A stretch of 64,000 bases of DNA from Streptomyces sp. NBC_01244 (GTDB taxonomy: Bacteria > Actinomycetota > Actinomycetes > Streptomycetales > Streptomycetaceae), in NCBI RefSeq assembly GCF_035987325.1, contig NZ_CP108488.1, positions 558,001 through 622,000 on the forward strand, in the 5' to 3' direction. Below the pieces are notes generated by a model. The model had not been told where the DNA came from. It ran no database searches and worked only from the letters and a program-made list of their open reading frames with translations. Each line of letters opens with the position of its first letter. Positions within the stretch are counted from its first letter, which is position 1. Shown one piece after another: positions 1 through 64,000 of this stretch. A program made the position numbers and the translations under genes.

Positions 1-306
1 GTTGGTCTTCCAGTCCGAGCCCGCCGAGGCCATCTTCGAGGCCGGCAGGGCCTGGACCAGGCCGTAGGCGCCCGAGGAGGAGTTCGTGGCGGTGTGGTTC
101 CAGCCGCTCTCCCTCGAGACGATGTTGTTGAACGCCGCGAACTGCGCCGGGTCCTTGATCATCTGCTGGGCGATCGCCTTGGCGCTCATCGGGGCGGCCT
201 GCGCGGGAACCGCGGCCAGCATGGAGCCGGCGACACCCAGGGCGAGGACGGAACCCACGAGGGTCTTCTTCGAAGCGGCGATGCGGCGGATGACGGCGTT
301 GGACAC
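1..306 (-). CDS. Secreted lytic-transglycosylase-like protein, 3' end beyond the window
   Basis: Only the first 102 codons are present; the gene runs off the left edge. The GTG start (304-306) follows an AAAGG ribosome site. The product begins SNAVIRRIAASKKTL, has a hydrophobic signal core (VGSVLALGVAGSMLAAV) and an AQAA cleavage site. Mature sequence shows the SLT-type signature: a catalytic Glu in the context SRESGWN followed by SSSGAYGLVQALP. This family cleaves peptidoglycan glycan strands outside the cell and in Streptomyces is linked to wall remodelling and germination. The long GC-rich leader contains a hairpin and a duplicated segment and may be regulatory. Family assignment is solid; the C-terminal domain content (for example LysM) cannot be seen. 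Confidence 0.85.
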   Translation of the reverse strand, partial: MSNAVIRRIAASKKTLVGSVLALGVAGSMLAAVPAQAAPMSAKAIAQQMIKDPAQFAAFNNIVSRESGWNHTATNSSSGAYGLVQALPASKMASAGSDWKTN

Positions 307-958
307 GGACGGACCTTTCGAAGGGGACAGGGGCGGTCGCAGCACGCCGGAGACGTGCGTGAGCCACTCACGCGAAGGAGAGGGGTTCGTCGGCGGGAGC
401 GGGAGAACCGGGGTTCCGGGGGTGAACCCGGAGTCCGGGGGTGAACCCGGGGGATCTCCGTCCGCCTTGCGACTCATCCAGTTCTACGGGGGTCCGGGGG
501 GTCTGGCAACGACCCCTCTTACTAGTGGTCCTCGCAGCCGGGGCGGAATGGCCCCCCACTGGTCGAGTAGACATCCGGGCAGGTGGGGGGTGGTCTGAGG
601 GGGTGGGTAAGGGCCGTTTAAGGACTACTATCCCGCTTCGTATGTGACCAAGGTCCTGTGGGGCGGGTCACCGGCGGACGGCCCGAATCTCACCCTCCGT
701 CGCCACTCGTACCCCTTTCGGGGGAAGGTGAGCGGGCGGATCCGGCCCCCGGATCGAAGGCCACGGGCGCGTCGAACGCCGCTTTACGAGTCGCCCGCCG
801 CGGCGCCCCCACCTCTGTCTCGCGCTCGCCCGCGCGCTCCCTTCTCTCCCCTGCTCTCGCCGTGCGAAGCCCGTGCGAAGCCCGCCGTTTGCAACCGCCG
901 CCGCGGGACATGCGTGATGAATGGTTGAGATCTTGGTCCGGAGAGGAAGAGGACGACC
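307..958. other. Divergent intergenic region of 652 bp
   Basis: Separates the transglycosylase (leftward) from the beta-lactamase (rightward). No convincing gene in either strand. On the transglycosylase side there is a 7-bp-arm inverted repeat at 357-373 (GCGTGAG CCA CTCACGC) and a near-duplicate of CCGGGGGTGAACCCGG at about 416-431 and 436-451, each able to fold. A long leader before such wall-hydrolase genes is often a c-di-AMP (ydaO) riboswitch in Streptomyces, but the expected conserved core was not found. Confidence 0.5.
357..373 (-). promoter_or_regulatory. Hairpin in transglycosylase leader
   Basis: Perfect 7-bp inverted repeat with 3-nt loop about 50 bp before the GTG start of the leftward transglycosylase gene. 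It could be an operator or part of a structured 5' leader. Function is inferred from position only. Confidence 0.3.
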
Positions 959-1891
959 GTGAACACCACAGGGAAGACCCCGTCCCGGCGCGCCCTGCTC
1001 GCGTGGGGCGCCGGAGCGGCAGTGGCCGCCTCGCTGCCGGCGGGCGGGAGCGCCTTCGCCGCGACCGCGTCCCCCGCAGGCAGCGGCGCGGTCGCGCACG
1101 CGCTGGCGGACCTGGAGCGGGAGCATTCCGCCCGCCTGGGCGTCTACGCCCACGACACCGCCACCGGCCGCACCGTGCGGTACCGGGCGCAGGAGCGCTT
1201 CCCCCTCTGCTCGGTCTTCAAGACCCTGGCCGTGGCCGCCGTCCTGCGCGACCTCGACCGGGACGGGGAGTTCCTGGCCAAGCGGGTCCGCTACACCGCG
1301 CAGGAGGCCGCCGCCTCCGGGTACGCGCCGGTCACCGGCCGGCCGGAGAACCTGGCCCGCGGAATGACCGTCGCGGAGCTGAGCGACGCCGCGATCCGCT
1401 TCAGCGACAACGCCGCCGCCAACCTGCTCCTGCGGGAGCTGGGCGGCCCGACCGCCGTCACCCGCTTCGCCCGCTCGACCGGGGACGCGGCGACCCGCCT
1501 GGACCGGTGGGAACCGGAACTGAACAGCGCCGAACCCGGGCGGGTCACCGACACCACCACCCCGTACGCCATCGGGCGGACCTACGAGCGCCTCGTCCTC
1601 GGCTCCGCACTCGCGCCGGCGGACCGGCGGCGGCTCACCGGCTGGCTGCTGGGCAACACCACGAGCAGCGAGCGGCTGCGGGCCGGTCTCCCGGCAGGCT
1701 GGGCCGTGGCGGACAAGACCGGCGGGGGCGAGTACGGCACCAACAACGACGTGGGCATCGCCTGGCCCCCCGGCCGGCCGCCCCTCGTCATCGCCGTCCT
1801 GACCACCAAGCCCCACCCCGATGCCCCGGCCGACAACCCCCTCATCGCCCGGACCGCCGCCCTTCTGGCCACGGCCCTGACCGGGCGGTGA
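959..1891 (+). CDS. bla: Class A beta-lactamase, Tat-exported
   Basis: 310 aa, the usual size of a serine beta-lactamase precursor. All class A motifs are visible: SVFK at residues 85-88 (nucleophile S85, K88, preceded by the C84 common in actinomycete enzymes), SDN at 149-151, the omega-loop E185 in EPELN, and KTG at 253-255. It hydrolyses the beta-lactam ring of penicillins and cephalosporins outside the membrane. The N-terminus SRRALLAWGAG is a twin-arginine signal, so export is likely through Tat. The GTG start at 959 is chosen because GAGAGGAAGAGGA lies just upstream. No neighbouring blaA/blaB-type regulator is present. Confidence 0.95.
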   Translation: MNTTGKTPSRRALLAWGAGAAVAASLPAGGSAFAATASPAGSGAVAHALADLEREHSARLGVYAHDTATGRTVRYRAQERFPLCSVFKTLAVAAVLRDLDRDGEFLAKRVRYTAQEAAASGYAPVTGRPENLARGMTVAELSDAAIRFSDNAAANLLLRELGGPTAVTRFARSTGDAATRLDRWEPELNSAEPGRVTDTTTPYAIGRTYERLVLGSALAPADRRRLTGWLLGNTTSSERLRAGLPAGWAVADKTGGGEYGTNNDVGIAWPPGRPPLVIAVLTTKPHPDAPADNPLIARTAALLATALTGR

Positions 1892-1942
1892 CCACGTCGG
1901 CCTTCCCCGCCGCCCCTCGCCCCTCTCTCCCCCGCGCCCCTC

Positions 1943-2848
1943 TCATTGCTCCGTCATACGGAGCTCGACCGCCAGTCGACCCGGCCGCCCCTCTTCCGCC
2001 ACGAGCGGCCGTCCCACCCGGGCGGTCTCCGCGCACACGAAGTGCCGGTGTTCCTTCGGCGCGACGTCGGCCATGCCCCGGGCGAGTTCGGCACCCGGGT
2101 TCCAGACCACCACGTCGCTGTGGTCGTGGTGGGCGAGGGCGACGATCCTTCCCAGCACCTCGTCCCGCACCGTGGTGACGGGCGCCGGCGCCGTCTGGAA
2201 CCGCTCGACGTGGTCCACGGGGGTCAGCGTGCCGTCTTCGTCCTCGTAGCGGCGACGGGTGAGCCCGTCGGTGTGTTCGGGGCCGAGGCCCGCGAGGTGT
2301 GCCCGTCCGAGGTCGCCGATCCGCACGTAGGTGTGGAGCGCGGTGGTGGCGGTGTGGTCGCCCCGGTCCTCGATCTCGATCAGACAGGTGTCGGTCAGGG
2401 TGTACCGCGCCACGAGGACGAACTCCTCGGGCCACAGTGCGCGGGTCGCCGGCGAGGGGCTCAGGGTGCATTCCACGACGACCCGGTCCGCTTCCTCCTC
2501 CCACGCCGTCAGCTCCCAGTCGGTGGTCCGCGCGAACCCGTGCGAGGGCGAGCCGGCGGGGCCGGAGGGGCCGAACCACGGCCAGCACAGCGGGACTCCG
2601 CCGCGCACGGCCGTTCCGCGCCGCCACAGGTCCGGATCGGCGGACCACAGCACACCGGGGTCGTCCGGGCGGGCGGCGGCCGGCCGCCAGGTGACGAGCT
2701 GTCCTCCCTGGATGCTCAGGCACGCCTGTCCGGCTCGCGGGTGGTCCACGACGAGGACGGGGAAGTCCGCGTACCTGCGACGAGTGAGGGCCGGGGAGAG
2801 CTGCTCCTCGACGGGCAGGGCCCGGAACTTCTCGAAGATCTGATCCAT
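1943..2848 (-). CDS. D-hexose-6-phosphate mutarotase (aldose 1-epimerase family)
   Basis: 301 aa from ATG at 2848; an ATG six codons further upstream (2866) is possible, but AAGGAAGG lies well placed before the inner ATG. The sequence has the beta-sandwich galactose-mutarotase-like fold signature of the YeaD group: GGVPLCWPWFGPSG near residue 80-93, HGFART, the catalytic-His region ALHTYVRIGD and a late Glu-containing VVWNPG segment. The YeaD family interconverts alpha and beta anomers of glucose-6-phosphate in the cytoplasm. It converges on the beta-lactamase with 51 bp between them and no clear terminator. No sugar operon surrounds it. Confidence 0.88.
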   Translation of the reverse strand: MDQIFEKFRALPVEEQLSPALTRRRYADFPVLVVDHPRAGQACLSIQGGQLVTWRPAAARPDDPGVLWSADPDLWRRGTAVRGGVPLCWPWFGPSGPAGSPSHGFARTTDWELTAWEEEADRVVVECTLSPSPATRALWPEEFVLVARYTLTDTCLIEIEDRGDHTATTALHTYVRIGDLGRAHLAGLGPEHTDGLTRRRYEDEDGTLTPVDHVERFQTAPAPVTTVRDEVLGRIVALAHHDHSDVVVWNPGAELARGMADVAPKEHRHFVCAETARVGRPLVAEEGRPGRLAVELRMTEQ

Positions 2849-2980
2849 GCCCTGACCTTCCTTCACGGCACGGAGCGGGTCAAATCACCACGGTGGGGGG
2901 GTTGTCCTCTTCGCAGGGCTTGCGGCCGGCGCCTTTCAATTGCCTCGCTCCTCAGCCACCCCGCATTGCACGATGGCCCC

Positions 2981-5900
2981 ATGAGCACCTCCCAGCAGCC
3001 CCCGCACCACTCCGCCCGACCCGGTCGGGAAGCCGCAGCCCGGCTCCTCGCCTCGCTCGCTCCGCTCGCCCACCGCGAGCGGATCCACGCGGCCGTCGCC
3101 CAGGTGCGCGCGCTGCCCCCGGCCGAGGTGCCCGACCTGCTGACGGAGCTCGCCGACCCCGACCGGCACGTCCCGGACACCCGGGCCACGGCCCTGATCT
3201 GCGCCCGCGCCGTCCCCTGCGACCCCGCCCACGGCGACCGGCTCGCGGGCCTGCTCGTCGCGGGGCTCACCGATCCGCACGGGGCCGTACGCGCCCAGGC
3301 GCTGGCGGCGCTGCGCACCGGACGCATACGTCCGGCGGCCGACGCCCTGGTGACCGACCGGGTCACGGCCGCCGCCCGCGAGCAGCTCCTCACCGCGCTG
3401 CACGGCACCCCGGCTCCGCTCGCCGATGCCCTGATCGACTCCGTCCGCGCGACCTGGGGCGACCGCGAGGCGGCACGGCTGCTGCCCGCCTGCTCCCCCG
3501 CCACCGTGCGGCGGCTACTGCCCGAGCTCCGGCACTCCTTGCACTCCTGGCTGCCGTTGGCGCGCCGGATGCCCGAGGCCGTGTACGAGACCGTGGTCCG
3601 GGAGGCCGAGGCACAGGCTCCGGCAGCCCGGCAGACCTGGTGGCTGGTGGTGGCCGACGGTCCCCTGACCGCGTTGGCGCAGGTCGATCCGGGCGCGACC
3701 CTGGACCTGTTCGAACGGGTGGGCCCCGAGCGGCTCACGGCCGGGCTGGTCCCGTACCTGCCCGGGTTCGTCGCCCACCGGCCGCGGCTCGCGGCGCGGT
3801 TGTGGGGGCAGGGCCGTCTCGTACTCGCGGCGAGGACGCTGTCCCACAACGGTGCCCGCCGGTTCGCCGCCGCCGTCCCCGAAGACGAACTCGTCGCGTC
3901 GGTCCGCGCGGCGGCCGCCCCCGCACCGGTGCTCGCGACGCTCCTGCCCGCGCTGCCGCCCGGTCGGCGCGGGGCGGTGCTCGACGCCGTCCGCGCCGGG
4001 GAGGGCTCCGCACCCGCCCCGCCCGCCGGCTCCGAGACGGCGGTGCTCCCGCCCGAGCTGATGCGTCTGCTGCCCGCCCGGGACGCCGCGCCCTTCGCCC
4101 GCCACGCCCTCGAACGGGCGCGGGCCCGGGGCGCCGCGCCGATCGAGCTGCTGGAGCTGCGGGCCTTCCTGCCCTACGAGGAGGAGGCCGCCGCGCTCGG
4201 GGCGGACACCCGACGGGCCGACTCCGCCGAGCGCGCGGCCGCCTGGCGGGCTCTGGTGCACGCGGCGGCGCGGGCCCGGCGCCCGGAGGCCACGACCGAG
4301 GTGCTGACGGAAATGGCCCGCCTGCGCTCCGAGCAGGACCCGGTGCGCCAGACGGCCGTGGGCGCTCTGGGCGCCTTGCCGGCGCACACGTTCACGGCGG
4401 CGGCGGTGCCGGCGCTGGAGCGGATCGCCGCGGACGCGCTCGCCGCGCGGGACCTCTCGTACGGCACCCTCGTGGCCCTCACCCACCTCTCGGGCCGCCT
4501 GCTGGACACGGCCGGGGACGGGACGCATCCCGCTCCGAAGGCTCCCGGAACCGGTTCCGCGGCGCTGCCGGCGCTCGCCGCGTGGGCGGTCCGCACGCTG
4601 GCCCGCGCGGACGGCCCCGACGTGCCCGGCGGCGGGTTCGGCAGGTTCGTGACGCAGGCCCTGCGCAAGGATCCACCGCCCGCCGCGGCGCGGGCGCTGC
4701 TCGACGCCGTACGTCCCGTGGTGACGGAGTCCTTCGGTGCGGGAGATCCCGTCCCCGCGCTCTCCCTCGCCGAGTCGCTGTCATCGGATCCGCGTTGGGA
4801 ACGGGCCGAGCCCTGGCTCGCGGAGGTCGTGGAGCGGATCGCGCTGACCGGTGCGCGCGGGCCGGCCGAACGTGCCTGCGTGCTGTGGCTGGCCTCGGCC
4901 GGTCCGCATGTCGAGCGGGTCCGCGCCCTGCTCGCCGCGGACCCCTCGGCCGTCGTACTGCCCCGCGTGGTGGAGCTCGTGGCGCGACAGGCCGACGACC
5001 TGTTGCCGGCTCTCGTCGCCACGCCCTTGGACTCGCCTCCCCGCGGCCGCTTCCACGACCCGGCCCAGGCCGTGGGCCGGCCTCCGCGACAGGTCTTTCC
5101 CCCGGTCCGGGGGTACGCGCACCGGTGGACCGGCGCGACGTGCACGGCCATGGCCGACTGGCTCGCGGCCGGGCTGCGTGCCCGGGCGCATCCGGACAGG
5201 TCCCCCGGCGATGAGCTGCTGCGGGAGCTCGCGGCGGTGCCGGGCGGCGGTGGGCTGGCGGCGGTACGGGCGTGCGCGGAATCGGCGCACGTACCGACGG
5301 CCGAGGCGGCCCTGGCCGCGCTCCCGGGGGCCGACCGGCCCGGCCTGGTCCTGCCCGACCTGCTCGCGCGGGCCGACGGCGACCGGGCGCGCGTCGCCGT
5401 GTACGCGATCGGGCGGGTCTGCGCGCACGTGCCGCCGCCGGAGCTCGCGGAGCGGTTCCGGCCGGTGCTGGAGCGGGCGACGGGCACGAAGGTGACGAGC
5501 CGCAAGGAGATCGTCCGGCTGGCGGCGGACCGGCTGCCGGCGGCGCTCGCGGGCGAGTTGCTGGTGGCGGCGTTCTCGGCGCCGGGCCAGCACCGCGACG
5601 TCCGGGCGGCGGCGGTGACGCGGGCGGCTCGGCTCGTCACGCTGGAACCGGTGGAGGCGTGCCTTCGTACGACGGCGCGGGAGGGCTCGAGGGCGGAGCG
5701 GGAGGCGCTGCTGCGCGTGCACCCGGCGGACCTCCCGGCGGCGGCGCGGGAGCCGTACGGGCAGCTGGTGGCCGAGGTGTGCCGCGGCTTCCTCACGGAG
5801 GCGCCCGCGCACGCGGACTCCCCCGCCGGGGCCGGCCGGGGCCCTGGCGAGGCCCCTGACCGGGTTCCCGACGATGGGCTCGACGCTCGGACGGTCGCCG

Positions 5901-6751
5901 AGGCCTGCCGGGTTCTGCGCCTGTGGGCCCTCGCGGCGCCGGACGCAGTGGACGCGGGCCTGCTGCCGCGTCTGGCGATCGAGCCGCGGAGCCACGAGGT
6001 CGTGTGGCGGGCGGCCTTGGACGCGGTGGTGGACGCGGCACGGGTCGATCCGGATGCGTACGGTCCGGGGCTGCGGGCGGTCACGACGGCGCTGCTGGGC
6101 CGGCACGTGCGGGAGGCCAGGGCCCAGGCCCGGGCGCGGGGTCGCGGCGCGCGGGCCGAACCGGCCGCACGTGCCGCACGGGACCCGCGTGAAGCCCTGC
6201 ACCGGATCGCGGTGCTGGCGGGGAGCCTCGAGCGAACGGCCGGGCAGGGCCTGCCCTCGGCCTGCCGGCCCGTCTGGCAGGACGCGATCGCGCTGATCGC
6301 GGAGCAGGACGCGAGCCTGCGGTGGGCGGTCTCGGCCCGGACGGCGCTGTGGGACCCGGCCGCGCCGGCGGCCGAACGGGCGGGGGAGCTACGGGCGCAG
6401 GCGCGGGCGGTACGCGACCGGCCGCTGCTCGCGGCCCGTACGGCGGTGGCGCTGGCCCGCCGCTCGCCCCGGGTCTCCCCGGCCGCCCTGGCGGAGGCGC
6501 GCGACGCGGCGCTGGCGATCGGAGGGACCCGGCGGCTGCGGCGCCGCACCGGCACGCTCCCGCCCCGGGACGGGCTCTTCACGGGCCTGTACGCGGTGGC
6601 CCTGGCGGCGGACCACGCGAGCCGGGCGGCATCGACGGGCAGCGAACTCGGCCCGGCACTGCGGGTGTTGCGGGACATGCTGGGACACCCCGTCCCGGAG
6701 GTCCGCGACGCGGCGGACGCGGCGCTCACGACGTGGGAGCGGAGCCGTTAG
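2981..6751 (+). CDS. Very large HEAT-repeat-like cytoplasmic protein of unknown function
   Basis: 1256 aa, extremely Ala/Arg/Leu rich, with no signal peptide, membrane segment or catalytic motif. Helical hairpin units recur through the whole length, for example DPHGAVRAQALAALRTG near residue 95, SEQDPVRQTAVGALGALP near residue 455 and a last HPVPEVRDAADAALTTW. These resemble HEAT/PBS repeats, which build alpha-solenoid scaffolds for protein-protein contact. Start: ATG at 2981 begins MSTSQQPPHHS; there is no good ribosome site, so the mRNA may be leaderless or the start may differ. It stands alone between convergent and unrelated genes. A role as a scaffold is inference; no partner is suggested by context. 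Confidence 0.75.
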   Translation: MSTSQQPPHHSARPGREAAARLLASLAPLAHRERIHAAVAQVRALPPAEVPDLLTELADPDRHVPDTRATALICARAVPCDPAHGDRLAGLLVAGLTDPHGAVRAQALAALRTGRIRPAADALVTDRVTAAAREQLLTALHGTPAPLADALIDSVRATWGDREAARLLPACSPATVRRLLPELRHSLHSWLPLARRMPEAVYETVVREAEAQAPAARQTWWLVVADGPLTALAQVDPGATLDLFERVGPERLTAGLVPYLPGFVAHRPRLAARLWGQGRLVLAARTLSHNGARRFAAAVPEDELVASVRAAAAPAPVLATLLPALPPGRRGAVLDAVRAGEGSAPAPPAGSETAVLPPELMRLLPARDAAPFARHALERARARGAAPIELLELRAFLPYEEEAAALGADTRRADSAERAAAWRALVHAAARARRPEATTEVLTEMARLRSEQDPVRQTAVGALGALPAHTFTAAAVPALERIAADALAARDLSYGTLVALTHLSGRLLDTAGDGTHPAPKAPGTGSAALPALAAWAVRTLARADGPDVPGGGFGRFVTQALRKDPPPAAARALLDAVRPVVTESFGAGDPVPALSLAESLSSDPRWERAEPWLAEVVERIALTGARGPAERACVLWLASAGPHVERVRALLAADPSAVVLPRVVELVARQADDLLPALVATPLDSPPRGRFHDPAQAVGRPPRQVFPPVRGYAHRWTGATCTAMADWLAAGLRARAHPDRSPGDELLRELAAVPGGGGLAAVRACAESAHVPTAEAALAALPGADRPGLVLPDLLARADGDRARVAVYAIGRVCAHVPPPELAERFRPVLERATGTKVTSRKEIVRLAADRLPAALAGELLVAAFSAPGQHRDVRAAAVTRAARLVTLEPVEACLRTTAREGSRAEREALLRVHPADLPAAAREPYGQLVAEVCRGFLTEAPAHADSPAGAGRGPGEAPDRVPDDGLDARTVAEACRVLRLWALAAPDAVDAGLLPRLAIEPRSHEVVWRAALDAVVDAARVDPDAYGPGLRAVTTALLGRHVREARAQARARGRGARAEPAARAARDPREALHRIAVLAGSLERTAGQGLPSACRPVWQDAIALIAEQDASLRWAVSARTALWDPAAPAAERAGELRAQARAVRDRPLLAARTAVALARRSPRVSPAALAEARDAALAIGGTRRLRRRTGTLPPRDGLFTGLYAVALAADHASRAASTGSELGPALRVLRDMLGHPVPEVRDAADAALTTWERSR

Positions 6752-6870
6752 GCCCCGCACCCCTCTGACGGTGGCCTTCCCCGAGGGGCGCCCGATGCCG
6801 TGCCCGGCGTCGGCGGCCCCGGCTCCTCCGGTCCGGTGCCTCCGGGGGTGCCGGCGGCAACGCGCCTCGT

Positions 6871-6903
6871 AATGCCCGTACGGACGGCAATGCCCGTACG
6901 GAC
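6871..6903. repeat. Tandem 18-bp duplication, two units
   Basis: AATGCCCGTACGGAC occurs twice separated by GGC, an 18-bp period. Non-coding. One of several short tandem duplications in this window. Confidence 0.8.
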
Positions 6904-7106
6904 GTGACCGGAAGCCGGGCGCGCCACCTTCGCGGATCTCCGGGCGGCTCCCGCACCCGCAGGGGCCCGGACCGGTGACCGGGGCCCGCCGACGTGCCGG
7001 GCTCGGCCGGGATCGCGCAGGACCGTACGTCAGCGGGGGACCGGGGCCGGGGCCAAGGGCCCCCTCGGGGGGACCAACGGCGGCCCGGGGCCGGGGGCCC
7101 GGTGGC

Positions 7107-7112
7107 TAGGGT
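7107..7112 (+). promoter_or_regulatory. -10 box for leaderless transcript
   Basis: TAGGGT ends exactly 7 nt before the ATG at 7120, the spacing typical of leaderless actinobacterial mRNAs. No Shine-Dalgarno sequence is present, in agreement. Confidence 0.5.
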
Positions 7113-7119
7113 CGTAGCC

Positions 7120-8049
7120 ATGACCACTCAGCGAATCCTCGACCTCGACCGCGACGCGCTCTCCGCCCTGCGCGGCCGCGATCTGACCCGGGCGGTGGCC
7201 GCCGCCGAGGGCCGCACGATGGTGGCCGAGGTCTTCGCCGAGCGCGCCGCGCTCTCCCCGCACTCCGACGGGCGCGGTGTGCACAACGCCGAGCTGGTGG
7301 CCGCCTTCGGCGCCGACATCGTCATCCTCAACCTCATCGAGCGTGCCTGGGACGGGGAGCGGCTCGTCATGCCCGGACTCGGGACCTTCACGTCCTTCAC
7401 CGATCTCGCCCGTCTGATCGGTCGGCCCGTGGGCGTGAACCTGGAGCCCGGCGACGTCCCGGAGATCCGCCGCGCCACCTCCGAGCACGCCCGGCGCCTC
7501 ATCGACATGGGCGCCGCACTGCTGTGCATCACCGCCAATCCCGGAACGGGCGGCACCTACGACGGCATGGCGCGGGTCACCGAGGAACTACGCAAGGGGC
7601 TTGGAGACGACGCGGCCCTGTGGTCGGGCAAGATGCACCACGCCGGCTGCCCCGAACGCGTCACCCCCGCGCGGCTGACCGCCCTCGTCGACGCCGGCGC
7701 GGACGGCGTGGTCGCCCCGCTGCCGGGAACCCTGCCGGGCATGACCCGTGAGCTGGCCGCGACGGCCGTGGCCGCGGTCCAGGACGCGGGTGCGATCGTC
7801 ATGGGCGCCATCGGCACCAGCCAGGAGGGCTCCCACGCGAACGTGGTGCCGCAACTCGCCCTCAACGCCAAGGAAGCCGGCTTCGACGCCCACCACTTCG
7901 GCGACTCCTACCTCCCCGGCATGTGCGACCCCGAGGTCATGTACGCCTACTCGGTGGCCATCCGCGGCCGCCGCCACACCTGGAACCGCATGTCCTTCGC
8001 CCCGGGCCGCTCCAACCACGCCGAGGCCGCGCCGGGCGGCAACTGGTAG
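7120..8049 (+). CDS. TIM-barrel protein related to PEP-phosphonomutase-like/DUF7916 proteins
   Basis: 309 aa. The sequence has the look of a (beta/alpha)8 barrel: GADIVILNLIE, GRPVGVNLEPGD, GAALLCITANPGTGGT, SGKMHHAG, VDAGADGVVAPLPGTLPG, IGTSQEGS, HHFGDSY, MYAYSVAIRGRRHTWNRM. These strings match my memory of a family annotated as DUF7916 or PEP phosphonomutase-like, whose reaction is not established. Start at the ATG 7120 fits a leaderless promoter (TAGGGT 7 nt upstream). The gene stands alone, 83 bp before a DUF4230 gene. Enzyme activity is likely from the conserved loop His and Glu residues but the substrate is unknown. Confidence 0.7.
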   Translation: MTTQRILDLDRDALSALRGRDLTRAVAAAEGRTMVAEVFAERAALSPHSDGRGVHNAELVAAFGADIVILNLIERAWDGERLVMPGLGTFTSFTDLARLIGRPVGVNLEPGDVPEIRRATSEHARRLIDMGAALLCITANPGTGGTYDGMARVTEELRKGLGDDAALWSGKMHHAGCPERVTPARLTALVDAGADGVVAPLPGTLPGMTRELAATAVAAVQDAGAIVMGAIGTSQEGSHANVVPQLALNAKEAGFDAHHFGDSYLPGMCDPEVMYAYSVAIRGRRHTWNRMSFAPGRSNHAEAAPGGNW

Positions 8050-8132
8050 CCCCGACGACGGATCCGGCCACCGGCCACCGGCCGCGGTCGGCTTCGGAGA
8101 GTGGGGCCGCCCCGGGCGGGCATGCGCAGGGC

Positions 8133-8819
8133 ATGGAGAACTCATCGCACGACGCGGAGCGCGGACCCGCACCGCGAAGAGAGCCTCGGCGGTTGCCTTG
8201 GTGGGGACGGGCCGCGGGTGGGGTCGCGGTGCTGGCGGTGGTCCTGCTGCTGGCCGGCCGGTTCAGTCTGCTGCCCGGCTTCGGCGATCTGTTCCGCGAG
8301 GACACCGTGGACCGTTCGGGGCCGGTCCTGCTCAAGTCCATCCAGGACATGCGCCGTTACGAGGGAGCCGCCGGCAACTTCCAGGTCGTGGTGGACCTGG
8401 AGAAGGACGCGGCCTTCCTGCCGGACTCCGTCCGCGGGACCAGGACCCTCTACGTCGGCGCGGGTTCCGTGAGCGGGTACGTGGACCTGGGCGGGCTCGG
8501 CGAGCAGGCCGTCACCGTGAACGAGGAGCGCACCAAGGTCTCGCTCCGGCTGCCCCACGCCGTCCTCGGTACGGCGGCGCTGGACCTGGACCGTTCCTAC
8601 GCCGTGTCCAAACAGCGGGGACTGCTCGACCGGCTGGGCGACCTGTTCACCGACAATCCGGCCGGTGAACAGGCCGTACAGCGCCTGGCCGTTCAGCACA
8701 TCACGGATGCGGCGCGCGACAGCGGCCTCGTCGAGCGCACCGAGAAGAACACCACGGCGATGCTGGAGGGCCTGCTCCACTCCCTGGGCTTCCGGGAGGT
8801 CACGGTCGGCTACGTGTGA
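8133..8819 (+). CDS. Membrane-anchored DUF4230-type protein
   Basis: 228 aa. One N-terminal transmembrane helix (about residues 27-42, AGGVAVLAVVLLLAG) is followed by an extracytoplasmic domain with ALLKSIQDM-like and RYEGAAGNFQVVVDLEKD segments, then VYVGAGSVSGYVDLG, features of the DUF4230 family. Function is unknown. ATG at 8133 is preceded only by a weak GCAGG. It may be cotranscribed with the TIM-barrel gene 83 bp upstream. Its 3' end converges on a methyltransferase gene with 19 bp between. Confidence 0.72.
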   Translation: MENSSHDAERGPAPRREPRRLPWWGRAAGGVAVLAVVLLLAGRFSLLPGFGDLFREDTVDRSGPVLLKSIQDMRRYEGAAGNFQVVVDLEKDAAFLPDSVRGTRTLYVGAGSVSGYVDLGGLGEQAVTVNEERTKVSLRLPHAVLGTAALDLDRSYAVSKQRGLLDRLGDLFTDNPAGEQAVQRLAVQHITDAARDSGLVERTEKNTTAMLEGLLHSLGFREVTVGYV

Positions 8820-8838
8820 TGCTGCCGAACGGGTCGCT

Positions 8839-9576
8839 TCAGCCCGGCGTCTGACACAGGACCAGGGAAACGAAGCCCCAGGAGTCCCGATAGGTGCGCA
8901 GCCATTCGGTGCGGCGGTCCGTGGCTGTCGCCAGCACGTGCGCGCTGTCCGGATCGGCGGGGTGGTCCACGGCCCAGGAGGCCAGTGACCCCCAGCAGGC
9001 CCATTCGTAATCGTCCAGTTCGCGGCGGGTGCTGACGTGCCCGTGGACGGGAGTCCAGCCGTCGGCGACGACCTGGTCCACGGTGGTCGCCAGGTCGGCC
9101 AGGTCCCCGAACATCTCGACGGCCTCCGGGGACGGGGAGCGGTCCCAGAATCCCTCGCCGATCAGGACCCGCCCGCTCGGAGTCAGATGCTTGCGTGCCG
9201 CCGCGAGGGTGGGCAGCAGACCGCCGAAGGCATGTGTGGCCCCGACGCTGAGCACCAGGTCGAACGGCTCCGGGGAGGCGAAGTCCGCGGCCTCCTGGTG
9301 GTGGAGGACCAGGCGCTCTTCGACCCCGAGGCGGCCCGCTGCCTGCCGGGCCTCTGCCAGAGCGTCCTCGGAGATGTCGACGCCCTCGGCGTGCAGGTCC
9401 GGTCGGGTGGCCAGGGCGCGCAGGAGCCACTCCCCGCCGCCGCACCCAAGGTCGAGCACCCGCTCGTCGCCGGACGGGAGGCCCCGTTCCAGGAGCCGGC
9501 GTACCGAGTCGTCGTCGAGCGGGGACTTTATCGGGTGGTCGCGATGGGCGATCCCGGAGATCTGTTCACGGTTCAC
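8839..9576 (-). CDS. Class I SAM-dependent methyltransferase
   Basis: 245 aa from GTG at 9576 (VNREQISGIAHRDHPIKSP), a start typical of this Streptomyces family; the frame is open further upstream, with an ATG at 9612 as alternative. The SAM-binding motif I is VLDLGCGGGEW, followed by EGVDIS (acidic loop) and FDLVLSVGATHAFGG. C-terminal WACWGSLASWA and RDSWGFVSLVL segments are characteristic of the subgroup. Substrate is unknown. Convergent with the DUF4230 gene. Confidence 0.82.
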   Translation of the reverse strand: MNREQISGIAHRDHPIKSPLDDDSVRRLLERGLPSGDERVLDLGCGGGEWLLRALATRPDLHAEGVDISEDALAEARQAAGRLGVEERLVLHHQEAADFASPEPFDLVLSVGATHAFGGLLPTLAAARKHLTPSGRVLIGEGFWDRSPSPEAVEMFGDLADLATTVDQVVADGWTPVHGHVSTRRELDDYEWACWGSLASWAVDHPADPDSAHVLATATDRRTEWLRTYRDSWGFVSLVLCQTPG

Positions 9577-9751
9577 GGGCGCAGCTTGCCAGCCCCCGGA
9601 GGCAACGCGCATCCCGATTTCGATCACGGAATCGAACGTCCGAGAATGGCCGATCCCCGGCTGCCGCGCCCCGCACGATCGGTCCCGGTGGATCTCCACG
9701 GCGCGCGCGGGCGCGCAAGTACCGCGCCGGACAGGGAGCTTGGACGTTGTC

Positions 9752-9783
9752 GGACGTGGGCGTGGGCGTGGACGTGGACGTGG
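9752..9783. repeat. Hexamer microsatellite (GTGGGC/GTGGAC), about five units
   Basis: GGACGTGGGCGTGGGCGTGG continues as further GACGTG units up to 9783. It lies just before the damaged 5' end of the isopropylmalate-synthase-like pseudogene. Similar hexamers occur at 10347-10383, 40281-40370 and 42761-42820. Confidence 0.85.
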
Positions 9784-9808
9784 TACCGAGTCGGCCGGGG
9801 CCGGACGC

Positions 9809-10773
9809 GTCGGGCTGTTCGAGGACTCGGCGCGGGACGGCGCACAGGCGAAGACCTTGATGAGTGCCGGCTTCCGGGTGCGGGCAGGAATTCGAGGCGA
9901 CCCGGCAAGTCGCCCTGGAGGCGCAGGAATCGGTGAGTCCGTCCGCGATCTGCCGGGGCACGGTGGAGGACGTACGGCTGGCGCTGGGCGCGGTACGCGG
10001 TGCGGCGCACGGGCGGATCATGGTGATCGTGGCCGCCTCGGAAGCCACGGCCCGTGCCCTGGTGCACACGGACGCCCGTACGGCCCTGGACCGGGGCCTG
10101 GACGTGGTCAAGGAGGCCGTGGACCGCGCGGGGGGCACGGCGGTGGACGTGTGCCTGGTGGACGCGCCGCGCGCGGACCACGCCTTGGTGGCCGAGTACG
10201 CCGGCCGGATGACGGCTCAGGGCGCGGCCACGATCGTACTGGCCGATACGGTCGGCGACCTGTTGCCCGGCCAGACCCGGGACCTCTTCCGGCGGGTCGC
10301 GGCCGGCGCCGGTCAGGACACGGTCCTGGTCTCGCACCTCCACAACGACCTCGGCCTCGGCCTCGACCTCGACCTCGGCCTCGCGAACACCCTGGCCGCC
10401 CTGGAGAGCGGGGCACGGGTCGCGGCCTGTTCCTGGCTGGGCATGGCCGAGCGCAGTGGCATGGTCGCCACCGAGCAACTGCTCTTCCTCCTCGCGCACG
10501 ACCCGGCCAAGGCCGCGCACGTCCTGGGGCCCGACTGCGAGCCGTGGTGGACGCGGCCCGATCTGACGCGGCTGCCGGGCATCGCCCGGATGGTGTCCGC
10601 GGAGACCGGGGTGCCGCTCACCGTCACCACTCCGATCGTGGGCACCGGGGCCGCCACGATCTCCACCGGAACCCCCTTCACGCACCCGCACGCCTTCCAG
10701 CCCTACGACCCCGAGCACCACCTGGGCCTCGCACCGACCGTGGTGCTGACCCACCTCGCCAGCCGGCGCGCAC
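9809..10773 (+). pseudogene. 2-isopropylmalate/homocitrate-synthase-like gene, broken
   Basis: Homology to the DRE-TIM acyltransferase family is clear but spread over two frames. A first piece (GLFEDSARDGAQAKTLMSAG) with the DxxRDGxQ metal/substrate motif ends near 9885; the body continues in another frame with QEFEATRQVALEAQ, SHLHNDLG (HxH metal ligands) and ACSWLGMAERSG. About 25 residues appear to be missing at the frame change. There is also an in-frame 6-residue expansion (DLDLGL) coded by hexamer repeats after HNDLGLGL. The 3' end stops abruptly after THLASRR, where the sequence runs into a Sua5-like fragment in a third frame. No start codon is evident before GLFEDS. Probably inactive. 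Confidence 0.7.
10347..10383. repeat. Hexamer repeat inside coding sequence (GGCCTC/GACCTC)
   Basis: Six hexamer units code for (D/G)L repeats directly after the HND metal-binding motif of the synthase-like pseudogene. Family members as I recall them read HNDLGLGLANTL, so the DLDLGL segment looks like an 18-bp slippage insertion. Confidence 0.75.
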
Positions 10774-11358
10774 TGCCCCCTCACCTACGTCGTCGCCGCC
10801 ACCACTCCCGGCGCCGTCAACGGCGCGAAGGGTCGCCCCACCGGTCAGGAGGTCGCCCTGTGGGTCCACGACGACGCCGTCTGGGGCGACCTCGGCACGG
10901 AACTGGCCCTGCCACCGGCCGCGCTCCGCACCGCGTTCGCCCTGCTGCGCGACGAGCTGGTCACGCTGGTGGTGCCCGTACGCGCGGACGCGTGGCCGTC
11001 GCCCTGGACCGGACCCGCCCTGCGCGACGGCCACCTCCTGCTGTTCGGCGCACACTGGCGGCCGCTGTCCCCGCTGCTGACGGGCTTTCCGCGGCTCTGC
11101 GTCAGCAGCGTCAACCGGACGGGGCGGCCACCGGCGGACACGGCGGCCCGTGCGACGGCGATGTTCGGGCCCGGCATCCCGGTCGTCGACGCCGACGCGC
11201 TGCGCCACCCCGGCACCCCCCACGCGGCCACCACCATGCTGCGCATCGGCTCCGGCGGGGACCTGGCCCTCGTCCGGCGCGGAGCCCAGGACCGGGCACA
11301 CGGCCCCGATCCGGACCTCTACCTGGCACGCCTGCGGGCGGCGCAGGGCGGCAGGTGA
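10774..11358 (+). pseudogene. Sua5/YrdC-like domain fragment without a start
   Basis: The frame from 10780 encodes LTYVVAATTPGAVNGAKGRP, then LLFGAHWRPLSPLL, RLCVSSVNRTGRPPA and a late RIGSGGDLALVRRGAQD: the KGRP and SSxNxTGxP signatures of the YrdC/Sua5 fold, which binds ATP and threonine/bicarbonate in threonylcarbamoyl-AMP synthesis. A stop at 10747 and no ATG or GTG before 10969 mean the N-terminus has no start codon. A one-base change in the C run at 10775-10780 would fuse it to the preceding synthase-like frame. It is a paralogue-type domain, not the essential Sua5, and is probably decayed. Confidence 0.6.
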
Positions 11359-11364
11359 CGCCGG

Positions 11365-12450
11365 TCAGCCCCCGCGCACTCCTTCCAGACGCCCGACCCG
11401 CCCCTTCTCCCCCGCCGCCCAGCAGCCGCCGTCCGGTGTGCAGGTGACCGTGTCGAACGAGCCCGGGTCGAGCGTTCGCCAGGTGCGGCCGCCGTCCCGG
11501 GTCACGTCCGTGCCCGTCGGACCCACCGCCAGGGCCGTGCCGCCGCCGTACGGGAACCAGGCCGCGCCCGACCGGTAGGCCGGCGGCGGGGTGGAGGACG
11601 GGCTCCAGGTGCGGCCCGCGTCCGAGGTCACCGCCCCGGCCCGCGGGGAGGCCTGCCCGGTGCGGTAGTCGCCGCCGACCGCGAGGCCCCTCGTACGACC
11701 CTTGAAGGCGAGGGCGAAGACGCCGCGCGCCGGGTCACCCGCGGGGAGGGTGGAGTCGGCGACCCGCCAGGTCAGGCCGCGGTCCGCGGAGTGGAGCACC
11801 CGCGCGACCGGGCCCCCGCCGGTCGCCAGCCACACGTCGCGCGGTCCGGCGGAGACCAGGCACTGGCCGCTCGCCGCGAAGCCCGCCTCTCCCGGCAGCG
11901 CGTCCGGCATCCCGGCGTTCGGCAGCACCCGCCAGCTCCGGCCGCCGTCGTCCGTGGCCAGGATCCGGAACTTGCCGTCCACCGGGTCGCTCATCGCGAG
12001 CCCGTGGCGGGAGTCGAAGAAGGTGAGGCAGTCGTAGAAGGCCCGCGGGTCGGGGTTGCGGAAGGTCTCCGTCCACGTGGCGCCGCCGTCCTCGGTGCGC
12101 AGCACCCTGGAGGCCTCGCCCTCGCCGATGGACAGGGCCACCGCGCGCCGCCCGTCGAAGGCCTCGATGTCCCGCAGCTCCAGCCCCTCCGCGACGGCTC
12201 CCGGCGGCGAGACGTCGCGCCAGCTGCGACCGCCGTCCGCGGTGCGCAGTACGGTCCCCTTCGAGCCGGCCACCCAGGCCGTGGACCGGCTCACGGCCGC
12301 CAGCCCCCGGAAGCGGGCGTCCTTGCCGGTCTCCTTCAGTGCCCAGCGCGCATCCCGGAGGTCCCGCGCCCCGTCCGCGGCCTGCGCCGGGGCGGCCACC
12401 ACCCCCAGCAGCAGGGCCGCCGCGCACATGCCAACTCCCAGAAGTCTCAT
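11365..12450 (-). CDS. Secreted BNR/YCF48-like beta-propeller protein
   Basis: 361 aa from ATG 12450 (MRLLGVGMCAAALLLGVVAAPAQA signal peptide). The mature part has repeated propeller blades with the Asp-box pattern S/T-x-D-x-G-x-T/S-W: TADGGRSWRD, TEDGGATWTE, TDDGGRSWRV, SADRGLTWRV, TSDAGRTWSP, TRDGGRTWRT. Proteins of this type are annotated as oxidoreductases or photosystem-assembly-like proteins without proven function in actinomycetes. The -10 box TAGCTT lies 8 nt upstream of the ATG with no ribosome site, which suggests leaderless expression. An in-frame upstream ATG at 12504 is disfavoured because it would bury the signal peptide. Confidence 0.85.
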   Translation of the reverse strand: MRLLGVGMCAAALLLGVVAAPAQAADGARDLRDARWALKETGKDARFRGLAAVSRSTAWVAGSKGTVLRTADGGRSWRDVSPPGAVAEGLELRDIEAFDGRRAVALSIGEGEASRVLRTEDGGATWTETFRNPDPRAFYDCLTFFDSRHGLAMSDPVDGKFRILATDDGGRSWRVLPNAGMPDALPGEAGFAASGQCLVSAGPRDVWLATGGGPVARVLHSADRGLTWRVADSTLPAGDPARGVFALAFKGRTRGLAVGGDYRTGQASPRAGAVTSDAGRTWSPSSTPPPAYRSGAAWFPYGGGTALAVGPTGTDVTRDGGRTWRTLDPGSFDTVTCTPDGGCWAAGEKGRVGRLEGVRGG

Positions 12451-12546
12451 GGCGCCGGAAGCTAACGCACCCCGGATTCGGCGTCCAGGGCGCCTCCCGG
12501 CCACCCGCCTCCCCTCGGATCCGGCCGCCGAAGCCGTGTTGCGGCT

Positions 12547-13257
12547 CTAGAGCAGCCCTCGATGGGTCCGGTACACCCGCAACTGCGCGACCTCGTAGGA
12601 CAGCTCCGTGACCCCGGGCTCCGGTGCCGGGTGGTACCTGCCCGCGCAGACCGAGAGATTGACGATGAGGTAGGCGGACCAGCGGCGGCCCACTCCCCTG
12701 CCGTCGCTGAAGACCCGGTCGCCGTTGACCCACCAGACGACCGACCCCTTCCCGAACTCGACCTTCAGGTCGATCCACGCTCCGGGCCGGACCGCCGGGT
12801 CACGGTGGTAGCGGTGCGCCTCCCGGACGTGGTTGGAGAGTTCGAGGAGGTCAGGGTTGTCGGGGTGGTACTCGAAGACGTCGATCTCCTGGCCGCCGTC
12901 GCGCCAGGTCCAGATGGCGGGCCAGGCGCCGACCTGCACGGGCAGTTTGACCCGGGCCTCCAGCACGTCTCCGGTGCGCACTTCGAAGCCTTCGTCGCTG
13001 CCCTCGGTGGTGAGCAGGCCGCTGTCCCAGTCGCCGTCGGGGCGCGGTGTCGCACGGAAGACCCCGCCGCGGCTGTAGGCGGGGTCTTCGGTGAGGTGGT
13101 CCAGCTTGTTGTCGCCCGGGTTGACCGGGCCGCCGTCGGGATACGCCCACGAGTGGCCGGCGATCCACTGGGTGGGAGAGGCGAAGTCGGCGGTGAAGAC
13201 GGGAGTCCGGCGCGGGCGGGGCAGGAGCCGCAGCCGTTCGATCATGTCCGAGAGCAT
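12547..13257 (-). CDS. GH16-like beta-glucanase-fold protein without signal peptide
   Basis: 236 aa. The concanavalin-like fold of family 16 is indicated by AWPAIWTWRDGGQEIDVFEYH around residues 112-132, which contains the ExDxxE catalytic motif (nucleophile and acid/base glutamates in EIDVFE), and by the C-terminal YLIVNLSV segment. GH16 enzymes hydrolyse beta-1,3 or beta-1,4 glucans, agarose or carrageenan. Most are secreted, but here no signal peptide is visible, so the protein may be cytoplasmic or exported otherwise. ATG at 13257 or 13245 could start; neither has a strong ribosome site. Confidence 0.78.
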   Translation of the reverse strand: MLSDMIERLRLLPRPRRTPVFTADFASPTQWIAGHSWAYPDGGPVNPGDNKLDHLTEDPAYSRGGVFRATPRPDGDWDSGLLTTEGSDEGFEVRTGDVLEARVKLPVQVGAWPAIWTWRDGGQEIDVFEYHPDNPDLLELSNHVREAHRYHRDPAVRPGAWIDLKVEFGKGSVVWWVNGDRVFSDGRGVGRRWSAYLIVNLSVCAGRYHPAPEPGVTELSYEVAQLRVYRTHRGLL

Positions 13258-13428
13258 GCGGGATATCTGCCCGCCAGAATTCCCCGCACACCCGAATCCT
13301 CACCCACTGCAACGCTTCGGGCACTCTGTGTTCCGACTGGGCGGCCTGCTCCTATGGTCAGATCCAACTCCCGGCACGTAAGGTCCCCTTATAGTCATCA
13401 GCCATTACCAGTCAGGGGGCGGGCCGCG

Positions 13429-14094
13429 ATGCCGGACACCAGGATCAGCAAGCTCGTGCAGATGTGGATCAGCGGCTGGGTCGTCTCCCGCGGCAGCTCG
13501 GACCCGATCGACGAGCCGTGGGGGTGGACGATCGACGTCGGGCAGCCCCGGCACGTCGCCCGGCACGTGCTCCCGGAGCCCTCCGAGGCCGATGTGCGCA
13601 AGATCGTGGCCGAGACCAGTGCGCCGGGAACCTGGCTGAAGCTGTTCGCCGAGGACCAGACGGTCCTGCCCTGGGTCGGGCCGGGCTGGCGGCTCGACGG
13701 TCCGGGCTTCCTGATGACCTGCAACCTCGCACCGGAGAGCCCTGAGGTGCCGGCCGGTTACACACTCACCCGCTGGACCCGGGGCGGCGTCAGCCGGGTG
13801 CTGGTCCGCACCCTCGACGGGCACTTCGCCGCCCGCGGACAGATTGCCCATGCCGGCTCCCGCGCCGGCGCCCATGCCGTGGTCGACCAGGTCGCGACCG
13901 CCGACGAGCACCGGCGCAAGGGCCTCGGCGGCCTGGTGATGCGCACCCTGCAGAACACCGCGTACGAGGCCGGCGCGAGGACCGGCGTCCTGGTCGGAAC
14001 GCCCGACGGTCGGGCGCTCTACTCCGCGCTGGGCTGGACCGCGCACGCCCCGATGGCGAGCCTCTGGTACGAGCCCTCGGATGCCGCGCAGTGA
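13429..14094 (+). CDS. GNAT-family N-acetyltransferase
   Basis: 221 aa, ATG 13429 after CAGGGGGCGGG. The C-terminal half has the acetyl-CoA binding pattern VVDQVATADEHRRKGLGGLVM (R/Q-x-x-G-x-G/A as RRKGLGG) and a final GWTAHAPMASLWYEP. The N-terminal half is a less conserved substrate domain. GNAT enzymes transfer acetyl from acetyl-CoA to amines; substrate unknown. A TATAGT -10-like box at 13390-13395 may be its promoter. Its stop codon lies in the first unit of a 13-bp tandem repeat. Confidence 0.8.
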   Translation: MPDTRISKLVQMWISGWVVSRGSSDPIDEPWGWTIDVGQPRHVARHVLPEPSEADVRKIVAETSAPGTWLKLFAEDQTVLPWVGPGWRLDGPGFLMTCNLAPESPEVPAGYTLTRWTRGGVSRVLVRTLDGHFAARGQIAHAGSRAGAHAVVDQVATADEHRRKGLGGLVMRTLQNTAYEAGARTGVLVGTPDGRALYSALGWTAHAPMASLWYEPSDAAQ

Positions 14095-14127
14095 GCTGAG
14101 GCAATGAGCTGAGGCAATGAGCTGAAG
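14092..14127. repeat. 13-bp tandem repeat at a stop codon (2.8 units)
   Basis: TGAGCTGAGGCAA is repeated twice fully and once partly. The first TGA is the stop codon of the GNAT gene, so the duplication adds further TGA triplets downstream. Likely replication slippage. Confidence 0.85.
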
Positions 14128-14141
14128 GGGCGCCGCGGAAG

Positions 14142-14864
14142 TCAGGTGATGCCCACGGTGTACGCCGCCCGGTAGCCGGACGCGTCCGGTGACGGGGTCA
14201 GGGTCGTCGCGGCGCCCGAGTCCCGGTAGCGGCTGTCGCGGGTGTTGGGGTGGGCCGGGGCCCGGCGGCGGGCGTAGGGCTGGAGCTCGTACACGCGCAC
14301 CAGGAGTTCCTCGGGGAAGAAGAACTGCGAGGTCGTCTCGGTGTGCCGGTCGGGGCGCACCTTGAAGTGGATGTGCGGCGCCAGCCCCCGGTACCAGCCC
14401 GGCACGATGGTGCGGAAGGTGCAGCGCCCGGCGGCGTCCGTGAGCTGGGTGCCGCGGAAGAAGGTGTCCTTACCGGTGGAGTAGGTGCCCGAGGGGTCCG
14501 CGTGCCAGACGTCGACGGCGGCCCCGGCTACCGGTCGACAGCCGGCCGGTACCCGGACCACGGTCAGGTCCAGGCGGAACGGCACGCCGGCCATGCCTTC
14601 CGTGATGTCGGACCGGACCCGGTCCAGGTCCAGGTAGTACGGGCCCTCGCCCGACTCCGTGGTCAGTACGCACGCCGGAGCGGACGATCCAGCCCCGGTC
14701 GCGGTCCCGGTTCCGGTCGGGGGCGCGGGGGCCTGAGGCAGGCCTGCCGCCCCCCGAGTGGTGGCCGGACCCGAGCAGGCCGCCGCGAAGGCGGCGGCTC
14801 CGGCCGATCCGGCGGCCAGCAGGAGTGTGCGGCGGCTGGTCCGGGAGTTGCCGTTCTCCGTCAT
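14142..14864 (-). CDS. Intradiol ring-cleavage dioxygenase, predicted Tat lipoprotein
   Basis: 240 aa, ATG 14864 with GAGGGGTG upstream. The N-terminus has a twin-arginine motif (SRRTLLLAAG) and a lipobox-like FAAACS, predicting a Tat-exported lipoprotein on the outer face of the membrane. The catalytic domain has EGPYYLD, a Tyr ligand, and the canonical PGWYRGLAPHIHFKV stretch with Tyr and two His iron ligands of catechol/protocatechuate dioxygenases, which use Fe(III) to cleave catechols between the hydroxyls. It is shorter than classical catechol dioxygenases and lacks their N-terminal dimer helices, typical of the secreted actinomycete group. A Thr/Gly-rich linker (TGTGTATGAG) follows the lipobox. 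Confidence 0.87.
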   Translation of the reverse strand: MTENGNSRTSRRTLLLAAGSAGAAAFAAACSGPATTRGAAGLPQAPAPPTGTGTATGAGSSAPACVLTTESGEGPYYLDLDRVRSDITEGMAGVPFRLDLTVVRVPAGCRPVAGAAVDVWHADPSGTYSTGKDTFFRGTQLTDAAGRCTFRTIVPGWYRGLAPHIHFKVRPDRHTETTSQFFFPEELLVRVYELQPYARRRAPAHPNTRDSRYRDSGAATTLTPSPDASGYRAAYTVGIT

Positions 14865-15092
14865 ACGCACCCCTCGCGCGCTTCTGGGGCCGTCATGGGC
14901 GGACGGCCACCGGCCGCGCCCACCGTGCCGGACCGCGGGGGCCCGGCACGGTACCGACACGCCTCGGGGCCCCGCGATGGGGCGCACGAGCCTCTCGGGT
15001 CCGCTGATCGGATGACCCGCACGGCGTTTCTCCCCCGGGCGGAGCGGGACACCGGTATCAAGATCCGGTCCCTGCTCTTGGATTGGAACCCC

Positions 15093-15731
15093 ATGCTCTC
15101 GAACGTTCTCCGCGTGGCCGCCGGCGCCGCACTCGCCGCCGGGCTGGTCACCGGGCCCGCGGGGCCGGCCTCGGCCGCCGCCACCTGTGCGTACACGCCG
15201 GACGGAAAGGCGGCCGGGAGCGTGGGGACTCCGCCCGGGGATGTGAGCCGTCTGCGGCCGTACGCGGCCACGCTCCGCACCAACCACGGCGACGTGGTCT
15301 TCGAAGCCCTTACGGCGAAGGCGCCGTGCACCACGAACTCCTTCGCGTACCTGGCCGGCCGGAAGTACTTCGACGGGACCACGTGCCACCGTCTCACCAC
15401 CGCCGGCATCTTCGTCCTGCAGTGCGGGGACCCCACCGGTACCGGCTCGGGCGGACCCGGCTACCGCTTCGGGGACGAGAACCTGACGGGCGCCGTCTAT
15501 CCGGCCGGTACGGTCGCCATGGCGAACGCGGGGCCGGGAACCAACGGCAGCCAGTTCTTCCTCGTCCACGAGGACTCCCGGCTGCCCCCGGCCTACACCC
15601 CGTTCGGCAGGATCACCCGGAACGCGCACGTGCTGGACGAGATCGCGAGGAAGGGGACCAAGCACGGCGGGGGCGACGGAGCACCCAAGCAGGAGGTGAT
15701 CGTCAACTCCGTCGGAATCGCTGCCCGGTAG
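15093..15731 (+). CDS. Secreted cyclophilin-type peptidyl-prolyl isomerase
   Basis: 212 aa. ATG 15093 gives a clear Sec signal (NVLRVAAGAALAAGLVTGPAGPASAAA). The cyclophilin domain contains TNHGDVVFEAL, NSFAYLAGRKYFDGTTCHRL, GPGYRFGDE, GTVAMANAGPGTNGSQFF and YTPFGRI, the normal bacterial PPIase pattern including the FF and A/G active-site residues, although the usual F-x-R H of the FHR motif is here CHRL. It catalyses proline isomerisation in exported proteins. Divergent from the dioxygenase gene across about 230 bp. Confidence 0.93.
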   Translation: MLSNVLRVAAGAALAAGLVTGPAGPASAAATCAYTPDGKAAGSVGTPPGDVSRLRPYAATLRTNHGDVVFEALTAKAPCTTNSFAYLAGRKYFDGTTCHRLTTAGIFVLQCGDPTGTGSGGPGYRFGDENLTGAVYPAGTVAMANAGPGTNGSQFFLVHEDSRLPPAYTPFGRITRNAHVLDEIARKGTKHGGGDGAPKQEVIVNSVGIAAR

Positions 15732-15752
15732 ACGGCCCGCGGCCGGGGGTCC

Positions 15753-18251
15753 TCAGCCGACCCGGATGCCGATCACGCACGTGTCGTCGTCCGTGTCGGA
15801 GCGGCTCGCGGCGAGGAGGCGGTCCAGTTGGCCGTCCAGGTCCCCGGCAGTGGCGGCCGCCGCGTGCACCAGGTGTCCGAGCGACTCCTGCACCGAGGAG
15901 TCCCGGCGCTCCACCAGACCGTCGGTGTACATCAGCAGCGTGTCGTCCGGTTCGAGCTGCACCTCCCGCTCGACGTAAGTGACTTCGGGCAGGGCGCCGA
16001 GGAGCAGCCCCTCGATGAGCGGGAAGGCCTCCGCCTCCCCGCGGCGGACGAGTACGGGGGGCAGGTGGCCGGCGCGGGCCCAGCGCATCACCCTCGTGCC
16101 CGGGTCGAAGAGGCCGCAGACGGCGGTGGCCGTCACGTGCTTCGCCAGGTGATGGGTGACCGTGTTGAGCCAGGACAGCAGCTGCGCGGGGCCCGCCCCG
16201 GTCACGGCGAGGCCCCGCAGGGCGTTGCGCAGGACGACCATGCCGGTGGCCGCCTCGATGCCGTGCCCGGCGACGTCGCCCACCGACAGCATGATCAGCC
16301 CGGAGGGCAGGACCACGGTGTCGTACCAGTCTCCGCCGACGAGCGCCTCGATCTCCGCCGGCCGGTAGCGGACCGCGACCCGCAGGCCCGGGGCCTCGAT
16401 GGCCGGTGGGGTCGGGGGCATGATGGCGTGCTGGAGCTGGAGGGCCAGGCGGCTGCGCTCGGCGGACTCGGCCTCGGTGTGGGCGAGTTGGTCCCGGGTC
16501 GCGGCCAGGGCCACCTCGGTCCAGTGCTGGGCGGAGATGTCCTGGTAGGCGCCGCGCACGGCGTGCAACCGCTGGTCCGCGTCGAGGACGGGCTCGGCGA
16601 CGACCCGGATGTGGCGGGTGATTCCGTCGGGTCTGCGCAGGCGCAGGTTGACGGAGGCGGGGCGGCGGTGGCGGAGCACCGCGCGCAGGAAGCGGGCGAG
16701 GGCCGCGGAGTCGTCGGGGTGCGCGGAGCCGGGGAGTTCGTGAAGCCGGACCGGGGGCGCGGTGGGCGGGAGTCCGTGGAGATCGTAGAGCTGTGCGTTC
16801 CAGGTGGTCTCCCCGGTGACGAGGTTCTCCTCGAAGCCTCCGATCCGGCCCAGCCGCTGGGCGTGCTGGAGGAGGCTGGCCAGCCGGGCCGTCTCGTCCT
16901 GGATCCGCCAGATCAGCAGGACGGCGGAGCCGTGGCGGCTGACGCTGATGTTCGCGACGGAGGTGAGGGGGATCTGGTCGACGAGCGCGGTGAGGCTCAT
17001 GCGTTCGGCGCGGAAGGGCTCGCCCGTGGCGTGCACGCGCTCGATGATGTCGAACAGCCCGCTCTCGCCGGCGGCCAGGGGGTAGGCCTCCAGCAGCAGG
17101 GCGCCGTTGACGTCGCCGCGCGGCCGTCCCACCGGGTCGACGAAGCGGCTGCCGGTGTGCCGGATCCGGAAGTCGGCGAGCCGGCCTTCGGAGTCGAGGA
17201 CCGGGGTGAGGACCACGGCCGGGTCCTGGAGCCCCTCGGCGAGGTCGATGAGCTCGGCGAGGTCGGGGAGGACCGCGTCGGCGGCCGCGGGGTCGCGCGG
17301 GGGCGAGGCGTCCATGGTGCGGGCGCACAGCTCGGCGAGGGCCTCGACCTGCCGCTCGATCTGGGGTGACTGCGGTTCCAGGGGGCGCGGCCAGCAGATC
17401 TCCAGGACGCCCTGGATCCGTCCGCCCGTCCCCGTGGGCACCGCCATCCGCCCGCCGTCGGGCCATGCGGCGCGGCCGATGGAGGGGAGTCCCTCCCGGT
17501 CGAGGTCGGCGAGGGTGACCAGCCTGCGTTCTCCCAGCGCGAGGCGGGCGACGGTGGAGACGCCGGGGGGTACGTGGCGCCAGCGGGCGGCCTCCCTGGG
17601 CGGGAAGCCGGCGTGGCCCGCGAGCGCCAGCGACCCGTCGGGCACCGCGGTCCACACGGCCACCGCGACCGCTCCCAGGGGGCCCAGGGCGTTCGTCAGG
17701 AGGGACTCGGCGACCGCCTGGGTGTCGGCCGTGACGGCGAGCACCCCGCTCTCGGCGGTGCGCAGCCGTACCGACACCGTGGAGTTGGAGTGCCGATCGG
17801 CCGGGTCGCCGCCGCCCGTACTCCCGACCGTGCCGGCGCCCGCGTCCGTGCCCGTTCCCGTGCCGGTACGCGTACCCGTACCCGTACCCGTACGTTCGAC
17901 GAACTCGGCGGCGATCGCGCTGACGTGGTCGCGGGAGGCCTGGTTGACGATGTCCGCGGCGAGTTCGAGGGGGGACATCCCGCTCTCGCGGCACAGCACG
18001 TCGAGCTGGCGGGCCGCCGCGGCCGGGGTGCAGTTCAGCTGCCCGATCAGGATGCCCTTGGCCAGTTCGACCAGGGCCCGCCCGTCGGCGGCGGCTTGCG
18101 CCTCCAGCACCTCGCGGCGCAGCCGTTCCACGGTGGCGACGAGACGTCCCATGGGAGTCGGGGCCTGTTGCGGCACCAAGCCCGTGGGCCGGTCACCGTC
18201 CGGTGTCTCCGGGCGGCGGGCATCGTCGTGCCGGTGCGTGTCCGCGGTCAC
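15753..18251 (-). CDS. ANTAR-GAF-PAS-PP2C (SpoIIE-type) phosphatase
   Basis: 832 aa. In order: ANTAR-like helical domain (about 34-108, ALVELAKGILIGQLNCTPAAAARQL), a Gly/Thr linker (about 119-143), GAF-like domain (about 155-310), two PAS-like segments (about 330-590) and a C-terminal PP2C/SpoIIE phosphatase (about 620-832) with GGDWYDTVVLPSG, GDVAGHGIEAA, LYTDGLVERR-type (MYTDGLVERRDSS) and DDDTCVIGIRV metal-binding motifs. Such phosphatases dephosphorylate STAS anti-sigma antagonists and so release sigma factors. The GTG start at 18251 overlaps the TGA of the upstream kinase (GTGA), so the two are translationally coupled. The STAS proteins at 23.1 and 25.3 kb are plausible substrates. Confidence 0.9.
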   Translation of the reverse strand: MTADTHRHDDARRPETPDGDRPTGLVPQQAPTPMGRLVATVERLRREVLEAQAAADGRALVELAKGILIGQLNCTPAAAARQLDVLCRESGMSPLELAADIVNQASRDHVSAIAAEFVERTGTGTGTRTGTGTGTDAGAGTVGSTGGGDPADRHSNSTVSVRLRTAESGVLAVTADTQAVAESLLTNALGPLGAVAVAVWTAVPDGSLALAGHAGFPPREAARWRHVPPGVSTVARLALGERRLVTLADLDREGLPSIGRAAWPDGGRMAVPTGTGGRIQGVLEICWPRPLEPQSPQIERQVEALAELCARTMDASPPRDPAAADAVLPDLAELIDLAEGLQDPAVVLTPVLDSEGRLADFRIRHTGSRFVDPVGRPRGDVNGALLLEAYPLAAGESGLFDIIERVHATGEPFRAERMSLTALVDQIPLTSVANISVSRHGSAVLLIWRIQDETARLASLLQHAQRLGRIGGFEENLVTGETTWNAQLYDLHGLPPTAPPVRLHELPGSAHPDDSAALARFLRAVLRHRRPASVNLRLRRPDGITRHIRVVAEPVLDADQRLHAVRGAYQDISAQHWTEVALAATRDQLAHTEAESAERSRLALQLQHAIMPPTPPAIEAPGLRVAVRYRPAEIEALVGGDWYDTVVLPSGLIMLSVGDVAGHGIEAATGMVVLRNALRGLAVTGAGPAQLLSWLNTVTHHLAKHVTATAVCGLFDPGTRVMRWARAGHLPPVLVRRGEAEAFPLIEGLLLGALPEVTYVEREVQLEPDDTLLMYTDGLVERRDSSVQESLGHLVHAAAATAGDLDGQLDRLLAASRSDTDDDTCVIGIRVG
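17866..17894. repeat. GTACCC hexamer repeat within the phosphatase gene
   Basis: About five hexamers (GTACGC, GTACCC x3 and a partial unit), coding for alternating Gly-Thr in the linker after the ANTAR domain. In frame; length may vary between strains. Confidence 0.8.
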
Positions 18252-21200
18252 CGGGTGAGCCTGCGCCGGATGCGGGCGATGAGGTCGTCGGCGTCGACGG
18301 GCTTGGTGACGTAGTCGCTGGCGCCCGCGGCGAGGCTCTTCTCCCGGTCTCCGGGCATCGCCTTGGCGGTGACCGCGATGATGGGCAGGCCCACGTACTG
18401 CGGCATGCGCCGGATCTCGGCGGTGGCGGCGTAGCCGTCCAGTTCGGGCATCATCACGTCCATCAGGACGATGTCGACGCCCGGGTTGCGGACGAGGGCG
18501 TCGATGCCCTTGCGGCCGTCCTCGGCGTGGAGCACGCGCATGCCGTGCAGCTCCAGGACCCCGCTGAGGGCGAAGAGGTTGCGGGCGTCGTCGTCGACGA
18601 CGAGGACGGTGCGGCCGGCCAGGTCGCCTTCGAGTACGTGCTCGGCGGGCCGGCGCCGCGCGTCGCCGTGCACCAGGGGCAGGACGTCCCCCGGCTGTTC
18701 GGCGGACAGGTGGAGCGCGATGCGTTCGCGCAGCTCGTCCAGGCTGGAGAGCAGTTCCACGCGGCCTGACGCGGACCGTCGGCGCAGGGCTTCTTCCTGG
18801 CCGGTCCGCACCCGGGGGTTGTTGTGGGCGAGGACGGGGAGCGAGGCGAGGGCCGGGTCTCCGTCGAGGGCGTCGAGGAAGCGGAGGGCTTCGCCGTCGG
18901 GCAGGTCCAGCTCCAGGACCACGCAGTGGAAGGAGTGCGCCGCCAGGGCGGCGGCGGCCTCGCGGGAACCGGTGGCGTTGACCACGTGAATGCCGCCCCG
19001 CTCCCCCGCCGTCCGGTGGTCGGGGGCGAAGTCCCGGTCGGCGCTCTCGGCGACGAGGGAGAGCAGGCCGTTCGTCCGCTCCTCGATCACCAGCAGGCGC
19101 CGGGGCCGCCGCTGGTCCGGGAGCACGGGCCTGCCCGGACGGACGCCCTGCCCCGCCGCCGCCCGGTACGAGGCCCCGGGCGGGAGCGCCGGGGGGGCCT
19201 CGGTGGCGGAGGCGTCCTCGTAGTCCGCGCGGCTGACCGGCAGGTAGAGGGTGAAGGTGCTGCCCTGGCCGGGGGTGCTTTCGGCGGTGACGGCCCCGCC
19301 GAGGAGCTGGGCGATCTCGCGGCTGATGGAGAGCCCGAGACCGGTGCCGCCGTACTTGCGGCTGGTGGTGCCATCGGCCTGCTGGAAGGCCCCGAAGACC
19401 GACTCCAGCTGCTGTTCGGGAATGCCGATGCCCGTGTCGCGCACCCGGAAGGCCAGCACCGGGCCGCGCCGGGAGAGTCGGGCGGGGATCTCGGGGGCCG
19501 CGGCCGGTTCGATGCGGAGCTCGACGCCTCCGCGTTCGGTGAACTTCACCGCGTTCGAGAGGAGGTTGCGCAGGATCTGGCGCAGCCTCGAGTCGTCGGT
19601 GAGCAGGTCGTCGGGGGCGCCGGGGGCCGTGGTGACGGTGAAGTCGAGGCTCTTCTGCGTGGTCATCGGCCGGAAGGTGGCGTCGACGTATTCCAGGAGC
19701 TGGGGCAGGTGGACCCGCTCGGGGTTGATGTCCATCTTCCCGGCCTCGACCTTCGACAGGTCCAGGATGTCGTTGATCAGCTGGAGGAGGTCCGAGCCGG
19801 CCGAGTGGATGATGCCGGCGTACTCGACCTGCTTGGGGGTGAGGTTGCGCGCGGGGTTCTGGGCGAGCAACTGGGCCAGGATCAGGAGGCTGTTGAGCGG
19901 GGTGCGCAGTTCGTGGCTCATGTTGGCCAGGAACTCGGACTTGTAGGTGGAGGCGAGTGACAGCTGCTGGGCGCGGGTCTCCAGCTCCTGCCGGGCCTGC
20001 TCGATCTCCAGGTTCTTGGCCTCGATGTCGCTGTTCTGGCTGGCGAGGAGGGCGGCCTTCTCCTCCAGCTCGGCGTTGGAGCGCTGGAGTTCCTCCTGCT
20101 GGACCTGGAGTTCCTCCGAGCGGGCCTGGAGCTCGCCGGTCAGCCGCTGGGACTCGCCGAGGAGTTCGTCGGTGCGGGCGTTGGCGACGATCGTGTTGAC
20201 GTTGGCGCCGATCGCCTCCATCAGCTGGGCCAGGAAGTCTCGGTGCACGGGGTTGAAGGCGGTGAAGGAGGCGAGCTCGATCACGCCGAGGATCTGGTCG
20301 TCCACCACGATCGGCAGGATGATCAGGCTGCCCGGGGTGGTGTGGCCCAGCCCGGAGGAGATCACGTACCCGCCGGGGACCTGATCGGTGGCGATGATCC
20401 GGCGGCTGCGGGCCGCCTGTCCGACCAGGGACTCTCCGAGGGCGAAGGCGGCGCCGTCCTCCGCGGCGGCGGAACGCCCGTAGGAGCCGACGAGGGTGAG
20501 CACGGCGGCGCCGGGGCGCTCCTCGGCGAGGTAGAAGGCTCCGTACTGGGCGGCGACCAGCGGCGTCAGCTCGTCCATGACGAGTTCGGCGACCGCGGCC
20601 AGGTCCCGGTGGCCCTGCATCAGGCCGGAGATGCGGGCCAGGTTCGATTTGAGCCAGTCCTGCTCCTGGTTGGCCCGGGTGCTCTCGCGGAGCGAGCCGA
20701 CCATGGAGTTGATGTTGTCCTTGAGTTCGGCGACCTCGCCCGAGGCGTCGACGGTGATCGAGCGGGTCAGGTCGCCCTCGGCGACCGCGCTGGCGACCTC
20801 GGCGATGGCCCGGACCTGGCGGGTCAGGTTGCCCGCCAGCTCGTTGACGTTCTCCGTCAGCCGCTTCCAGGTGCCGGAGACACCTTCGACCTCGGCCTGG
20901 CCGCCGAGCCGGCCCTCGCTGCCCACCTCGCGGGCGACGCGGGTGACCTCGGCGGCGAAGGCGGAGAGCTGGTCGACCATCGTGTTGATGGTGGTCTTCA
21001 GCTCCAGGATCTCCCCGCGGGCGTCCACGTCGATCTTCTTGGACAGGTCGCCGTTGGCGACGGCCGTCGTGACGAGCGCGATGTTGCGGACCTGGCCGGT
21101 GAGGTTGTTGGCCATGGAGTTGACGTTGTCGGTGAGGTCCTTCCAGGTGCCCGCCACATTGGGCACCTGTGCCTGGCCGCCGAGCCGGCCTTCCGTGCCC

Positions 21201-22273
21201 ACCTCGCGGGCCACCCGGGTCACCTCGTCGGCGAACGCGGACAGCGTGTCGACCATCGTGTTGATGACCCCGGCCAGCGCGGCGACCTCACCCTTCGCCT
21301 CCACCATGATCTTCTGTGAAAGGTCGCCGCGGGCGACGGCGGTGGCCACCTGGGCGATGGAGCGCACCTGACCGGTCAGGTTGTAGGCCATGACGTTGAC
21401 GTTGTCGGTGAGGTCCTTCCAGGTGCCGGAGACACCCCGGACCGTGGCCTGGCCGCCCAGGTTGCCCTCGGTGCCGACCTCGCGTGCCACCCGGGTGACC
21501 TCGTCGGCGAACGCGGAGAGCTGGTCGACCATCGTGTTGATGGTCTCCTTCAGCTCCAGGATCTCCCCCCGCGCGTCCACCCGGATCTTCTGGGTCAGAT
21601 CGCCCTGGGCCACGGCGGTGGTGACCTCGGCGATGGAGCGCACCTGGGCGGTCAGGTTGTCGGCCATGACGTTGACCGACTCCGTCAGGTCCTTCCACGT
21701 GCCGGAGACGCCCTGGACGTCCGCCTGGCCGCCGAGCCGGCCCTCGGTGCCGACCTCCCGGGCCACCCGGGTCACCTCGCCGGCGAATCCGGAGAGCTGG
21801 TCGACCATCGTGTTGATGGTCTCCTTCAGCTCCAGGATCTCCCCCCGCGCGGTGACGGTGATCTTCTGCGAGAGGTCGCCCTTGGCCACGGCGGTCGCGA
21901 CCTGGGCGATGGAACGCACCTGGGCGGTCAGGTTTCCGGCCATGAAATTGACCGAATCCGTGAGGTCCAGCCAGGCGCCGCCGACCCCGGGCACGTCGGC
22001 CTGGCCGCCGAGCGTCCCCTCGGTCCCCACCTCGCGGGCCACCCTCGTGACCTCGGAGGTGAACAGGGACAGCTGGTTGACCATCCCGTTGAAGACGGTG
22101 GCGATCTCCCCGAGCAGCCCGTCCGCCGCATCGGGCAGCCTGGTACGGAAATCCCCGTCGCGTACGGCGGTCAGCCCGGCCAGCAGCCTGCGCAGCTCCG
22201 CCTCACCGATCCCGCTCTCACCGGGGAGCGGGGGCACCCCGCCCGCCGAACCCGTACCCGCCCGCTCGGCCAT
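18248..22273 (-). CDS. Poly-HAMP hybrid histidine kinase (Nik1/OsaA-like architecture)
   Basis: 1341 aa from ATG 22273. N-terminal HAMP-like stretch, then five tandem 92-residue HAMP units (about 71-530), GAF (about 555-700), coiled coil (about 706-780), HisKA with H787 in MSHELRTP, HATPase with [21 protein letters not shown] and [10 protein letters not shown], a degenerate first receiver (LELDLPDG) and a canonical C-terminal receiver with D1272 in [11 protein letters not shown]. No transmembrane segment, so it is a cytoplasmic sensor. The architecture matches fungal group III osmosensing kinases (Nik1/OS-1) and large Streptomyces kinases such as OsaA. It is followed, with a 4-bp GTGA overlap, by the ANTAR-PP2C gene, implying joint action in stress signalling. 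Confidence 0.93.
20684..22063 (-). repeat. Five tandem 276-bp units coding HAMP repeats
   Basis: Each unit codes about 92 residues with the core [24 protein letters not shown], NLTxQVR, TAVAxGDL, GEILELK and [11 protein letters not shown]. Units 2-4 are most alike, the fifth is the most diverged ([23 protein letters not shown]). Nucleotide identity among units appears high enough to allow recombination and change of copy number. Confidence 0.85.
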
Positions 22274-22613
22274 CCGTCCCAACCTCACACTCGAAACCGA
22301 CACTCCGACGAACGGGACAAGGCGGACCCCGGGTTCGGGGCGCACCGCTGCGCCCCGCTCCGCGGGGATCCGGCTTCGCCGCACCACCGGTCCGGTGAAG
22401 GCTAGCGCCGCCGAAGGGACCATAAGGCACGGTCGATCACACCGGGGACGGCGCATCCCGCCCGCGCGAAAGGGAGATGGGCCGGAGGCCTCCGCACCCG
22501 GCCCGAACCAGGCCTGGGGCAGCCCGGTTTGGAAGGCTTCGCGGGCTCCGGGGTACCCCGACGGGTTTCGGGTAGACGAACCGGTGACATTCGCACACAA
22601 CGGAGGAAACGGG
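22274..22613. other. Divergent regulatory region of 340 bp
   Basis: Lies between the poly-HAMP kinase (leftward) and an RsbW-like ATPase (rightward). No gene is seen. A sigma-B-like promoter candidate is at 22551-22575. The kinase side has GAGG about 15 nt before its ATG. Confidence 0.5.
22551..22575 (+). promoter_or_regulatory. Possible SigB-type promoter
   Basis: GGGT, 15 nt, GGGTAG. This matches the reported Streptomyces SigB consensus GNNT-N14/16-GGGTAC/T except for the last base. It ends 38 nt before the GTG start of the ATPase gene, so stress-sigma control of its own regulator set is possible. Short motif in GC-rich DNA; chance match cannot be excluded. Confidence 0.3.
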
Positions 22614-23051
22614 GTGAAGGCGATGGCGGTCAAGGCTGTGGGATGGGCCCGGTCGTTTCCCGTCTCGCAGGGCGTCCGGGCGGCGCGGGAGTGGACGGCG
22701 GGACACCTGGCATCACTGCCGTGGAGCGGTTCGGTGGCCGACACCGTGTACTCCGTGCTGATCTGCGTCTCCGAACTCGTCACCAACGTGCACCTGCACG
22801 CGGTCGGCACCGCGCACCTGGTGCTGACCTGGGACGGCCGCTGCCTGCACGTGAGCGTCGCGGACGCCGATCCGCGGCTGCCGCGGTACCGCGGGCCCGC
22901 GGCCGACACGGGTGCCACGTCGGGCCGCGGGTTGGGGATCGTCGGCGCGCTGGCCGATTCCCTGGACGTGCACGCGTGCCACGGCGGGAAGGCCGTCACC
23001 GCGTGCTTCCGGCCCGGCGGCGGACCGGACCCGCATGCGCGGAAGCCGTAG
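22614..23051 (+). CDS. RsbW-like ATP-binding protein (anti-sigma kinase family)
   Basis: 145 aa; GTG 22614 is chosen because GGAGG lies 7 nt upstream. The HATPase_c_2 fold is shown by [12 protein letters not shown] (N box), [11 protein letters not shown] (G1-like) and [14 protein letters not shown] (G2). Proteins of this family bind ATP, phosphorylate STAS antagonists and sequester sigma factors; many Streptomyces copies have lost one of these functions. It faces the STAS gene 23123-23467 tail to tail, an arrangement suggesting a switch pair. Confidence 0.88.
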
Positions 23052-23067
23052 GCGCTCCGGGGCGCGG

Positions 23068-23085
23068 GCGCCGGCCGACCGGCGC
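23068..23085. terminator. Possible bidirectional stem-loop
   Basis: GCGCCGG, 4-nt loop, CCGGCGC between the convergent ATPase and STAS genes. Seven-bp GC-rich stem without a T run; modest support. Confidence 0.3.
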
Positions 23086-23122
23086 AACGGCCGGGCACCC
23101 GGCCCGGAATCACGGCCCGGAC

Positions 23123-23467
23123 TCACGCCCCGACGGCGGCCTCGACGCTCTCGTGCAGGGACAGGACCGTATCGGCCCCGGTCACCGCGAACAGCCTCCG
23201 CAACTGCTCCCCGGGGGCGGCGATCCGCAGCGTCGTGAGGCGGTGCAGCCGCAGCAGGAGGTTCAGGAAGGACGAGTCCCCGAAGGTGATGGAGCCGGCG
23301 TCCAAAATCACCAGCGGATGCCGTCCGGCGGCCGCGGTGAGGGCCTCCTCCAAGGGGACCAGCGTGTCCTGGTCGAGCTCTCCCCGGGCCTCCACCACCC
23401 AGCCGGCCCCGGCCGGGTAGCCGTCCCCGACCACGCTCTGCCCGTATCCGTCCCCTGCTCCGGTCAT
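23123..23467 (-). CDS. STAS-domain anti-sigma factor antagonist
   Basis: 114 aa, ATG 23467 with GGGAGGCGG upstream. STAS features: GELDQDTLVPLEEAL, then PLVILDAGSITFGDSSFLNLLLRL, where the Ser in DSSFL is at the position phosphorylated in SpoIIAA/RsbV proteins, and GEQLRRLFAVTGADTVL. Such proteins bind anti-sigma kinases when unphosphorylated and are recharged by PP2C phosphatases such as the one at 15.8-18.3 kb. Convergent with the RsbW-like gene. Confidence 0.9.
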   Translation of the reverse strand: MTGAGDGYGQSVVGDGYPAGAGWVVEARGELDQDTLVPLEEALTAAAGRHPLVILDAGSITFGDSSFLNLLLRLHRLTTLRIAAPGEQLRRLFAVTGADTVLSLHESVEAAVGA

Positions 23468-23579
23468 GTCCGCCTCCCCGGATCGTCCGTCGTACGTCCT
23501 TCCAAGGGAGTATGCCTGCTCCTCGCTCCGGCACGGCAGCCTCCCGGCCCGGCTCCCCCCCGTCCTGCGCCTCCGGCTC

Positions 23580-24170
23580 TCAGTTGAAGACGTCCAGGGC
23601 GTCCAGCCAGGAACCCGCGTCGTCGGCGGAGCGGCGGGGCCGCACGGGCAGCGGATCCGGGTAGGTCTCCGCCGCGGCCCTCGCGCGGACGATGTCGGGC
23701 CCGCCGCACGCCGCGACCGCGAAGGCCCCGAAGACCTTGGCGAACGCGGCCGGGTCGCGGAACTCCACACCGAAGGCACGGCCGTCCCGCAGCGGCACCC
23801 ACACCACTCGCTCGGACCGCGTCCATGCCGACACCGGCTCGGCGTCCGCGGTCGACCGCCCTTCCAGCCACAACCGGGCCACGTGCAGCAGGTTCACCTT
23901 CTCCATGGCCAGCCGCTTGCGCCGCACCCGCAGTTCACGCGCCGTCACTTCGACCCGCTGGTCCTTCCTCGGGTACCAGACGACGCCGATCCCGAACGGC
24001 ACCCACAACAGGATCCCGATCATCGGCCACACCAAGGCGTCGCCCCACGACCGGAGCAGCCCGCCGTCCAGCAGGGACAGGACCCCGAAGAACAAAGCCC
24101 ACTTCGCCGTCATCCGCCAGAACCCACTGCCCTGCCGGTACAGGACCCGCCGCTTCCCCGTCATCTCCAT
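23580..24170 (-). CDS. Membrane protein with two N-terminal helices, unknown function
   Basis: 196 aa. ATG 24170 is preferred: a TAGCGT -10 box ends 7 nt upstream and no ribosome site exists, as in leaderless genes. Two hydrophobic segments (about 20-36 and 47-64, with WPMIGILLWVPFGIGVVWY) are followed by a cytoplasmic PH-like or DUF-type domain (ARELRVRRKRLAMEKV, RVVWVPLRDGRAFGVEFRDP). Function not recognised. It is divergent from the sigma factor gene. Confidence 0.7.
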   Translation of the reverse strand: MEMTGKRRVLYRQGSGFWRMTAKWALFFGVLSLLDGGLLRSWGDALVWPMIGILLWVPFGIGVVWYPRKDQRVEVTARELRVRRKRLAMEKVNLLHVARLWLEGRSTADAEPVSAWTRSERVVWVPLRDGRAFGVEFRDPAAFAKVFGAFAVAACGGPDIVRARAAAETYPDPLPVRPRRSADDAGSWLDALDVFN

Positions 24171-24324
24171 GCCACCCACGCTATCCACCGGTCCGCTGTC
24201 GGCCGCAGGCGCCCGTCGGCACCGCCGTCCCGGGAAAGAATCCTGCCTCGACGTGTGTAGCCCCTCTCAGGCGGGGCAGAAGCGCCCCCGGCAGCCGTCA
24301 GTCAATCGGGAGGGAGCGGCCACC

Positions 24325-25251
24325 ATGTATCGCTCGGCCACCGTTGTAGGCCCCATTCGTGCAGCAGACGCTCAAGTACACGCGTGTGACCTGGAGTCCG
24401 CGGGAGCGCCCACGCAGGACGTGGACCTGTTCCGGGTGGAGAACGCACGGGAGATGGCACCCGCTGACGCCCGCGAGCTGTCGCGGCTCTTCTTCGCGAG
24501 GCTGCGCACGCTGGAGGAGGGGACGCGCGAGTACCAGTACACGCGCAACACCCTGATCGAAATGAACCTGTCCCTCGTCCAGTTCGCCGCCCGGCGGTTC
24601 CGTGCCCGCGTGCTCGGCGGCGGTCTCGACATGGACGACGTCATCCAGGTGGGAACGATCGGCCTGATCAAGGCCATCGACCGCTACGACACGGAGCGCG
24701 AGGTCGAATTCTCCACCCTCGCCCTCCCGTACATCACCGGTGAGATCAAGCGGTACTTCCGCGACACCACATGGGCCGTGCACGTACCGCGGCGCCTGCA
24801 GGAGCTGCGTACGGAACTCGCCAAGGCCCAGGACGCCCTGAGCGATGTCCTGGGCAGGGCGCCGACGGTCAAGGAAGTCGCCCAGCACCTGGAGTTGTCC
24901 GAGGACGAGGTCATCGAGGGGCTGGTGGCCGCGAACGGCTACACGAGCAGTTCCCTCGACGCGGCCTCCGTCGACGGCGACGCGTCGTCCGTGGCGGGCC
25001 GCAGCGCCCGGCCGGCGGCGGAACGCCACGGCGCCGTCGATCCCGGCATGGAACTCTTCGAGGAGTTCCACACCCTCGCGCCCCTGCTGGAGCAACTGGA
25101 CGAACGCGACCGACTCATCCTGCGGATGCGCTTCGGCCAGGAGAAGACCCAGGCCGAGATCGGCGCAGCGCTCGGCGTCTCCCAGATGCAGGTCTCCCGC
25201 ATCCTGTCCCGGACCCTGGCACGGCTGCGCACCGGCATGCTCGCGGTGTAG
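24325..25251 (+). CDS. SigB/SigF/SigG-family RNA polymerase sigma factor
   Basis: 308 aa. Sigma-70 regions are clear: region 2 (NLSLVQFAARRFRARVLGG, DMDDVIQVGTIGLIKAIDRYD, EFSTLALPYITGEIKRYFRD), region 3 (VPRRLQELRTELAKAQ, LGRAPTVKEVAQHLEL) and region 4 (LDERDRLILRMRFGQEKTQAEIGAALGVSQMQVSRILSRTLARLR). This is the general-stress and development sigma class of Streptomyces, held by RsbW-type anti-sigma factors. ATG 24325 follows GGGAGGGAG. Nine bases after its stop begins an operon of a STAS protein and a MEDS-ATPase, its probable regulators. Confidence 0.93.
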   Translation: MYRSATVVGPIRAADAQVHACDLESAGAPTQDVDLFRVENAREMAPADARELSRLFFARLRTLEEGTREYQYTRNTLIEMNLSLVQFAARRFRARVLGGGLDMDDVIQVGTIGLIKAIDRYDTEREVEFSTLALPYITGEIKRYFRDTTWAVHVPRRLQELRTELAKAQDALSDVLGRAPTVKEVAQHLELSEDEVIEGLVAANGYTSSSLDAASVDGDASSVAGRSARPAAERHGAVDPGMELFEEFHTLAPLLEQLDERDRLILRMRFGQEKTQAEIGAALGVSQMQVSRILSRTLARLRTGMLAV

Positions 25252-25260
25252 GAAGGGACC

Positions 25261-25629
25261 ATGAACCACCCATCCGGCGCGGAGGCCGGAGCGGAGGCGG
25301 AGGCCGGCGCGGGCGCGTCGGCGCCGCTGACCGCACGGCCATGGCAGGACCGTCCGGGAGCGCGCCTGAGCGGCAGCTGCGACCTCGACACCCGGCAGTG
25401 CCTGGGCGCCGCGCTCGGCATCGTGACCGCGATTCCCGGCCCCGTCGTCCACCTCGACCTCTCCGCCGTGGTCTTCCTCGACACGGCCGCGGTCGCCGCC
25501 CTCGTACGGGCGGCGACCGCCCTCGACGGACAGGGCCGGCGTCTGTTGCTCCACGACCCGCCATACTCGCTCCGCAAGGTCGTGGAGATGTTCCCGGACG
25601 AATGCGCCGCGCTGGAGGTCGCAGCATGA
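25261..25629 (+). CDS. STAS-domain protein, sigma operon
   Basis: 122 aa. After a Glu/Ala/Gly-rich N-terminal tail (repeated GAEAGAEAEAGAG) comes a STAS domain: ARLSGSCDLDTRQCLGAAL and VVHLDLSAVVFLDTAAVAALVRA. The position usually occupied by the phosphorylated Ser is D-T (LDTAAV), so it might be regulated by Thr phosphorylation or not at all. ATG 25261 lies 9 nt after the sigma factor stop; its TGA overlaps the ATG of the next gene (ATGA). Confidence 0.85.
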   Translation: MNHPSGAEAGAEAEAGAGASAPLTARPWQDRPGARLSGSCDLDTRQCLGAALGIVTAIPGPVVHLDLSAVVFLDTAAVAALVRAATALDGQGRRLLLHDPPYSLRKVVEMFPDECAALEVAA

Positions 25630-26582
25630 TCCCTGTTCCTGAGCCCGCCGGGCCCGGGGCCTTCGTCCACCCCGCCCTCTTCTACAGCGACCTCCCCGGG
25701 TACGTGGCCGGAGTAGGCGCCTTCGTACGCGAATCCCTGTCCACCGGCGCGCCGGTCCTCGTCGCCGTACCGGGCCCGCACCTGGAAGCCCTGCGCGACA
25801 GCCTCGGCGCGGACGCTTCGGGCGTCACCTGGACGGACATGACGGAACTGGGCCGCAACCCCGGCCGCATCCTGGCCGCCCTGCAGGACTTCGCCGACCT
25901 CCACGTGAGCCGGGCCGCCCGGATCGTCGGAGAACCGATCTGGCCCGGCCGCTCCCCCGCCGAGATCCTGGAGGCCACCCGGCACGAAGCCCTCATCAAC
26001 ACGGCCTTCACCGGCCGGCCCGCCACCATCCTGTGCCCCTATGACGCACGAGGGTTGGCCCCCGAGGTGCTGGCCGACGCCCGACGCACACACCCCACCC
26101 TGATCGAGGACGGCCTCGACCTGCCGAGCCCGGTCTACACCGATGCCGCTCAGGTCTCGGCGGACTGCGACCGGCCGCTGCCCGAACCCGAAGACGAGCC
26201 GCCCCGGTTCGCGTACGCCCACGGAGGACTGGCCGAAGTCCGCGAGTACGCCGAGGGTTGGGCGTACGGGACGGACCTGACCCCGGCACGCCGCGGCGAC
26301 CTCGTCCTGGCCATCAGCGAGGCAGCAGCCAACTCCCTCTCCCACGGAGGCGGGAAGGGCACCCTGCGCCTGTGGACCACCGGCGGCCCCGGTGCGGGCG
26401 TCGTCGCCGAGATCCACGACAGCGGACGCCTGGCCGACCCCCTGGCGGGACGCCGCCGCCCCTCCCTCGCCTCGGCCAACGGCGGCCGCGGCCTCTGGAT
26501 GATCCACCAGCTCTGCGATCTCGTCGAGGTCCGCGCCCTGGACGACGGCTTCACGCTGCGGCTCCACATGGCAACGCCCTGA
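25626..26582 (+). CDS. MEDS domain-RsbW-type ATPase fusion
   Basis: 318 aa. Residues about 10-185 form a MEDS (methanogen/methylotroph DcmR-like sensory) domain: HPALFYSDLPGYVAGVGAFV, PVLVAVPGPHLEAL, RIVGEPIWPGRSPAEILEATRHEALIN, CPYDARGL. Residues about 200-318 are a HATPase_c_2 domain with AISEAAANSLSHGG, EIHDSGRLADPLAG and NGGRGLWMIHQLCD. The fusion suggests an anti-sigma kinase controlled directly by a small-molecule sensor domain. The ATGA overlap with the STAS gene and the sigma factor immediately upstream make this a compact three-gene switch. Confidence 0.9.
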   Translation: MIPVPEPAGPGAFVHPALFYSDLPGYVAGVGAFVRESLSTGAPVLVAVPGPHLEALRDSLGADASGVTWTDMTELGRNPGRILAALQDFADLHVSRAARIVGEPIWPGRSPAEILEATRHEALINTAFTGRPATILCPYDARGLAPEVLADARRTHPTLIEDGLDLPSPVYTDAAQVSADCDRPLPEPEDEPPRFAYAHGGLAEVREYAEGWAYGTDLTPARRGDLVLAISEAAANSLSHGGGKGTLRLWTTGGPGAGVVAEIHDSGRLADPLAGRRRPSLASANGGRGLWMIHQLCDLVEVRALDDGFTLRLHMATP

Positions 26583-26765
26583 CACCGGAGGTCACCTACA
26601 CTCGGGGGCGGGCCCGGGTGTCCCCGGGCCGCTCGGGGGCATACGGAGGGTCCGGGACACCGACCACGATCTCGTCGTGCGGTCCCGGGAACAGCGAACA
26701 GGGCAGCGTCGGCACGGGGGTGCGAGAGCACGGTGGAGACCATCGGACCGGAAACGGGAGATCCA

Positions 26766-27197
26766 GTGAGCGCCGGCCTTCCCGGCGGAGGCCAGCGGCG
26801 TCGCCTCGCCCTCACGGGCGTCGGGGGCGCGGTGGCCAAGGGCCGCGACTTCACGCGCCGGGCCCTGCGCGACTGGGGCTGGGACGGCACCGAGACCGCC
26901 GAGGACACCCTGCTCCTCGTGTCCGAACTGCTGACCAACGCCTCCCTGCACGCGGACGGCTGCCGGGAACTCGTCCTCACGGCCGGGGAAACCCTGCGCA
27001 TCGAGGTCTACGACGGCACGACGGCCCTGCCCCTCCTCCACCCGGCCCCGCGGCGCGGCATGCCGGGCGGCCACGGCCTGCACATCGTGGAGCGCCTGTC
27101 CGACCGCTGGGGCACGCACACCCATGAGCAGGGGAAGGCCGTCTGGGCCGAGATCGAGGCGGCCCGTCTGGTGTCCGGCAGGCCCGCGGCCCGCTGA
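26766..27197 (+). CDS. Small RsbW-like ATP-binding protein
   Basis: 143 aa; GTG 26766 follows GGGAGATCCA. A further upstream GTG at 26733 is open in frame but has no ribosome site. HATPase_c_2 motifs: LLVSELLTNASLHAD (N box), EVYDGTTALP, PGGHGLHIVERLSDRWG (G2). Likely an anti-sigma or signalling kinase partner; third ATPase of this type in the island. Confidence 0.87.
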   Translation: MSAGLPGGGQRRRLALTGVGGAVAKGRDFTRRALRDWGWDGTETAEDTLLLVSELLTNASLHADGCRELVLTAGETLRIEVYDGTTALPLLHPAPRRGMPGGHGLHIVERLSDRWGTHTHEQGKAVWAEIEAARLVSGRPAAR

Positions 27198-27284
27198 CAG
27201 CGTCGGGAACCCGGCCCTCCGGGTCCGATCGCCGCCGCCCCGCGAGGGGTGCGTCGATCCGGCTGCCGGGGGCAGGAGCGCGTC

Positions 27285-27407
27285 ATGACCTCTCATCAGC
27301 TCACCTCCCTGTCCCTGGCCCCGGCGATCGGGCCCTCCTGGGTACACCTCCTCGTCATCGCCTTCGCGCTGATCGTCCTCGTGCACACCCTCGCCCGGCA
27401 CCGGTAG
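27285..27407 (+). CDS. Small single-helix membrane protein (40 aa)
   Basis: ATG 27285 with AGGAG 8 nt upstream, stop TAG at 27405. After a short polar start (MTSHQLTSLSLAPAIGPS) a hydrophobic helix WVHLLVIAFALIVLVHTL ends in ARHR, a positive-inside tail. Codon third positions are G/C rich as in its neighbours. No homologue is recognised. Its position between stress-signalling genes and a mechanosensitive channel hints at an envelope role, which is inference. Confidence 0.55.
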   Translation: MTSHQLTSLSLAPAIGPSWVHLLVIAFALIVLVHTLARHR

Positions 27408-27492
27408 GAACGTGCTGCGCCGCCCATGGCCCGTGGCCGCGTAGGCCGGTAGCCCCGTAGCAGTACGGGCCCGGTCCCGGCCGGGAGTTCCG

Positions 27493-28560
27493 TCAGAGGT
27501 GGCGCCCGTCCGTGGTGTCGTGCGCTGTCGGAGCCCGGTCCAGGAGGATGCGGGGCAGCGCGCCGGGGTGCTTCTCCGCCAGCCAGGCGATGAGCTTCTC
27601 GCGTACGGCGCAGCGCACCGTCCACAGGTCGTCGGCGTCCTTGGCCGTGACGATGGCCCGCACCACGATGGTGGAGGGCGTCGTCTCCGTGACGGCGAGG
27701 TCCCAGCCCCGGCCGTCCCACTCCGGGCAGTCGTGCAGGATCTCGTGGACCTTGTCCCGTACGAGGTCCACGGGCGCGCTGTGGTCGCAGTGGAGGAAGA
27801 CGGTGCCGGTCATCTGGACGCCGCCGCGCGACCAGTTCTCGAAGGGCCGGGTGGTGAAGTACGAGACGGGCATGGTGATGCGGCGCTCGTCCCAGGTGCG
27901 TACGGCGAGGAAGGTGAGGGTGACGTCCTCGACCACCCCCCACTCGCCGGCGACCACGACCGTGTCTCCGATGCGCACCAGGTCGCCGAAGGCGATCTGG
28001 AAGCCCGCGAAGAGGTTCCCGAGGGTGGACTGGGCCGCCACGCCGGCCACGATGCCGATGATCCCGGCGGAGGCGAGCACGGAGGTTCCGAGCGCGCGGA
28101 AGCTCGGGAAGGTGAGGAGCATCGCGGCGACCGCGATCACGGCCGCGACGACCGTCACGACCCTCGTGATCAGCGTCACCTGGGTACGGACCCGGCGTAC
28201 GCGGGCGGGGTCGCGGGTGCCGGTGGCGTAGCGGGCGTACCCCGACTCGACGATGGCGGAGGCCACGACCACGATCAGCCAGGCCCCGGCGCCGATCAGG
28301 GCCAGCGAGAGGATCCGCCCCGCGGCAGCGGCGTTGTCCCGCAGCGGCGGCCATCCCGTCTGCCGGTAGGCGCCCTTGAACAGCGCGGCCAGCATGACGA
28401 TCTGCAGGGCGTGGCGGCAGCGCCGCAACAGGTTCCACAAGGGCGTTTCGGGGTGTCGCGCGTCGGCGCGGCGGAGCAGTCGGTCGACGGCCCAGCCGGC
28501 CGCGGCGGTGAGCAGGATCGAGCCCCCCAGAACGGTCAGGAGGCGAAGGGCGGTGTTCAT
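27493..28560 (-). CDS. MscS-family mechanosensitive ion channel
   Basis: 355 aa, ATG 28560 with GGGGAG upstream. Four predicted N-terminal helices, then the pore-lining TM3 and beta domain: SVLASAGIIGIVAGVAAQSTLGNLFAGFQIAFGDLVRIGD, close to the MscS signature, then VVVAGEWGVVEDVTLTFLAVRTWDERRITMPVSYFTTRPFENWS. It opens under membrane tension and releases solutes during osmotic downshock. Position next to a Nik1-like osmosensing-type kinase island is suggestive of osmotic stress function. Confidence 0.92.
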   Translation of the reverse strand: MNTALRLLTVLGGSILLTAAAGWAVDRLLRRADARHPETPLWNLLRRCRHALQIVMLAALFKGAYRQTGWPPLRDNAAAAGRILSLALIGAGAWLIVVVASAIVESGYARYATGTRDPARVRRVRTQVTLITRVVTVVAAVIAVAAMLLTFPSFRALGTSVLASAGIIGIVAGVAAQSTLGNLFAGFQIAFGDLVRIGDTVVVAGEWGVVEDVTLTFLAVRTWDERRITMPVSYFTTRPFENWSRGGVQMTGTVFLHCDHSAPVDLVRDKVHEILHDCPEWDGRGWDLAVTETTPSTIVVRAIVTAKDADDLWTVRCAVREKLIAWLAEKHPGALPRILLDRAPTAHDTTDGRHL

Positions 28561-28715
28561 GTCTCCCCAGTGGGTCGAAGCGGCACGGACTCCCGCACGC
28601 CTGCCCCATGGCGGGGACCTGACACGCGGAGCCCCCGGTCGGGGTCCGCACCGAGGTTTGACCGCGCGTCACTTGTCGCGGTGGAAGGCCTTCCGCCAGC
28701 CCGCGCGAGGCGCCT

Positions 28716-29360
28716 TCACCACCGGCTTCGAAACCGCTCCGAGACCGGCTTGGAAGCCCGCTTGGAAGCCGGCTTCGGTTCCGGCCTCGGCGATGGCACG
28801 GGCGTGCCTTGCCGGGGCCGGCGGTGCCACCAGTGCCTGCGGCGCGGGTGCACGGCCCGGCCCAGGCGGCGGCCGATCAGCAGGTAGCCGAGGAGGGCTC
28901 CGGTGGTGTTGAGGATGACGTCGTCGATGTCGAAGACGCGTCCCGTGACGAGGGCGCCCTGGATCAGCTCGACCAGCGTCATCAGACAGATCGTCACCGC
29001 GGCGACCCGCAGCAGGCCTCGGGCCGGGGGCATGAGGACGGGCAGGAGCACGCCGAACGGCAGGCCCAGCAGCAGGTTTCCGCCCAGCTGGCGCACCGCC
29101 TCGACGGTCGACGCTCGGTCCAGGTAGGCGCTGATCGAATGGCCGGGCCGGACGTTGCTGTGCACCAGGGCCACCGAGGCGGCGGACGGTTCCAGCGTGA
29201 GCCGTGCCAGGACCACGCTGAACAGGACGGTCCCGACGAAGGCCGCCACCATGGCCAGCGCCCGGATGACGGGGTGCACCGGATCGTGCCGTCGCCAAGT
29301 GGCCGCCACGGCTCCCCTGCCGGATCCCTCACCGCGACGCAGCGCGTGTCTCCATGTCAT
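28716..29360 (-). CDS. VanZ-family membrane protein
   Basis: 214 aa from ATG 29360; an in-frame GTG at 29396 is the alternative start. VanZ pattern: four to five helices, ALVHSNVRPGHSI, the conserved GGNLLLGLPFGVLLPVL and DIDDVILNTTGALLGYLL. The C-terminal tail is a basic Lys/Pro/Ser repeat region (KPASKRASKPVSERF). VanZ proteins affect susceptibility to teicoplanin or membrane-active compounds in other bacteria; the role here is unknown. Confidence 0.85.
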   Translation of the reverse strand: MTWRHALRRGEGSGRGAVAATWRRHDPVHPVIRALAMVAAFVGTVLFSVVLARLTLEPSAASVALVHSNVRPGHSISAYLDRASTVEAVRQLGGNLLLGLPFGVLLPVLMPPARGLLRVAAVTICLMTLVELIQGALVTGRVFDIDDVILNTTGALLGYLLIGRRLGRAVHPRRRHWWHRRPRQGTPVPSPRPEPKPASKRASKPVSERFRSRW

Positions 29361-29581
29361 GGCGGCCGTCTGCCCCGCGAAGGGGCCGGTACGCACCCGG
29401 GCCGGAGCCGGGGGCCGGACCGGCGGGCCGCCCCACCGTCGGCGCTCGGGAGGGAATGAAGGGGCGAAGCCGGGGCAGGCGAGTTGGCGCGGGGCGCCGA
29501 CCGTGCCCCGTACGACATCGAAAGAGAGGGACGGCAGGCACCGCCCCGCCGCCCCCTGTCTGGCGAAGGAGTTGTATTCGC

Positions 29582-29947
29582 GTGACTGAGCATGTGTGGA
29601 GCTACAGGTCGACCGCGGGCCACCTGACCGGCACCGATCTGATCGGGTACACGGTCGAGGCGACCGACGGCACTATCGGCAAGGTCGACAAGCACTCCGA
29701 CGAGGCCGGTGACGCCTACCTGGTCGTGGACACAGGGATGTGGATCTTCGGCAAGGAGGTCCTGCTCCCGGCGAGCACGGTGATCATCGTCGACGTGAAC
29801 CAGGAGAAGGTCTACGTCGACGGCACCAAGGAGCAGATCAAGAACGCTCCGGAGTTCCACCGCGAGAAGCACCTCGACGACGTCGGCTACCGCGAGGAGA
29901 TCGGGACCTACTACTCCATCGGCGGCTTCGGCGGCCGGATCATCTGA
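29582..29947 (+). CDS. PRC-barrel domain protein
   Basis: 121 aa from GTG 29582 (GAAGGAG upstream). PRC-barrel pattern: DLIGYTVEATDGTIGKVDKHSDE, YLVVDTGMWIFGKEVLLPASTV, then VYVDGTKEQIKNAPEF and a Gly-rich C-terminus. Related Streptomyces proteins are stress induced; the domain is a protein-interaction or pH/ionic sensor fold also found in RimM. A strong terminator follows directly. Confidence 0.88.
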   Translation: MTEHVWSYRSTAGHLTGTDLIGYTVEATDGTIGKVDKHSDEAGDAYLVVDTGMWIFGKEVLLPASTVIIVDVNQEKVYVDGTKEQIKNAPEFHREKHLDDVGYREEIGTYYSIGGFGGRII

Positions 29948-29956
29948 CCCGGAGGC

Positions 29957-29995
29957 GCGACGGGGCCCGGACTCTTCGAGTCCGGGCCCCGTCGC
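29957..29995. terminator. Strong rho-independent-like terminator
   Basis: Perfect 18-bp stem (GCGACGGGGCCCGGACTC with its complement) and a 3-nt TTC loop, 10 bp after the PRC-barrel stop codon. GC-rich stem without T tract is normal in Streptomyces. Confidence 0.85.
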
Positions 29996-30033
29996 CTTGC
30001 CGCGCTACGCCGAGCTTGCCGCGCTACGCCGGG
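29996..30033. repeat. 19-bp tandem duplication
   Basis: CTTGCCGCGCTACGCCGAG is followed at once by the same sequence ending GGG. It lies between the terminator and the hemerythrin gene end. Confidence 0.85.
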
Positions 30034-30069
30034 CCGGCGGGCCGGCCCCCGGCCGCGCCGGCGTCGCCG

Positions 30070-30579
30070 TCATCCCCGTACGAGTGCGCGCACGTTCTCG
30101 ACGCTGCCGCAGTCGGCGGCGAGCCGGCGCTCCCGCTCCCGGAGGAAGGCCGCCCCGAGCTCGGCCCGCCGCTCGTCCGGGACGTTCTCCCGGGCTCCGT
30201 TGAGGATCGTGCGCTCCTCCTCGTCGAAGTGGTGGTTGACCGCCTTGACCAGGTCCTCCAGGCGCGCGTCCCACGCGTCGGAACCCACCTCGGACACCTC
30301 CAGCAGCGCCAGGAGGGCCTCGTTCCCCTCGGCGTGCTCCTCGGCCCCGTGCTCGACCTCCGCGTTGTCGACGTCCTTGAACCGCTTCAGGGCCCCGTAC
30401 ACCTCGGCCTCTTCCGCCTCGCCGTGCGCGACGAGGAGTGCGGACAGTTTCGCGAGCGCGCCCGCCCGGTCGGCCTCCACGCTGCGCATCCGGCGGAAGA
30501 GTTCCTCCATCGTGCGGTGGTCCTTGAGGATCAAGGCGACGACGTCCTGGTTCTCGTGCTCCTGCGCGTCCGCGGCCAT
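30070..30579 (-). CDS. Hemerythrin-like HHE cation-binding protein
   Basis: 169 aa, ATG 30579 with GAGGAGGG upstream. Ligand pattern: LILKDHRTMEELF (first His), VAHGEAEEAEVY (His and Glu), EHAEGNEALLALL (His-x-x-x-Glu) and AVNHHFDEEERTIL (HxxxE). Such four-helix proteins bind a di-iron or iron centre and respond to O2, NO or oxidative stress. In Streptomyces, HHE proteins are often in stress-sigma regulons. It is divergent from the 30741 gene. Confidence 0.87.
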   Translation of the reverse strand: MAADAQEHENQDVVALILKDHRTMEELFRRMRSVEADRAGALAKLSALLVAHGEAEEAEVYGALKRFKDVDNAEVEHGAEEHAEGNEALLALLEVSEVGSDAWDARLEDLVKAVNHHFDEEERTILNGARENVPDERRAELGAAFLRERERRLAADCGSVENVRALVRG

Positions 30580-30740
30580 GCCACGTCCCTCCTCGGCTTG
30601 CGGGGTTTCGTTCCGCAGGGGCGCCTGCTCGATACCGGCGGGTTCAAACCTTGCCCGGCGTGGTGCCGTGCGGGTTTGCCCGCCGCCCGGCAGGGCAACC
30701 GCGCCGACTGAGACGTAGAGCCCCCGAACGGAGGCCGGAG

Positions 30741-31283
30741 ATGTCAACCATTTCGCTGATAGCCGTCATCGTCGTGGCGGCGGTCGTCGTGATCGCGCTC
30801 ATCGCGCTGCTGTGGGCACTGTCCCGGCGACGCCACCTGCGCGAGCGGTTCGGCCCGGAGTACGAGCGCACCGTAGAGGAACGCGGGGACAGGAGGGCCG
30901 CCGAGCGGGACCTGCGGGCCCGTGAGGAGCGGCACGGCCGGCTCCGCATCAAGGAGCTGCCGCCCGCGCGCAGGCAGGAGTACGCGGACGAGTGGACCGC
31001 TGTCCAGCGGCGGTTCGTGGACGGGCCCGAACGCTCCGTGGCCGAGGCCGACGAGCTCGTGACCCGGCTGATGGGTGAGCGCGGCTATCCCACCGAGGAT
31101 CACCGGGAACAGGTGCGGGACCTCTCCGTGAAGCACGGCCACACGCTGGAGCAGTACCGGGCCGCCCACGCGACCAAGGTGCGCGGCGGTACGGGCGGGG
31201 CGACGACGGAGCAGCTGCGCGGGGCGATGGTGCACTACCGCACCCTCTTCGAGGAGCTGCTCTCCGACCAGAGGAGCCGATGA
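30741..31283 (+). CDS. Membrane-anchored protein with an unrecognised C-terminal module
   Basis: 180 aa, ATG 30741 with GGAGGCCGGAG upstream. One N-terminal helix (VVAAVVVIALIALLWAL), then a charged, probably coiled-coil region (RYERTVEERGDRRAAERDLRAREE type) and a C-terminal module with EWTAVQRRFVDGPERSVAEAD, then LVTRLM and AMVHYRTLFEELLS. The same module pattern recurs in the next gene, one nt downstream. Function unknown. Together the two genes look like a membrane-bound and a soluble form of one domain. A weak GTTT-N15-GGGCAA match to a SigB-type promoter lies upstream. Confidence 0.75.
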   Translation: MSTISLIAVIVVAAVVVIALIALLWALSRRRHLRERFGPEYERTVEERGDRRAAERDLRAREERHGRLRIKELPPARRQEYADEWTAVQRRFVDGPERSVAEADELVTRLMGERGYPTEDHREQVRDLSVKHGHTLEQYRAAHATKVRGGTGGATTEQLRGAMVHYRTLFEELLSDQRSR

Positions 31284-31284
31284 C

Positions 31285-31728
31285 ATGAAGAAGATCTACG
31301 AGGCCAAGACCGGACGGGGGGCGGTGTCCGAGCCCGTGCTCACCGCGGAGGACCTCGCTCGTCCCACGCCGCCGCCCCCGCCCACGGCGGTGCCCACGGA
31401 CGGGCCCACCGACAGGCGCACCGGCGGGCCGGAAGGGCATCGGGGGTCGCGGAACGGGGAGGAACCGCTCCTGGGGGCCGTCGAGGCGGAGCGCTACCAC
31501 ACCACGTGGAGCGAGATCCAGGGCCGCTTCGTGGACGATCCGCAGGAGGCGGTCCGGGCGGCGGACGGGCTGGTGTCCGAGGTCATGCTCAAGTTCTCGG
31601 ACACGTTCTCCGAACGCCGGGACGGGCTGGAGAAGCAGTGGGACGGCGGTGAGCAGGTGGCCACCGAGGACCTGCGGCAGGCCCTGCGCGCCTACCGCTC
31701 ACTGGTGGACCGGCTCCTCGCCGCCTGA
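31285..31728 (+). CDS. Soluble partner sharing the same C-terminal module
   Basis: 147 aa. ATG 31285 lies 1 nt after the previous stop, so coupling is likely. Pro-rich linker (RPTPPPPPTAVP) then the module: YHTTWSEIQGRFVDDPQEAV, ADGLVSEVML, LEKQWDGGEQVATEDLRQAL, RAYRSLVDRLL. This aligns with the upstream protein at W, Q-x-R/x-F-V-D, A-D-x-L-V, and the final Y-R-x-L helix. No known domain is recognised. A hairpin terminator follows. Confidence 0.72.
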   Translation: MKKIYEAKTGRGAVSEPVLTAEDLARPTPPPPPTAVPTDGPTDRRTGGPEGHRGSRNGEEPLLGAVEAERYHTTWSEIQGRFVDDPQEAVRAADGLVSEVMLKFSDTFSERRDGLEKQWDGGEQVATEDLRQALRAYRSLVDRLLAA

Positions 31729-31756
31729 GTGCCGGATCCCGGTGTCGGCATCCGGA

Positions 31757-31798
31757 CCCTTCGCCGTGGTCGGCCCGCAAGGCGGCCACGGCGAAGGG
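31757..31798. terminator. Terminator after the two-gene unit
   Basis: Perfect 13-bp stem CCCTTCGCCGTGG / CCACGGCGAAGGG with a 16-nt loop, about 28 bp after the stop at 31728. Confidence 0.75.
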
Positions 31799-31939
31799 CT
31801 GTGGGCCATCCGGAGCAACGGGGGCGTGTTCCCTACGGGCCGCCGACCATCCGCCGCCCGGGCGGTGGATAGTCGGTCGGGCGGTCGGCCGCACGGGCTG
31901 CCGGCCCCGAGGCCAGGCGATACAGGGAGAGTGGATCCG

Positions 31940-32284
31940 ATGGTGAAGAAGGCATTGCTGACGTACGCCTTGGCGGCCGGAGTACTGATCGGGCCGCTGA
32001 GCTCGGCCGGTTGGGCGGCCGACGGGCTCGCCGCCGGGTACGGGCAGGGCAAGTCGGGCCCCGTGGGCGTGGTCGAGTCCCGCGCACCGCTCAACGTCCG
32101 CGAGAAGCCGACCGTGTACTCCGACGTGGTGAAGAAGCTGCGTCCGCACGAGCGGGTGGTCCTCGTGTGCCAGAAGCGCGGGGGCTGGGTGGACGGCAAC
32201 CCGTTGTGGTACCGCCTGCACGGCTCGAAGGGCTGGGTCTCGGCCCGCTACGTCCACAACCTCCAGCCGGTCCGCCCCTGCTGA
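31940..32284 (+). CDS. Small secreted SH3-like domain protein
   Basis: 114 aa, ATG 31940 (GGGAGAGTGG upstream). Signal peptide KKALLTYALAAGVLIGPLSSAGWAA, then a bacterial SH3 (SH3_3-type) domain: VESRAPLNVREKPTVYSDVVKKLRPHERV, CQKRGGWVDGN, WYRLHGSKGWVSARYVHNL. Two Cys residues (one in VCQKRG, one at the end, RPC) could form a disulphide. Such proteins bind cell wall material. A strong terminator follows. Confidence 0.85.
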   Translation: MVKKALLTYALAAGVLIGPLSSAGWAADGLAAGYGQGKSGPVGVVESRAPLNVREKPTVYSDVVKKLRPHERVVLVCQKRGGWVDGNPLWYRLHGSKGWVSARYVHNLQPVRPC

Positions 32285-32310
32285 AAGCGCGGTGGGCGGT
32301 GGAAAGACGT

Positions 32311-32348
32311 AAAGGGAACGGCCCCCGAACACCGGGGCCGTTCCCTTT
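32311..32348. terminator. Bidirectional terminator
   Basis: Perfect 15-bp stem AAAGGGAACGGCCCC / GGGGCCGTTCCCTTT with 8-nt loop between the convergent SH3 protein and WhiB genes. A-rich and T-rich flanks make it work in both directions. Confidence 0.88.
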
Positions 32349-32387
32349 GCGAGTCCCGTGACGAGTCCCTTTTACGGGCGCCGGCGC

Positions 32388-32693
32388 TCACGCGGTGGAG
32401 GGCAGTGCGGACCTCCGCGCTCCCGCCGTACGCAGTCCGCGCCTCTCGTGCGCGGTGAGCCCGCCCCAGACGCCGAACGGCTCCGCCACCTCCAGCGCGT
32501 GTCGCAGGCAGTCGGGCTGCACCGGGCACAGCGCGCACACCTCCTTCGCCGCCGCGTCACGCGCCTCCCGGTCCGCACGCTGCTCGCCCGTGGGGTGGAA
32601 GAAGAGGCGCGAGCCCAGTTCCCGGCAGGCGGCGTCCTCCTGCCACAACCAGTGGTGCTCGGCACGACCCGGCAGACGCGACACATTTCCCAC
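32388..32693 (-). CDS. WhiB-family iron-sulfur transcription factor
   Basis: 101 aa from GTG 32693, with GGAGG 7 nt upstream. Four cysteines in the WhiB arrangement: C23, then C53-x2-C56-x5-C62, binding a [4Fe-4S] cluster, followed by the turn FGVWGGLT and a basic C-terminus (ERRGLRTAGARR). WhiB-like proteins bind region 4 of the principal sigma factor and control development, redox response or resistance. Which Wbl type it is cannot be said. Confidence 0.92.
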   Translation of the reverse strand: MGNVSRLPGRAEHHWLWQEDAACRELGSRLFFHPTGEQRADREARDAAAKEVCALCPVQPDCLRHALEVAEPFGVWGGLTAHERRGLRTAGARRSALPSTA

Positions 32694-32836
32694 CTCGGAA
32701 CCTCCATCGGAGACGGCCCGGATCCGGCACGGATCCGCACCTCGTCCGGACCTGATTCGGATACACGATCCCCTCTCGTCTGGCCCGGAACGCGCGGTTC
32801 AAACGGCTCGCGCGGCCCTGTAGGACGATCGGTCGT

Positions 32837-33020
32837 TCAGCCCGTACGCGCGGTCGGCCGTGCCCGCGAAGACCTGAGTCCCTCTCCGTAGTCGTGTGCC
32901 ACGTCGAGGAGCGTGGCCATCCGTGCCTGCCAGGCGATGTTCACCGGCAGGCTTTCGAGGGCGGCGAGGAGACCCGCGGGGTCCAGGAGGCCCAGGGCCT
33001 CGGGCACGTCGCCCGCGATC
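32837..33020 (-). pseudogene. C-terminal stump of an L-rhamnose/L-fucose-mutarotase-like gene
   Basis: In this frame the sequence LLAALESLPVNIAWQARMAT followed by LLDVAHDYGEG resembles the end of L-rhamnose mutarotase family proteins (pattern LPVNxRWQxxMAxLLDVxxDY). The N-terminal two thirds are absent and the frame runs upstream into unrelated sequence. The stump abuts, at its broken side, the tail of a GntR-type regulator on the other strand. Identification rests on about 45 residues. Confidence 0.5.
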
Positions 33021-33029
33021 TGGTCCTCG

Positions 33030-33137
33030 CGGACCCACCGCGCCCCGGTCGCCCGCGACCCCGAGGCCGCACGGGCGGCGGCCGCCGAACACATCGGTGA
33101 GGTCGAGGAGTGGATGCGCGGCCGGCTCGACGACTGA
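33030..33137 (+). pseudogene. C-terminal stump of a GntR/FCD-type regulator
   Basis: The rightward frame ending at 33137 reads ARDPEAARAAAAEHIGEVEE then WMRGRLDD, the usual last helix of FCD-domain GntR regulators. Nothing upstream in this frame resembles the rest of such a protein. With the mutarotase stump it looks like one deletion that removed the 5' halves of a divergent gene pair. Confidence 0.45.
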
Positions 33138-33140
33138 CCC

Positions 33141-33180
33141 GCCCCACCCCCACCCCCACCCCCACCCCCGCCCCCGCCCC
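33141..33180. repeat. CCCCAC/CCCCGC hexamer microsatellite
   Basis: About six units, directly after the GntR stump and about 125 bp before the fucosidase. G-rich on the opposite strand, so it might form a quadruplex. Confidence 0.85.
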
Positions 33181-33305
33181 TGGTGAGAACCGACCAGTTT
33201 TGGTGACCTGCCCCCACGCGGCGGGCGGACACCCGGGCCTAGCTTCGAAGTGCGCGGTCCACGAGGCCGCGCACCCCGCCCCCCTCTCACCAAGGGAATC
33301 CGCTC

Positions 33306-34577
33306 ATGCCGATGCAACCCTGGTTCACCGACGCCAAGTTGGGCATTTTCGTCCACTACGGCATCTACTCCGTCGACGGGGTCCCGGAATCCTGGTCGCT
33401 CTACAGCGGCGAGGTCCCGCGCGAGCAGTACATGCGGCAACTGGACGGTTTCACCGCCTCGGCCTACGACGCCGGCGCCTGGGCCCGCCTGTTCGCCCGC
33501 GCCGGAGCCAAGTACGCCGTGCTGACCGCCCGTCACCACGACGGGTTCGCGCTCTGGGACACCGGGCACGGCGAGCTGAACGCCGTCCGCAGCACCCCCG
33601 CCGGCCGGGACCTGGTGGCCGAGTACGCCGGGGCGCTGCGCGAGCAGGGCCTCAAAGTGGGCCTGTACTACTCGCATTCGGACTGGAGCCACCCCGACTA
33701 CGCGAGCGTGACCCACCCCGAGCCGCCGAACGACTCGGTCGCCACCCACCCGCTCGTCACCCCGGCGGACGGAGTCGACGATCCGCGGGCCTGGTCCCGG
33801 TTCCTGGCGTACCGCGACGCCCAGGTCGGCGAGCTGGTCTCCCGCTTCAGGCCCGATCTGCTGTGGTTCGACGGCGAGTGGGAGCGCAGCGAGGAGCAGT
33901 GGGGCCTGCGTGCGCTCTCCGAACGGATCCTCGACGCGAACCCCGGGACCGTCCTGAACGCACGGATGCTCAGCTACGGGGACTACGCGACTCCCGAGCA
34001 GGGAGTCCCCCTCCGGCAGCCCTCCGGACCCTGGGAACTATGCCTCACCGTGAACGAGTCCTGGGGCTTCCAGCCGCAGGACCGGGCCCACAAGTCGGTC
34101 CGCCAGCTGGTCCGTTACTTCGCCGAGACGATCGGCATGGGAGGCAACCTGCTGTTGGCCGTCGGGCCGCGCGAGGACGGCACGTTCCTCCCCGAGCAGG
34201 TGGAACGGCTGGAGGGACTCGGCGACTGGATCGCCAAGCACTCCGAGGCCGTGCACGCCACCGTCGCCGGACTCCCGGCCGGACACCACTACGGGCCGAG
34301 CACGCTGTCCGCCGACGGCCGCACGCTGTACCTGGTCTGCTTCGACCCGCCGCTCGAGGCCGTCTCCCTGCGGGGCCTGCGCAACAAGGTGCGGCGGGTC
34401 TCGGTGGTCGGCTCCGGCACCACGCTCGGGCACCGGATCACCGGTGGACTCGGCGAGGTGCCCGGCGTCCTGTGGATCGATGCCCCGGCGCCCGCCGACG
34501 TGGACGGACGGGCGACCGTGCTCGCCGTGGAGCTGGAGGGCGAGCTGGACCTGTACCGGGGCGCCGGCCGCGACTGA
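33306..34577 (+). CDS. Alpha-L-fucosidase, GH29, cytoplasmic
   Basis: 423 aa, ATG 33306 (CCAAGGGAA upstream). GH29 signatures: KLGIFVHYGIYSV, KYAVLTARHHDGFALWDT, GLYYSHSDWSHPDY and DLLWFDGEWE, with D189 as the expected nucleophile, then NESWGFQ and GGNLLLAVGPREDGTF. It removes alpha-linked L-fucose from glycans. No signal peptide, so it probably acts on imported oligosaccharides. It is the only intact gene of its locus: mutarotase and GntR stumps lie upstream and a broken AraC gene converges on it from 2 bp downstream. Confidence 0.93.
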   Translation: MPMQPWFTDAKLGIFVHYGIYSVDGVPESWSLYSGEVPREQYMRQLDGFTASAYDAGAWARLFARAGAKYAVLTARHHDGFALWDTGHGELNAVRSTPAGRDLVAEYAGALREQGLKVGLYYSHSDWSHPDYASVTHPEPPNDSVATHPLVTPADGVDDPRAWSRFLAYRDAQVGELVSRFRPDLLWFDGEWERSEEQWGLRALSERILDANPGTVLNARMLSYGDYATPEQGVPLRQPSGPWELCLTVNESWGFQPQDRAHKSVRQLVRYFAETIGMGGNLLLAVGPREDGTFLPEQVERLEGLGDWIAKHSEAVHATVAGLPAGHHYGPSTLSADGRTLYLVCFDPPLEAVSLRGLRNKVRRVSVVGSGTTLGHRITGGLGEVPGVLWIDAPAPADVDGRATVLAVELEGELDLYRGAGRD

Positions 34578-34579
34578 CA

Positions 34580-35124
34580 TCAGCCCTCGCCGCCCCGCAC
34601 ACCGCGGGGTGAGGCACCCCACTCGCGCCTGCAGGCCTTGTTGAAGGCCTGCAGGTCACCGATCCCCACGGCGTCCGCGATCGCGGCGATCGGCAGGGTG
34701 GACTCGCGCAGCAGGTGCCGGGCCCGCTCCATGTGCCGGCGGCGTACGTAGGCCACCACCGTGCTCCCGGTCTCGGCCCTGAACAGGCGCAGCAGGTGGT
34801 TGTGCGAGACGCCGGAGGCGCGGGCCACCTCCGGCGCGGTCAGCGGTTCGGCCAGGTGCGACTCGATGTGCGCCAGGGCGGCCGCGACGGCCCGGTGCGG
34901 TCGCGGCTGCCCGTCGGCCGGCCCGGCCAGGGCCGCCACACGCCACAGGGCGCCCCAGACCTCCGCGTCGGCCCGGCGCGGGGTGGCCACAGGTCGGGCA
35001 GCCGCAAGACGTCCAGGGCGCGTGTGACGCCGTGGACGCCGACGCCCAGCCCGGCCACCCGCGGCGGCGCGTCCAGGGGGACGCCGACGGTGCGGCCGGG
35101 CTCGGTCCAGTAGGTGTCGTTCAC
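34580..35124 (-). pseudogene. AraC-family regulator with internal deletion and frameshift
   Basis: The N-terminus (GTG 35124, GAAGG upstream) reads VNDTYWTEPGRTVGVPLDAP to RALDVLRLPDLW; the C-terminus in another frame reads ADAEVWGALWRV, then two AraC helix-turn-helix motifs (LTAPEVARASGVSHNHLLRL and LPIAAIADAVGIGDLQAFNK). The effector-binding cupin region between them, normally about 90 or more residues, is missing near 35000 and the frame changes there. The DNA-binding domain could still be made only from an internal start. Probably the former regulator of the fucosidase. Confidence 0.75.
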
Positions 35125-35155
35125 GTGGCGCCTTCGTCGGGACCGGAGTTACGGG

Positions 35156-35347
35156 ATGACCGTGACCGAGTCGGTCACCCTGCTGGGGACCGGTACGGCC
35201 CTGGAGTGGTCGGTGCAGGCCCAGCTGAAGGACATCCACACGGCGGCCACCGATCCGGTCGGCGAGCTGCACGTGGGGATCCCGGGCGAGCTGCTCGACG
35301 ACCTCTGCACGGTGGTAGCCGTGGACCTCGGGCCGGAGAGGCGGTAG
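35156..35347 (+). CDS. Small hypothetical protein (63 aa)
   Basis: ATG 35156 with GGAG 7 nt upstream; codons end almost always in G or C, as in true genes here. The product MTVTESVTLLGTGTALEWSV and onwards has no recognised domain. It is divergent from the AraC pseudogene and may itself be a truncated remnant. Confidence 0.4.
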   Translation: MTVTESVTLLGTGTALEWSVQAQLKDIHTAATDPVGELHVGIPGELLDDLCTVVAVDLGPERR

Positions 35348-35370
35348 CGCCGGCCAGGTGGGGGCGCCGG

Positions 35371-35913
35371 TCAGGCCGACAGGTCCAGTTCGTAGACCTG
35401 TGCGATCAGATCGGCGCCGAAGCTGTGGTGCGGCTCCTCCTCCACGAGCCGGAAGCCGGCGGCCAGGTAGATCCCGCGCGCGGCCACCAGGGTGTCGTTC
35501 GTCCACAGCCGGATCCGCTCGTACCCCGCCTCGCGGGCGAAGTCCACGCACCGTGCGACCAGGCGCGAGCCCAGGCGGTGGCCGCGGGCGGCGGGGTCCA
35601 CGAGGAGGATCCGCAGTTTGGCGGTGCCTCCCTGGTCCTCCCCGCCTTCCCCGCCCCCCTTGTTCTCTTTGTCCTCCTTGTCGGCCACGCAGAACACGCT
35701 GCCGACCCGGCGGCCGTCCAGTTCGGCGATCCAGGCCGACTCGCGGGAGGGATCGCGGCCGGCCGCGTAGTCCGCGACGATCCGCGCGACCAGGGCCTCG
35801 AAGCTGGTGTCCCAGCCGAATTCCTTCGCGTACTGCTCGCCGTGGGCCATCACCACCCAGCCGAGATCGCCCGGCTCCCCCAGCGGCCGGATCACCGCAC
35901 GGACCTCATTCAT
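35371..35913 (-). CDS. GNAT-family N-acetyltransferase with acidic insert
   Basis: 180 aa, ATG 35913 (GGAGAGAGGG upstream). Acetyl-CoA site: LRILLVDPAARGHRLGSRLVARCVDFARE (R/H-x-x-G-x-G as RGHRLGSRL), then LWTNDTLVAARGIYLAAGFRLVEEE. A charged low-complexity insert KEDKENKGGGEGGEDQGG sits before the CoA-binding strand, where relatives have a short loop. Divergent from the TetR-SRPBCC gene. Confidence 0.85.
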   Translation of the reverse strand: MNEVRAVIRPLGEPGDLGWVVMAHGEQYAKEFGWDTSFEALVARIVADYAAGRDPSRESAWIAELDGRRVGSVFCVADKEDKENKGGGEGGEDQGGTAKLRILLVDPAARGHRLGSRLVARCVDFAREAGYERIRLWTNDTLVAARGIYLAAGFRLVEEEPHHSFGADLIAQVYELDLSA

Positions 35914-35952
35914 GGGGACCCTCTCTCCACCACCGCCGAACCGCCGGCGAGC

Positions 35953-35974
35953 TACTGAAACGACTGTTTCAGTA
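35953..35974. promoter_or_regulatory. TetR-type operator palindrome
   Basis: TACTGAAAC and GTTTCAGTA are perfect 9-bp inverted arms around GACT. It overlaps the -35 region of the rightward TetR-SRPBCC gene, so autoregulation is likely; it is also 40 bp from the divergent GNAT start. Confidence 0.75.
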
Positions 35975-35978
35975 AAGC

Positions 35979-35984
35979 ATAATG
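35979..35984 (+). promoter_or_regulatory. -10 box for leaderless TetR-SRPBCC mRNA
   Basis: CATAAT lies 5 nt before the GTG at 35990, with CTGAAA/TGAAAC as a -35-like element inside the operator. Confidence 0.5.
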
Positions 35985-35989
35985 TCCGT

Positions 35990-37138
35990 GTGACGCCTTC
36001 CGCCCGTGACGACTCCGCCCACGCGAATTCCGCCCGCACCGATTCCGCCCGCAAGCAGCAGCTCCTGGAGCTGGCCTACGCGCACGTGCTCGACCACGGG
36101 CTGGCTGACATGTCCCTGCGCCCCCTGGCCGAGGCGATCGGCAGCAGCCCGCGCGTCCTGCTCTTCCTCTTCGGCAGCAAGGACGCCCTGGTGCAGGCGC
36201 TGCTCGCGCGGGCCCGGCAGGACGAGACGGGGATGCTCGAAGCCGCACGCGCGGCCCGGCCGGAGCACGGGCTCGCCCGCACGGGCGAGCTGGTGTGGAG
36301 CTGGCTGGCCGCCCCGGGACACCGCAAGGTCCTCACCCTCTGGGTCGAGGGCTACTCGCGTTCGCTGAGCGGTGGCACGGGACCCTGGGCGGGCTTCGCG
36401 GAGCGGACGATCGCCGACTGGCTGGAGGTCTTCGCCGCCGCCCAGCCACCGGCGCACCGCGACACGCCCGAGGGGCTCGCCGAACGCACCCTGCTGCTCT
36501 CGATCCTGCGCGGGGCCCTGCTGGATCTGCTGGCGAGCCGCGACGAGCGGCGCACCACGGCGGCCGTGACCGCCCACCTCCGCACCCTGGAGGCCCCGGC
36601 CGACGGCACACCGGCGCACCGGGACCGGTCCGAGAACGGGTCCACCGGCAGGACCGACCGTGCCGCCCGGACGATCGCGGCGCCGCGGGCGGCCGTCTAC
36701 GCCGCCCTCCTCGACCGCGAGGCCCTCGAAGCCTGGCTCCCGCCGGACGGCATGAGCGGGCGGATCGAGCGGTGGGACCCGCGGCCCGGCGGCGGCTTCC
36801 GGATGGTCCTCACCTACCTGGATCCTGCCGAGAATCCCGCCGAGAGCCCCGGCAAAACCTCCGACGCGACCGACGTGGTCGACGTACGGTTCACCGGCCT
36901 CGTGCCGCCGGAACGCGTGGTGCAGCAGGCCGTGTTCGTGTCCGACGACCCGTCGTACGCCGGCACCATGACGATGACCTGGCACCTCGCCGCCTCCGGC
37001 TCCGGTGAGGGCACCGAGGTGACCGTGACCGCCACGGACGTACCGCCGGGCATCGACCGCGCGGACCACGAGGCGGGCATCGCCTCCTCGCTGGCCCATC
37101 TGGCGTCGTACGTCGAAGCGGCCCGACGGCCTGGCTGA
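35990..37138 (+). CDS. TetR regulator fused to an SRPBCC (AHSA1-like) domain
   Basis: 382 aa from GTG 35990. Residues about 22-70 form the TetR helix-turn-helix (LAYAHVLDHGLADMSLRPLA, GSSPRVLLFLFGSKDALVQA), followed by a ligand/dimer helical region to about 205 and a Ser/Arg linker. Residues about 222-380 are an SRPBCC domain: ARTIAAPRAAVYAALLDREAL, AWLPPDGMSGRIERWDPRPGG, FTGLVPPERVVQ, TMTWHLAAS, GTEVTVTATDVP. SRPBCC domains bind hydrophobic ligands, so the fusion may join sensing to DNA binding. The N-terminus has a DSAHANSARTDSAR repeat. No stop or frame change is seen between the domains, so the fusion is real in this sequence. Confidence 0.88.
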   Translation: MTPSARDDSAHANSARTDSARKQQLLELAYAHVLDHGLADMSLRPLAEAIGSSPRVLLFLFGSKDALVQALLARARQDETGMLEAARAARPEHGLARTGELVWSWLAAPGHRKVLTLWVEGYSRSLSGGTGPWAGFAERTIADWLEVFAAAQPPAHRDTPEGLAERTLLLSILRGALLDLLASRDERRTTAAVTAHLRTLEAPADGTPAHRDRSENGSTGRTDRAARTIAAPRAAVYAALLDREALEAWLPPDGMSGRIERWDPRPGGGFRMVLTYLDPAENPAESPGKTSDATDVVDVRFTGLVPPERVVQQAVFVSDDPSYAGTMTMTWHLAASGSGEGTEVTVTATDVPPGIDRADHEAGIASSLAHLASYVEAARRPG

Positions 37139-37147
37139 GGGTCGGCG

Positions 37148-38611
37148 CTACTTGCCCACCGCGGTGGCGGTCGTTTCCGCCGAGGGCCCCGACTGGTCCC
37201 GGAGTTCGAGCCGCTGCGGCCGGAGGGCGGGGATCAGCGCGGCGATGGCACCGGACAGCAGGGCGAAACCGCCGCCCATCAGCAGGCCGGTGCGGAAGCC
37301 CGCCTCGGAGGTGAAGGTGAACCCGCCGGCCGTGGTGGTCATCTGGGCCAGGACCACACCGACGACGGCGGCGCCGACGGAGGTGCCCAGGGACCGCATG
37401 AGGGCGTTGAAGCCGTTGGCCGCCCCGGTTTCCGTCAGGGGTACCGCGCTCATGATCAGAGCGGGCATGGCTCCGTAGGCGAGGGCGACACCGCTGTTGA
37501 TGACCATGACGGCGACCATCAGCCCGGCGGCCGTGCCGGAGAAGAGGAGCGCGACCCCGTAGCCCGCGGCCAGGACGAGCGCTCCGCTGACGAGGGTGAC
37601 CTTCGGGCCGTGCGTGTTGGTGAGCTTGCCCCCGAGGGGGGACACGGCCATCATCATCAGCCCGCCGGGGAGCATCCACAGGCCGGCCGCCAGCATGGAC
37701 TGACCCAGGCCATAGCCGGTGGCGGCGGGGAACTGCAGCAGTTGCGGGACCACCAGCATGCCGGCGTACATGCCGAAGCCGATGGAGACCGAGGCGAGGT
37801 TGGTCAGCAGGACGCGCGGGCGGACCGTGGTGCGCAGGTCGACCAGCGGGTCGGTGGTGCGCCATTCGAACCACCCCCAGGCGGCCAGGACCACCACGGC
37901 GGTGGCGATCAGCCCGAGGGTGGTGGCCGAGCCCCAGCCCCAGTCGGCGCCCTTGGACACGAACAGCAGCAGGGACACCAGGCCCGCCGCGAGGCCCAGC
38001 GCGCCGACCGCGTCGAAGCGCTGCCCCTTGGCCGCGCCCGAGCCCTCGGGTACGAAGGCCACGATCATGACGGCGACGCAGCCGGCGAGCGCCGCGGACC
38101 CCCAGAACAGGAAGCGCCAGCTCGCGTACTGGGCGACGGCCGCGGAGACCGGGAGGCCGATGCCGCCGCCGATGCCCATGGAGGCGCTCACGAGGGCGAT
38201 GGAGGAACTGAGCTTCTCCGCGGGGAGGATGTCGCGGAGCAGGGCGATGCCCAGCGGGATCATGCCCATGCCGATGCCCTGCAGGCCGCGCCCGACGATC
38301 ATTTGGACGACGCCGCCCGCCAGCGCGCACACCACCGATCCGACGATCAGCGGTATGCAGCAGGCCAGGAGCATGCGGCGCTTGCCGAGCATGTCGCCCA
38401 GGCGCCCGCTGATCGGTACGCACACGCCGGCGACCAGGAGGGTCGCGGTGACGACCCAGGCGGCGTTGGAGTGGGAGGTGTGGAGGATGTTCGGCAGGTC
38501 GGCCAGCAGTGGCGTGACCAGTGTCTGCATGACGGCTGCGGCGATGCCCGCGAGGGCGAGCGTCGCGATCACCTTGCCGGTGCGGGGGGCGGCCGTGGGC
38601 GGCTGTCGCAT
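37148..38611 (-). CDS. MFS drug-efflux transporter, DHA2 (14-TMS) type
   Basis: 487 aa from ATG 38611. About 14 helices; motif A GRLGDMLGKRRMLL after TM2, WVVTATLLVAG, GRGLQGIGMGMIPLGIALLRDILP, and motif-C-like GGGIGLPVSAAVAQYASWRFLF. DHA2 pumps export drugs or dyes by proton antiport. The divergent TetR gene at 38770 is its likely repressor, with repeated operator-like sites in the 158-bp gap. Confidence 0.92.
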   Translation of the reverse strand: MRQPPTAAPRTGKVIATLALAGIAAAVMQTLVTPLLADLPNILHTSHSNAAWVVTATLLVAGVCVPISGRLGDMLGKRRMLLACCIPLIVGSVVCALAGGVVQMIVGRGLQGIGMGMIPLGIALLRDILPAEKLSSSIALVSASMGIGGGIGLPVSAAVAQYASWRFLFWGSAALAGCVAVMIVAFVPEGSGAAKGQRFDAVGALGLAAGLVSLLLFVSKGADWGWGSATTLGLIATAVVVLAAWGWFEWRTTDPLVDLRTTVRPRVLLTNLASVSIGFGMYAGMLVVPQLLQFPAATGYGLGQSMLAAGLWMLPGGLMMMAVSPLGGKLTNTHGPKVTLVSGALVLAAGYGVALLFSGTAAGLMVAVMVINSGVALAYGAMPALIMSAVPLTETGAANGFNALMRSLGTSVGAAVVGVVLAQMTTTAGGFTFTSEAGFRTGLLMGGGFALLSGAIAALIPALRPQRLELRDQSGPSAETTATAVGK

Positions 38612-38698
38612 GAAAGGTCCTAGGGGGTGTCTTGTCGGTCGCGCCGCGGGCCCGGCGATGCGCGGGCACGAGGTCGGCCCACACCACAATCAGTAGTC

Positions 38699-38755
38699 AA
38701 CTATCAGTTCGCGGTGTGCGACGTGTCAACCGGATCCGATCGCCGACTATCAGTT
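38699..38755. promoter_or_regulatory. Two operator-like sites ACTATCAGTT
   Basis: AACTATCAGTT (38699-38709) is a perfect 4-bp-arm palindrome around ATC; GACTATCAGTT (38745-38755) repeats it 46 bp on. A third related ATCAGTAGTCA lies just left. They flank the promoter zone between the MFS pump and its TetR gene and are probable TetR binding sites. Confidence 0.6.
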
Positions 38756-38756
38756 G

Positions 38757-38762
38757 TATTCT
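38757..38762 (+). promoter_or_regulatory. -10 box for leaderless TetR mRNA
   Basis: TATTCT ends 7 nt before the GTG at 38770 and abuts the second operator-like site. Confidence 0.5.
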
Positions 38763-38769
38763 CGGCAGC

Positions 38770-39387
38770 GTGCCGACCGAAAGCCCCAAACCCCTGCGCG
38801 CCGACGCCGTGCGCAACATCGAGAAGATCGTCAGAGCGGCACGCGGCGTGTACGCCGAGCTGGGACCCGACGCGCCGCTCGACGAGATCGCGCGGCGGGC
38901 CGGGGTGGGGATCGCCACGCTCTTCCGCCGCTTCCCGGACAAGGCCGCCCTGCTCCGGGCCGTACTCGACCAGCAGTTCACGCAGGACGTCCTGCCCGCC
39001 ATCGACCGCGGGCTGGCCGACGAGGACCCCCGCCGCGGCCTGACCGCCGTACTGGAAGCCGCCCTGACCTCGGCGGCCGACGAGTACCACGTGCTGACGG
39101 CCGCGCGGAACGCCGGCGTCCTCTCCGCGGAGACCAGCGCCCGGTTCTTCGACGCGCTCGACCCGCTGGTGACCCGGGGTCAGCAGGCCGGGGTGATCCG
39201 GGGGGACCTCGTGCCCGACGACCTGAAGAGGATCATGAGCATGCTCGTCAGCGTGCTGTGGACCATGGACCCCGCCGAGGAGGGCTGGCGCCGCTACGTG
39301 ACCCTCGTCATGGACGGCCTGAGCCCGGCCGCGGCCACCCCCCTGCCCCACCCGGCTCCCCCGCTGCTGCGCCGGCCGCAGGAGTGA
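38770..39387 (+). CDS. TetR-family regulator of the adjacent MFS pump
   Basis: 205 aa, GTG 38770. Helix-turn-helix: NIEKIVRAARGVYAELGPDA, PLDEIARRAGVGIATLFRRFPDKAALLRAV. The rest is a helical TetR_C domain (SBDR-type). GTG start fits the -10 box 7 nt upstream and lack of ribosome site. Divergent from the MFS transporter, so likely represses it and itself. Confidence 0.9.
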   Translation: MPTESPKPLRADAVRNIEKIVRAARGVYAELGPDAPLDEIARRAGVGIATLFRRFPDKAALLRAVLDQQFTQDVLPAIDRGLADEDPRRGLTAVLEAALTSAADEYHVLTAARNAGVLSAETSARFFDALDPLVTRGQQAGVIRGDLVPDDLKRIMSMLVSVLWTMDPAEEGWRRYVTLVMDGLSPAAATPLPHPAPPLLRRPQE

Positions 39388-39460
39388 CGTCCTCCGGGCC
39401 GTAGCGCCCTGCGGCGCAGGTCGAGGCGGAGCAGGGTGTTGCCGCCGCGGCCGGCGCGGA

Positions 39461-40396
39461 TCAGTTCTTGCGGCGGGCGGCCCAGACGGCGCGCTCGGTG
39501 CGTACGGCGAGGTCGTCGCGGCGCAGGATGCTCTCGGGGCCGTCGGTGTCGAGCAGCCGGTCGAGCGCGGCGAGGTCCTCGGGCCCGAGGGTGTCGACGA
39601 TGCTGCGGCGGAGGCGCTGCAGGCTGCCGAGGGCGTACGCGCCGACCGCTGCGCTGCGGGAGCCCTCGATGTTCACGTCGATCACGCGGTCGCCGTCGAG
39701 GGTGAATCCGGCCGAGGTGAGCTTCGGTCCCCAGTCGGCGCCGCGGTGGGGCACGTGGTCGGCGTGGTAGCTCTCGCTCGCGGTGTGGCAGCGATCCTCC
39801 AGTCCGGGCCGGCCTTCGGGGGCGTCCGCGGGCAGGAAGCGGGGGAAGCCCGCCAGCTCGACGACGGCGAACAGTCCGCCGGGGGCGAGCCGGTCCCGGA
39901 CCGTGCGCAGGGCCTGGTCCGGGTCGGCCATGTGGTGCATCGAGGCCGAGGCCCACACCAGGTCCGGCGTACCGAGGTCGGGCCACACGGTCTCGTCGAG
40001 GTCTGCCTGCACGGTGCGGACGCGGTCTTCGACCCCCCGGGCGCACGCCTTCTCCCTCAAGCGCTGCAGGTGCCCCGCCGAGGAGTCGACGGCGGTGACG
40101 TGCGCGTCGGGGAACCGGTCGAGCAGGGCGAAGGTGCCGGCTCCCGTGCCGCAGCCCAGGTCCACGACGTGGCGCGGGGGCTCGCGCAGGGGCAGCCAGG
40201 TGGTGATGTCGGCGATGTGCTCGGCGAGGACTTCCGCGTCCAGGTCGAGGATCTCCGCCTGGCCCTCGAGGTCGTCGCGGGTGTGGCCGTGCCCGGCCGC
40301 CGGGCCGTGGTCGCGGTCGTGGCCGTGGTGGCCGTGACCGTGGAGTCGGTGGGCGTCGTCGTGGCCGTGCCGGGGTGCGTGCTGTGCGCGGGTCAT
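39461..40396 (-). CDS. SAM-dependent methyltransferase with His-rich N-terminal tail
   Basis: 311 aa, ATG 40396 with a TACCGT -10 box 6 nt upstream. Residues 1-40 are His/Gly/Asp rich (HGHDDAHRLHGHGHHGHDRD), then a class I methyltransferase: HVVDLGCGTGAGTFALLDRF (motif I), VTAVDSSAGHLQRL, DLVWASASMHHMADP, LAPGGLFAVVELAG. The tail could bind metal ions such as Ni or Zn. Its DNA consists of GTGGCC-type repeats on the opposite strand, so it may be a microsatellite expansion rather than a selected domain. Substrate unknown. Confidence 0.85.
   Translation of the reverse strand: MTRAQHAPRHGHDDAHRLHGHGHHGHDRDHGPAAGHGHTRDDLEGQAEILDLDAEVLAEHIADITTWLPLREPPRHVVDLGCGTGAGTFALLDRFPDAHVTAVDSSAGHLQRLREKACARGVEDRVRTVQADLDETVWPDLGTPDLVWASASMHHMADPDQALRTVRDRLAPGGLFAVVELAGFPRFLPADAPEGRPGLEDRCHTASESYHADHVPHRGADWGPKLTSAGFTLDGDRVIDVNIEGSRSAAVGAYALGSLQRLRRSIVDTLGPEDLAALDRLLDTDGPESILRRDDLAVRTERAVWAARRKN
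40281..40370. repeat. Degenerate GTGGCC/GTCGTG repeat region coding the His-rich tail
   Basis: On the + strand the region is a run of GTGGCCGTG-like hexamers and trimers. Read leftward it encodes Gly-His repeats of the methyltransferase N-terminus. Confidence 0.6.
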
Positions 40397-40536
40397 GGCT
40401 CCACGGTAGGACGCCCATGCGCTTGCCGCATTGATTCTTGCCGGTTAGGCAAGAAGATGGCCCCGCTGCCCCCGGGACGCGCAAGACGCCCGGGCGCGGC
40501 ACCCCGTACGGGACAGAGTGGGCCCACCGCGCATCG

Positions 40537-41160
40537 TCAATGACCCGGGTCCTGAGCAGCACCTTCGCCGCTCCCGTCGCCTCCCCCGTCGCCGGTACCG
40601 TTGTCCCGCTGGTGGCCGCGGCGGGCGTCCCGGTCGAAGATTCCCAGGATCTCGCACGGTCCGCCCTCGGCGCCGATCGCGTGCGGCATCATCGTGGGGA
40701 ACTCCGCGGCCTGGTTGGTCTCGATCCGGAAGCGGCGGTGCCCCAGCATCAGGATCGCGGTGCCGGACAGGACGACGAGCCATTCGCGCCCGGGGTGCGC
40801 GCGCATGCGGGAGGGGTTGTCCGGTGGCGGCTCGGTCATGCGCTGGCGAATGACCGTCATGCCCGGTTCGCCCTTGATCGGCCAGCGCATCTGCCCGCGA
40901 GCGGCGTCGATCATCGGGCTGGTGACGACATCGTCGGTCGCGGTCTCCACGAGCTGGTCCAAGGTGGTGTCCAGCGCGCGGGCGAGCGTGACCAGGCTGT
41001 CCAGCGCCAGGCGGCGCTGGCCGTTCTCGATGCGGCTGAGCGTGGACTGGCTGAGCCGGGCGCGTGTGGCCAGTTCCTCCAGGGACCAGCCCTGCGCCAC
41101 CCGCAGCGCGCGGATGCGCTTGCGTACCAGGCTGTCCAGGTCGCCATCTTCTTGCGTCAT
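40537..41160 (-). CDS. XRE-type regulator with C-terminal cupin
   Basis: 207 aa, ATG 41160. Helix-turn-helix RKRIRALRVAQGWSLEELAT, ARLSQSTLSRIENGQRRLAL near residues 15-60, then a small beta-barrel cupin (HPGREWLVVLSGTAILMLGH, FRIETNQAAEFPTMMPHAIG). The C-terminus is Gly/Asp-rich low complexity. Cupin-XRE proteins sense small ligands. It is divergent from the flavoprotein at 41266 and probably regulates it. -10 box TACAAT at 41168-41173 lies 7 nt from the ATG: leaderless. Confidence 0.9.
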   Translation of the reverse strand: MTQEDGDLDSLVRKRIRALRVAQGWSLEELATRARLSQSTLSRIENGQRRLALDSLVTLARALDTTLDQLVETATDDVVTSPMIDAARGQMRWPIKGEPGMTVIRQRMTEPPPDNPSRMRAHPGREWLVVLSGTAILMLGHRRFRIETNQAAEFPTMMPHAIGAEGGPCEILGIFDRDARRGHQRDNGTGDGGGDGSGEGAAQDPGH

Positions 41161-41167
41161 AGGCAAC

Positions 41168-41173
41168 ATTGTA
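41168..41173 (-). promoter_or_regulatory. -10 box TACAAT of the XRE-cupin gene
   Basis: Near-consensus hexamer ending 7 nt before the ATG at 41160; no ribosome site, so leaderless. Confidence 0.6.
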
Positions 41174-41265
41174 TGCCCGTCCTGCAAGTCGCGGTTAGCG
41201 TCGGTGCAGACGGCCCCGGACCACCGGGCCGGTACGAAGGAACATCCAGAAGGGAACCCGACGAC

Positions 41266-42291
41266 ATGGACGACATGTCCGCGACGACTACCGCCTACGC
41301 GACCGACGCACTGCCGGACGGGACCGTCGACGCCGTGGTGATCGGCGGCGGCGCCGCCGGTCTGAACGGTGCGCTGATGCTCGCCCGCTCCCGCCGTTCG
41401 GTCGTCGTGATCGACAGCGGCACCCCCCGCAACGCACCCGCCGAGGGCGTGCACGGCCTGCTCGGCCTGGACGGCACCCCACCGGCGGAGCTGTACGGGC
41501 GGGGCCGTGAGGAAGTCCGCCGCTACGGCGGCCTCATCGTCTCCGGTGAGGTCTCCGCCGCCGAGCACGCCGACCCGTCCGCCGACGGCGACCTGCGCTT
41601 CACCGTCACCCTGGCCGACGGCCGCGCCCTGACGGCGCGCCGCCTGCTGGTGGCCACCGGACTGCGCGATGTCCTGCCCGAGCTGCCCGGACTGGCGGAG
41701 CACTGGGGTCACAGCGTGGTCCACTGCCCGTACTGCCACGGCTGGGAGGTGCGCGACGAGCCGATCGGCGTCCTCGCCACCGGCCCCGCATCGGTGCACC
41801 ACGCCTTGCTGTTCCGTCAGCTCACCGACGACCTCGTCTACTTCACGCACGGCACCGAGCTCGACGACGACACCCGGGCGCGCTTCGCCGCACGCGCCAT
41901 CCGCGTCATCGACGCCCCGGTCGAGGAGGTCCTGGGGGACGGCTCCGGCGGGATCCGCGGTGTCCGCCTGGCCGACGGACGGGTCGTCGACCGCCGCGTC
42001 CTCGCGGTGGCGACCACGCTCGTGGCCCGCACCGAAGGCCTGGCGGGCCTGGGCCTGCCGATGGAGGAGCTGCCCGGCGGCGGCCGCCGCTTCACCTCCG
42101 GCACGGCCGGCGCCACCGACGTACCGGGGGTGTGGGTGGCGGGCAACGTCACCGACCCGATCGCCCAGGTAGGGGCCTCCGCCGCGGCCGGGGCGCTGGC
42201 CGGCGCACACGTCAACGCGCTCCTCGCCGTCGCCGACACCGACGCGGCGGTCGCGGCCCTCGCCCCGGCGGGGACCAGCGCCACCGCCTGA
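41266..42291 (+). CDS. Thioredoxin-reductase-like FAD/NAD(P) oxidoreductase
   Basis: 341 aa from ATG 41266 (GAAGGG upstream; ATG 41275 also possible). FAD motif DAVVIGGGAAGLNGALMLARS, ATG motif LLVATGLRDVLPELPG, redox CPYCHGWE with the CxxC pair, a second dinucleotide-binding region with shortened ASVHHALLF, and GVWVAGNVTDPIAQVGASAAAGA for FAD. This is the low-molecular-weight thioredoxin reductase subgroup that includes dithiol oxidases such as GliT and HlmI, as well as true reductases; the sequence alone does not decide. Divergent XRE-cupin gene is the likely regulator. Confidence 0.87.
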   Translation: MDDMSATTTAYATDALPDGTVDAVVIGGGAAGLNGALMLARSRRSVVVIDSGTPRNAPAEGVHGLLGLDGTPPAELYGRGREEVRRYGGLIVSGEVSAAEHADPSADGDLRFTVTLADGRALTARRLLVATGLRDVLPELPGLAEHWGHSVVHCPYCHGWEVRDEPIGVLATGPASVHHALLFRQLTDDLVYFTHGTELDDDTRARFAARAIRVIDAPVEEVLGDGSGGIRGVRLADGRVVDRRVLAVATTLVARTEGLAGLGLPMEELPGGGRRFTSGTAGATDVPGVWVAGNVTDPIAQVGASAAAGALAGAHVNALLAVADTDAAVAALAPAGTSATA

Positions 42292-42419
42292 CACCTGGCG
42301 CCTCACACCTGACGTCCGGCCCGTCGGGCGCACGAACGCCCGCCCCCACCCCACCCCGGCAGCGCCGGACCTGGTCCGGCGCTGGCCGCCCTCCCGCTCC
42401 CGCGAAAAACCCGGGCATT

Positions 42420-43287
42420 CCTACGACACCGTGGGCGCGCTGACCTCCGTCGTCGCCGTGGCCGGTCTCATCTTCGCCCTCCAGGAAGGGCCTGAGCGCG
42501 GCTGGTCCGATCCCGCCACCCTCGTCGGCCTCGCCGTCGGGCTGCTCTCCGCCGTCGCCTTCGCGGTCTGGGAGCTGCGCCTGGGGGACGCCGCCCTGCT
42601 CGACGTACGGCTGTTGCGCGAACGCGGACTGGCCGGCGGCTCCCTCACCCTGCTGACGGTCTTCGGAGTGCAGGCGGGGATCTTCGTGGTGCTCTTCCCC
42701 TTCTTCCAGGCCGTTCTCGGCTGGTCGGGCATCATGTCCACGCTCGCGCTGATACCCATGGCCGTGGACGTGGACGTGGCCGTGGACGTGGACGTGGCCG
42801 TGGCCGTGGCCGTGGCCGTGATGCTGGCCTCCGGCCTGGCGCCCCGGCTGGCCGCGCGCGCCGGTGTCCGCTCGGCCATGGCGGCCGGCATCCTGCTCGC
42901 CGGCGCCGGCCTCGCCCTGATGGCCGGCATCGTCTCCGTCGACGGCGGCCACCCGTCCGTCCTTCCGGCCATGCTCGCCATGGGCATCGGCATGGGCCTG
43001 GCGATGACGCCCTCCACCGAGGCCATCACCGGCTCCCTGCCGCGAGGGCGCCAGGGCGTCGCCTCCGCGCTCAACGACGTCACCCGCGAGTTCGGCACCG
43101 CGCTGGGTGTGGCCCTGCTCGGAGCGCTCCTGTCGGCCGGCTACCGCGATGCCGTCGACGGACGGCTCCAGGACATCCCGCAGGTGTCGCCGTCATGGGC
43201 GTCCTGTTCCTCTACGTCCTCGCCCGCGGCCCGAAGAACCCGGAGCCGGAGCCGGCCGCGGACCCCGAGGTCCTCTCCGCGAGGTGA
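42420..43287 (+). pseudogene. MFS (DHA2) transporter gene, truncated and rearranged
   Basis: The frame from about 42420 (YDTVGALTSVVAVAGLIFAL) covers only the C-terminal half of a 14-helix pump: ERGLAGGSLTLLTVFGVQAG, GWSGIMSTLALIPMAV, GMGLAMTPSTEAITGSLPRG, GVASALNDVTREFGTALG. The N-terminal seven helices are absent. After GRLQDIPQ the correct frame is lost; the true tail (AVMGVLFLYVLARGPKN to the TGA at 43285) is in another frame and the last helix pair is partly deleted. Ten GCCGTG/GACGTG hexamers at 42761-42820 add about 18 residues of Val-Asp/Val-Ala. Not functional. Confidence 0.8.
42761..42820. repeat. GTGGAC/GTGGCC hexamer expansion, ten units
   Basis: Exactly 60 bp of GCCGTG and GACGTG units placed inside the coding frame between LIPMAV and MLASGLAP of the MFS pseudogene. 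Only one unit would be expected from family alignment, so nine units (54 bp) look like an expansion. Confidence 0.9.
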
Positions 43288-43323
43288 CGTAGAGACAAAT
43301 CCCGCTATGTCATCATCGAGTTC

Positions 43324-43899
43324 ATGAGTGAAGTCGAGACCCTCCCCCTGCGACTGACCCACCTCGATGCCGTTCTCGATCTCGGCTACCGGGCCTTCGA
43401 CGTGAAGGCGATGCCCTACACCTCCTGGTCGCTGTCGTCGGTGGCAGCGCACTGGGACGCCCAGCCGGACGCCTGCTGGATCGCCCGCGACGAGCAGGGA
43501 CTGCTCGGTTTCGTCCTCGGATCGCTGTCCTACGACGAGCGCGAGGACTGGGGCTACCTGGAGTGGATCGCCCTGGAGGAACGCGCCCGGGGCCGGGGAG
43601 TCGCGAGTTCCCTGGTCGAGCACTGCTGCGCCGCGCTCTTCGCCGCGGGCGCGTCCCGGATCATCACCGACGTGGAGAGCGGCAACGCGGCCTCCGCCGC
43701 GATGATGCGGCGCAACGGGTTCACCGAGAAGGTCACCGTCACCCTCTTCGTCCGCCCGAACCCGCGGGAACACACCGGCACGGCCTCCTACTCCCCCCAG
43801 GACCCGGCCAGGTCCCGGCTGCGCCGCGCCGCCCGGGCCGGCGGAGGCGCGGCGGGCCCGGCAAGCGCGGGTTCGACGGGCGCGGGGCCGCTCGCATAG
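43324..43899 (+). CDS. GNAT-family N-acetyltransferase (RimI-like)
   Basis: 191 aa, ATG 43324. Acetyl-CoA site: YLEWIALEERARGRGVASSLVEHCC (R-x-x-G-x-G/A as RGRGVA), IITDVESGNAASAAMMRRNGF. C-terminal 40 residues are Arg/Ala/Gly-rich low complexity without homology to the fold. Substrate unknown. Ribosome site weak. Confidence 0.82.
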   Translation: MSEVETLPLRLTHLDAVLDLGYRAFDVKAMPYTSWSLSSVAAHWDAQPDACWIARDEQGLLGFVLGSLSYDEREDWGYLEWIALEERARGRGVASSLVEHCCAALFAAGASRIITDVESGNAASAAMMRRNGFTEKVTVTLFVRPNPREHTGTASYSPQDPARSRLRRAARAGGGAAGPASAGSTGAGPLA

Positions 43900-44074
43900 G
43901 CGACCGGTCCGGCTCGCCCGCCGGGCTGCGGGGCCGGCCCGGCGCGTGCGCGCGCCCGGACGTGCGCCTGCGCGCCGCCGCACGCCCCCGCAGCAGGGAT
44001 GACCCCGGACCGGAGCCCCCACGACCATGAACTGCCGCCATCATCCGGGGCGACTCGGTCAACACGGGGGAACC

Positions 44075-44923
44075 ATGGGACGACGCTGGCTGGTCACGGG
44101 ATGCTCCTCGGGGCTCGGGCACGCACTGGCCACCGCGGCGGCCCGGGCGGGGGACGAACTGGCGGTCACCGCCCGCAAGACCGCCGACTTGGAGGACCTG
44201 GCCGCCGCCTGGCCCGGCCGGATCGTCCCGATCCCGCTCGAGCTGCGGGACGGCGCTTCCTGCGAGGAGGCCGTCCGCACCGCGGTCGAGCGCCTGGGCG
44301 GCATCGACATCCTCGTCAACAACGCCGCCGTCGGGCTGTTCGGCGCGGTCGAGGAGGTCTCGGACGCCGAACTCCGCGACCAGTTGGAGACCCTGGTCGT
44401 CGGCCCCTGGCGGCTCGCGCGCCTGGTCCTGCCGCTGATGCGGGCCCAGGGACACGGCCACATCCTCAACGTCTCGTCCGTGGTCGGCCGGATGGCCTTC
44501 CCCGGTCTGGCGGCCTACACCGCCGGGAAGCACGCCCTCGAAGGCATGAGCCGGACCCTCGCCATGGAGGCGGCCCCCCACAACATCCGCGTCACCGTCA
44601 TCGAACCGGGCATGTTCGCGACGCGCTACGGCACCTCCATGGCCGAAGCCGCCCACCGGGTCCCCGCCTACGACGCCACCAACCGCGAGATGCTCGAAGG
44701 GGCCCGGGGTCTCGCGGACAGCCCCGAGACCGGACGCCCGGAGTACTTCGCCGAACGGGTCCTCGACATCGTCGCAGCCGCGGGCCCCACGCCCCTGCGG
44801 ATCCCCGTCGGCGACGACGCCTACGGCTACATCGACGCCTCGGAGGAGGCGGACCGCGCCGACCACGCCGCGGCCCGCCTCCTCGTACAGGGCCCGCTCG
44901 TACCGGGCCCGCCCCAGGCCTGA
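44075..44923 (+). CDS. Short-chain dehydrogenase/reductase
   Basis: 282 aa; ATG 44075 after GGGGGAACC. Classical SDR: TGCSSGLGHALA (TGxxxGxG), DILVNNAAVG (NNAG-like), catalytic Ser in NVSSVVGRMA, YTAGKHALEG (YxxxK). Probably NADP-dependent from the TGCSSG context. Substrate unknown; alone in its locus. Confidence 0.9.
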   Translation: MGRRWLVTGCSSGLGHALATAAARAGDELAVTARKTADLEDLAAAWPGRIVPIPLELRDGASCEEAVRTAVERLGGIDILVNNAAVGLFGAVEEVSDAELRDQLETLVVGPWRLARLVLPLMRAQGHGHILNVSSVVGRMAFPGLAAYTAGKHALEGMSRTLAMEAAPHNIRVTVIEPGMFATRYGTSMAEAAHRVPAYDATNREMLEGARGLADSPETGRPEYFAERVLDIVAAAGPTPLRIPVGDDAYGYIDASEEADRADHAAARLLVQGPLVPGPPQA

Positions 44924-44944
44924 CGCGAGGCCGCGGCAGCCGGT

Positions 44945-45524
44945 TCAGCGGGCGGCGGGGAACACCTTCAGCCAGGTGCCGCCCGGAAGCGCGGTGGCGT
45001 CGGCGTAGCCGCACCCGTCGGCCTGGGCGGCCGCGGCCCCGTAGGACACCTCGATCCGCACCTTGGGGAAATCGGCGACGAAGGCGGCCACCGCGGCCCG
45101 GCCGGCCTGGCTGGGCCCGCGTTCGCCGAGGAGCCGGACCGTGCCCTGGTCGATGCCGCGGATCCACTGACGGACGGAAGGACTGCGGGCGCATCCGCTG
45201 ACCCGGCGCCATCGTGGTGCGGATCTGGTCCGCGACCTGGTCCAGGACGGCGGCGACCTCGTCGAGGGGCGCCGCGGTGACACTGGGCGCCGGATACAGG
45301 AACGAGGTGCGGGGCTGCCGGTCAACGGCCGTGACCGTGCCCCGGAAGCGGTAGCCGTCCGGGCCGGCGACCTGGGCGTCGAAGGTCGCGGTGACCGCGA
45401 CCAGGGGGCTGCCGGGGTAGTTCTTGACCCACGACCCGCCGTCGCCCGGCTCGGCGTCGCCGATGCCGTAGCTCCCGTACAGGCCGTCGCATGGCGCGGA
45501 GCGCCGACCGACGGCTGAACGCAT
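44945..45524 (-). pseudogene. Hypothetical protein gene broken by a frameshift
   Basis: The N-terminal frame (ATG 45524; SYGIGDAEPGDGGSWVKNYP, VAVTATFDAQVAGPDGYRFR, APLDEVAAVLDQVADQIRTT) and the C-terminal frame (RQWIRGIDQGTVRLLGERGP, AAVAAFVADFPKVRIEVSYG, GTWLKVFPAAR) each look coding but are offset near 45185-45200. No family is recognised. The N-terminus also lacks an anchor or signal, so more may be missing. A single-base sequencing error cannot be excluded. Confidence 0.55.
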
Positions 45525-45687
45525 GGTCAACGCCCGGTCCCGGAGGGCCGGATGCCCTCCCGAATCGGCCGAAATTCGATCATCTCGAGGGAAACCGAGG
45601 CGAACGCGGATTCGTTCGACCATGTGCCAGAACCTCAAGGAGCCCTGACCGGGGACCGGTTCGGGGCCCCACCCAAGGAGTCACACC

Positions 45688-46806
45688 GTGCGCATCCTCT
45701 TCACCGGCCCCGCTTCGGTGGGCCATCTGTTCCCGATGGTGCCGACCGCCCAGGCCCTCCAGGCCGCGGGTCACCAGGTGCTGTTCGCCGTTTCGGCCCC
45801 GTACGACCAGATCCGGCAGTCCGGCCTGCCCACCGTCGAGATCGGCGACGGCTCGACGCTGCTGGAGGCCTTCCGGCGCGCCTCGAACGGCTCGGACCTG
45901 CAGTTCGTCACCGACGGCAAGAGCCCGCAGGAGACCGAGCGGAGCGCCGCGGCGGGCTTCGCCGAACACGGGCGGGTCTCCATCGACGACCTGTTCGCCG
46001 TCGCCGCGGCCTGGCGGCCGGACGTCATCGTCCACGCCGCCTTCCAGGCCGCCGCTCCCCTGGTCTCCGCGGCCCTGGGCATACCGGCCGTGGTCCACAA
46101 CTTCGGCGTGATGTCCGGCCTCGGCATGGTCGGCCGGCTCGCCGACCTGCTGGCGGACGAGTACCGGGCCCGTGGGGTCGAAGGCCCGGCCACCCACACC
46201 GTCCTGGACGTCGTACCGCCCTCCCTCGGCGGGGACGGCACCGGCTGGCGCGTCCGCTTCGTGCCGCACAACGGTGGCGGTTCGGTTCCGCGCGATCTCC
46301 TGGCCCGTGGCTCCCGGCCCCGGATCGCCGTCACCCTGGGGACCGTGGTGACCGCGTTCGCGGGCGTCGGACCGGTGACCCGGGTGATCTCCGAGGCCGC
46401 TTCCGTCGACGCCGAGTTCCTGCTCGCGGTCGGCGACACCGATCTGAGCCCGCTCGGCACGCTTCCCGACAACGTCCGGGCGCTGCCTTGGGTGCCCCTG
46501 GCGCAGCTCCTGGACACCGCGGACGCGATCGTGCACCACGGCGGCGCCGGCACCATGCTCACCGCCGCCTCCCTGGGCGTCCCTCAGCTGATCCTCCCGC
46601 AGGGCGCCGACCACTTCATGAACACCGATGCCGCGACCGGCCTGGGCTTCGCCCTGCGTACGACCGGCGACGAGGTGGACGCCGACCTGCTCGGCCGGCT
46701 GCTCACCGACGAAGCCCTCCGCAAGGGGGCCGCCGCCACGCAGGCCGAGATGGCCGCACTCCCCTCCCCCACCGATCTCGTCGCCTCCTTCGAGGCCATC
46801 GGCTAG
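45688..46806 (+). CDS. GT1-family glycosyltransferase (macrolide/polyketide type)
   Basis: 372 aa, GTG 45688 with AAGGAG upstream. N-terminal Rossmann (MRILFTGPASVGHLFPMVPT, with the conserved GHLFP) and C-terminal nucleotide-sugar site: LPWVPLAQLLDTADAIVHHGGAGTMLTAASLGVPQLILPQGADHFMNT, the HHGGAGT motif and D/Q donor pair of GT-B enzymes of the EryCIII/DesVII class. It transfers a deoxysugar or sugar from an NDP donor to a small-molecule acceptor. No sugar-biosynthesis or polyketide genes are near, so it may modify xenobiotics. Confidence 0.9.
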   Translation: MRILFTGPASVGHLFPMVPTAQALQAAGHQVLFAVSAPYDQIRQSGLPTVEIGDGSTLLEAFRRASNGSDLQFVTDGKSPQETERSAAAGFAEHGRVSIDDLFAVAAAWRPDVIVHAAFQAAAPLVSAALGIPAVVHNFGVMSGLGMVGRLADLLADEYRARGVEGPATHTVLDVVPPSLGGDGTGWRVRFVPHNGGGSVPRDLLARGSRPRIAVTLGTVVTAFAGVGPVTRVISEAASVDAEFLLAVGDTDLSPLGTLPDNVRALPWVPLAQLLDTADAIVHHGGAGTMLTAASLGVPQLILPQGADHFMNTDAATGLGFALRTTGDEVDADLLGRLLTDEALRKGAAATQAEMAALPSPTDLVASFEAIG

Positions 46807-46837
46807 GCCGGGAGAGTCGCGGGGGCGGGCGGCCGGT

Positions 46838-48284
46838 TCATTCGCCGGTCAGCAGGCGCAGCTTCGGTGTGGCGGCGGCCATCGCGAGGCCGGCCACCAG
46901 CGCCAGCCCGCCCAGGGCGATGTAGAGGGCGGCGCCGGTGAGGTGGGTGGCGACCTGGCTGCCGATGGCGTCGCCCGCCGCCGCGGCGAGGAAGAAGAGA
47001 CCCACGAGCTGGGATCCGGTGCCCGCCGGGGCCAGCTTGTGGCTGATGGACAGTCCGGTGGGGGCGAGGAACAGTTCCCCCGTGCTCAGCAGGACGTAGA
47101 GGCCGACCAACCAGAGCAGCGAGATGTGGGCGCCGCCGGTGGCGTGGCCCGCGGCGAGCGCGAGCAGGAGGAAGGACAGCCCGCCGAGGACGAGTCCGGT
47201 GGAGAACTTCGCCGGGGAGGAGATGCGCACCTTGCGCCACACGAAGGCGAGGACCCCGGCGAAGGCGATGGTCATGACGGGGTTCAGGGCCGCCTGCCAG
47301 GTGACCGGGATCCCCATCATGTCCACGTGGTCCGCGGCGAACAGCTGCACGTTGGACGCGGCCAGGTCGAAGATGCAGAAGAAGGCGACGGCCGCCGCGA
47401 ACAGCCGCGCGTAGGCGCGGATGCCCGCTCGTCCCCGCTCGTCGAGGTCGGTGCGGCGCAGCAGGGTGACGAGGTAGCCGACCGGTACGACCACGGCCAG
47501 GACCGCGAACGCGGTGAGTGCGTGGGGCAGGGTCAGCGTGCCGGTCGCCCGGGCCGTGGCGCCGGCCGCGACGATGCCGGCCACGCACCACAGCGCCCGG
47601 ACGGCCACCGTGCGCGCCTCGGCGCGGGTGAGGGGACGGCCGGGTGCGTCGGCGGCTTCCCGGAGGCTGCCCGAGGCCTGGAAGACGCACAGGCTGAGGG
47701 CCATGGCCACGGCCGCCGTACCGAAGGCGACGTTCCAGCCGAAGTGGAGTCCGAGCCAGCCCACCAGGAGGGTCGAGGCCAGGCCGCCCACGTTCACGCT
47801 GGCGTAGAACTTGCTGTAGGCCGCGTCCCGTTCCTGGTCGGTGCCCCGCGCGTACAGCTTCCCGACCAGGGCGGTCATGTTGGGCTTCTGCAGGCCGGTG
47901 CCGACCGCGATGAGGAGGAGTCCGGCGTAGACGCCGCCCGCTCCGGCCTCGAAGGCGAGCGCGAGGTGGCCGGCCAGGATGGCGAGCCCGCCCGTGAGGG
48001 CGGTCTTACGGGCGCCGAGCAGCCGGTCGGCGATCCAGCCGCCCGGCAGGGCGGTGAAGTAGCAGGCGGACAGGTAGGCGCCGACGAGGGCGACCGCCGT
48101 GGTCTTCGACATGCCGAGGCCGTGGGCGGTGTCGATCAGGAAGAGCGCCAGTACCGCGCGCATTCCGTAGAAGGACCTCTAAGGAGAACCGCTCCGCTGC
48201 TTCGCTCAGGCACAGCGGCAGCAGACCCTTGCGGGTGCGGTTCTCTGCGATCACCTCCGCCCTCTGCTCCGTGGACGTCGACAT
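46838..48284 (-). pseudogene. POT/PTR-family peptide transporter with a 10-bp frameshifting insertion
   Basis: The gene should start at ATG 48284 (MSTSTEQRAEVIAENRTRKG, then LCLSEAAERFS) and continue FYGMRAVLALFLIDTAHGLG. Between ERFS and FYGMRA an extra 10 bp is present near 48170-48182: TCCTT AGAGG TCCTT instead of TCCTT, shifting the frame. The rest (441 codons to 46838) is intact: SKFYASVNVGGLASTLLVGW (PTR2 signature), GLQKPNMTALVGKLY, FLAPTGLSISHKLAP. A shortened protein from ATG 48163 would lack most of TM1 and its ExxER-type motif. Proton-driven di/tripeptide uptake is the family role. Confidence 0.8.
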
Positions 48285-48557
48285 GATGGCGTTCCAGCCT
48301 CTCGGGGGTGTGGGCTCCGGCTGTTCCGGCTCCTTCCAGCCAACACCCCGCAGGGCCGTGTGCGCACCGGCCGAAAGGACGGAGCGGCCCACGATGAGAG
48401 ACCCGGGCCCAAAGTCCCTGGTCGGCGTCGTAGATGCCGTCGTTCTGGGCCGCCCGGAGGGGGCGATCGCCTTGCAGGCGCTGCTCGCCCGCATCGCGGG
48501 TCAGGCCCCGGCCTGACCCGGGCACGGGCCTGGCCCAGGACCAGGCCCGGCCGGGCG

Positions 48558-50288
48558 TCAGGGCTTCATCTCGTACGCCCCCGCGAGACCCTCCACCCGG
48601 GCCCACACGCGCGCCGAGCGGTCCGCGTCCACGGCCGGGCGGCGGACCGCTCCCAGGGCCCAGGCCTGCTGGTCCGCCGTGGCGGAGTCCTTGCCGTGCA
48701 GTTCGACGGCGTGCGCGGAGAAGTCCCGTACGAGGACGCCGAACAGCTCGTCCAGCACGTCCTCGTCCAGGCCGGTCAGCCGGGCCTGCTCCAGGACCAG
48801 CTGGCCGTGCACCACCAGGGCGAAGAGCTGGCCGACCGCCAGCAGGAGGTCGAGGTCGCGGCTCTGCCGCTCGTCGGGGGCGGCGGTCTCCACGAACGTA
48901 CAGAGGGCGTCGGCCTGTGCGCGGAACCGGGCGACGTTGGGCACGGCGGCGTACGCGTCGTAGGCCGGGCGCCAGTCGTGGAACCGTACCGATCCCAGGC
49001 CGCGGGCCGGGCCCTGGCGGAAGAGGAACCCGTCGTCGGCCGCGTCGAGGCGGGTCGGGACGGGGGCGTAGTCGGCCGGTTCCAGCAGGTGGTTGCGCAT
49101 GAACTTGAGGATGAGCGCCAGGTTGACGTGGACCGTGCCCTCCAGCTTGGGCAGGCCTCGGATCTCGACGGCCGCCTGGGCGAAGTAGGTGTCCTTTTCG
49201 AAGCCCTTGGCCGCGATGACGTCCCACATCAGGTCGATGACCTTCTCCCCCTCCGTGGTGACCTTCATCTTGGTCATGGGGTTGAAGAGGAGGTAGCGGC
49301 GGTCGTCGGGGCCGGCGGAGCGGAAGTAGTCGACGGCGCGGTCGCTGAAGAGCTTCATCCCGACGAGGCGGACGTACGCGTCGGTCAGCTCGCGGCGCAC
49401 GTGCGGGAAGGCGGTGACGGGGCGGCCGTAGAGGATGCGGCCCTGCGCGTGGGTGACGGCCTCGTACATCGCGTGCTCGCAGATGCCGATCGAGGCGGTG
49501 CAGAGGTTGAACTTGCCGACGTTGACGGTGTTGAGGGCGGCGTCGAAGGCGGCGCGGCCGGTGTGCAGGACGTCCTCGGCGCCGACCGGGTAGTCCGTGA
49601 GGCGGAACTCGCTGACGTACTTGGAGGAGTCGACGACGTTCTTCACCACGTCGTACGCGGGGTGGCGGCTGTCCGCGGCGAAGAAGACGTAGCCGTCCGG
49701 GCCCTCGACGTCGGTGCGGCGGCCGAAGACGGACACGAGGCCGGCGGCGTTGCCGTTGCCGATGTAGTACTTCGAGCCGGTGGCCCGGAAGCCGCCGGAA
49801 CCGTCGGCAGCCGGTTCCAGCAGCATGTCGGTGTTGTAGATGTCCGCGCCGTGGGTCTTCTCGGACAGGCCGAACGCGAACACCTCGCCCGCGTCGAGGA
49901 GTTGGGCGGCGCGGTCGCGGGCGGCGGCGTTGCCGCTCTGCCAGACGGGCCCGAGGCCGAGGATGGTGACCTGCCACGCGTACCAGTAGTCGAGGCCGTA
50001 GAAGCCGAGGATCTCGTTGAGGGCGGCGATGCGCGCGGTGTCCCAGCGCTTGTCGGGCCCGTCCTGGCCGGCGGCCGGTTCCGGGGTCAGGAAGGTCGCG
50101 AACAGTCCCTCCTTCGCGGAGAAGGCGAGGAAGTCCCCCAGCCAGGCACGGGTGCGGTAGTCCTCGATCAGCCGGCGCTTGCCGCGCTCCTCGAACCAGT
50201 CGACGGTCGCGCGCAGCAGCCGGCGGGTCTCGGGGTCGAAGTGCGCGGGGTCGTAGGTGCGCGGGTTGAACAGCAGCGGGTCGCTCAT
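48558..50288 (-). CDS. Acyl-CoA dehydrogenase/oxidase-family flavoprotein
   Basis: 576 aa, ATG 50288 with GGAAGG upstream. Acyl-CoA dehydrogenase-like core: LNEILGFYGLDYWYAWQVT, FAFGLSEKTHGADIYNTDM, FRATGSKYYIGNGNAAGLVS, FNLCTASIGICEHAMYEAV and KVIDLMWDVIAAKGFEKDTY. Length and the C-terminal helical extension resemble the large actinobacterial acyl-CoA dehydrogenase group rather than the 380-residue class. It oxidises an acyl-CoA or related thioester using FAD. It lies downstream of the PadR gene on the same strand, 126 bp away. Confidence 0.85.
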   Translation of the reverse strand: MSDPLLFNPRTYDPAHFDPETRRLLRATVDWFEERGKRRLIEDYRTRAWLGDFLAFSAKEGLFATFLTPEPAAGQDGPDKRWDTARIAALNEILGFYGLDYWYAWQVTILGLGPVWQSGNAAARDRAAQLLDAGEVFAFGLSEKTHGADIYNTDMLLEPAADGSGGFRATGSKYYIGNGNAAGLVSVFGRRTDVEGPDGYVFFAADSRHPAYDVVKNVVDSSKYVSEFRLTDYPVGAEDVLHTGRAAFDAALNTVNVGKFNLCTASIGICEHAMYEAVTHAQGRILYGRPVTAFPHVRRELTDAYVRLVGMKLFSDRAVDYFRSAGPDDRRYLLFNPMTKMKVTTEGEKVIDLMWDVIAAKGFEKDTYFAQAAVEIRGLPKLEGTVHVNLALILKFMRNHLLEPADYAPVPTRLDAADDGFLFRQGPARGLGSVRFHDWRPAYDAYAAVPNVARFRAQADALCTFVETAAPDERQSRDLDLLLAVGQLFALVVHGQLVLEQARLTGLDEDVLDELFGVLVRDFSAHAVELHGKDSATADQQAWALGAVRRPAVDADRSARVWARVEGLAGAYEMKP

Positions 50289-50414
50289 GGGCGTTCGCCT
50301 TCCGGTCGGAGGATGCGTCGGATGGGTCGAATGAGGGGTGAAGAGGACGGGACGAGGAGGAAGCAGGGGGAGGGAAGGATCGAGGGAGGGGTAGGGGGGT
50401 GCGGCGGCTTCCGG

Positions 50415-50975
50415 TCAGGGGGCCGTCAGGCGGTGGAGGGTGGCCAGTACGTCCTCCAGCCAGGCGAGCTGCATGCGCTCGTAGGCGATGCCGCCGCGGA
50501 GCACGACGTGCTGGAGTTCCCGCCCGGCGTCGGAGGGGCCCGAGGCCGGAGCCTGCGGTCCGGTGAAATCGCGGAGCTCTCCCGCCAGGTAGTGCGTGAG
50601 CCGGTCGGCGTGCGTCCGGTGGTGCCGCTCGACCTCGCGGATCAGGGCGGCCGGATCGTCGAAGGCCGCGCCGCGGATCTTCACGGCGAGCTCGTGGCGG
50701 ACGGTGTCGGCCTGGATCGGCTCGTGGAGCCAGGCCGAGAGGGCGGCGCGGCCGGCGTCGGTGACGGAGTACTCCTTCTTGTCCGGCCGGGTCCGCTGCG
50801 GCACTTCGCGGACGTCGAGCCGGCCGTCGGCCTCCATCCGGTTCAGCACGCGGTAGATCTGCTGGTGGGTCGCGGTCCAGAAGTAGCCGATGGAGCGGTC
50901 GAACCGGCGGGCCAGCTCGTATCCGGAACCCGGCTGCTCCAGCAGGGAGACGAGGATCGCGTGCTCAAGTGCCAT
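50415..50975 (-). CDS. PadR-family transcriptional regulator
   Basis: 186 aa, ATG 50975. Winged helix: MALEHAILVSLLEQPGSGYE, LARRFDRSIGYFWTATHQQI, YRVLNRMEADGRLDVREVPQ, RPDKKEYSVTDAGRAALSAW; C-terminal Vir_act_alpha_C dimerisation helices. PadR proteins repress genes for phenolic acid metabolism or efflux. A perfect palindrome sits 12 bp before its start. Likely controls itself and the acyl-CoA dehydrogenase. Confidence 0.92.
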   Translation of the reverse strand: MALEHAILVSLLEQPGSGYELARRFDRSIGYFWTATHQQIYRVLNRMEADGRLDVREVPQRTRPDKKEYSVTDAGRAALSAWLHEPIQADTVRHELAVKIRGAAFDDPAALIREVERHHRTHADRLTHYLAGELRDFTGPQAPASGPSDAGRELQHVVLRGGIAYERMQLAWLEDVLATLHRLTAP

Positions 50976-50987
50976 GCCCCGATCCTT

Positions 50988-51007
50988 CTATGCAACTCGT
51001 TGCATAG
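50988..51007. promoter_or_regulatory. PadR operator palindrome
   Basis: CTATGCAACTCGTTGCATAG: 9-bp perfect arms and a TC centre. It contains the ATGCAA/TTGCAT core seen in PadR operators and overlaps the expected promoter of the padR-like gene. It is 105 bp from the divergent nadE start. Confidence 0.8.
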
Positions 51008-51112
51008 ACAAGCGCCACCACGAGGGTGAGACGCGGCTCACCCGCGCGCTCGGCTAGGGTCGGCGGGACAGCGCATCGTTTCCGGACCGACGAACCATCA
51101 TGAGGAGCAGCC

Positions 51113-51943
51113 GTGAGCCAGCCGGCGTCCACCGCCCTGCAGCAGGAGATCGCCCGGGAGCTCCTGGTCGCCGAGACCTTCGACGCCCAGCGGGAGATCG
51201 AGCGCCGGGTGGCGTTCCTGGCCGAGCGGCTCACGTCCACCGGCCTGCGCTCCCTGGTCCTCGGGATCAGCGGCGGCGTGGACTCCACGACGGCGGGCAG
51301 GCTCTGCCAGCTCGCCGTGGAGCGGGTCCGCGCCGCCGGGCACGAGGCGGTGTTCTACGCCATGCGACTGCCGTACGGGGTCCAGGCCGACGAGAGGGAC
51401 GCGCAGCTCGCCCTCGGTTTCATCAACGCCGACCGGGTGCTGACCGTGGACGTGAAGCCCGCGAGCGACGCGGCGCTGTCCGCCTCCCTGGCCGGCGGGA
51501 CCGTCTTCCGCGACGCCCACCACCAGGACTTCGTGCAGGGCAACATCAAGGCCCGCCAGCGGATGATCGCCCAGTACGCGGTGGCCGGCGCGCACGACGG
51601 ACTGGTCGTCGGCACCGACCACGCCGCCGAGGCGGTCTCCGGCTTCTTCACCAAGTTCGGCGACGGCGCGGCCGACGTGGTGCCCCTGACGGGCCTGACC
51701 AAGCGCCGGGTACGGGCCTGCGCCGACGCCCTGGGCGCCCCGGCGGAGCTGGTCTGGAAGACGCCCACGGCGGACCTGGAGACCCTCGACCCGGGCAAGG
51801 CCGACGAGGACGCGCTGGGTGTCACGTACGACGAGATCGACGACTTCCTGGAGGGCAAGCCGGTCGGGGAGCGCGCCTTCGAGACGATCGTCCGCCGCTA
51901 CCGCCTGACCGAGCACAAGCGGCAGCTGCCGATCGCGCCGTAG
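51113..51943 (+). CDS. nadE: NH3-dependent NAD+ synthetase
   Basis: 276 aa, same size as the E. coli enzyme. PP-loop ATP site S53-GGVDS (GISGGVDSTTAGRL), GNIKARQRMIAQYAVA, LVVGTDHAAEAVSGFFTKFGDG, PLTGLTKRRVRACA and ELVWKTPTADLETLDPGKADE. It amidates nicotinic acid adenine dinucleotide with ammonia and ATP, the last step of NAD synthesis. GTG 51113 follows GAGGAG. Chromosomal housekeeping gene; the PadR gene is divergent from it. Confidence 0.97.
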   Translation: MSQPASTALQQEIARELLVAETFDAQREIERRVAFLAERLTSTGLRSLVLGISGGVDSTTAGRLCQLAVERVRAAGHEAVFYAMRLPYGVQADERDAQLALGFINADRVLTVDVKPASDAALSASLAGGTVFRDAHHQDFVQGNIKARQRMIAQYAVAGAHDGLVVGTDHAAEAVSGFFTKFGDGAADVVPLTGLTKRRVRACADALGAPAELVWKTPTADLETLDPGKADEDALGVTYDEIDDFLEGKPVGERAFETIVRRYRLTEHKRQLPIAP

Positions 51944-52070
51944 CGGCGTCCGCGACGGGGGCGGGGGTGGCGGGCGTGAAGTCCGTCTCCCCCGGGTACT
52001 GGTCGGTCACGGCGAGCAACCACCTTGCCGGCTCGCCCAGGCGGTGCCCTTCACACCCCGAGGAGTCCCC

Positions 52071-52445
52071 GTGGCCGTCCTCAGCACGATCCTCGTGATC
52101 CTCGGCGCCTGGTGCGCCGCCAGCGTGGTCACCGCGGCCCTGTACGCGGCCCTGCGCCGCCTCCATGTCCGCCGCCAGCGGGTGACAGCAGCCCTGCCGG
52201 ACGCCGCGCGTGCCGCGCGGTGCGCCGGGCCGGGCGTGCGTACGGGTCGGCCCGGCCTTCCCGGTCAGTCCGCTCACTCGGGGCCTTCCGGTCGCTCCGG
52301 ACACGCGGACGGCTCCGGACACGCGGCGCGCTCCGGTCACGCGGACGGCTCCGGCCACGCGGACCGCCCCCGCCGCCCCGCTCACCCGTCCGGCCGTTCC
52401 GGCTGGGGACGCAGGGTCCCACCGCCGGACCTCCAGGCGGGCTGA
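52071..52445 (+). CDS. Small membrane protein with Ser/Gly/His repeat tail
   Basis: 124 aa; GTG 52071 follows GAGGAGTCCCC. One N-terminal helix (AVLSTILVILGAWCAASVVT), a basic cytoplasmic stretch (RRLHVRRQR), then low complexity with four SGHADG-like hexapeptides coded by an 18-bp repeat. Function unknown. 127 bp after nadE. Confidence 0.6.
   Translation: MAVLSTILVILGAWCAASVVTAALYAALRRLHVRRQRVTAALPDAARAARCAGPGVRTGRPGLPGQSAHSGPSGRSGHADGSGHAARSGHADGSGHADRPRRPAHPSGRSGWGRRVPPPDLQAG
52294..52365. repeat. 18-bp tandem repeat, four units
   Basis: GCTCCGGACACGCGGACG and three close variants, encoding SGHADG, SGHAAR, SGHADG, SGHADR in the small membrane protein. Confidence 0.85.
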
Positions 52446-52473
52446 GCGTCACGATCCGTGTTTGGCTGACCGC

Positions 52474-54045
52474 ATGACGTCCGCCAGCGGAACCTCACCC
52501 GGCCCGATGTCCGAAGCCGTGCCCCGGCCCGCCGACGGCGCACCGGCGGGCCCTCCCGATCCCCGGCGCTGGTGGGCGCTGGCCGTGATCGGGCTGGCCC
52601 AGCTGATGGTCGTGCTCGACGCCACGATCGTGAACATCGCGCTCCCCTCGGCCCAGCGCGATCTGGGGATGTCGGACGGCAACCGGCAGTGGGTGATCAC
52701 CGCTTACTCGCTGGCGTTCGGCGGGCTGCTCCTGCTCGGCGGGCGCCTCGCGGACCTCATCGGCCGCAGGCGGGCGTTCGTCATCGGCCTGAGCGGCTTC
52801 GCCCTCGCCTCCGCCCTGGGCGGCGCGGCGAGCGGACCGGGGATGCTCTTCGCGGCCCGGGCCCTGCAAGGGGTCTTCGCCGCGCTCCTCGCGCCGTGCG
52901 CCCTGTCGCTTCTGGCCACCACCTTCGACACCCCCAGGGAACGCGCCAAGGCCTTCGGCGTGTTCGCGGCGATCGCGAGCGGCGGCGGCGCCGTCGGCCT
53001 GATCGCCGGAGGCCTGCTCACCGAGTACCTGAACTGGCGCTGGTGCCTCTACGTGAACGTGACCATCGCCGCGATCGCGGTCATCGGCGCCTTCGCCGTC
53101 CTGCGCGGCACGGGACGTACGGGGGCGAAGCTCGACGTCCCGGGAGCGGTCCTCGGATGCGGCGGACTCGTGGCGATCGTCTACGGGCTGAGCGAGGCCG
53201 AACCGCGCGGCTGGTCCGACGGCCTGGTCATCGGCCTCCTCGCCGGCGGTACCGCCCTGCTCGCCGTGTTCGCCTGGTGGCAGACACGAGCGAGCGACCC
53301 CATGCTCCCGCCGCACATCATCAGGGACCGGACGCGAGCCGGCTGCCTCGTCACCATGGCCCTGGCGACCATCGGCCTGTTCGCCCTGTTCCTGTTCATG
53401 ACCTACTACTTCCAGCTCGTCCTCGGCTACTCCCCCGTCAGGACCGGGCTGGCCTTCCTCCCCATGACCCTGGCGACCATCACCGGGGCCACCCAGGTTT
53501 CCGCGCGCTTCCTCGACCGGCTCGCCCCCCGCTCACTGATCGTCCCCGGGCTGCTCCTGGCCACCCTGGCCCTGGTCCTGCTCACGCGGCTGACGGTGGA
53601 CTCCGCGTACGCGACCCATGTGCTCCCCGCGATGCTGGTCCTCGGGTTCGGCATGGGCCTGGTGTTCATGCCCGTGATGTCGACGGCCACCCAAGGCGTG
53701 GCGCGGAGGGACTCCGGGGTCACCTCGGCCACGGTCAACACGGCCCAACAGGTGGGCGGGGCGATCGGAACGGCGCTCCTCAACACCATCGCCAGCACGG
53801 CCGCGACGGCCTACGTCGCCGCGCACCTCGCGGGTCCGGCGGAGTCGGCCGACCGCGTCCCCGGGTCCCCGGCGCAGCGGTTGATCGAGGCCCAGGGCTT
53901 GGTGCACGGCTTCGGGGTCGCGCTCTGGTGGGCGGCCGGCATCATGCTCCTGGGCGCCGTCGCGGCCGCCGTCATGGTCACCGCCCCTGCGCCGGCGCTC
54001 CGCCGCGAGGTGCCGGGCGCGGCGGTCGCCGCTCCGACGGCCTGA
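52474..54045 (+). CDS. MFS drug-efflux transporter, DHA2 type
   Basis: 523 aa, about 14 helices. Motifs: QLMVVLDATIVNIALPSAQR (motif D1), WVITAYSLAFGGLLLLGGRLADLIGRRRAFVIG (motif A), RALQGVFAALLAPCALSLLA, GGAVGLIAGGLLTEYLNWRWCLYVNV (motif C), and the C-terminal RRDSGVTSATVNTAQQVGGAIGTALLNT typical of EmrB/QacA-type pumps. Proton-coupled export of drugs. Convergent with the TetR gene at 54070; that TetR belongs to the monooxygenase divergently, not to this pump. Confidence 0.93.
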   Translation: MTSASGTSPGPMSEAVPRPADGAPAGPPDPRRWWALAVIGLAQLMVVLDATIVNIALPSAQRDLGMSDGNRQWVITAYSLAFGGLLLLGGRLADLIGRRRAFVIGLSGFALASALGGAASGPGMLFAARALQGVFAALLAPCALSLLATTFDTPRERAKAFGVFAAIASGGGAVGLIAGGLLTEYLNWRWCLYVNVTIAAIAVIGAFAVLRGTGRTGAKLDVPGAVLGCGGLVAIVYGLSEAEPRGWSDGLVIGLLAGGTALLAVFAWWQTRASDPMLPPHIIRDRTRAGCLVTMALATIGLFALFLFMTYYFQLVLGYSPVRTGLAFLPMTLATITGATQVSARFLDRLAPRSLIVPGLLLATLALVLLTRLTVDSAYATHVLPAMLVLGFGMGLVFMPVMSTATQGVARRDSGVTSATVNTAQQVGGAIGTALLNTIASTAATAYVAAHLAGPAESADRVPGSPAQRLIEAQGLVHGFGVALWWAAGIMLLGAVAAAVMVTAPAPALRREVPGAAVAAPTA

Positions 54046-54069
54046 CGGGGCCGGCGTGACGGGCGGGGC

Positions 54070-54768
54070 TCACGGGCCCTGCGGGGCCGGCCGCGCGGTC
54101 GGCGGGAGCAGGGTCGTGGCGATGCCCGCGAGCACCGCCGCGAGGCCCGCTTCGAAGCCGGCGTCCTGGTCGCGGAACATCTCGGGGCCCGCCTCGGCCG
54201 TCAGCGGGAAGCCGGCGAGCCGTTCGGCGCGGGCCTCCAGGTCGTAGCCCTCACCGTCCGAGCCGGGCAGCGGGCCCATCGACTGCTCCTCGATCACGTA
54301 CCCGATGGTGTAGCTGTAGACGGTGAACCAGGCCCGGGCAGCCCCGGCGGCCGTGAAGCCGCCCGCGACGAGCGTCCGCAGATGGCCTTCCATCGGAGCG
54401 GCGTAGCTCATGTCGGTGAAGTGCGTACCGCTGTAGACCTTGGCTCCGTCCCGGTAGCGCAGCAGGTGCCCCCTCAGGCCCCGCATCGCGGCCTCCAGTG
54501 CCCGCACCCAGTCCCGGGGCGGACGGGCCGCGTCCAGGTCCGCCGTCATCCGGCGGAACATCTCGGTGGCCATCTCGTCGAGCAGGGCCTGCTTGTCCTT
54601 GAAGTGCCAGTACAGGGCGGGCGCCTTGACGTCCAGCTCCTTGGCGATGGCCCGCAGGGTCAGCCCCTCCAGCCCCACCTCGCCGAGCAGGCGCAGGGCG
54701 GTGGCGGCCACCGTCGCCCGGTCGAGCCGGGCCCGTTCGGGTTTCGCTTCTCGTTCTTCTTTCACCAC
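54070..54768 (-). CDS. TetR repressor with tetracycline-repressor-type C-terminal domain
   Basis: 232 aa, GTG 54768. Helix-turn-helix LRLLGEVGLEGLTLRAIAKE, LDVKAPALYWHFKDKQALLD matches the classical TetR DNA-binding domain, and the C-terminus (DGAKVYSGTHFTDMSYAAPM, TVYSYTIGYVIEEQSMG) the TetR_C family that binds tetracyclines or related polyketides. Divergent from the FAD monooxygenase with two identical operators in the gap and early coding sequence. Confidence 0.92.
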   Translation of the reverse strand: MVKEEREAKPERARLDRATVAATALRLLGEVGLEGLTLRAIAKELDVKAPALYWHFKDKQALLDEMATEMFRRMTADLDAARPPRDWVRALEAAMRGLRGHLLRYRDGAKVYSGTHFTDMSYAAPMEGHLRTLVAGGFTAAGAARAWFTVYSYTIGYVIEEQSMGPLPGSDGEGYDLEARAERLAGFPLTAEAGPEMFRDQDAGFEAGLAAVLAGIATTLLPPTARPAPQGP

Positions 54769-54769
54769 C

Positions 54770-54799
54770 TTGACAACTTAACAGCGTTAAGCACATTCT
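54770..54799 (+). promoter_or_regulatory. Promoter of the FAD monooxygenase
   Basis: Perfect -35 TTGACA (54770-54775), 18-bp spacer, -10 CATTCT (54794-54799), then 7 nt to the ATG: a leaderless transcript. The first operator fills the spacer, so repressor binding would block polymerase. Confidence 0.8.
54777..54791. promoter_or_regulatory. TetR operator O1
   Basis: CTTAACAGCGTTAAG, perfect 6-bp inverted arms around AGC, between the -35 and -10 boxes. Confidence 0.85.
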
Positions 54800-54806
54800 C
54801 GTACCC

Positions 54807-56255
54807 ATGACCGCACTTAACAGCGTTAAGGAAATCGGAGCTCCCGACGTGCTCGTCGTCGGCGCCGGCCCCACGGGACTCGCCCTGGCCCTCGACCTCA
54901 CCCGCCGCGGCGTCCACGCACTGGTCGTCGAGCGGGCCGACGCCCTCTTCCCCGGCTCTCGGGGCAAGGGGCTTCAGCCCAGGACCCTGGAGGTCTTCGA
55001 CGACCTCGGAGTGGGGGACGCGGTACGGGAGGCGAGCGCCCACGCACCGATCGGGCGGATCTGGCAGGACGGCAGGCCCGTGGGCGAGCACGACATGCTC
55101 GGAGACGCAGGCGTCGGCGGCCCCACGGACACCGAGCCGCATCCGCGGGCCCGGCTCCTGCCCCAGTGGCGCACCCAGGAGATCCTGTTCGAGCGCCTCA
55201 CCGGGCTCGGCGGCCGGGTCCGCTTCGGCGCCGCCCTGACCGGCTTCGACCAGGACGCCGACGGGGTGAGCGCGCACCTCTCGGACGGCAGTACCCTGCG
55301 CGCCGCTTACCTGGTCGCCGCCGACGGCGGCCGCTCCACCGTCCGCAAGGCCCTGGACATCGGCATGACCGGCGAGACCGTGGATCCCGCACCGATGGCC
55401 GTGGCCGACGTCCGGCTGCGCCCCGGCGCCCTGGACCGCGACCACTGGCACCTGTTCCCGGGAGCGGACGGCGGCTTCGCCGCGCTGTGCCCGCTGCCCG
55501 GCACCGACGAGCACCAGTTCGTCGCGCGGACCGAGGCTTGCGACGCCCTCGAGATCCCGGCCGCGGTCGCCGCCCTGACCCACCTGAGCGCCGAGGACGT
55601 CATCGAGGTCCGGTGGGCCTCCGACTTCAGGCCCCGCGCCGCCATGGCCGACCGGTTCCGCGCCGGCCGGGTGCTGCTCGCGGGCGATGCCGCCCACGTG
55701 CACTCCCCGGCCGGCGGCCAGGGCCTCAACACCAGCGTCCAGGACGCCTACAACCTCGGCTGGAAACTCGGACAGGTGCTGCGCCACGGCGCGGACCCCG
55801 CGCTCCTGGACACCTACGAGCAGGAACGTCAGCCCGTCGCCGCGCACGTACTGGGCCTGTCCACGCGGATCCACCGCGGCCAGGCGGAGCGCGGCGACGC
55901 CACCCGCCAGCTCGGCCTGGGCTATCGGGGCGGCCCCCTCTCCGAAGGGGCCGCGGGCGCGCTGGAGGCCGGGGACCGGGCCCCCGACGGCCCCCTGCCG
56001 GACGGGCGCAGGCTCTTCGACCTGTTCCGGGGGCCGCAGTTCACGCTGCTGGCCGTCGGCACGGATGCCGAACTGCCGCCCGTGAGCTCGGAGTTCCTGC
56101 ACGTCCACCGGATCGGACCGTACGAGCCGTACGGCAAGGGGCTCTTCCTGGTCCGGCCCGACGGGTACGTGGGCTGGGCGGGCGAGGACGCGACCGGACT
56201 CGTGCGCTACCTCGCCCGCCTGGCCCGCCCCGGCTCACCCGCGACGGCCGGCTGA
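54807..56255 (+). CDS. FAD-dependent monooxygenase (group A hydroxylase, TetX/Rox-like)
   Basis: 482 aa. FAD Rossmann motif VLVVGAGPTGLALALDLTRRG, substrate-side GSRGKGLQPRTLEVFDDLG, DG motif LVAADGGRSTVRKAL, and GRVLLAGDAAHVHSPAGGQGLNTSVQDAYNLGWKLG (GD motif), plus a short thioredoxin-like C-terminal domain. This class hydroxylates aromatic polyketides or inactivates antibiotics such as tetracyclines and rifamycins. ATG 54807 is at the leaderless +1. Codons 4-8 (LNSVK) are formed by operator O2. Regulated by the divergent TetR. Confidence 0.92.
   Translation: MTALNSVKEIGAPDVLVVGAGPTGLALALDLTRRGVHALVVERADALFPGSRGKGLQPRTLEVFDDLGVGDAVREASAHAPIGRIWQDGRPVGEHDMLGDAGVGGPTDTEPHPRARLLPQWRTQEILFERLTGLGGRVRFGAALTGFDQDADGVSAHLSDGSTLRAAYLVAADGGRSTVRKALDIGMTGETVDPAPMAVADVRLRPGALDRDHWHLFPGADGGFAALCPLPGTDEHQFVARTEACDALEIPAAVAALTHLSAEDVIEVRWASDFRPRAAMADRFRAGRVLLAGDAAHVHSPAGGQGLNTSVQDAYNLGWKLGQVLRHGADPALLDTYEQERQPVAAHVLGLSTRIHRGQAERGDATRQLGLGYRGGPLSEGAAGALEAGDRAPDGPLPDGRRLFDLFRGPQFTLLAVGTDAELPPVSSEFLHVHRIGPYEPYGKGLFLVRPDGYVGWAGEDATGLVRYLARLARPGSPATAG
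54816..54830. promoter_or_regulatory. TetR operator O2 inside the monooxygenase coding region
   Basis: Exact second copy of CTTAACAGCGTTAAG, 39 bp from O1, covering codons 4-8 of the monooxygenase. Confidence 0.85.
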
Positions 56256-56294
56256 GGCGAGCGGCCCGGGCGGGCAGCCGAGGCGGATCCCCCG

Positions 56295-57908
56295 TCAGCG
56301 CAGGGTGGGGATCACGTCGTTCGTCTCGTCGGCTTCCACGGGACCGGTGGTGCGCCGGCCGAGCGCTTCCGGGGGCGTCTCGTCCGCGCAGACCGTGCCC
56401 CGTGCGGGCAGGGCCAGGGTGGCCAGGTAGTCGTTGACGAGCGCGCTGACGCACGCGCTCCGGTTGTAGGCGGTGTGACCCTCGGCGTCGAAGGTCAGCA
56501 GCCGGCCGGCCTCCAGCGTCCCGGCCAGGACCACTGCGTCGCGGTACGGAGTGTCCGGGTCCCCGGTCGTGCCGAGCACCAGGATCGGGGCGGATCCGGC
56601 CGCCCGGTAGGAGCCCTCGTAGCGGCTCGGGCGTTCCGCCTGCCACTGCGCGCAGGCGGGCGCGTGGTTGTGGTCGTAGGTGGGCGGTCCGAGGCCGATG
56701 GGCGGGCCGAGCAGGGGCGCCGAGGCGGACTGTGCGCCGACCATGGCGCCCAGGAGGAGCCGGCTGGTCGGGTAGACGCGGTCGGCGCACTCGACGGCCA
56801 GGTTGACGTTGAGGAAGTCGAAGGACCCGGGTGAGGGGGGTGACAGCAGGAAGGAGGTCTTGTGCGCCTGGGCCGCGGCCAGCGCCTCGCCCAGGTAGGG
56901 CCAGATCTCCTTGCCCGAGTTGATGTTGAACATCAGGCGGTAGGCGAGGGTGTAGCCGGTGGCCGGGCGTCCGCTCGGGGTGATGACCGGATCGGCGTCG
57001 AGGTCCCGCTTGAGCTGATCGAAGGCCTCCCGGGGCTTGCCCGCGCCGAATCCGCAGGCGGTGGCGTTCTGCGCGCACCAGTCGAGGAACCGGCCGACCG
57101 CCGTGTCCAGCGCGGTGAACTGCGCGGCGTCGTAGGCGTACGGCACGTCGGCGTAGCGGCGCGGATCGTAGGCCCCGTCCAGGACCATGGCCCGCACGCG
57201 CCGGGGGAACTGGGCGGCGTACACGGTGCCGACATAGCTGCCGAAGGAGCGGCCGTAGAAGGTGAGCGTCTCCTCGCCGAGGGCCTGGCGCAGCAGGTCG
57301 AGGTCCTTGGCGTTCGACCCGGTGCCGATGAACGGCACGAGGCCGCCGGCGCGTTCCCGGCAGGCGGCGGCGAACTCCTGGCCCTGCCGGATGGCGGTCC
57401 GCAGGGCTCCCGGTCCGGGGACCCCGCGCGCGGCGTCGACGGCGGCCGAGTACTCCGCGTCGTTCCAGCACTCCACCTGGCCGCTGCGGGCCACGCCCCG
57501 CATGTCGTACCCGACGACGTCGAAGCCGTCACGGAGGGCGGCGGGGAGAGCGGCGTAGCTGTTGCGGGCGAAGTTCACGCCGGAGTTGCCGGGTCCGCCG
57601 GGGTGCAGCACCAGGACGCCGGTGCGGTGGGCCGGGTCGGCCGCGAGCCGGCGGGTGACGGCCAGCGGGATCGTGCTTCCCGTGGGCTCGCGGTAGTCCA
57701 GCGGCACCTGCGCGGTCGCGCACTCGAAGCCGTCGCCCTGGTCGTCGGCGCAGGGGCCCCAGGTGAGCACGGGGACGGGCGGGGCGGGCAAGGCGGTCGC
57801 CGTGGCGGCCCCCGGCCCGGCTCCGAGGAGCGCCGTGACCGCGATCAGGACGAGGGCTATCCCCCACACCACTCGCTTGCGCGCATCATCGGCTGAACGG
57901 GTCTGCAT
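56295..57908 (-). CDS. Secreted alpha/beta-hydrolase, tripeptidyl-aminopeptidase type
   Basis: 537 aa, ATG 57908 with GGGAG upstream. N-terminal signal (VVWGIALVLIAVTALLGAGPGAATATA). Hydrolase core: VLVLHPGGPGNSGVNF (oxyanion), DVVGYDMRGVARSG, nucleophile Ser in TFYGRSFGSYVGTVYAAQFP, Asp in LVLGTTGDPDTPYRDA, His in FDAEGHTAYNRS, with the TAP-like C-terminal domain. Family members (SlpD/E, Tap) release N-terminal tripeptides from proteins outside the cell. Six or more Cys suggest disulphides. Confidence 0.93.
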   Translation of the reverse strand: MQTRSADDARKRVVWGIALVLIAVTALLGAGPGAATATALPAPPVPVLTWGPCADDQGDGFECATAQVPLDYREPTGSTIPLAVTRRLAADPAHRTGVLVLHPGGPGNSGVNFARNSYAALPAALRDGFDVVGYDMRGVARSGQVECWNDAEYSAAVDAARGVPGPGALRTAIRQGQEFAAACRERAGGLVPFIGTGSNAKDLDLLRQALGEETLTFYGRSFGSYVGTVYAAQFPRRVRAMVLDGAYDPRRYADVPYAYDAAQFTALDTAVGRFLDWCAQNATACGFGAGKPREAFDQLKRDLDADPVITPSGRPATGYTLAYRLMFNINSGKEIWPYLGEALAAAQAHKTSFLLSPPSPGSFDFLNVNLAVECADRVYPTSRLLLGAMVGAQSASAPLLGPPIGLGPPTYDHNHAPACAQWQAERPSRYEGSYRAAGSAPILVLGTTGDPDTPYRDAVVLAGTLEAGRLLTFDAEGHTAYNRSACVSALVNDYLATLALPARGTVCADETPPEALGRRTTGPVEADETNDVIPTLR

Positions 57909-58191
57909 GCGGTGAACTCCCTTGTTGGCAGGTCGGCGGCAGGGGGGCGACCCGGGTCGGGGGGAGGGTGCGGGCGCCCCGCGCTCGGCTGAGCGGCAGC
58001 CTCAGGTTCCCATCCGCGGGGCGGGCCGGGATAGACGGCGGGCCCGACGGGATGCGGAACGTACGGCCCCGGCCTGCGGATTCGACCCTGGGGCGCGCTG
58101 GGCCGACCGGATGAGGGCGGGGCCGACCGGGGCCACCGGCCGGGCCCGCCGCCCGGGTCCCCGGCCGGTGGCACCTCGGCCGGAGTGGAGG

Positions 58192-59415
58192 TCAAGCGGT
58201 CCGGGCGGCCCCCTCGAGCAGCAGCCGCGCGGCCACGGTCGTCCCGTCGGTGCGGACCGCCGGGGCCGCGGCGGCCGCACGGGCGCGGGTCTCCGGGGCC
58301 AGGGCCGTGTGCAGTGCGGCCGACAGGGCCTCGGCGGCAGGGGCCGGGCCCTCGTGGGCCGCGCCGATGCCCAGGTCGGTGACCCGGCCGGCCCAGTAGG
58401 GCTGGTCCGCCCCCTGGGCCAGCACCACCTGGGGCACACCGGCCAGCGCGGCGGTCGTCGTGGTGCCCGCGCTGCCGTGGTGCACGACGGCGGCCACCCG
58501 GCGGAAGAGCGCCTGATGGTTGACCTCGTCGACGAGGAGGCAGTCGTCCCGGCCGTCGGCCAGGGCCAGTTCGGCCCAGCCCCGGGAGACGACCGCACGG
58601 CGGCCCCGCGCCCGGATCGCTTCGACGGCCGCCCGCGCGACCCCTTCGAGCGCGCCCTGGGGCATGCTGCCGAAGCCCAGGTAGACGGGCGGGGGGCCGT
58701 CATCCAGGAACTCCACCAGCTCGGCGGGGAGCGGGCGTTCGTCCGGTGCGCACCACGCTCCGGTCTGCACCACGCCGAGTGCCGTCGGCTGCCACGGGGA
58801 GAGGAAGGGGTCCGCGGCCAGCCACGGGTGGGCGGTGAAGGCGTAGTCACGGACGGAGTCCACCGGCGCCAGGCCGGCCGCCGTCCGCAGGGTGTTGAGC
58901 GTCTCGCCGAACATGGCGTCCGCTATCCGGGCGTCCTGGTCCCACAGCGCCAGGTTGTCGGTGGCGTCCGGCGGCAGCGGTTGCCCCCGCCGCGCGGGCG
59001 GCCGCCGGTGGGGCGACGGCAGGCTGACCGGCTGGTGGCTCGCGTGCACGTAGCGCAGACCCAGCTTCTCGGCCACCGACCGCGCGCCCGCGGTGACCGG
59101 CAGCGGACCGGTGGCCACCAGCACGTCCGCCCCCTCGGCGGCCGCGGCGACGATGTCGAACTGCGCGGTCATCAGATCAGCCGCCCGCCGGGCCAGGCCC
59201 TCCGCCGATCCCGGCGTCACCGAGGTCACCAGCGGGCGCACCGCGCTGCCGGCCGGCAGCGATTCCACGCCGAGCCCGGCCAGCCGTACCGCGAACTCCT
59301 CGTCGGGCGGTGCGCACATCCGCACGTCCGCACCGAACTCCCGCAACCGCACCGCCAGCCCCGCCATCGGCTCCACGGCCCCGCGCGACCCGTACGTCGA
59401 CAACACCACACGCAT
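58192..59415 (-). CDS. MGT-type glycosyltransferase, candidate rifamycin glycosyltransferase
   Basis: 407 aa, ATG 59415 with GGGAG upstream. GT-B enzyme: MRVVLSTYGSRGAVEPMAGL (glycine-rich acceptor domain), PPVYLGFGSMPQGALEGVAR, and the donor site CLLVDEVNHQALFRRVAAVVHHGSAGTTTTAALAGVPQVVLAQGADQPYWAGRV with HHGSAGT. UDP-glucose use is likely for this class. An 18-bp palindromic element almost identical to the rifamycin-associated element lies 84 bp upstream, which in actinomycetes marks rifamycin-inducible inactivation genes, including the glycosyltransferase Rgt. Family is certain; the rifamycin role is inference from the element. Confidence 0.88.
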   Translation of the reverse strand: MRVVLSTYGSRGAVEPMAGLAVRLREFGADVRMCAPPDEEFAVRLAGLGVESLPAGSAVRPLVTSVTPGSAEGLARRAADLMTAQFDIVAAAAEGADVLVATGPLPVTAGARSVAEKLGLRYVHASHQPVSLPSPHRRPPARRGQPLPPDATDNLALWDQDARIADAMFGETLNTLRTAAGLAPVDSVRDYAFTAHPWLAADPFLSPWQPTALGVVQTGAWCAPDERPLPAELVEFLDDGPPPVYLGFGSMPQGALEGVARAAVEAIRARGRRAVVSRGWAELALADGRDDCLLVDEVNHQALFRRVAAVVHHGSAGTTTTAALAGVPQVVLAQGADQPYWAGRVTDLGIGAAHEGPAPAAEALSAALHTALAPETRARAAAAAPAVRTDGTTVAARLLLEGAARTA

Positions 59416-59498
59416 GCGGCAACTCCCATTCCGGTATGTGGGCAGAGGCGAGGGGCCGTGGGTCGCGGCCCCGGCCGACGATTCTTCGACACGCCCCC

Positions 59499-59516
59499 GG
59501 GCTTGCCGCAAGCCCC
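59499..59516 (-). promoter_or_regulatory. Rifamycin-associated-element-like palindrome
   Basis: Leftward strand reads GGGGCTTGCGGCAAGCCC. The published 19-bp RAE, as I recall it, is GGGGCTTGCGGCAAGGCCC, so this differs by loss of one G. The inverted repeat GGGCTTGC/GCAAGCCC is perfect with a 1-nt centre. It is 84 bp before the glycosyltransferase ATG. Confidence 0.7.
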
Positions 59517-59906
59517 CTGCGCCCCTGTATGTTGATCATGGTGGGGGGTGTACCGTGCGCGACGGATTCGAGACGATCGTCGGCCTGGCGTGCGGCCCGC
59601 CGCGAACCTCGGGCAGTGTCGCCCGCCGTGTGGATCCGCTCACACGCGAAGCACCCTCCCCGCGCGACCACGGGGACGCTGCGCGACCCGGCCGCCGACG
59701 TCTCGCCAGGTGCCGCGGGGGCGGCCGCTGCCGCGCCCACCAGGGGACGGGCTCCGCGGACAGCCGGATGCGCCGGGCCTGCGGCCTCGGCGGGGGCGGC
59801 GCGGTTCACGGGGGCACGGGGCAGGGATCCACTCCTGATGTATAGGGACAAAAAGGCCCAACATGGGTGATAGGGGGAAAGTCACTCGATGTCGATGGAT
59901 ACCGGA

Positions 59907-59944
59907 CCTGACGGTGTGTCAGGCGCACGCGCGCGAGGCATAAT
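59907..59944 (+). promoter_or_regulatory. Promoter with operator-like inverted repeat for the PIG-L gene
   Basis: CCTGAC ggtgt GTCAGG (59907-59923) overlaps a -35-like GTGTCA, with CATAAT at 59939-59944 after a 17-bp spacer. Transcription would give a leader of about 95 nt before the ATG at 60045. Confidence 0.45.
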
Positions 59945-60044
59945 CAGACCCGGTCGTCTCCGGAGAGCGGTGGGGCCAACGGGGCATCGACCCGCCCCGC
60001 AGCCCAACTTCGCACCCGACCGACCGACTCCCGAGGCGTTGCAG

Positions 60045-62150
60045 ATGTCCCTGGCCAGCCGCACCCGCCTCGCGGCCGTACTCACCGTGCTCACCGTCGG
60101 CGCCGTCGGAGTGACGACCTGGGCCTACGGCGACGGGACCATATCGGAACCGGCGGCCCCCGGGGCGGCCCCCCGCCCGAGTGTGACCGAGGGCACGGTC
60201 CTCCAGGTCGTCGCACATCCCGACGACGACCTCTTCTTCATGAACCCCGACCTGAGCCGCTCCATAGCGACGGGCATCAAGGTCACCACCGTCTTCCTCA
60301 CCGCCGGCGAGTCCGACGGCCACAACGAGGCCCACGGCCCGCACCTGCAGGACCCCGTCGTCCCCGCCAACCACGCCGCCTACGCGGAGGCCCGGCAGAA
60401 CGGCATACGGGCCGCCTACGCACAGATGAGCACCGGCGACCGCACCAGCGCCTGGCAGCGCCGCTCCATACCCACCGTCGGCGGCGGGAGCGCCGAAGTG
60501 GACGTCCTCGTGGCGCGGCCCGAGGTCAACCTGGTGTGGATGCAGCTGCGGGAGGCCCGCAGCATCTCGGGGGACAATCCGGACAGCCTGCGCGGACTGT
60601 GGGACGGCCGCGTCCCCGCCCTGGGTGTCCAGGTGAGTTCGGGGACTCCGGTCAAGCCCGGGTTCTCGTACAAGAAGGATCAGGTCGTGGAGGCCATCGC
60701 GGGGATATTCGCGATGTACCGGCCGACCACCATACGGACGCAGGACCCGACGCCCGGCCGGACGCGCATCGGCGGCAACTTCCTCGACCACCAGGACCAT
60801 CTCTACGGTGCCCGGTTCGTGCAGGCCGCGGCCGAGCGCTACGCGAAGTCCACGGACCGGCCGCACTTCTCCATCCAGAACTACATGAGCTATCCCACCA
60901 CCGCCCTGCCCCCGGCCCTCGACCCGAAGACCGCCGCGGAGAAGCTCGGCTACCTCAAGACCTACGCCTGGACCGACCACCAGAACTGGTGCGGCAGCCC
61001 CGCCGGCTGCGGCGACCGCAAGACGGCCACCCGGCCCACCGGCGCCGGCTGGAACCGGACCATCCGCTACAGCCGGGGCGATGTCAGCTCCTGGATGACC
61101 GAGGGCGCATCCGGCCGGCTGTGGGCCTTCGCCGTGCTGGACGGCCGGATGGCCTACTGGTCCCGGATCGGACGCAACACCCCTTGGACAGGGCCCCAGT
61201 TCCTCGCCGGAACCGGGATGGACACGGGTGCGACGGCGGTCCGGCTCCCCGACGGCAGGGTCGGGGTCTTCGGTACCCGGACCACGCTGGGCGCCACGCC
61301 GAAGGAATACCGGCGCGACCTGGTGTACTCCGTGCAGGCGGCGCCCGACGGCGACTTCGGCCCGTGGCTGTCGCTGGGCACCCCGGAAAAGGACGACGTG
61401 ACGGGCACCTCGGCGATCAGCGGACCGGCCGTGGCCCAGGACCGTACCGGCCGGATCACCGTCTACGTACGCGATTCCCGGCGCACCCTGCGCGCCAGCA
61501 CGCAGGCGGCCCCCGACGGCGCCTTCGGCGCGTGGGCCTCCCTGGGCGGCGCCGGCCTGCAGGGCGACCCGGTCACCGCCACGGACGCGTCCGGCCGGCG
61601 CCACGTGTACGCGGCCACGGCCCAGAGCGTGTTCGCCTGGATCCAGCACGCACCCGACGCCCCGCTCGGCCCCCCCGTACCCACCAAGCTGCCGGCGACC
61701 ACCGGGCCGCTCGCGGCGTGCGCGGAGGGCGAGGCCGTCGCCCTGTACTTCCGCCGCCCCGGCACGGGCACCTTCGCCACGAGCACGGCCACCACCGACG
61801 GGCCCGTACCGAAGTTCTCCCCGCTCGACGAGCTGGGCGGCCAGGGCGGCTACGGCTCCGTCGGAATCGCGGGGGACCTGTTCGCGGGCCGCGCGGGTTC
61901 GGGCACGATAGGCATCTCGGAAACGGACCGCGGACCGTCCTGGTACGAATCCCAGATGTACTACACGGGTGCCCCGGCGGCCCTGAATCCCGAGGACGGC
62001 ACGGCCGTCGGCGCCGTTCTCGGTCTGGACGCCGGTCTGCACGTCACGACTCCTCCCTCGGGCGCCGCCGGGCAGCGCGGCAGCCGGCCTCCCTCCGCTC
62101 CCTGGTACCCGGCCGTCCCGCCGCCGGAGGGCGCACCGGGCAGCCCCTAG
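60045..62150 (+). CDS. Secreted PIG-L/LmbE-family deacetylase with C-terminal propeller-like domain
   Basis: 701 aa from ATG 60045, chosen for the signal peptide (RLAAVLTVLTVGAVGVTTWAYG). PIG-L domain about residues 45-310: VLQVVAHPDDDLFFMNPDL (HPDD zinc motif), TVFLTAGESDG, and the third ligand region DHQDHLYGARF. LmbE/PIG-L enzymes remove N-acetyl groups from GlcNAc-type sugars. Residues about 340-690 are repeated beta segments (WTGPQFL, FGPWLSLG, FGAWASLGG) like the PLL/tectonin sugar-binding propellers. An in-frame upstream ATG at 59889 is disfavoured because it precedes the promoter. Confidence 0.88.
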   Translation: MSLASRTRLAAVLTVLTVGAVGVTTWAYGDGTISEPAAPGAAPRPSVTEGTVLQVVAHPDDDLFFMNPDLSRSIATGIKVTTVFLTAGESDGHNEAHGPHLQDPVVPANHAAYAEARQNGIRAAYAQMSTGDRTSAWQRRSIPTVGGGSAEVDVLVARPEVNLVWMQLREARSISGDNPDSLRGLWDGRVPALGVQVSSGTPVKPGFSYKKDQVVEAIAGIFAMYRPTTIRTQDPTPGRTRIGGNFLDHQDHLYGARFVQAAAERYAKSTDRPHFSIQNYMSYPTTALPPALDPKTAAEKLGYLKTYAWTDHQNWCGSPAGCGDRKTATRPTGAGWNRTIRYSRGDVSSWMTEGASGRLWAFAVLDGRMAYWSRIGRNTPWTGPQFLAGTGMDTGATAVRLPDGRVGVFGTRTTLGATPKEYRRDLVYSVQAAPDGDFGPWLSLGTPEKDDVTGTSAISGPAVAQDRTGRITVYVRDSRRTLRASTQAAPDGAFGAWASLGGAGLQGDPVTATDASGRRHVYAATAQSVFAWIQHAPDAPLGPPVPTKLPATTGPLAACAEGEAVALYFRRPGTGTFATSTATTDGPVPKFSPLDELGGQGGYGSVGIAGDLFAGRAGSGTIGISETDRGPSWYESQMYYTGAPAALNPEDGTAVGAVLGLDAGLHVTTPPSGAAGQRGSRPPSAPWYPAVPPPEGAPGSP

Positions 62151-62157
62151 GTCCTGT

Positions 62158-62195
62158 CGCCCGTAGCGGGCCGCCGCGGCGGCCCGCTACGGGCG
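62158..62195. terminator. Perfect 19-bp palindromic terminator overlapping a gene end
   Basis: CGCCCGTAGCGGGCCGCCG pairs fully with the following 19 bp, no loop. It lies 8 bp after the PIG-L stop and includes the stop codon (62187-62189) and last codons of the convergent GH15-like gene. Confidence 0.85.
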
Positions 62196-63755
62196 CAGGG
62201 GCGGGGTCGGGAGCCCTGTGCCCTCGAGCGCCACGAGCGCCAGGACGGCGATGGAGCCCGTCCACGCGAGAGGGGCGACCGAGCAGGGCCGGCCCGAACC
62301 GTCCACCTTCTCCGGCAGTTCACCGAGCGCGTTCCGCTTGGAGAGGACCCAGTCCAGGACCCGCCCGGCCTTCTCCGGTCGGCCCGTGCCGGCCCAGGCG
62401 AGCGCGAAGAAGCCCGTACTGGGGGTCCAGGCGTAGGCGCCCCAGCGCGCCCCGGGATCGTTCCCGGGCGTCAGCCCGCCGTTGGGCAGCAGCAGTTCCC
62501 GGTACGTGGTGTCCAGCGCCCCGGCCAGGCCGGCGGGGGCTTCGTTGAAGGGGGGCGCCATGAAGGCCACCGCGCTGTCGTGCCCGTGGCGTCCGTCCAC
62601 GGTGCGCTGGTACCCCAGGGGGAGGAAGCGCGTGGAGATCCCGGCCGACAGCCGCCGCGCGGCGCCGGCCCAGCGGGCGGCGTCCCCGGGCCGGTTCGCC
62701 TCCCGGGCGAGGTCGGCGGAGGCGTTGAGCCCGGCGAGCAGCGGGGCGGCCGTGCCGATGTTCGCGGTGGGCGTCGTCAGTTCCCAGTAGTCGGGGGAGG
62801 CCGGGGGCAGCCCGTCCGCCCGCAGGGAGCCCGCCGCGTGGTCGGCCGCCTTGCGGATCATCGGGTAGAGGGTGGCCAGCCGGGCCCTGCGGGTGGCCCG
62901 GGGGGCCTTCTGGTACCACTGCCAGGTGGCCCAGGGGACCCAGCCGTTGGCGTCGAGCTGCGGGCTCCTGGCGTCGGGCGGCCCGGATCCGTCGAGCTTC
63001 GTACGCGCTTCCCAGGTGCCGTCGGCGCGCTGGGTCGCGGCGCTGTAACGCAGGATCCGGTGGGCCTCGGCGTCGTGTCCGGTGTGTGCGAAGGCCGCCG
63101 CGGCGAAGCTGGAGTCGCGCGGCCAGGAGTACTTCCAGCCGTGGCTCCAGCCGGCCGCCACGGCGCCGTTGGGCAGGAGCAGGGCGCGCATGGCCAGCAG
63201 GGCCCGCTCGGCCGCCGCGCGCTGTTCGGGCGAGGTGCCGGGAACCCGGCCGGAGGCCAGCCAGGCCCGGCTGCGTTCGATCTGCCGCAGGGCGGCCGGA
63301 TGGCCGGCGGCGACCACGGCCGAGGCCGTCCTGCCGTCCGGGAGGTACATCCACCGGCCGGAGGCCAGCCGCAGGACGTGACTCCCCCGGACGTAGCGCG
63401 CGTCCGCGGCGAGGGACGGCGGAACGCCCTCGGCTGCCGTCGTGTTCGACAGGAGCCCCGCCGTGGGGGCCTCGAGCGCCGTCCGGTGTGCGTGCCCGGG
63501 CCAGGCGCCGGAACGGGCCCGGTGGCCCACGGGCAGGGCGAACGGCGCCGGGCCGCCGTCCTGCTGCTCGGCGTGCCGGTCCCCGGGGTGTGCCGCCTCG
63601 AACGGGGTGGTGTGCCCGGCCTCGAACGGGGTGGTGTACCGGGTGGCCTGCCCCGGGTGCCGGGCGGTGGGAGGGCCCGAAGTACACACGGGTACGGCGA
63701 CGCTCGCCAGGGCCGCCGTGACGACCACCCAACGGCCGGGTCGGACACCGGGCAT
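62187..63755 (-). CDS. Exported GH15-like (glucoamylase-fold) protein
   Basis: 522 aa, ATG 63755 with GGAGGGAG upstream. N-terminus RWVVVTAALASVAVPVCTSG is a signal with a poor lipobox. The (alpha/alpha)6-barrel is indicated by GWKYSWPRDSSFAAAAFAHT (the WxRD signature), LDANGWVPWATWQWYQ, WAYAWTPSTGFFALAW-type (GAYAWTPSTGFFALAWAGTG) and the general-base region ALGELPEKVDGSGRPCSVAP with PLAWTGSI. GH15 members cleave alpha-glucosides such as starch or trehalose ends. The N-terminal linker has a 24-bp duplication (TTPFEAGH repeated). Confidence 0.82.
   Translation of the reverse strand: MPGVRPGRWVVVTAALASVAVPVCTSGPPTARHPGQATRYTTPFEAGHTTPFEAAHPGDRHAEQQDGGPAPFALPVGHRARSGAWPGHAHRTALEAPTAGLLSNTTAAEGVPPSLAADARYVRGSHVLRLASGRWMYLPDGRTASAVVAAGHPAALRQIERSRAWLASGRVPGTSPEQRAAAERALLAMRALLLPNGAVAAGWSHGWKYSWPRDSSFAAAAFAHTGHDAEAHRILRYSAATQRADGTWEARTKLDGSGPPDARSPQLDANGWVPWATWQWYQKAPRATRRARLATLYPMIRKAADHAAGSLRADGLPPASPDYWELTTPTANIGTAAPLLAGLNASADLAREANRPGDAARWAGAARRLSAGISTRFLPLGYQRTVDGRHGHDSAVAFMAPPFNEAPAGLAGALDTTYRELLLPNGGLTPGNDPGARWGAYAWTPSTGFFALAWAGTGRPEKAGRVLDWVLSKRNALGELPEKVDGSGRPCSVAPLAWTGSIAVLALVALEGTGLPTPPLRP
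63595..63642. repeat. 24-bp tandem duplication in GH15-like gene
   Basis: GCCTCGAACGGGGTGGTGTG followed by four more bases is repeated once, in frame, giving TTPFEAGHTTPFEAAH in the N-terminal linker. Confidence 0.85.
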
Positions 63756-64000
63756 CGCCGCTCCCTCCGCCGGGCCCGCGTGCGTGCGGACCCTGATTCC
63801 CCATAGTGGGAGCGCCCCGCGTAGGCTGCCACGGAAGGCCCGCCGCGCGGGTGACCCGGGAGCGCGGAGGGGCCTCGTGGCCCCGTACCCGTCCTGGCGC
63901 ACCCAGGATGCCGGGGGCCGCGGGCCGTGCACATCATGGATTTCCGCGGGCCCCAGGTCACCGCGGGGCGGCGGGCGCGTCGGCCGCTTCTCACGGCCGG
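63756..64000. other. Right end of window, no gene seen
   Basis: 245 bp upstream of the GH15-like gene. It should hold that gene's promoter; no motif stands out and no rightward gene start is convincing. Confidence 0.4.

What the first reader, a model, noticed from the sequence alone, without database searches (positions are those of the whole stretch)
58192..59516. RAE-like element upstream of an MGT glycosyltransferase: likely rifamycin resistance gene
Seen: a perfect inverted repeat, GGGGCTTGCGGCAAGCCC on the gene strand, 84 bp before the start codon. Known: the rifamycin-associated element (about GGGGCTTGCGGCAAGGCCC) controls rifamycin-inducible inactivation genes in actinomycetes, including glycosyltransferase (rgt), monooxygenase (rox), phosphotransferase and helicase genes. 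Inference: this enzyme glycosylates rifamycins and is induced by them. The one-base shorter right arm makes the repeat more symmetric than the published form.
Basis: partly seen in the sequence, partly recalled or inferred. Interest (0 to 1): 0.78.

Follow-up and report, generated by a model that had tools for sequence, protein, structure and literature searches.

The report
Rifamycin-response element before a glycosyltransferase
A soil bacterium carries a glycosyltransferase gene behind the same promoter element that precedes its other rifamycin-resistance genes, so it very probably belongs to that known defence set, although its enzyme group lacks a residue its relatives share and its substrate is unproven.

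Summary
The palindrome is real (19-bp element at 59498-59516, minus strand) and is very probably a genuine rifamycin-associated element (RAE). The exact 15-bp core occurs at three places in the 10.0-Mb genome: here, before rox and before helR. In 61 genomes of the genus all 67 distinct exact-consensus sites precede a helR, rox, rgt or rph relative. A profile built only from rox, helR and rph promoters scores this site 21, and the next best place in the window -113. Of 80 relatives of the gene, 66 have an RAE upstream. Membership of the rifamycin regulon is strongly supported. That the enzyme glycosylates rifamycins is less certain: its score on NCBI's Rgt model (467 bits, cut-off 800) hardly exceeds that of vancomycin GtfB (453), and it lies in a separate clade in which 16 of 16 members lack Asp13 and share two unusual histidines. 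The site is one of the more degenerate RAEs; 6 of 15 other clade members lack one. The 'one-base shorter arm' is really two substitutions at unchanged spacing. Side result: two -10-like hexamers on opposite strands lie symmetrically about the RAE centre.

The parts
58192..59415 (-). Rgt-like GT-B glycosyltransferase gene, 407 aa
   Evidence: NF000354 466.7 bits over residues 1-406 (cut-off 800 not met); Pfam EryCIII-like_C and Glyco_transf_28; solved relatives GtfB, GtfA, GtfD
59498..59516 (-). RAE, GGGGCTTGCGGCAAGCCCG (17 of 19 consensus letters); perfect palindrome 59499-59515
59506..59511 (-). TTGCGG inside the RAE, -35-like, gene-ward (role inferred)
   Evidence: 19 bp from the hexamer at 59481-59486; read; module statistics
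59481..59486 (-). AAGAAT, gene-ward -10-like hexamer (module position +31 to +36; role inferred)
   Evidence: xAxxxT at this position in 27 of 29 class-wide modules and 104 of 104 rgt modules
59528..59533 (+). TATGTT, opposite-strand -10-like hexamer (module position -17 to -12; role inferred)
   Evidence: TAxxxT at this position in 28 of 29 class-wide modules and 96 of 104 rgt modules
59503..59508 (+). TTGCCG inside the RAE, -35-like, opposite strand (role inferred)
   Evidence: 19 bp from the hexamer at 59528-59533; read
59524..59529 (-). TACAGG in place of the usual gene-ward box TATAGC
   Evidence: TATAG in 94 of 104 rgt modules but 0 of 3 in window, L030 and L145

Best explanation
The gene belongs to the genome's rifamycin regulon (this gene, rox, helR). 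Its promoter holds a somewhat degenerate but correctly spaced RAE module. Rifamycins raise transcription through the RAE (published for other RAE genes, inferred here). The induced enzyme is a GT-B glycosyltransferase that most likely puts a sugar on a hydroxyl of a rifamycin-type ansamycin and so inactivates it, alongside Rox (degradation) and HelR (release of the drug from RNA polymerase). Shown here: the element, its spacing, its shared use with rox and helR, the enzyme family, and purifying selection. Inferred: induction, substrate, sugar, and how a clade without Asp13 performs catalysis (perhaps through His124 or His127).
For: Exact cores only before this gene, rox and helR in the genome. 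RAE upstream of 66 of 80 named relatives and, with the window, 44 of 57 family members in 101 genomes; reversed-sequence controls never reach 15 of 19. 67 of 67 exact sites in 61 genomes before helR, rox, rgt or rph relatives. Independent promoter profile: 21.0 here, next best place in the window -113.3. At four sites helR follows rgt within 1.5 kb of the RAE. dN/dS 0.30-0.32 against L030 and L145. Published: RAE needed for rifampicin induction of helD in M. abscessus (passage, PMC10719064); Rgt glycosylates rifamycin C23 (passage, PMC7283461).
Against: The site scores lower than 97 of 106 other rgt promoters; 6 of 15 other clade members lack an RAE; the Rgt model's cut-off is not met and GtfB scores nearly the same; Asp13 is missing. 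In the own-genome search with one mismatch allowed, the backwards-read control pattern had 4 hits against 6 rows (three palindromic places, each also found on the other strand), so the count alone is weak; the location of the hits carries the argument.
Confidence: 0.65

Rival explanations
1. The RAE is real and the gene still responds to rifamycins, but the enzyme has drifted to another acceptor (another ansamycin or aromatic natural product) or another way of catalysis, and the clade is losing the RAE.
For: All 16 clade members lack Asp13 and share His124 and His127; 6 of 15 others lack an RAE; protein as close to the Rgt model as GtfB is.
Against: Nine of the 15 others keep an RAE at the expected place; window clade and Rgt-like clade share a 43-row group without GtfA/B/D (SH-aLRT 91).
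Confidence: 0.22
2. The RAE is a relic: too many positions of the module are changed, and the gene is no longer induced by rifamycins.
For: Two substitutions in the 19-mer, TACAGG for TATAGC, poor outer flanks; score below 97 of 106 rgt promoters.
Against: All spacings and both -10-like hexamers kept; the core CTTGCGGCAAG is intact; still 134 bits above any other place in the window.
Confidence: 0.1
3. Chance palindrome or an unrelated operator.
For: High G+C sequence gives many near matches: 15-mer with up to 3 mismatches 5 found, 4.6 expected; 4 backwards-control hits genome-wide with one mismatch.
Against: Same element at the same place in relatives; unique in the window under an independent profile; the two other exact sites lie before rox and helR.
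Confidence: 0.03

Closest known systems
Rgt1438, rifamycin-inactivating glycosyltransferase (NCBIfam NF000354)
   Same: Same GT-B family over the full length (467 bits); RAE upstream, as reported for rgt (passage, PMC10719064).
   Different: Below the 800-bit cut-off; separate clade from the high-scoring Rgt-like proteins; lacks Asp13. The Rgt1438 sequence itself was not compared.
RAE regulon of actinomycetes (rgt, rox, helR, rph, arr)
   Same: RAE core, spacing and flanking hexamers; rox and helR of this genome carry exact RAEs.
   Different: Here the 19-mer has two changes and the outer module is poorly kept.
Glycopeptide glycosyltransferases GtfA, GtfB, GtfD
   Same: 54% (GtfB), 53% (GtfD) and 49% (GtfA) identity; GT-B family.
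   Different: They have Asp13; they are biosynthetic enzymes (recalled); they fall outside the 43-row group, though inside the RAE-bearing family, with weak support.
Bacillus subtilis helD/pps dual-promoter rifampicin alarm (PMC12802891; abstract and passages)
   Same: Rifampicin-induced resistance genes with an antisense promoter; a possible parallel to the two opposite -10-like hexamers.
   Different: There the promoters converge and no RAE is present; the authors say actinobacterial genes carry the RAE instead.

Membership tests
RAE regulon | 19-bp RAE palindrome upstream | tested here: met
   17 of 19 letters, perfect 17-bp palindrome, 83 nt before ATG
RAE regulon | Element shared with known rifamycin-resistance genes of the same genome, and not scattered before others | tested here: met
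   Three exact cores: this gene, rox, helR
RAE regulon | Element conserved before orthologues | tested here: met
   66 of 80; 44 of 57 with the window; 9 of 15 in its own clade
RAE regulon | Induction by rifamycins through the RAE | not testable with these tools
   needs expression data
Rgt (NF000354) | Curated equivalog cut-off of 800 bits | tested here: not met
   466.7 bits; but none of 101 genomes passes it, best 708, so the cut-off is strict
Rgt (NF000354) | Closer to Rgt than to glycopeptide glycosyltransferases | tested here: inconclusive
   467 against 453 bits for GtfB; shared group without GtfA/B/D at SH-aLRT 91, weakly contradicted; Rgt1438 itself not in the tree
Rgt (NF000354) | Glycosylates rifamycin C23 | not testable with these tools
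   needs an enzyme assay
Gtf-type GT-B enzymes | Asp13 (catalytic role recalled, not read) | tested here: not met
   Ala13 in the window; D in 95 of 110 RAE-bearing relatives (window included among the 110), 16 of 26 without RAE, 3 of 3 Gtf
Macrolide glycosyltransferase MGT (TIGR01426) | Curated cut-off of 260 bits | tested here: not met
   33.4 bits

The most novel reading that the evidence does not exclude
The RAE is not simply an operator: its palindrome supplies a shared -35 for two overlapping back-to-back promoters, one towards the gene (TTGCGG-19-CAGAAT) and one away from it (TTGCCG-19-TANNTT), with -10-like hexamers exactly 21 bp from the dyad centre on either side. Competition of RNA polymerase, or a repressor over both, at this pair would sense polymerase inhibition by rifamycins; this could be why the reviews read here still speak of an unknown factor. 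In the window both hexamers survive while the gene-ward TATAGC box is lost.
Probability: 0.15. Interest if true: 0.7.

Novelty: new member of a known kind. Interest (0 to 1): 0.35.

Why it matters
It adds a naturally degenerate RAE and an Asp13-less glycosyltransferase clade to the rifamycin resistome of soil actinomycetes. The comparison made on the way shows that conservation reaches well beyond the 19-bp palindrome in rgt, rox, helR and rph promoters, and gives a concrete, testable picture of how the still unexplained rifamycin sensing could work.

Tried and rejected
(1) The FAD monooxygenase at 54807-56255 as a second rifamycin gene: its best solved relatives include rifampin monooxygenase, but it scores 230 bits against a cut-off of 800 on NF033145 and passes NF004832 instead (548, cut-off 476); the true rox lies elsewhere behind an RAE. 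(2) arr in the genome: no match; rph: two pieces of 24 bits only. (3) GtfA/B/D nested inside the RAE-bearing family: seen in FastTree with weak support, not in IQ-TREE; not claimed. (4) Structure prediction was not run: solved relatives at about 54% identity exist, and coordinates of a model cannot be measured here. (5) Literature: searched. I cannot say whether the longer module or its symmetry is already described there; the passages I read do not mention it. (6) Asp13: looked for in PMC8124905 (no occurrence) and PMC8987122 (no occurrence of Asp13); its role stays recalled.

Rows left out before counts: L147 (223 aa) from the trees; L146 left out of the clade table as a copy of L017; L149-L153 used only as outgroup (in one search three of the five); the sites L166, L203 and L217 (classified later), the duplicate L218, the second reading of the palindromic L212 and the three window-clade rows were kept out of the profile sets; L222 lacked full flank. 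One search used 63 of the 144 proteins.

Full report
1. The observation. On the minus strand CAGGGGGCTTGCGGCAAGCCCGGGGGCG lies before an ATG at 59415, with 83 nt between the palindrome and the ATG. The perfect palindrome is 17 bp (59499-59515) and is not expected by chance (0.06 matches per shuffled window at up to 2 mismatches). The 15-mer with 3 mismatches allowed is not informative (5 found, 4.6 expected).

2. Own genome. The core GGGGCTTGCNGCAAG with up to one mismatch gives six rows, which are three palindromic places, each exact on one strand. The other two are GGGGCTTGCGGCAAGGCCC before a rifampin monooxygenase (857 bits, cut-off 800) and before helR (1246 bits, cut-off 750). arr was not found and rph only as two 24-bit pieces.

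3. Relatives. Of 80 named relatives, 66 have at least 15 of 19 RAE letters within 350 bp upstream (less where the contig ends); 23 are perfect. With the window that is 67 of 81, and the same upstream sequences read backwards reach 14 at most. In 101 genomes of the genus, 57 family members of at least 374 bits appear by my count of the table; 44 of 57 have an RAE (25 of 30; 12 of 17; 6 of 9; and the window).

4. The element's other genes. The exact pattern GGGGCTTGCNGCAAGNCCC, which the window's own degenerate site does not match, has 68 rows in 43 of 61 genomes, 67 distinct sites; the backwards control has none. Best protein match in the 1.5 kb downstream: helR 19, rox 19, rgt 15, rph 14 (identities 63-100%; one rph confirmed by NF041857 at 1657 bits). 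At four of the rgt sites (L171, L175, L178, L179) helR begins within the same 1.5 kb, and three further sites (L162, L202, L203) carry a short rgt-like piece beside helR or rph. Class-wide, 74 of 246 genomes have exact sites. Thirty loci were fetched; L222 lacked flank. Of 29, 27 match one of the four proteins, three of them weakly (L238 over 40 residues, L239 and L243 at about 45% to rox). L248 lies before an Arr, and L241 faces what looks like an ABC-transporter ATPase (by eye).

5. The module. Conservation reaches beyond 19 bp. A 109-column profile from 47 rox, helR and rph promoters gives the window site 21.0, the next best place in the window -113.3, and 106 other rgt promoters 108.8 on average (sd 50.3). 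The window site is lower than 97 of the 106: a true but degenerate copy. It has two substitutions in the 19-mer, TACAGG for TATAGC, and poor outer flanks. Spacings are unchanged, so the 'one-base shorter right arm' is better described as substitution.

6. Symmetry. In the 29 class-wide modules xAxxxT occurs gene-ward at +31 to +36 in 27 and at no other position from +20 to +58 in 8 or more; TAxxxT occurs on the opposite strand at -17 to -12 in 28 and at no other position scanned in 6 or more. Both hexamers begin 21 bp from the palindrome centre and lie 19 bp from a TTGC(G/C)G on their strand. TATAG, the gene-ward reading of the upstream box, is kept in 19 of the 29; within the genus, however, it is about as well kept as the opposite-strand hexamer (94 against 96 of 104 rgt, 18 and 18 of 18 rox, 14 against 16 of 16 helR, 13 and 13 of 13 rph), so only the class-wide set and the window, L030 and L145 tell the two readings apart. 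That the hexamers are promoters is inference. Published work describes two gene-ward promoters at mycobacterial helD, the RAE overlapping the -35 of the second, and an unknown RAE-binding factor (passages of PMC10719064 and PMC12802891); this is a point against a two-directional reading, or at least not for it.

7. The enzyme. It is a GtfA/B/D-like GT-B enzyme, not an MGT proper (33 of 260 bits). The Rgt model gives 467 bits, GtfB 453; no protein in 101 genomes passes the 800-bit cut-off (best 708), so the model separates poorly. In a 63-row quick IQ-TREE the window's clade (16 rows, SH-aLRT 99) and the high-scoring Rgt-like clade lie in a 43-row group (91) without GtfA/B/D; at least nine changes of RAE presence are needed. 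A FastTree of more rows placed GtfA/B/D inside the RAE-bearing family with weak support. All 16 clade members lack Asp13 (11 Ser, 3 Ala, 1 Ile, 1 Thr), against D in 95 of 110 RAE-bearing proteins, 16 of 26 without RAE and 3 of 3 Gtf enzymes. That Asp13 is the catalytic base of the Gtf enzymes is recalled. His124 and His127 are present in 16 of 16 and in 6 and 2 of 120 others; they are candidates for a replacement base, no more. dN/dS of 0.30-0.32 against L030 and L145 argues for a working protein.

8. Verdict. A bona fide RAE: about 0.95. Inducible by rifamycins: about 0.8. Glycosylates rifamycins: about 0.6, the best single guess. It should not be filed as a proven Rgt. The system is known; this is a new, somewhat divergent member.

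Noticed in passing
window 52210-56255: A TetR-like regulator (54070-54768, minus), an EmrB-type MFS exporter (52210-54045) and a PRK06184-type FAD monooxygenase (54807-56255) stand together; the monooxygenase resembles Rox but is not one by the curated cut-off.
   Followed up: partly
RAE modules in L154-L218, positions -45 to -28 and +50 to +64: By eye from the consensus: an AAGGAG...CTCCTT inverted repeat upstream and CCTGCGGAAA downstream recur in rox, helR, rph and many rgt promoters; both are missing in the window.
   Followed up: partly
L171, L175, L178, L179; L162, L202, L203: helR lies close behind rgt after one RAE in four loci; in three others a short rgt-like piece stands beside helR or rph, as if rgt had been lost there.
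   Followed up: partly
L241 379-1305 (minus), RAE at 1501-1519: An exact RAE faces a gene that looks like a drug-type ABC-transporter ATPase, not one of the usual rifamycin genes.
   Followed up: no
L035, L038, L043, L054, L072, L112, L127: A whole subclade of the family lacks an RAE (11-12 of 19 letters at best) although it keeps Asp13 in the member inspected (L035); how it is regulated is unknown.
   Followed up: no
L049, L074, L080: Three Mycobacterium proteins near the base of the family have Ala13 and no RAE, apparently an independent loss of Asp13.
   Followed up: no
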